From the NCBI GenBank assembly GCA_030615475.1, contig JAUWZF010000003.1:1-16187 (forward strand): a DNA stretch of 16,187 bases. The letters are read 5' to 3'. Positions 1-16,187 of this stretch are shown piece after piece. Source of the DNA: Dehalococcoidales bacterium (GTDB lineage: Bacteria; Chloroflexota; Dehalococcoidia; Dehalococcoidales; RBG-16-60-22). The position numbers and the translations under genes are program-made. Position 1 is the first letter of the stretch. Each line of letters begins with the position of its first letter. The notes below the pieces were generated by a model that was not told where the DNA came from, did not search any database, and worked only from the letters and a program-made list of their open reading frames with translations.

Positions 1-1
1 T

Positions 2-685
2 GCCGGACTGTTTCTGTGTGTTGCCACTCTGGCCGCCTTACAGGAACGCCACGTGAGCGGCGAAGGGCAGTTCGTGGATATCAGCATGCTGGACTGCCAG
101 GTAACCGCTCAGGAGAACGCCTTTGTCCGCTATCTTAATACTGGTGAGATACCCCGCGCTCTGGGCACGAGACACCCGGTCATGACGCCGTTTCAGGCCT
201 TTCAGACTAAAGACGGCTATATCGCCGTGGCTCTCCGGGGTGGCATCAAAGACCAGTGGCCGCTTTTCTGTGCCGCCATTGACCGTGTCGATATCATTGA
301 CGACCCGCGATTCGGGGACGGCTGGATGCGCACCCAGAACTACAAGGTGCTGGAGCCGATATTAACTGACGCCATGAAAACCAGGACCACTCAGGAGTGG
401 GTCATAGAGTTGGAACAGGCGGGCATACCCTGCGGCCCGGTGAATACCATCGAGCAGGCGGCCAGTGACCCTCAGATAGCCGCCAGGGATATGATTATTG
501 ATGTCCAGCACCCGGAGGCGGGCAAATTCAGGGTTGTCAATACACCTTTCAAATTCTCCAGGACGCCCTACAAGGTGGAACAGGCCTCTCCGGACCTGGG
601 GCAGCACACTCAGGATGTCCTGAGCCGGCTACTGGGGATGACCCGTGAAGAGATTGGGACGCTAAAGGATTCGGGTGTGATTTAA
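2..685 (+). CDS. Class III (CaiB/BaiF family) CoA-transferase, 3' part only
   Basis: The reading frame is open from base 2 to the TAA stop and gives the last 227 residues of a protein that starts before the window. A GTG at 53 is internal, because the family consensus continues upstream of it (AGLFLCV..LAAL, then SGEGQFVDISMLD). Family III enzymes move CoA between carboxylic acids through an aspartyl-CoA thioester. The catalytic Asp normally lies a few residues before this 'GL...LAAL' helix, so it should fall just outside the window and cannot be checked. The C-terminal part shows the expected 'TKDGYIAVA' strand and 'AGIPCGPVNTIEQA' segment, the latter typical of the family. The substrate cannot be read from this fragment. 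The gene converges on the flavodoxin-like gene, with 49 bases between their stop codons, and I see no convincing terminator there. Confidence 0.9.
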   Translation, partial: AGLFLCVATLAALQERHVSGEGQFVDISMLDCQVTAQENAFVRYLNTGEIPRALGTRHPVMTPFQAFQTKDGYIAVALRGGIKDQWPLFCAAIDRVDIIDDPRFGDGWMRTQNYKVLEPILTDAMKTRTTQEWVIELEQAGIPCGPVNTIEQAASDPQIAARDMIIDVQHPEAGKFRVVNTPFKFSRTPYKVEQASPDLGQHTQDVLSRLLGMTREEIGTLKDSGVI

Positions 686-734
686 GGTTGGACGAATTCA
701 ATGGCAAGTGGTGGCAAGAAACGCGTGATGCGTG

Positions 735-1274
735 TCAGCCTTTAATGGTCTTGAGCAATTCGTTTACATCTCTGGCTATGTTATCCAGGTCTTGCTGATT
801 AGGTCGTCCCCTGATATCCCCCAGTCTGCCCTTGGTACTGTTCTCTTCAGAACCATGGAACTCTCCGACGACGTACCATTCTCCGGCCAGGTCAAATCCC
901 AGGTGTTCAAGAAATTGCCCGAGGTATTTGCCCACCGGTATCGCTTCGTTTATGCCGGTGTGCGGCCCGGAATACGTGGTAAAAACCACTCCATATTTAC
1001 CGCGAACCTTTGGTGAACCAAGCTTTATATAGTCGCGTTCGCGGTAATAGTTCATCTTGTCTTTGATATATTCCTGGACCGGCGCGGGCGGTTGCCACAT
1101 GTGAGATGGCGCCCCGATGAAAACCAGGTCATATTCATGCAGGTCCTCGGCCCCGGCTTCTTTCACAGGTTTTAACACCGAATCTACACCGCTGTTTTTC
1201 AGCGTGTTATCAATGGTTTCGGCTACCTTTTTCGTGTTTCCCGTACCTGACCAGTAAATGATGAGTGCCTTCAT
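735..1274 (-). CDS. Flavodoxin-like FMN protein (flavodoxin/NAD(P)H-quinone-oxidoreductase fold)
   Basis: This 179-residue cytosolic protein should bind FMN and act as a one- or two-electron carrier or small reductase. The N-terminus has the phosphate-binding loop SGTGNT at residues 9-14. The loop APSHMW (55-60) supplies a Trp that could stack on the flavin, and TTYSGPHTG (99-107) is the second flavin-contacting loop. No membrane segment or fused domain is present, and length is close to that of long-chain flavodoxins. The start is supported by AGGAGG (1280-1285) five bases before the ATG. It lies 20 bases downstream of the DUF169 gene in the same direction, so the two are probably one transcript from the promoter at 2097-2125. 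A WrbA-like or flavodoxin-domain reductase role is possible; the redox partner is unknown. Confidence 0.88.
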   Translation of the reverse strand: MKALIIYWSGTGNTKKVAETIDNTLKNSGVDSVLKPVKEAGAEDLHEYDLVFIGAPSHMWQPPAPVQEYIKDKMNYYRERDYIKLGSPKVRGKYGVVFTTYSGPHTGINEAIPVGKYLGQFLEHLGFDLAGEWYVVGEFHGSEENSTKGRLGDIRGRPNQQDLDNIARDVNELLKTIKG

Positions 1275-1294
1275 AGCCGCCTCCTATTATTAGT

Positions 1295-2053
1295 CTAGGG
1301 ATTCTGGGCTTCCTGGGCAAGTTCTTGAAGTATTCCCTTTTCCCATTGATTAAACTTCTCTCTACCGAGTGTATATGCCGTAAGCTCCCATTTCATTTCC
1401 TTCAGGTTCTGCGCTATCGTCGGCATCCAATTATAGGGGATAGATATCAGCACCCATCCCGGCTCGAACACCTCTCTTCCTATCGAACCGAAACCCAGCC
1501 CGGTAATATAGTAATTCACCTTGCCGGAGAGATACGGATAAACATAGAGCCAGGCGCACGAAAGGGCCGTTGATGTCTTGCTTTCATACATCTCGCCGGT
1601 CGAGTAGGTCATTGCCCTCAGCACGATTTCCGCCTGTCTGGCATTGGTCATCAGAATCAGGAGATCAGGCTCGAAGGTTATTTTGTCCAGCGGGGAGAAA
1701 ACGACATAGTTTACGGTTCCTTTGGGCAGGCCGGGATTTACCTGAAAGAGCCTTTTGTTGGCGCGGGCGTCCTGAAAGATTTCCAGTTTTACTCCCAGTT
1801 CCCCACTTTCTGCGAAAGCAGGAGATTCGGCCATCATGCCCAGGGTTGCTTTTCCGAAGCAGTTCTCATTCTCTTTGGTGAAGTAAAAAGGGGCTCCTCT
1901 TTGTTGGGCTTCGACGAGCATCTCACAGAGAGCCAGGCTTTTGTCCAGCGGCTCTATGCCTTCCGGTTTGCGGAACAGGTACTTGACGCCTACTGGGGGC
2001 TTATCCAGATTTAGTTTGCCGAAGATGGACAGGTCGGTTTGCAGCGGTTTCAT
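1295..2053 (-). CDS. DUF169 family protein
   Basis: This 252-residue soluble protein matches my knowledge of DUF169, an uncharacterised family found in anaerobic bacteria and methanogens. Visible family-like features are PPVGVKY (19-25), LCEML around Cys43, and ENENCFGK around Cys65, followed by a C-terminal half rich in aromatic residues. Cys43 and Cys65 are the only well-placed cysteines near the N-terminus and could bind a metal or cofactor, but that is speculation. There is no signal peptide or membrane helix. The start is supported by a GGGAGGT ribosome binding site (complement of 2058-2064). It is the first gene of a two-gene unit with the flavodoxin-like protein, which hints at a redox job. 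No reaction is known for the family. Confidence 0.85.
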   Translation of the reverse strand: MKPLQTDLSIFGKLNLDKPPVGVKYLFRKPEGIEPLDKSLALCEMLVEAQQRGAPFYFTKENENCFGKATLGMMAESPAFAESGELGVKLEIFQDARANKRLFQVNPGLPKGTVNYVVFSPLDKITFEPDLLILMTNARQAEIVLRAMTYSTGEMYESKTSTALSCAWLYVYPYLSGKVNYYITGLGFGSIGREVFEPGWVLISIPYNWMPTIAQNLKEMKWELTAYTLGREKFNQWEKGILQELAQEAQNP

Positions 2054-2096
2054 ATTGACCTCCCATAGTGCCGGGTTCGCCCTTCTCTGCCAAGCC

Positions 2097-2125
2097 AGAC
2101 TAACACGCCGTACTCACCCTGTCAA
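2097..2125 (-). promoter_or_regulatory. Promoter of the DUF169-flavodoxin unit
   Basis: Reading the minus strand there is a perfect -35 box TTGACA (complement of 2120-2125), a 17-base spacer and TAGTCT (complement of 2097-2102). The -10 box is poor by itself but is preceded by TG at the position of an extended -10 element. The predicted start of transcription is near 2090, giving a leader of about 37 bases that contains the ribosome binding site of the DUF169 gene. Confidence 0.6.
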
Positions 2126-2181
2126 TTTTGTCGGTGAACGCACCTTCTCGAATCTGGCAGCGGGGGTTGGATTATATTTAA

Positions 2182-2210
2182 TTGACACGGATAAGTCTGG
2201 ATTATAAAAT
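2182..2210 (+). promoter_or_regulatory. Promoter of the small membrane protein gene (leaderless)
   Basis: A perfect TTGACA (2182-2187) is followed after 17 bases by TAAAAT (2205-2210), one base away from TATAAT. The start of transcription expected seven bases after the -10 box is 2217, exactly the A of the ATG. If the overlapping TATAAA at 2203-2208 is used instead, the leader would be about two bases. Either way no Shine-Dalgarno sequence can be on the mRNA, and none is visible (cagccc precedes the ATG). It is divergent from the DUF169 promoter, with about 57 bases between the two -35 boxes. Confidence 0.7.
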
Positions 2211-2216
2211 CAGCCC

Positions 2217-2528
2217 ATGAAGGTTCATTTCATACCGAAAACTCACCTGGGCAAGTGGTCGGCCTGGTTAATGGTCGCTTTCATCGTGTTTTTCGGGTTA
2301 TTCTTTATTTTTGTGGCTTCAGGACAGCGGGGTGGTGCCACATTTTTCAGTAATCTTTGGCTAACAGTACCGATACTTCTGGCTGGGATTTCCGGTATAT
2401 CTGCCTTTTTCACCGGAATTACCGGGGTCATAAAGAGCCGGGAGCGGTCCATTCTTGTCTATCTGGCCATACTAATCGGGCTTATCGTTCTCCTTTTCTG
2501 TCTTGCTGAAATTATATTCCCACATTAG
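2217..2528 (+). CDS. Small membrane protein with three predicted helices, function unknown
   Basis: The 103-residue product has three strongly hydrophobic segments, at about residues 15-34, 46-70 and 79-100, separated by a short SGQRGG loop and a basic KSRERS loop. By the positive-inside rule the KSRER loop should be cytoplasmic. I do not recognise a named family, although similar short proteins occur as single genes in many bacteria. The gene stands alone on the plus strand between a promoter and a terminator, so it is expressed by itself. The promoter position implies a leaderless mRNA beginning at the ATG. It ends just before the terminator at 2548-2586. Confidence 0.75.
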   Translation: MKVHFIPKTHLGKWSAWLMVAFIVFFGLFFIFVASGQRGGATFFSNLWLTVPILLAGISGISAFFTGITGVIKSRERSILVYLAILIGLIVLLFCLAEIIFPH

Positions 2529-2547
2529 CAAAATGCTGGTAAAAATA

Positions 2548-2586
2548 AAAAATCCTCCGAATTTTCTCACTGATTCGGGGATTTTT
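2548..2586. terminator. Bidirectional intrinsic terminator between converging genes
   Basis: AAAAATCCtCCGAA (2548-2561) pairs with TTCGGGGATTTTT (2574-2586) with one bulged base, around a short loop. On the minus strand, which ends the dppF transcript, the stem runs into a long T tract (complement of 2541-2553). On the plus strand, which ends the membrane protein transcript, the T run is five bases. A second, competing pairing exists: CCTCCGA (2554-2560) is perfectly complementary to TCGGAGG (2593-2599). Confidence 0.75.
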
Positions 2587-2603
2587 AAAAAGTCGGAGGT
2601 TCT

Positions 2604-2618
2604 GCAGATTAAGTCTGC
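2604..2618. other. Small hairpin just after the dppF stop codon
   Basis: GCAGA (2604-2608) and TCTGC (2614-2618) form a five-pair stem with a five-base loop, two bases beyond the dppF stop codon in the direction of transcription. No T tract follows it directly. It may add to the termination region or protect the 3' end of the mRNA. Confidence 0.35.
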
Positions 2619-2620
2619 GG

Positions 2621-3655
2621 TTACTTTCCCGCAGGACCCGCGTCAGGCCCTTTAGAGACAGCGGATCGCACGCTGGGATCAGCATAGAGGTGGCATTTGA
2701 CCCGTTGTTGCCCTATTTCCCTTACCTCCGGCACGTCTTTCGAGCATTTATCCGTGGCCTCAACACAGCGCGTGTGGAACCGGCACCCGGGGGGAGGGTT
2801 CAACGGCGAAGGCATCTCGCCGCTCAAAATTATCTTTTCTACGCCCTTGTCCTCATCCTCGGGCAGTGTCAACATAGATGCTGATATCAATGCCCTTGTG
2901 TACGGATGCAAAGGCCGCGTAAATAGCTCCTCTGCCTCTCCGAATTCCACTATCTCCCCCAGATACATTATGGCCACGGTGTGGCTCATAAAACGCACCG
3001 TTGCCAGGTTATGCGCGATAACCAGATAGCTCAAATTGTACTGGTCTTGAAGGTCTTTCAGCAGATTCATAATCTGTGCCCGAATCGATACATCCAGGGC
3101 CGACACGGGCTCATCCAGCACGATGAGGTCAGGGTTCAATGCCAGGGCACGCGCCACCGCAATCCGCTGTCGCTGCCCGCCGCTGAACTCATGCGGGTAG
3201 TAATCGACTTGATTCGGTGCGAGCCCCACCTGATCGAGTATCTCCAGCACCCTGCTCCGAATCTCCTCCTTCGTTCGTTTTGTATTCACAACCAGCGGCT
3301 CGGCGATAATATCTCTCACCCGCATCCTCGGGTTCATGGAGCTCCACGGATTCTGCTGTACCGACTGTACCCTTGGCCGATACTCCATTTTCAGTTGCGA
3401 CTTGGAAAATCGGTAGATATCCTTGCCTTCGAAGAGAATACTCCCGGAAGTCAATTTCTCCAGCAGCAGTACCGCCTTGGCCACGGTCGTCTTGCCGGCA
3501 CCCGATTCTCCTACGAGGCTCAAAGTCTTGCCCCGTTCTATCGTGAATGATATGCCGTCTACAGCCCTTACCCAACCGATAGTGCGCTGGAGAAGGCCCT
3601 TGGTAACAGGGTAGTACTTCTTAAGGTCGCGCGCTTCCAATATTACATCTGTCAT
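2621..3655 (-). CDS. dppF: Dpp/Opp-type ABC importer ATP-binding protein (DppF/OppF-like)
   Basis: This 344-residue cytoplasmic ATPase would power import together with the DppD-like partner. It shows Walker A GESGAGKTT (49-57), Q-loop QQNPWSSMNP (100-109), signature SGGQ (158-161), Walker B LIVLDEP (177-183) and switch His215 in AHN. After the ABC domain comes the oligopeptide-transporter C-terminal domain (HPYTRAL, then PPGCRF) with four cysteines, C291, C297, C304 and C321, in a CX5CX6CX16C arrangement like that of an iron-sulfur cluster site in DppD-type ATPases. It is the last gene of the operon and starts three bases after the dppD stop (TAG ACC ATG), so translation is probably coupled. 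Letters B, C, D and F are given by order and family; Opp or App naming is equally possible because the substrate is unknown. Confidence 0.93.
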   Translation of the reverse strand: MTDVILEARDLKKYYPVTKGLLQRTIGWVRAVDGISFTIERGKTLSLVGESGAGKTTVAKAVLLLEKLTSGSILFEGKDIYRFSKSQLKMEYRPRVQSVQQNPWSSMNPRMRVRDIIAEPLVVNTKRTKEEIRSRVLEILDQVGLAPNQVDYYPHEFSGGQRQRIAVARALALNPDLIVLDEPVSALDVSIRAQIMNLLKDLQDQYNLSYLVIAHNLATVRFMSHTVAIMYLGEIVEFGEAEELFTRPLHPYTRALISASMLTLPEDEDKGVEKIILSGEMPSPLNPPPGCRFHTRCVEATDKCSKDVPEVREIGQQRVKCHLYADPSVRSAVSKGPDAGPAGK

Positions 3656-3658
3656 GGT

Positions 3659-4627
3659 CTACTTCACTTTCCAACAAGATACAGAGTGCCCATCGCTTAT
3701 TTCCACTATGGGGGGCTGTTGCTTATGGCAAATCTCCTGTACGTCGGGGCAGCGAGGGGCGAACCGGCAGCCGGGAGGCAAGTCCAGCAGTGAGGGAGGC
3801 TGCCCTTCAATCGAGTAAAGCCGGTCATCCTTCCGGTCCAGGCGTGGCACAGAATGAATGAGAGCACTGGTGTAAGGGTGCTTGGGCGCTTTGAATATAG
3901 TGCTGGTCGCAGCTGTCTCCACGATTTTGCCCGCGTACATCACGGCTACCCGCTGGCATATATTGGCCACTACCCCGAAGTCATGGGTAATAAAGATGAT
4001 GGCCACATCCGTCTGCTTCTGGATATCCTTAAAGAGGGCTATGTATTGGGCCTGTATGGTGGCGTCAAGAGCGGTGGTGGGCTCATCGGCAATCAGCAAG
4101 CGTGGACGGCAGGACATCGCGATGGATCCCACTACCCGCTGCCTCATCCCGCCGCTCATCTGAAAAGGATAATCCCGGATACGCATCTCGGGCGCCGGAA
4201 TCCTCAGCAACCGCAGCGCCGAAATGACTTCATCCTCAACCTTGTCATCGCGAAGGCCCTGGTGCAGTCGCACCGATTCACCTATCTGATTGCCGACGGT
4301 ATAGACCGGGTTGAGCGAAGTCATCGGGTCCTGGAGAATCATCGATATCATCTTCCCGCGATACGCCCTCATCTCCTTCTTACTCAGCTCCATGAGGTTC
4401 GTTCCGTCCAGGATAATCTTTCCGCCAACTATCCTGCCCGCAGGCTCCGGAAGCAAGCGAAGAATCGACAGGCCGGTTACTGTCTTCCCGCAAGCGGATT
4501 CACCGACCAGGCCGAAGGTCTCTCCCTCATGCACGTAGAAGCTGATCCCGTCGACGGCCTTGAACTCGCCCGCCCGGGTGAAGAAAGAGGTGCACAGGTC
4601 CTCTACTTGAAGAAGTATTTTGCTCAT
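3659..4627 (-). CDS. dppD: Dpp/Opp-type ABC importer ATP-binding protein (DppD/OppD-like)
   Basis: This 322-residue protein is the second ATPase of the importer. Motifs are Walker A GESACGKTV (42-50), Q-loop LQDPMTSLNP (98-107), signature SGGM (158-161), Walker B LLIADEP (177-183) and switch His215 in ITHD. The C-terminal domain has HPYTSAL and then C287, C293, C300 and C318 (CX5CX6CX17C), matching the cysteine arrangement reported to hold a [4Fe-4S] cluster in some DppD proteins. The start codon overlaps the dppC stop as ATGA (4624-4627), a clear sign of translational coupling. Both ATPases of the pair look catalytically intact. Confidence 0.93.
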   Translation of the reverse strand: MSKILLQVEDLCTSFFTRAGEFKAVDGISFYVHEGETFGLVGESACGKTVTGLSILRLLPEPAGRIVGGKIILDGTNLMELSKKEMRAYRGKMISMILQDPMTSLNPVYTVGNQIGESVRLHQGLRDDKVEDEVISALRLLRIPAPEMRIRDYPFQMSGGMRQRVVGSIAMSCRPRLLIADEPTTALDATIQAQYIALFKDIQKQTDVAIIFITHDFGVVANICQRVAVMYAGKIVETAATSTIFKAPKHPYTSALIHSVPRLDRKDDRLYSIEGQPPSLLDLPPGCRFAPRCPDVQEICHKQQPPIVEISDGHSVSCWKVK

Positions 4628-5553
4628 AATTGTCTTAACCTCGGGTCCATTTTATCACGAATCCAGTCGCCAAGGAAATTACCGGACATTACCACCGCCC
4701 CGATGGCAATGCCGGGGAACGTGGAAATCCACCAGGCCCTGTCAAGGTCGTTTCTCCCGTCGGCCACCATGGAACCCCACGATGCGGTTGGCGCGGAAAT
4801 GCCGATTCCAAGGTAACTTAACATAGATTCTGCCAGAATCATCATACCCACGGCCAGCGTCATGATTACTATCAGCGAATTGAGAACGTTCGGGAAAATA
4901 TGTCTAAGCATAATTCTCGAGGTGGAAGCGCCGTTGACGCGCGCCTGCGCCACGAAGTCAGACTGGCGTATTCGAAGGGATTCTCCCCGGGTCAGGCGTG
5001 CGTAGCCGGCCCAGCCAAGTGCTGACAAAGCAATCACCACAGTCATATAACCCGGACCGATAATGGTGGCCAGCAGCAAAGCCAGAATAAGACCGGGAAA
5101 TGATAAAGCCACATCGACTACCCTCATGATAAAGCCTTCGATACGCCCTCCCAGGTAGCCCGCCGTTATCCCCAGTATCGTACCGATGGTGGCGGTAATA
5201 AATATAACCAGCAACGAGACACTGAGAGAGACCCTGGCGCCGTGAATAACACGACTCAGGACGTCCCGCCCGAGGTTATCTGTTCCAAGAAGATGTTCCG
5301 TACTACCGCCTTCTATAAAGGCGGGTGGAAGGCGCCTTTCCTTTAACACTTGATCGTTAGGGTGATAGGGTGACAGACCGACATCGGGTAAACCAATCCA
5401 GGCCAGGTCGGCAAATATCGCCGTTAAAAACATCAGGGCCAATACGGTTGCCGGGATAACCAGCGATAGACCCCTGAGAATCCGCGCTCCCCGCGAAAGG
5501 CCCGAAATCCTGGGCCTGGTCTTGTCTTCTATGTTCGGCATTATACTCAGCAT
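4624..5553 (-). CDS. dppC: Dpp/Opp-type ABC importer permease (DppC/OppC-like)
   Basis: This 309-residue inner-membrane subunit has an N-terminal helix (about 30-50), an extracytoplasmic loop carrying the family hallmark LGTDNLGRDVLSR (89-101), and a C-terminal permease core with further hydrophobic helices. The EAA loop that docks on the ATPases is at about 200-221 (VAQARVNGASTSRI...PN). Length and order of elements are normal. It starts 12 bases after the dppB stop. The ribosome binding site is weak (GGGAC), and a second ATG lies four codons inside, so the exact start is uncertain. It should pair with the DppB-like subunit to form the channel. Confidence 0.93.
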   Translation of the reverse strand: MLSIMPNIEDKTRPRISGLSRGARILRGLSLVIPATVLALMFLTAIFADLAWIGLPDVGLSPYHPNDQVLKERRLPPAFIEGGSTEHLLGTDNLGRDVLSRVIHGARVSLSVSLLVIFITATIGTILGITAGYLGGRIEGFIMRVVDVALSFPGLILALLLATIIGPGYMTVVIALSALGWAGYARLTRGESLRIRQSDFVAQARVNGASTSRIMLRHIFPNVLNSLIVIMTLAVGMMILAESMLSYLGIGISAPTASWGSMVADGRNDLDRAWWISTFPGIAIGAVVMSGNFLGDWIRDKMDPRLRQL

Positions 5554-5565
5554 ACTTAAAAGTCC

Positions 5566-6489
5566 CTATGACTTCTCGTATCTAATCTGCGGGTCGACGT
5601 AAGCGTAGGAAATGTCTACCAGCAGGTTTATCCCGAGAACCATGACTGCCGTTAATATGGTAATGGCCTGTACTACGGTGAAGTCGCGGGCAAAAGTCGC
5701 CTCGACTATCATCCTGCCCATACCGGGCCAGTTGAATATGGTCTCCGTGATTACCGCGCCGAGGACCAATCCGGGGATTATCAGGCCGAGTGTCGTCAGC
5801 GGCGTTATCAGCGCATTCCTCAGGGCATGCTTCCAGATAACAGTCTTCTCGGGAAGTCCCTTGATTCTCGCCAGCTTGACATATTCGCTTTCGAGGACGT
5901 CCAGCATGCTGGACCGGACCAGACGCATCATACCCGGCAGCGTGAAGAAAACCATGGTACCGACCGGCAGCACATAGTGAGCCGGGGTAGCCATGCCGGC
6001 GACCGGCAATATCTGCCAGTACACCGCAAAGACCAGCACGGCCATGATAGCCACCCAGAAGCCCGGCAGCGCCTGCCCCAGAATAGCCATGAACTTCACC
6101 CCCTGGTCCCAGAACGTATCGCGGCGTGTCGCCGCCAGGACCCCCAGAGCGAGTGCCAGCGTCATGCCTATGGCGAACGCGGGGAGGGTTAATTTAAGGG
6201 TATTGGGCAGCGACTCTTTTATCATATCAATTACCGGTCGCTGTTTGAGGAGCGAAGTGCCGAGGTCGCCCTGGGCCAGGTCACCCATGTAAACGATAAA
6301 TTGCTCACCGTATGACTTGTCCAGTCCCAGCCGGACCTTCATTGCTTCGTATTGTCCCTCCGTCATATTGGGATTCTTTAACAGTTCCAGGGGGTCGCCG
6401 GCGGCACGGACCAGGAAAAAGACCATTACTGCAATACCGATAATGGCTACGACTGCCTGTAACAGCCTTATTATGATGAAACGCGTCAT
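5566..6489 (-). CDS. dppB: Dpp/Opp-type ABC importer permease (DppB/OppB-like)
   Basis: This 307-residue membrane protein begins with the typical first helix (MTRFIIIRLLQAVVAII...), followed by a periplasmic-side region with GDLGTSL (74-80) and a five-helix permease core. The EAA loop is YVKLARIKG (203-211) followed by ALRNA (222-226), and ETIFNWPGMGRM (249-260) is another hallmark. It forms the translocation path with DppC. The start is supported by AAGGA nine bases before the ATG. It is separated from the binding-protein gene by 376 bases containing its own likely promoter (6639-6668) and a structured leader (6529-6582). Confidence 0.93.
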   Translation of the reverse strand: MTRFIIIRLLQAVVAIIGIAVMVFFLVRAAGDPLELLKNPNMTEGQYEAMKVRLGLDKSYGEQFIVYMGDLAQGDLGTSLLKQRPVIDMIKESLPNTLKLTLPAFAIGMTLALALGVLAATRRDTFWDQGVKFMAILGQALPGFWVAIMAVLVFAVYWQILPVAGMATPAHYVLPVGTMVFFTLPGMMRLVRSSMLDVLESEYVKLARIKGLPEKTVIWKHALRNALITPLTTLGLIIPGLVLGAVITETIFNWPGMGRMIVEATFARDFTVVQAITILTAVMVLGINLLVDISYAYVDPQIRYEKS

Positions 6490-6528
6490 CTATTATGTTC
6501 CTTAGTGGTTAGAACGACTTCGGATGGC

Positions 6529-6582
6529 CCTCATATACTCTGGCACATTGTGCTGCTTCTGGTTGTCCCAGCTTATATGAGG
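6529..6582 (-). promoter_or_regulatory. Strong stem in the dppB leader
   Basis: CCTCATATA (6529-6537) is perfectly complementary to TATATGAGG (6574-6582). After a two-by-two internal loop the pairing continues with CTGG (6540-6543) and CCAG (6568-6571). The 24-base apical part can form a further small GCAC-ATT-GTGC hairpin. No T tract follows on the minus strand, so it does not look like a terminator. It ends about 40 bases before the dppB start codon, within the predicted leader. Confidence 0.55.
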
Positions 6583-6638
6583 AACATCAACGCATCGGCT
6601 ATCTTACCATACCTTAAGGGATTTTTTAAACTTTTTCT

Positions 6639-6668
6639 ATCATACAGGCGCATTATCAAAAGTGTCAA
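6639..6668 (-). promoter_or_regulatory. Promoter of dppBCDF
   Basis: On the minus strand there is TTGACA (complement of 6663-6668), an 18-base spacer, and TATGAT (complement of 6639-6644), which differs from TATAAT at one base. Transcription would begin near 6632. This would make the four permease and ATPase genes independent of the binding-protein promoter, although read-through from upstream remains possible. Confidence 0.65.
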
Positions 6669-6784
6669 ACAATCTTGCCCTTAAGCGGGTTGCTTTTTTC
6701 TTCAGATGTAATTTTTCTTTATTAACAGCGGCAGGAGGCGCAGGTCATTACTCGGAGAAATATGGAACAATTCTTTATACGCAG

Positions 6785-6822
6785 GGTCTCCGGGGGAGGT
6801 GTATAACCCCACCCCGGAAACC
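6785..6822 (-). other. GC-rich intercistronic stem-loop after the binding-protein gene
   Basis: TCCGGGG (6789-6795) and CCCCGGA (6812-6818) are perfectly complementary; after a C-A mismatch the stem extends by three more pairs (GGT 6785-6787 with ACC 6820-6822), and CGCA (6780-6783) can pair with TGCG (6827-6830). It lies about 43 bases after the binding-protein stop codon. There is no T tract on the minus strand, so it may be an mRNA-stabilising or processing structure and not a terminator. Confidence 0.5.
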
Positions 6823-6865
6823 GCGTTGCGTATTAACTTACCTCTGGCAGTAAAATACTACCTTA

Positions 6866-8530
6866 TTACGGGTGCGTAACGTAGTTCACACAGTCATAGT
6901 AGCCGGCCAACCACGTTCTATCGGTCCATTCTCCCAGTTCCGGGCCATAGACCATCATGGTTTCTACCTCAGCGACACCGATATCTACGTACAGGGTACG
7001 TGCATGCGCACAGAACGCCGCATAATACTCCGCCGCCTTAACGGGGTCAAGCTCCGTGGTCGCCTGTTCGTAGAGGTAATCCGCCACCGGGTCGTTGGCG
7101 GTGTTGTGGGTGCCTACCGACGTGAACATGTTGGCGGCATGGTAGGTGGTGTTATAGTAACCTCCGAATGCCCAGGTGAATATCCAGCCTACATTCGGAT
7201 CGCCCGGCTGCAACCTGGCGAAGCTGAAGAAATAGCCGCCGAACACGGTTTGGTCAACAATCTCTATCTCAACCTGAAGGCCGGCCTCCTGCCAGTAGCC
7301 CATGAGCATCAGGATGTAATCCTGTCCGGCGGCGGTCGAGTAGATATGGATGGTGGGGTCTTCCCAGGCGTCCGGATACCCGGCTTCGGCAAGCAGCGCC
7401 ATGGCTTTATCAAGGTCGTATGGGTCAGCCTCCAGCGCATCGCTCCATCCGTAGCTCCCCGGATACATGAACCAGTGGCCTCCCGGCTTGGCGAAACCCT
7501 GGTACCACTCGTCGCAAATCTCCTGGCGGTTGAGGGAGTAGGACATGGCCTGGCGGACGCGGATGTCGTGCACCGGCCCGGCTTCCGGCATCCAGGTGCC
7601 CTGGATATTGAAGTTGGATACGCCGGGGAACCCGATGGACACCGTTCGATACCCCTCGTCCATCAGTTCGGTCAACCTGTCATAGTTTAGGCCGATGCAG
7701 ATATCAATCTCACCCCTCTTGAACATGGCAACCCGGGTAGCTTCTTCCGGCACCTGGAAAACCTCGAGATACTGGAACTTGGGTACTTCACCCCAGTATT
7801 CCGTGTTCGCTTCAACTTTCCAGCTTGTTTCCGGAATTTTTTCGACGAACTTCCAGGGTCCCGACCCCATCGGTTGCAGGCGGTATTCTTCCATGCCGAG
7901 TTCCTCGTAATAGTTCTTGGGCAGTATCCGCGTCCAGGCGAAAACTACAGCCTGGGCCGGCTCGGGACGGGCGCTCACAAACTGATAGGTGTAGTCATCG
8001 ACGACGATAGAGTCGGCCTTGTTGTAGGCTTCGCTGATGTACCAGGACCATGGATTCGTCGAAAGACTCATATCACCGAAGCGGTCGACGGAGAACTTGA
8101 CGTCGTGGGCTGTCAGCGGGTCGCCGTTGTGCCATTTGATGTCCTTGCGGATATTGAAAGTCCAGGTACTTCCATCAAGTGACCAGCTTTCGGCTACCCA
8201 GGGAATAATGACCCCATCGGCGTCATAGGTGAGCAGGGAGTCGTATATGCACCAGCCAATGAACGACTCGTAGTAGACCGGGTCGGTCGATTCCCAGCCG
8301 AAATCCACTTCGGCAACGCGTATCGTGCCTGTAGGAGCCGGCGGTCCCGGTTCCGGTTCCGGTGCCGGGGTCGGCTCTGGTTCCGGCGTCGGGGTTGGTT
8401 CTGGTTCCGGTGTCGGTGCCGGCGTTGGTGCTGGTGTCGGCGCTGGCGTTGGTTCTGGCTCGGCACAACTGCCAAAAACCATGCCGACTGCAAGTATGAT
8501 GATTAACGGGATTAGGAATAGTCTTTTCAT
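6866..8530 (-). CDS. Extracellular solute-binding protein, family 5 (SBP_bac_5), lipoprotein
   Basis: This 554-residue protein should capture the substrate outside the membrane and hand it to the DppBC-like permease. The N-terminus is a lipoprotein signal: MKR, a hydrophobic stretch to residue 19, then FGSC with Cys22 as the lipidated residue (the -3 position is Phe, not the usual Leu). Residues about 24-68 are a low-complexity Pro-Thr-Glu-Ala linker that would hold the domain away from the membrane. The family-5 signature follows at about 110-150 (WVAESW, WTFNIRKDIKWHNGDPLTAHDV). Family members bind peptides, nickel, sugars or other solutes, so the ligand is not predictable. The start is supported by GAGGAGGG (complement of 8535-8542). 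It heads the transporter cluster and has a promoter at 8711-8739. Confidence 0.93.
   Translation of the reverse strand: MKRLFLIPLIIILAVGMVFGSCAEPEPTPAPTPAPTPAPTPEPEPTPTPEPEPTPAPEPEPGPPAPTGTIRVAEVDFGWESTDPVYYESFIGWCIYDSLLTYDADGVIIPWVAESWSLDGSTWTFNIRKDIKWHNGDPLTAHDVKFSVDRFGDMSLSTNPWSWYISEAYNKADSIVVDDYTYQFVSARPEPAQAVVFAWTRILPKNYYEELGMEEYRLQPMGSGPWKFVEKIPETSWKVEANTEYWGEVPKFQYLEVFQVPEEATRVAMFKRGEIDICIGLNYDRLTELMDEGYRTVSIGFPGVSNFNIQGTWMPEAGPVHDIRVRQAMSYSLNRQEICDEWYQGFAKPGGHWFMYPGSYGWSDALEADPYDLDKAMALLAEAGYPDAWEDPTIHIYSTAAGQDYILMLMGYWQEAGLQVEIEIVDQTVFGGYFFSFARLQPGDPNVGWIFTWAFGGYYNTTYHAANMFTSVGTHNTANDPVADYLYEQATTELDPVKAAEYYAAFCAHARTLYVDIGVAEVETMMVYGPELGEWTDRTWLAGYYDCVNYVTHP
8333..8461. repeat. Degenerate tandem repeat encoding the Pro-rich linker
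   Basis: This stretch is built from short GGTGCCGGCGTT/GGTTCCGGTTCC-like units that encode alternating TP, AP and EP dipeptides of the binding protein (residues about 24-66). The repetition explains the spurious Gly-Ser-Val-rich reading frame on the opposite strand. Such tracts often vary in length between strains through slippage. Confidence 0.8.
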
Positions 8531-8710
8531 TTTTCCCTCCTCTTGAGTATTGGGTTCGTACTTAGATATTCTACTTTTTGCTTAATAATAACCCCTCCTA
8601 ACTCATTTAGATTTGGGGGTTTCCCCATTGTGCTCCATAAATACGGGCAGAATTACCCGTGTTCTGGTGTACATTACCATATATGACAAGTATTATACGA
8701 GATTAAATAT

Positions 8711-8739
8711 AATATATTCTACATTTCCAGAAATGTCAA
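8711..8739 (-). promoter_or_regulatory. Promoter of the solute-binding protein gene
   Basis: On the minus strand TTGACA (complement of 8734-8739) is followed after 17 bases by TATATT (complement of 8711-8716), one mismatch from consensus, in an AT-rich surround. Transcription would begin near 8704, leaving a leader of about 174 bases before the ATG at 8530. Confidence 0.7.
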
Positions 8740-8861
8740 CCGTGGGTTATACCGGTACTGCCATTTAGATATTGATACCCTTGTTAATTACATAATCCAG
8801 CCACTGAAATGGTGCAGGGATGAAGAAATTTTACTGATACGCATCGGTACCATTACCCCTG

Positions 8862-8894
8862 AAAAAAATAGAACTTCCACCAGGGAAGTCCTAT
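8862..8894 (-). terminator. Intrinsic terminator after tRNA-fMet
   Basis: Minus-strand ATAGGACTTCC pairs over 11 positions (one G-T pair) with GGAAGTTCTAT around a five-base loop (8868-8894), and the stem is followed by a run of seven T (complement of 8862-8868). It begins 13 bases after the encoded CCA. It would end the tRNA transcript and also any read-through from the methyltransferase operon. Confidence 0.88.
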
Positions 8895-8907
8895 GTGTTG
8901 ACAAAAT

Positions 8908-8982
<75 letters not shown>

Positions 8983-8998
8983 TTGAGATGCACCTTTA

Positions 8999-9027
8999 AG
9001 TATAGACCCCGGAGAATAAAGTGTCAA
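8999..9027 (-). promoter_or_regulatory. Promoter of tRNA-fMet
   Basis: On the minus strand TTGACA (complement of 9022-9027), a 17-base spacer and TATACT (complement of 8999-9004) form a near-consensus promoter. The start of transcription is expected near 8992, some ten bases before the mature 5' end of the tRNA. The -35 box overlaps the end of the upstream gene: the TGA within TTGACA is that gene's stop codon (9024-9026). Confidence 0.8.
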
Positions 9028-9878
9028 CCCTGGGACAGCTGCTGACGCTTGCGGTAGTTCTCTATAAAGCGCCGGGCAAACCTGTCGCGACCCAGAATAA
9101 GGTCGGTCGCCAGTACCGATGGTTTTACCTTGGCGGCATCGACGATTAATGCCGTGGCGCCGGCGGCGATAACCATGGACACCCAGGCGTTATTGATTAC
9201 GGGGCGGTCCGGCATGCCGAAGGAGATGTTGCTGGCGCCCATGGTCATGTTCACCCCCAGCTCCTCCCTGATGCGGCGGATGGCCTCCAGAACGTCCTTG
9301 CCGGAATTCGCCTCGGCGCCGATGGCAAAGGCCAGGACATCGATAACCACGTCTTCGCGGGGGACACCGGCTTTCTCCGCGCTTTCGACGATTTTGTGGG
9401 CGATGGCCACACGGCGGTCGGCATTCTTGGGAATACCTTCGTCGTCCTGCACCAGGCCGACGACGGCCGCGCCGTACTCTTTAACGAGGGGCAAGATTCT
9501 CTTAAGGGAGTGTGCCTCTCCGCTGACGGAGTTGATAAGCGGCTTGCCCTTGTAGACCTTGAGAGCGGCTTCTATAGCGTCTGTGTTGGGGCTGTCGATG
9601 CAAATGGGGGCGTCTACCGCTTCCATCACCACTTTCACCGCCTTCGGCAGGGTGGCAACATCATCCACGCCGGGAGCGTTCACGTTAATATCGATAATAT
9701 CTGCCCCGGCCTCAACCTGCTCGATAGCCTCTTTGCGGACAATCTCAAGGTCGCCCGCCTTCAAGGCCTCGGCCAGCTTCTTTTTACCGGTGGGATTGAT
9801 GCGCTCGCCGATGAGTGCTGTCGGGCGGTCAATGGCGATAATAACTTCCTTCCTGGCGCTTGATACTTTGGTTTCCAT
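9024..9878 (-). CDS. Methyltetrahydrofolate methyltransferase, pterin-binding (MeTr/AcsE-like) family
   Basis: This 284-residue TIM-barrel protein should exchange a methyl group between the corrinoid protein and tetrahydrofolate. It has the family landmarks GERINPTGK (24-32), DINVNAPG (63-70), CIDSPN (93-98), INSVSGE (115-121), VVIDVLAF (177-184) and GASNISFGMP (214-223). By my recollection of AcsE, Asp95, Asn116, Asp180 and Asn217 correspond to its pterin-contacting residues, Asn217 being the one near N5 of the pterin. It lacks the extra domains of MetH and the signature of dihydropteroate synthase. It is the last gene of the methyl-transfer cassette, 17 bases after the fourth UroD-like gene, with AGGAG nine bases before the ATG. 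In this setting it probably works in the direction corrinoid to folate; the reverse is possible. Confidence 0.9.
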   Translation of the reverse strand: METKVSSARKEVIIAIDRPTALIGERINPTGKKKLAEALKAGDLEIVRKEAIEQVEAGADIIDINVNAPGVDDVATLPKAVKVVMEAVDAPICIDSPNTDAIEAALKVYKGKPLINSVSGEAHSLKRILPLVKEYGAAVVGLVQDDEGIPKNADRRVAIAHKIVESAEKAGVPREDVVIDVLAFAIGAEANSGKDVLEAIRRIREELGVNMTMGASNISFGMPDRPVINNAWVSMVIAAGATALIVDAAKVKPSVLATDLILGRDRFARRFIENYRKRQQLSQG

Positions 9879-9895
9879 TAGTCTATACTCCTAAC

Positions 9896-11236
9896 TTATT
9901 TATAGGCACCGTATTCTTTAGCGGCTTCCATCATGGCTCGCAGATTGTCCGGGTTGCCTTCGTTGATGCCGGCCGCCCCGCTCAATATATAGCCACCGCC
10001 CGGGGCGCAGACCTCAATAAGTTTGCGGCAGTATTCCTTGACATCCTCCGGAGTGCCCGTATGCATCACCGAAGCAGGCACATTACCGGCAATACAGGCA
10101 GAGTCGCCGAGAACCTCGTTAGCTCTGGCCATATCTATGTCCTCGAAACTCCATAACATCGAGCCCCTGGGCAAGTCCCTGATAATTTCAAGTCGTGCCC
10201 CGTACCTGCCCTCGGCGAAGGGAAACGGTACGATGCCCTCATTAATGATACCGAGGAGCACCTTTTTAAAGGTAGGCCAGTAGAAGGTCTCGAACTGCCT
10301 GGTGGACATGAAGGTCTCGTCGCCTTTGTGCAGCGGCATGAAGGTCACCGGGCACCCGGAGGCATTAGCCGCCGCCACGGCCGACCTGACAGCCATGGGC
10401 GTTAGTTTCTCCATAGCTTCGTGGAGTTTGTCCGGCTGGCGGTACATGTCCATGATGGCCCCCTGGGTGCCCCGGAGCATGTCAGCAATCATGTCAAAGG
10501 GGGCACCACCCATGCCGCCACCCCTGAGGTTGGGCACTCCAGCAGCAAGAATGGCCTGGCTTACTTCGCCAATGACCGCCTGCCATTTGATGGTCTCTTT
10601 ACCAGCCTCAATCATAATCTTAAAGGCAGCCTCAACGTCCGGGTTACCCAAAGCAGCGTAACTACCAATGGCTACTCCCATCATGCCCGAAAAGGGGGAC
10701 AACTTGCGGAAAGGCTCAAAGGCACCCACAGTCCGCGGTAGAAAGTACCGCCACCAGAAATCAGAGGGATTGCCCATGAAAGCATCATACTCATCCGCCT
10801 TCATGTACTCCTGTTCAACGAACTGATATATAGACGAGTTCGCGGGCAGGCCATGACCCGGCCACTTATGCAGCCTGTGGTCGGTCATCTCCAACACCTT
10901 ACCCGGAAAAACGAGGCCAGGACCGGTGAACGAATCCATATCAAATTCATCGACGAATTTAAGCCAAGCCTCCTTTAACTTGTCGTAATCATACATGACC
11001 GTCCCGAGGTTATAACCCGCGTAGTGAGCCGGGAAAAACCCCGAAGGCAGTAGCACCGGAACGCGGTCGGGCTCCTCCAGCTTGATGGCTTTAATAAATC
11101 TCGTGGCACGCTCTTTATAGAGCTTTTCGGCTTCCGCGCTGGCGAATTTAACATCGGGCGAAAGCCAGCGTTTAAACCGCTCCTCCCGTTTTTGTTGCCA
11201 GGTCAGCTCCGCCCAGTTATCCGGTCTTTGAAACAC
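9896..11236 (-). CDS. UroD-like (uroporphyrinogen decarboxylase family) methyltransferase, paralog 1
   Basis: This 446-residue protein belongs to the UroD superfamily, whose non-heme members (MtaA, MtbA, CmuA) transfer methyl groups to or from corrinoids. It lacks the HemE signature RQAGRY. An N-terminal extension of about 55 residues (LTWQQKREERFKRWL, then EPDRVPV) is shared by all four paralogs. Conserved blocks are KWPGHG (124-129), EYMKADEYD (143-151), APFD..ADMLRGT (245-257), PLHKGD (301-306), FAEG (340-343), CIAGNV (381-386) and CRKLIEVC (403-410). The HxC and third Cys that bind zinc in MtaA are replaced here. It starts with GTG after GGAGG at a rather long distance of 11 bases; an in-frame stop lies just upstream. 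It follows paralog 2 by 18 bases. Confidence 0.88.
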   Translation of the reverse strand: MFQRPDNWAELTWQQKREERFKRWLSPDVKFASAEAEKLYKERATRFIKAIKLEEPDRVPVLLPSGFFPAHYAGYNLGTVMYDYDKLKEAWLKFVDEFDMDSFTGPGLVFPGKVLEMTDHRLHKWPGHGLPANSSIYQFVEQEYMKADEYDAFMGNPSDFWWRYFLPRTVGAFEPFRKLSPFSGMMGVAIGSYAALGNPDVEAAFKIMIEAGKETIKWQAVIGEVSQAILAAGVPNLRGGGMGGAPFDMIADMLRGTQGAIMDMYRQPDKLHEAMEKLTPMAVRSAVAAANASGCPVTFMPLHKGDETFMSTRQFETFYWPTFKKVLLGIINEGIVPFPFAEGRYGARLEIIRDLPRGSMLWSFEDIDMARANEVLGDSACIAGNVPASVMHTGTPEDVKEYCRKLIEVCAPGGGYILSGAAGINEGNPDNLRAMMEAAKEYGAYK

Positions 11237-11254
11237 TGTTTACCAAGCCTCCGT

Positions 11255-12589
11255 TTATTTTTTATAGACACCGTATTCCTTGGCGGCATCCATCATGGCG
11301 TGCAGGTTTTCCATGTTCCCCTTATCGATGCTGGCGCCGCCGCCCAGAACATAACCCCCGCCGGGGGCGCAGTCCTCGATGAGCTTGCGGCAGGTTTCTG
11401 TTACCTGCTCGACAGTGCCGGTCATCATTATCGAGGTGGGCACATTGCCGACGATGCAGGAGACATTGCCCAGTATCTTTTTCGCCTCGGCCATATCGGT
11501 CTGGTCAAACCACCACATGACGCCGCTTTTAGGTGTATCTGTAATCTGCTTGAGCCGGTTGGTATATTTGCCCTCGGCGAAGGGCATCGGCACCAGCCCT
11601 TCGTCAATCATTGCCAGGAAGACGGCCCGCAGCGTAGGCCAGTAAAACTCTTCGAACTGCTTATCGGACATGAAGGTATCATCGCCCTTGTGCAGGGGCA
11701 TCATGCAGACGGGTGAAGCGGTCATCGGGAAATTCTTAATCTGCGAGGTTACCAGTTTCAGCTGGAACTCCATGGCCTCGTGCAATTTTTCAGGCTGACG
11801 GAACATGTCCATGACGATGCCGTGGGTACCCCGCAGCATATCGGCAAAGGTATCGAAGGGGGCGCCGGCCATGATGCCGCCGCCGAACAGGGAGGGGTAT
11901 CCGCGGGATAGCACGATCCTGGATATTTCCTGGTTGGCCGCCTGATGTTTATGGTATTCTCCTTCCAGGTCCATCAGCGTCTGAAACGTTTTACGAATAT
12001 CCGGATCCGCCATTACGCCCACCCACATATCCGCCCACATATAGCGGAGCGGCGGCAGCGTCCGGAACGACTCGAAGATCCCCACGGTGCGCGGCAGCAT
12101 TGTCCTGAGATGATAGTCGGTTGGGTCCGTCATATACGCATCGTATTCGTCGGCCATCATGTACTCGCCCTCGATAACCTGGTTCATCGACGCATCATCG
12201 GGCAGGCCCAGGCCGGGCAACATAGTGATTTTACTTGCCATCGCTTCGGCTATCTTCCCCGAGGGCACCAGCAGGGGCCCGTTGAAGGTATCCATGTCCC
12301 CAAAATCGTCCATGTATTTAATCCAGGCCTGCTTCGCCGCAGGGTAGTCGTACATTACCGTGCGGAAGTTTATTCCCACGTAATAGGCTGGATAATTTCC
12401 GTGCGGCAGCATCACCGGCACGCGGTCGGGCTCCTCCAGCTTGATGGCTTTGATAAATCTGGTCACCCTTTCCTTGTAGAGCTTTTCGGCCCCGGGGCTG
12501 ACGAACTTCACGTCAGGCGGCTTGAGCCAGTGTTTGAACCGCTCCTCCCGTTTTTCCTCCCAGGTCATATCTGCCCATTGCTTTTCCAT
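11255..12589 (-). CDS. UroD-like methyltransferase, paralog 2
   Basis: The frame can begin at 12595, but that ATG directly touches the GGAGG (complement of 12596-12600). The ATG at 12589 has a six-base spacing and gives MEKQWADMTWEEKREERFKHW, matching the start of paralog 3, so I use it (444 residues). Core blocks are the same as in its sisters: PDRVPV, APFD..ADMLRGT, MDMFRQPEKLHEAME, PLHKGDD, FAEGKY, CIVGNV and CRKLIEDC. It differs by having MLPGLGLP where the others have KWPGHG. A DNA block of 32 identical bases is shared with paralog 1. It probably transfers methyl from an unknown substrate to the shared corrinoid protein. A 92-base gap separates it from paralog 3. Confidence 0.87.
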   Translation of the reverse strand: MEKQWADMTWEEKREERFKHWLKPPDVKFVSPGAEKLYKERVTRFIKAIKLEEPDRVPVMLPHGNYPAYYVGINFRTVMYDYPAAKQAWIKYMDDFGDMDTFNGPLLVPSGKIAEAMASKITMLPGLGLPDDASMNQVIEGEYMMADEYDAYMTDPTDYHLRTMLPRTVGIFESFRTLPPLRYMWADMWVGVMADPDIRKTFQTLMDLEGEYHKHQAANQEISRIVLSRGYPSLFGGGIMAGAPFDTFADMLRGTHGIVMDMFRQPEKLHEAMEFQLKLVTSQIKNFPMTASPVCMMPLHKGDDTFMSDKQFEEFYWPTLRAVFLAMIDEGLVPMPFAEGKYTNRLKQITDTPKSGVMWWFDQTDMAEAKKILGNVSCIVGNVPTSIMMTGTVEQVTETCRKLIEDCAPGGGYVLGGGASIDKGNMENLHAMMDAAKEYGVYKK

Positions 12590-12595
12590 AATCAT

Positions 12596-12600
12596 CCTCC
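12596..12600 (-). promoter_or_regulatory. Ribosome binding site deciding the paralog 2 start
   Basis: GGAGG on the minus strand lies zero bases from one ATG (12593-12595) and six bases from the next in-frame ATG (12587-12589). Only the second has workable spacing, and it gives an N-terminus that aligns with paralogs 3 and 4. Confidence 0.7.
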
Positions 12601-12681
12601 GGAGTATAAATAATTCTTACTATCAGCAGGATTAGTACTATCCCAGGTGAGTGCCACGGGTCAGTTACTCGGAATGCCTGT

Positions 12682-14010
12682 TTATTTATAGACGCCGTAT
12701 TCCTTGGCAGCTTCTATTATGGCTTGCAGGTTTGCCGGGTCGCACTTATCGATGCCGGACCCCAGCGAGAGGATATAGCCGCCGCCGGGGGCGCAGACCT
12801 CGATGAGCTTACGGCAATACTCTTTAATGGCCTTGGGCGTTTGCGTATAAAGCTGTGACGCCAGCACGTTACCGGCGATGCAGGCGGAATCGCCGAGGAT
12901 TTTCTTGGCTTTGAACATATCCGTCTTCTCCATAGTCCACACGACCGAGGCCCTGGGCAGGTCCTTGATTATCTCCAGGCGGGTATTATAGCTGCCGTCG
13001 ATAACCATCATCGGCACGAGTCCCTCGTTAATCAGGCCCAGGAGAAGCTTGCGGAATGTGGGCCAGTAGAACTTCTCGAACTGCTTGACGGACATAAAAA
13101 CATCGTCGCCTTTATGCATCGGGATAAATATTATCGGGCTGAGGGAGACATTGGCCATATTCAACGCCGATTCGAGACTCTGCTGCGTTATAACCTCCAG
13201 GGCTTCGAGGAGCTTTTCCGGCTGCCGGTACATGTCCATGACAGAACCGTGGGTGCCCCTGAGCATATCGGCAACGGTGTCAAAGGGCGCCAGCGCCATA
13301 CCGCCCATCGATGGCGGGAATCCCTCTTCCAGGGAGATTTGGCTGCATTCAGCCATAATTTTCTGGAATCTGGCGTTCTCCTGGCTGGCTTTCCAGATAG
13401 CCTTGAACGATTTCTGGAAAGCCGGGTCCTGGCACATGGCCATGAGCTGCTGGGGCAGGCCCTGGTAGGAGGAAAGCGAGGGGATACTGGCGAAAGGCTC
13501 GAAGACGCCCCACGCCCGCGGTAAAAAGTACCGCAGGCCGAAGTCGAACGGGTCTTTCATGAACAGGTCATACTCGTCGGCTTGCATGTACTCTTTTTCA
13601 ATAAACTGTTGCATGGTCTGGTTTGACGGCAGGCCATGTCCCGGCCACTTGAATATCTTGTAATCAAGGATTTCATAGACTTTTCCCGAGAAGAAGCCGG
13701 GGCCATCAGCCGAGTCCACATCATAATCCTGGAGAAATTTAATCCAGGCCGGTTTTATTTTTGTATAGTCATACAGGACTTCTTCGAGGGTAAGCCCGGC
13801 ATTGTAGGCTACAATGGAGCCGGCCGGTATATGGACCGGAACACGGTCCGGTATCTCCATCTTGATGGCTTTCATCACCCGGGTGGCGCGGGCTTTGTAT
13901 TTTTTCTCGGCTTCCGGACTGCTGAACTTAACTCCGGTTGGATTCAGCCACTTCTTAAACCGCTCCTCGCGCCTTTCCTCCCAGGACATATCCGCCCATT
14001 GTTTTTCCAT
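12682..14010 (-). CDS. UroD-like methyltransferase, paralog 3
   Basis: This 442-residue protein has the shared N-terminal extension (MEKQWADMSWEERREERF) and core blocks KWPGHG (121-126), EYMQADEYD (140-148), APFD..ADMLRGT (241-253), PMHKGDD (297-303), CIAGNV (377-382) and CRKLIEVC (399-406). It is the most divergent at the presumed active site: FAEG of its sisters is VIDG (336-339), and CRKLIE is preceded by TQTPKAIKEY with no TGT motif. An extra Cys423 (DKCDP) is unique. These changes suggest a different substrate. AAGGAG five bases before the ATG supports the start. The 107-base gap before it contains a nine-base inverted repeat (14032-14110). It follows paralog 4 in the same operon direction. 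Confidence 0.88.
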   Translation of the reverse strand: MEKQWADMSWEERREERFKKWLNPTGVKFSSPEAEKKYKARATRVMKAIKMEIPDRVPVHIPAGSIVAYNAGLTLEEVLYDYTKIKPAWIKFLQDYDVDSADGPGFFSGKVYEILDYKIFKWPGHGLPSNQTMQQFIEKEYMQADEYDLFMKDPFDFGLRYFLPRAWGVFEPFASIPSLSSYQGLPQQLMAMCQDPAFQKSFKAIWKASQENARFQKIMAECSQISLEEGFPPSMGGMALAPFDTVADMLRGTHGSVMDMYRQPEKLLEALEVITQQSLESALNMANVSLSPIIFIPMHKGDDVFMSVKQFEKFYWPTFRKLLLGLINEGLVPMMVIDGSYNTRLEIIKDLPRASVVWTMEKTDMFKAKKILGDSACIAGNVLASQLYTQTPKAIKEYCRKLIEVCAPGGGYILSLGSGIDKCDPANLQAIIEAAKEYGVYK

Positions 14011-14031
14011 TTTTCTCCTTTTAGGGATAAG

Positions 14032-14110
14032 CGGCCTTTCTGTATGCCAGTCCTACACGGATGAAGGGTGGAAAGTTACAGCCAGGATACTGCCAACCAG
14101 TGAAAGGCCG
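14032..14110. repeat. Inverted repeat in the paralog 4-paralog 3 gap
   Basis: CGGCCTTTC (14032-14040) and GAAAGGCCG (14102-14110) are perfectly complementary over nine bases with 61 bases between them. Inside, CAGTCCT (14049-14055) can pair with AGG and ACTG around 14083-14092 with a two-base bulge. The element begins about seven bases after the paralog 4 stop codon and ends near the paralog 3 ribosome binding site. No T tract adjoins it. Confidence 0.45.
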
Positions 14111-14117
14111 ATGTCCT

Positions 14118-15452
14118 TTATTTATATACGCCGTATTCTTTTGCAGCGTCCATCATGGCAGTCAGATTAGCGGGGTCGCCTTCATCAACCATAGCTCCCC
14201 CGGCCAGTATGTAACCGCCGCCCTTACCGCAGACCTCGATGAGCTTGCGGCAGTGTTCCTTGACCTGCTGGGGCGTACCGGTCATTATCAGCGAAGTGGG
14301 TACATTGCCGATGATACAGGCCTTATCACCGAGGACTTCCTTGGCTCTAAAGATATCGGTCTGGTCAAAATACCAGGCCACCGCCCCCCCAGGTAATTCC
14401 CTGACAATATCCAGGCGCTGGTTATAGCTGCCCTCAGCAAAGAGCATAGGCATAATACCATCTTCAACAAGAGCCATGACAACCTTCTTCAAGCTGGGCC
14501 AGTAGAAGGTCTCGAACTGCTTTCCCGACATAAAACCGTCAGCGCCTTTATGCAGCGGCATCATTACTATAGGCGGACCGGAGTCGCTCACGGATGATTT
14601 AGCCGAAGCAATGGTCAGGGGCGTTATTCTTTCCATAGCCTCATGGAGCTTGTCCGGCCGCTGGAACATGTCCATCATTATGCCCTGGGTACCCCTGAGC
14701 GTATCGCCGAGGGTATCAAAGGGCGCCTTGGCCAGACCACCTATTATGCTGGGAAATCCCAGTTCCAGTGCCTCATTGATGACACTACCGATGGCTTCCG
14801 CCCACTTTATACTTTCTCTGCCGGCCTCCAGTAGAGCTTCAAACGCAGCCTGAACATCGGGAATGCCGAACGGTACGAAAGACATGATGGCGATTTCTTC
14901 TATAGATGTAAACGGTGGAATATTCCGGAAGGGTTCAAAGGCACCGAACACGCGCGGTAAATACGTTCTCAGCCAGAAGTTAGACGGGTCTTGGATAAGG
15001 TCATCGTATTCATCCGCCTTCATGTATTCGCCCTCAACACACTGGTAAGATAGCGTATCCGTGGACAGCCCGTGGCCGGGCCACTTGTAGAGCTTGTAAT
15101 CGACAACTTCCAGGGCTTTCCCGGAAGGAACAAAGACAGGACCCATGTAAGTATCCATATCGCCGAATTCATGGAGGAATTTACGCCATGCCTGCTTTAG
15201 TTTAGTAGAATCATACATGACCTCATGGAGCGTCATGCCGGCGTAACTGGCGGCAAACAGACTGACCGGTATATTGCACGGGACCCGGTCAGGCTTCTGT
15301 AACTGGAAAGCCCTGCCTAACCTGGTAACCCTTTCCCGGTAAGCCTTCCTGGCTTCCGGGCTGGTGAATTTTATATCAGACGCAGACATCCACGCTTTGA
15401 AGCGTTCCTCCCGTTTTTCGTCTGGGGTCAACTCCGCCCATTCTTTGGCCAT
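14118..15452 (-). CDS. UroD-like methyltransferase, paralog 4
   Basis: The frame is open to a TTG at 15467 that overlaps the corrinoid gene, but the ATG at 15452 gives MAKEWAELTPDEKREERF, which aligns with the starts of its sisters, so I use it (444 residues). That start is one base after the corrinoid stop codon (TAAaATG), so ribosomes could re-initiate; no strong Shine-Dalgarno sequence is visible. Blocks seen are KWPGHG, EYMKADEYD, APFD..GDTLRGT, PLHKGAD (His301 in this numbering), FAEGSY, CIIGNV and CRKLIEVC. HKGA instead of HKGD and GDT instead of ADM set it slightly apart. Being coupled directly to the corrinoid gene, it may be the original partner of that protein. Confidence 0.88.
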   Translation of the reverse strand: MAKEWAELTPDEKREERFKAWMSASDIKFTSPEARKAYRERVTRLGRAFQLQKPDRVPCNIPVSLFAASYAGMTLHEVMYDSTKLKQAWRKFLHEFGDMDTYMGPVFVPSGKALEVVDYKLYKWPGHGLSTDTLSYQCVEGEYMKADEYDDLIQDPSNFWLRTYLPRVFGAFEPFRNIPPFTSIEEIAIMSFVPFGIPDVQAAFEALLEAGRESIKWAEAIGSVINEALELGFPSIIGGLAKAPFDTLGDTLRGTQGIMMDMFQRPDKLHEAMERITPLTIASAKSSVSDSGPPIVMMPLHKGADGFMSGKQFETFYWPSLKKVVMALVEDGIMPMLFAEGSYNQRLDIVRELPGGAVAWYFDQTDIFRAKEVLGDKACIIGNVPTSLIMTGTPQQVKEHCRKLIEVCGKGGGYILAGGAMVDEGDPANLTAMMDAAKEYGVYK

Positions 15453-15453
15453 T

Positions 15454-16086
15454 TTACTTTGCACCAATCCACTGCTTGGCCAGAGCTACCGCCGCCATGG
15501 CGTCTTTACCGAAGGCATCGGCCTTGGCGTATTTCCTCACCTCTTCGTCCATCTGGCCGCCGCCTATCATTATTTTGATATCTTTCCTCAGGCCGGCCTT
15601 ATCCAGAGCCTCAACGGTCTCTTCCATGGCGTCAAAGGCAGGGGTCAGGAATCCGCTTAACCCCACGATCGGGGCATTGGTCTCTTTCACTTTATCCACG
15701 AATTTTTCCTTGGGAACATCGACACCCAGATTATGAACCTCGAAACCGTTGACATCCAGCATGAAGTCGACGATATTCAGGCCGATATCGTGAATGTCTC
15801 CGGCAACCGTGCCGAGGACAATTGTACCGAGGCGCTTGGTTTCCACTGCCTTGGTGAGATGCGGTTTCACCATCTCGGTTACCTGCTTGAGAAGCTCGCC
15901 GGAGAAGACGAGCTCCGGTAAAAAGTACTCGCCGTCAGCAAAACGTTTGCCCACGACTTCCATACCCTTTCGGCTGTCTTCCAGTATTTTTATCGGGTCT
16001 TCACCGGATTCAATCCTCTCTTTAGTCAGCTTGAGGACCTCGTCCTCTTTTAAATCAGCGAGCAGATTAGCAAAATCTCCGGACAT
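15454..16086 (-). CDS. Corrinoid (B12-binding) methyl carrier protein, MtbC/MttC-like
   Basis: This 210-residue cytosolic protein carries the methyl group on cobalt. Residues 1-85 are the helical cap domain (LPELVFSGELLKQ... at 56-68). The Rossmann B12 domain follows, with GDIHDIG (96-102, His99 as lower cobalt ligand), SGFLT (144-148) and IGGG (174-177), then DAFGKDA (190-196). Length and domain order match the small corrinoid proteins of methylamine and methoxy-compound demethylation. The start is supported by AAGGAGG eight bases before the ATG. It is the first gene of the cassette in the window and stands directly before four UroD-like methyltransferases and a folate methyltransferase. It needs a reductive activator to recover from oxidation; none is in the window. 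Confidence 0.94.
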   Translation of the reverse strand: MSGDFANLLADLKEDEVLKLTKERIESGEDPIKILEDSRKGMEVVGKRFADGEYFLPELVFSGELLKQVTEMVKPHLTKAVETKRLGTIVLGTVAGDIHDIGLNIVDFMLDVNGFEVHNLGVDVPKEKFVDKVKETNAPIVGLSGFLTPAFDAMEETVEALDKAGLRKDIKIMIGGGQMDEEVRKYAKADAFGKDAMAAVALAKQWIGAK

Positions 16087-16122
16087 ACTGTAATCCTCCT
16101 TAGTTATTTATTGATGGTATAC

Positions 16123-16144
16123 CTGCAAAAGAATCGTTTTGCAG
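16123..16144. repeat. Perfect inverted repeat upstream of the corrinoid gene
   Basis: CTGCAAAA (16123-16130) and TTTTGCAG (16137-16144) are perfectly complementary with a six-base centre. It lies about 37 bases before the corrinoid start codon. It could be an operator, a leader hairpin, or the terminator of a gene beyond the window. I find no convincing promoter in the 101 bases upstream of the start, so I cannot choose. Confidence 0.5.
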
Positions 16145-16187
16145 TATTCTGTCTGGAAGGTGACTCACTCAGGGCGAGTATATCAAC

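Follow-up and report, generated by a model that had tools for sequence, protein, structure and literature searches.

What is the function of an operon in which four UroD-like genes stand in tandem between a single gene for a corrinoid protein and a single gene for a folate methyltransferase? The locus lies within a stretch of 16,187 nucleotides, 'the window', on a contig from the metagenome-assembled genome of an uncultured sediment member of the Dehalococcoidales, related to Dehalococcoides (77.65% complete). All six open reading frames (ORFs) are present on the same strand, as the preliminary description had laid them out, and Pfam agrees: one corrinoid protein, four full-length tandem UroD-like paralogs (U1 to U4) and one MeTr. 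They are given below with two boundary features; the lettered 'slots' are orthologous groups to which we return.

15454..16086, minus strand: corrinoid carrier protein, 210 aa, first gene of the operon (PF02607+PF02310)
14118..15467, minus strand: U4, slot A, putative UroD-fold substrate methyltransferase (PF01208)
12682..14010, minus strand: U3, slot B, putative UroD-fold substrate methyltransferase (PF01208; slot B clade SH-aLRT 98)
11255..12595, minus strand: U2, slot D, putative UroD-fold substrate methyltransferase (PF01208; slot D clade SH-aLRT 100)
9896..11236, minus strand: U1, slot G, putative UroD-fold substrate methyltransferase (PF01208; slot G clade SH-aLRT 100)
9024..9878, minus strand: MeTr-type methyl-corrinoid:tetrahydrofolate methyltransferase, 284 aa (PF00809; NF005719 above cut-off)
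8908..8982, minus strand: tRNA-Met(CAT), boundary between MeTr and the ABC transporter genes (Rfam)
8868..8894, minus strand: terminator-like hairpin downstream of the tRNA, boundary (consensus match only)

Transcription proceeds from the corrinoid gene through U4, U3, U2 and U1 to MeTr (ORF check). The first two reading frames overlap by 14 bp if U4 begins at the called TTG, and are separated by 1 bp if it begins at the ATG at 15452 (codon 6), the likelier start. The remaining gaps, in order of transcription, are 107, 86, 18 and 17 bp (ORF coordinates). The corrinoid protein has the cap domain and DxHxxG motif of its class (DIHDIG, at residue 97), and its closest solved structures are 4jgi and 1y80. 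The UroD-like proteins are 49–56% identical in pairs, and each matches PF01208 (Pfam; E 2e-21 to 4e-28). A fold search with a predicted structure assigns U4, the one paralog modelled, to the UroD/MtaA fold, the fold of the substrate enzymes in three-component corrinoid:tetrahydrofolate (H4F) demethylases of the Mtv/Odm/Vdm/Mto/Cdm type, and a MeTr-type folate methyltransferase lies within the same cluster. The CdmB entry, 9rui, was not among the structures listed by the fold searches, and comparison with CdmB is therefore by sequence. NCBIfam names this last protein, above cut-off, methyltetrahydrofolate:corrinoid/Fe-S methyltransferase; its closest solved structure is 4o0q, and its Asn217 aligns with N199 of 2e7f.

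We exclude the ABC transporter (2621–8530) from the system because tRNA-Met and the terminator-like stem intervene, and because its binding-protein and permease genes have no match in any of the 20 loci compared. That absence is only partial evidence, since four of the MeTr-bearing loci (L029, L034, L039 and L045) stop less than 300 bases past MeTr. Terminator-like sites are numerous in the region (17, versus 8.2 expected from shuffles). No riboswitch was found in the window at Rfam gathering scores, the tRNA being the sole match. In four arrays the gene upstream of the corrinoid gene was scanned, and in three of these it encodes an MFS transporter; the Methermicoccus mto operon likewise holds one, according to the accessible text of PMC8630106.

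From the components, layout, slots, gene order, purifying selection and conserved active-site positions, all read from sequence, we think it likely that this is the operon of a corrinoid-dependent demethylase of the three-component type, its substrate side expanded and one carrier common to U1–U4. Each UroD-fold enzyme would take a methylated substrate of its own, most probably a methoxylated (O-methyl) compound, and offer the methyl group to the Co(I) form of the single shared corrinoid protein. MeTr would then pass the group on from methyl-Co(III), with tetrahydrofolate as acceptor, to supply the Wood–Ljungdahl pathway; a CODH/ACS gene is present in the window's genome. That the substrates are O-methyl compounds is probable, and we infer that the carrier is shared at the protein level, that the direction is catabolic and that each slot has a different substrate. 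On the opposing side, a gene for the reductive activase (RACo) was found neither in the operon nor in the window's own, 77.65% complete, genome, and no activase-type gene was seen in the family's arrays; the activase is present in 52 of the 61 genomes searched.

The same gene order, which the preliminary description had proposed seeking in related genomes, was found there: the window's Dehalococcoidales family contains nine complete single-contig arrays, the window's among them, with four to seven UroD genes between one corrinoid gene and one MeTr gene. The layout is not due to chance, since it recurs in relatives. Array-type MeTr occurs once per genome, in 13 of the 31 family genomes, and a count of UroD genes per close corrinoid gene, also proposed earlier, gave 3 to 12 per one in the nine family genomes that have both. 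Some genomes count against the proposed shared-carrier demethylase. Each of two from other families of the same order (G035 and G036) contains a single UroD match and a single close corrinoid gene. In the single-contig chromosome of G062, two UroD genes and MeTr adjoin a shortened RACo gene, and a corrinoid match is lacking at E 1e-15.

A tree combined with synteny resolves the UroD genes into seven orthologous slots, A to G. The window's array is A-B-D-G and one congener has all seven; the other sets seen are ABDE, ABDEF and ABCDEG. That the window's four genes represent only some of seven slots is invisible from the window sequence alone. Slot order is consistent in 111 of 111 testable gene pairs, which are not independent because the arrays share descent. 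The slots are clades about 50% identical to one another and distinct across genera, and in each of the six that could be tested (those with same-genus pairs), dN/dS is 0.10–0.22, indicating purifying selection. The paralogs therefore look dedicated rather than redundant, being old, ordered orthologous groups of which those tested are under purifying selection. The modular demethylase on one carrier that was originally proposed is still the best reading, given the canonical components, the single MeTr per genome and the surplus of UroD genes. Its 'interchangeable' substrate subunits need refining: several UroD enzymes do lie beside one carrier, but they fall into seven old groups in fixed order.

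Some slots seem, from their sequences, to have been replaced in place. Synonymous divergence between the window and the congener G001 is 0.38–0.49 in the corrinoid gene, slot B and MeTr, but 0.72 in slot G, 0.84 in slot D and 1.85 in slot A. Monophyly of the genus is rejected by the tree for slot D (AU p 0.032) but not by those for slots A and G (AU p 0.47 and 0.31). Support for the genus clade is 98 in the corrinoid tree, 80 in the MeTr tree and 46 in the slot B tree. Topology alone thus supports replacement for slot D only, since only this tree rejects the genus clade and support elsewhere is uneven. It is possible, though we advance the idea tentatively, that the array is an evolving plug-in library, in which carrier and acceptor would be stably inherited while the substrate enzymes at fixed addresses in the operon come and go, or are swapped in place when lineages undergo homologous exchange. 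The array of each species would then be a particular ordered selection from as many as seven demethylase specificities, acting through one methyl carrier.

The putative catalytic residues His306, Lys307, Glu/Asp345 and Arg351 (U4 numbering) are kept in all 71 slot proteins, and Cys384 in 70 of them. Asp takes the place of E345 in slot B only, in 11 of 11 rows. Identity between slots is lowest at residues 181–245, the region between barrel strands two and three (30%, versus 58% within slots, over 68 full-length rows); the ratio of the two is 0.52 there, versus 0.69–0.82 in other segments. Extensions in the corresponding region of CdmB form dimer contacts and substrate channels, according to the accessible text of PMC13222342.

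CdmB is the only close solved homologue of the slot proteins (E 3e-41; 2e-62 with a profile), and the paralogs might be haloalkane dehalogenase/methyltransferases of its kind, acting on chloromethane and its relatives through one shared carrier. The link between Dehalococcoidia and organohalides counts in favor of this. We nevertheless consider it unlikely. CdmB has Trp, Gln and Leu at the positions of His306, Glu/Asp345 and Arg351, so that its active-site region differs from that of the slot proteins, all 71 of which have the set; CdmB is also described as metal-free, with an aromatic cavity (PMC13222342). Very unlikely, in our judgment, is a single hetero-oligomeric methyltransferase of which the paralogs are subunits. 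Complexes often have their genes in a fixed order, and this and the purifying selection in the six tested slots count for it, as does the report that CdmB is a homodimer (PMC13222342). Slot content varies, however, which a fixed complex could hardly tolerate, and every slot retains the putative catalytic residues.

Less probable still is that the array serves gene dosage, with one substrate for all of its paralogs. These do belong to one family, in one operon, with identical putative catalytic residues, but their clades are only about 50% identical, remain distinct across genera and have slot-fixed residues (Asp345 in slot B). A role in S- or Se-methyl metabolism, like that of methanogen MtaA/MtbA or of the enzymes of type 1 mlp gene clusters (MGCs), we regard as the least probable of all. 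It draws on weak NCBIfam matches to MtaA/MtbA models and on the several-enzymes-one-carrier layout known from type 1 MGCs (PMC10418091). The scores are far below curated cut-offs: 37–69 bits against 235–400 for the CoM-methyltransferase, MtaA/CmuA and MtaA models, and 23–41 bits against 600 for MtbA, which speaks against S- or halogen methyltransferases of the MtaA/MtbA/CmuA type. At the positions that we take to match the His-x-Cys and distal Cys ligands of MtaA (an approximate mapping that uses model boundaries), the slot proteins have F/V, E/D and mostly G, A or S; the zinc-site assignment in these proteins, by this mapping or by the spacing of the OdmB zinc motif, is a lead. MGCs, moreover, lack a folate methyltransferase by definition, type 1 requiring that no tetrahydrofolate methylase lie within 20 kb, and the operon has its MeTr gene at 9024–9878. 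Uroporphyrinogen decarboxylase (HemE) was also rejected as an identity (23–32 bits; TIGR01464 cut-off 303).

Aromatic ring reduction was considered as a link to the array and rejected. PF06050 (benzoyl-CoA-reductase-type) genes occur in 29 of 31 genomes, by inspection independently of the array, and the four genomes of the window's genus showed the short form or a fragment only, and no long form. Long-form genes might use demethylated aromatics, and that none was seen in these four genomes counts against the shared-carrier demethylase that we prefer.

If that demethylase is correct, anaerobic demethylation can be organized as many substrate enzymes, up to seven at fixed positions, per B12 carrier and folate acceptor. 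In contrast, some described anaerobes hold many carrier genes (e.g. Desulfitobacterium hafniense, for which the accessible text of PMC3306737 gives twenty odmA-type corrinoid genes). The array would be a test bed for how a UroD-fold methyltransferase selects its substrate and recognizes its carrier. It also hints at what uncultured sediment Dehalococcoidales probably use as a C1 diet.

A search of titles and abstracts, outside subscription papers, found no Dehalococcoidales array of this kind named. Comparisons with known systems follow the accessible text of each source. Mto, from Methermicoccus shengliensis, for which O-demethylation has been shown, is like the array in that a single operon encodes a lone corrinoid protein, a lone pterin methyltransferase and an MFS transporter; its substrate enzymes (MT1s), MtoB1 and MtoB2, are UroD-type kin of MtvB, of 47–48 kDa. 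It differs in having two of these rather than four to seven, in the activase MtoD within the operon, and in being archaeal, with transfer of the methyl group to H4MPT (PMC8630106). CdmBCA, from Acetobacterium dehalogenans, likewise combines a UroD-fold MT1 with a corrinoid protein and an H4F methyltransferase, and CdmB is, by sequence comparison, the closest solved MT1; but there is one MT1, lacking the conserved His/Glu/Arg of the array, and the substrate is a haloalkane, chloromethane (PMC13222342). Mtg, from Bathyarchaeia, combines two MT1 genes with a single corrinoid protein and a single MT2, but is archaeal, and MtgB, of about 300 aa, is said to be without homology to known MT1s (PMC10989822). 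Type 1 MGCs have two or three UroD-superfamily paralogs of separate lineages with one corrinoid protein, but are described as having Ram, a His-Cys-Cys zinc site and no folate methyltransferase or conserved synteny, with a proposed methyl-Se/S role (PMC10418091). The contrast drawn in the preliminary description, with systems of one substrate methyltransferase per carrier, was therefore overstated. Two substrate enzymes are described for Mto and Mtg, and two or three for type 1 MGCs, so the array is an expanded variant of such published systems rather than a new kind.

The preliminary description had proposed a corrinoid gene, four UroD-like genes and a folate methyltransferase (MeTr) gene in one run. 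Open reading frames and Pfam/NCBIfam matches bear this layout out, in transcription order:

Corrinoid protein, 210 aa, minus strand, first; B12-binding domains (Pfam)
U4 (slot A), 449 aa, minus strand, second; PF01208
U3 (slot B), 442 aa, minus strand, third; PF01208
U2 (slot D), 446 aa, minus strand, fourth; PF01208
U1 (slot G), 446 aa, minus strand, fifth; PF01208
MeTr, 284 aa, minus strand, last; methyltetrahydrofolate:corrinoid methyltransferase (NCBIfam)

U1–U4 are pairwise 49–56% identical, and the corrinoid protein carries DIHDIG at residue 97. In MeTr, Asn217 lines up with N199, a functional residue of the acetogen enzyme 2e7f. The solved entry closest to the window MeTr is 4o0q, a DHPS as deposited, which served as template for CdmA, the MeTr of the Acetobacterium dehalogenans chloromethane system (PMC13222342).

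The same arrangement recurs in relatives: nine arrays, each complete on one contig, hold 4–7 UroD genes between one corrinoid gene and one MeTr gene. G001 and G003 belong to the window's genus, and the close relatives matched are MAGs of Dehalococcoidales, Dehalococcoidia or Chloroflexi. UroD genes also exceed close corrinoid genes in all nine family genomes where both were counted, in counts that are approximate because the genomes are MAGs.

Complete single-contig arrays and whole-genome UroD:corrinoid ratios (UroD matches to close corrinoid genes, at least 57% identity, partial genes included; dash, genome outside that count)
Genome; UroD genes in array; ratio
G000 (window); 4; 9:3
G001; 7; 13:3
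G003; 6; 11:2
G004; –; 8:1
G005; 7, one frame-broken; 18:2
G008; 4; 12:4
G009; 5, one frame-broken; 12:1
G015; 6; 8:2
G018; –; 12:2
G023; 5; –
G025; 5; –

UroD matches without any close corrinoid gene occur in three more genomes of the family (G002, 6; G016, 3; G012, 1). Some of the UroD enzymes may depend on carriers of another kind. In G035 and G036, which come from other families, the ratio is 1:1. One single-contig chromosome, G061, has three UroD genes and one close corrinoid gene; another, G062 (CP070645), has two UroD genes and MeTr beside a shortened gene for RACo, the reductive activase (L064 8698–13619), and a UroD fragment, with no corrinoid match at E 1e-15 in the chromosome. This cluster is either decayed or a counter-example with a different carrier. 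The window's genome also has a separate methylamine-type system on contig C184 (L102), made up of two MttB-family genes and dedicated corrinoid genes that are 36–41% identical to the window's.

U4 homologues (E 1e-20 or better) occur in 20 of 61 genomes searched, including 3 of 30 from other families of the order, with one or two matches each. The array-type MeTr (E 1e-100 or better) is present as one copy each in 13 of 31 family genomes; in one, G012, its 5.7-kb contig has no UroD gene. Among 26 other loci (L062–L087), 21 show a single UroD gene, several being cut by contig ends or having no corrinoid gene in view, and five (L062, L063, L064, L071 and L076) have two or three. At L062 (7369–8142) and L063 (7435–8142) a protein of 235–257 aa is encoded between the corrinoid gene and the RACo gene; in L063 it matches a methionine-synthase activation domain weakly, below cut-off, and in L062 it has no Pfam match.

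The UroD genes fall into slots. Built by a quick method (SH-aLRT, no bootstrap) from 110 UroD proteins, with fragments shorter than 360 aa excluded, a tree recovers clades A to G at SH-aLRT 97–100, slot B minus one long-branch row. Slots were assigned to 71 proteins, leaving out three G015 genes, several G005 genes and broken or partial genes. With unassigned genes excluded, the order A-B-C-D-E-F-G is kept in 111 of 111 slot pairs from 17 arrays or array pieces (118 of 119 once a D-sister subclade of three genes counts as D), pairs that are not independent because arrays share descent. In same-genus pairs, dN/dS is 0.10–0.22 for all six slots that have such pairs (Nei–Gojobori; slot F has none).

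Unequal divergence inside the operon suggests that substrate genes have been exchanged in place. Between the window and G001, dS is 0.49 for the corrinoid gene, 0.47 for slot B and 0.38 for MeTr, and higher for slot G (0.72), slot D (0.84) and slot A (1.85, values above 1 being near saturation); between G001 and G003 it is 0.125 for slot G and 0.83–0.84 for slots A and D. A genus clade, the group named from taxonomy, is rejected by the slot D tree alone (AU p 0.032) and not by slot A (0.47) or slot G (0.31); this clade is supported at 98 in the corrinoid tree, at 80 in the MeTr tree and at 46 in that of slot B.

Flanking and related features are:

8908–8982, same strand as MeTr: tRNA-Met gene, directly downstream of MeTr
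8894–8868: terminator-like stem between MeTr and the ABC transporter region
1295–2053: DUF169 protein, on the array contig
L094 5194–5949, L095 4369–5124, L030 13750–14538: DUF169 homologues

As evidence the stem is weak: the scan gave 17 sites against an expected 8.2. Beyond the tRNA and stem lie genes for a peptide/nickel-type ABC transporter, a flavodoxin and the DUF169 protein. This transporter probably has no tie to the array, since its binding-protein and permease genes have no match in the 20 loci compared, four of which end under 300 bases from MeTr. Only 101 bases of the window lie upstream of its corrinoid gene; of the four arrays scanned upstream, G001, G003 and G008 have an MFS transporter gene in the same direction (in G003 with a short opposite-strand gene between), and G025 has a SAM methyltransferase. 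In array-bearing family genomes RACo is at most one gene, on a contig other than the array's; the window's own genome, a 265-contig MAG that is 77.65% complete and has the window as contig C113, yielded none. RACo is followed by a DUF169 homologue in G001 and G008 (62–63% identity to the window's), as is MeTr in G003 (58%), and the DUF169 protein may assist corrinoid-based methyl transfer.

All 71 slot proteins have His306, Lys307, Glu/Asp345 and Arg351 (U4 numbering), and 70 of them have Cys384, the other showing X; the 39 other rows compared have them in 38, 34, 39, 39 and 35 cases, respectively. Position 345 is Asp in 11 of 11 slot B proteins and Glu in 60 of 60 others. CdmB, the substrate methyltransferase of the chloromethane system and closest solved UroD-fold homologue, shares the Cys384 position but has Trp, Gln and Leu at those of His306, Glu345 and Arg351. 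Kountz and Balskus describe His-Cys-Cys zinc sites in S-methyltransferases, one or both Cys being replaced by carboxylates or non-ligands in O-methyltransferases (PMC10418091). The array fits the latter pattern, and its residues may bind zinc. O-methyl compounds are plausible substrates. Residues 181–245 have the lowest between-slot identity, 30% against 58% within slots (68 full-length rows; ratio 0.52, against 0.69–0.82 in other segments), and in the U4 structure model sit between barrel strands two and three, counted by inspection. Extensions between the first three strands of CdmB form its dimer contact and substrate channels (PMC13222342).

Judged from sequence, the carrier is likely common to the array's UroD enzymes. 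Several enzymes per carrier are already known: Methermicoccus Mto comprises MtoC, MtoB1, MtoB2 and MtoA with an MFS transporter (PMC8630106), bathyarchaeial Mtg has one carrier, one acceptor and two substrate methyltransferases (PMC10989822), and type 1 MGCs have one carrier and two or three Mlps without a folate enzyme (PMC10418091). As far as the literature searched shows, the new part is 4–7 enzymes in fixed slots; the array is real, conserved and informative, an expanded form of the known one-carrier logic.
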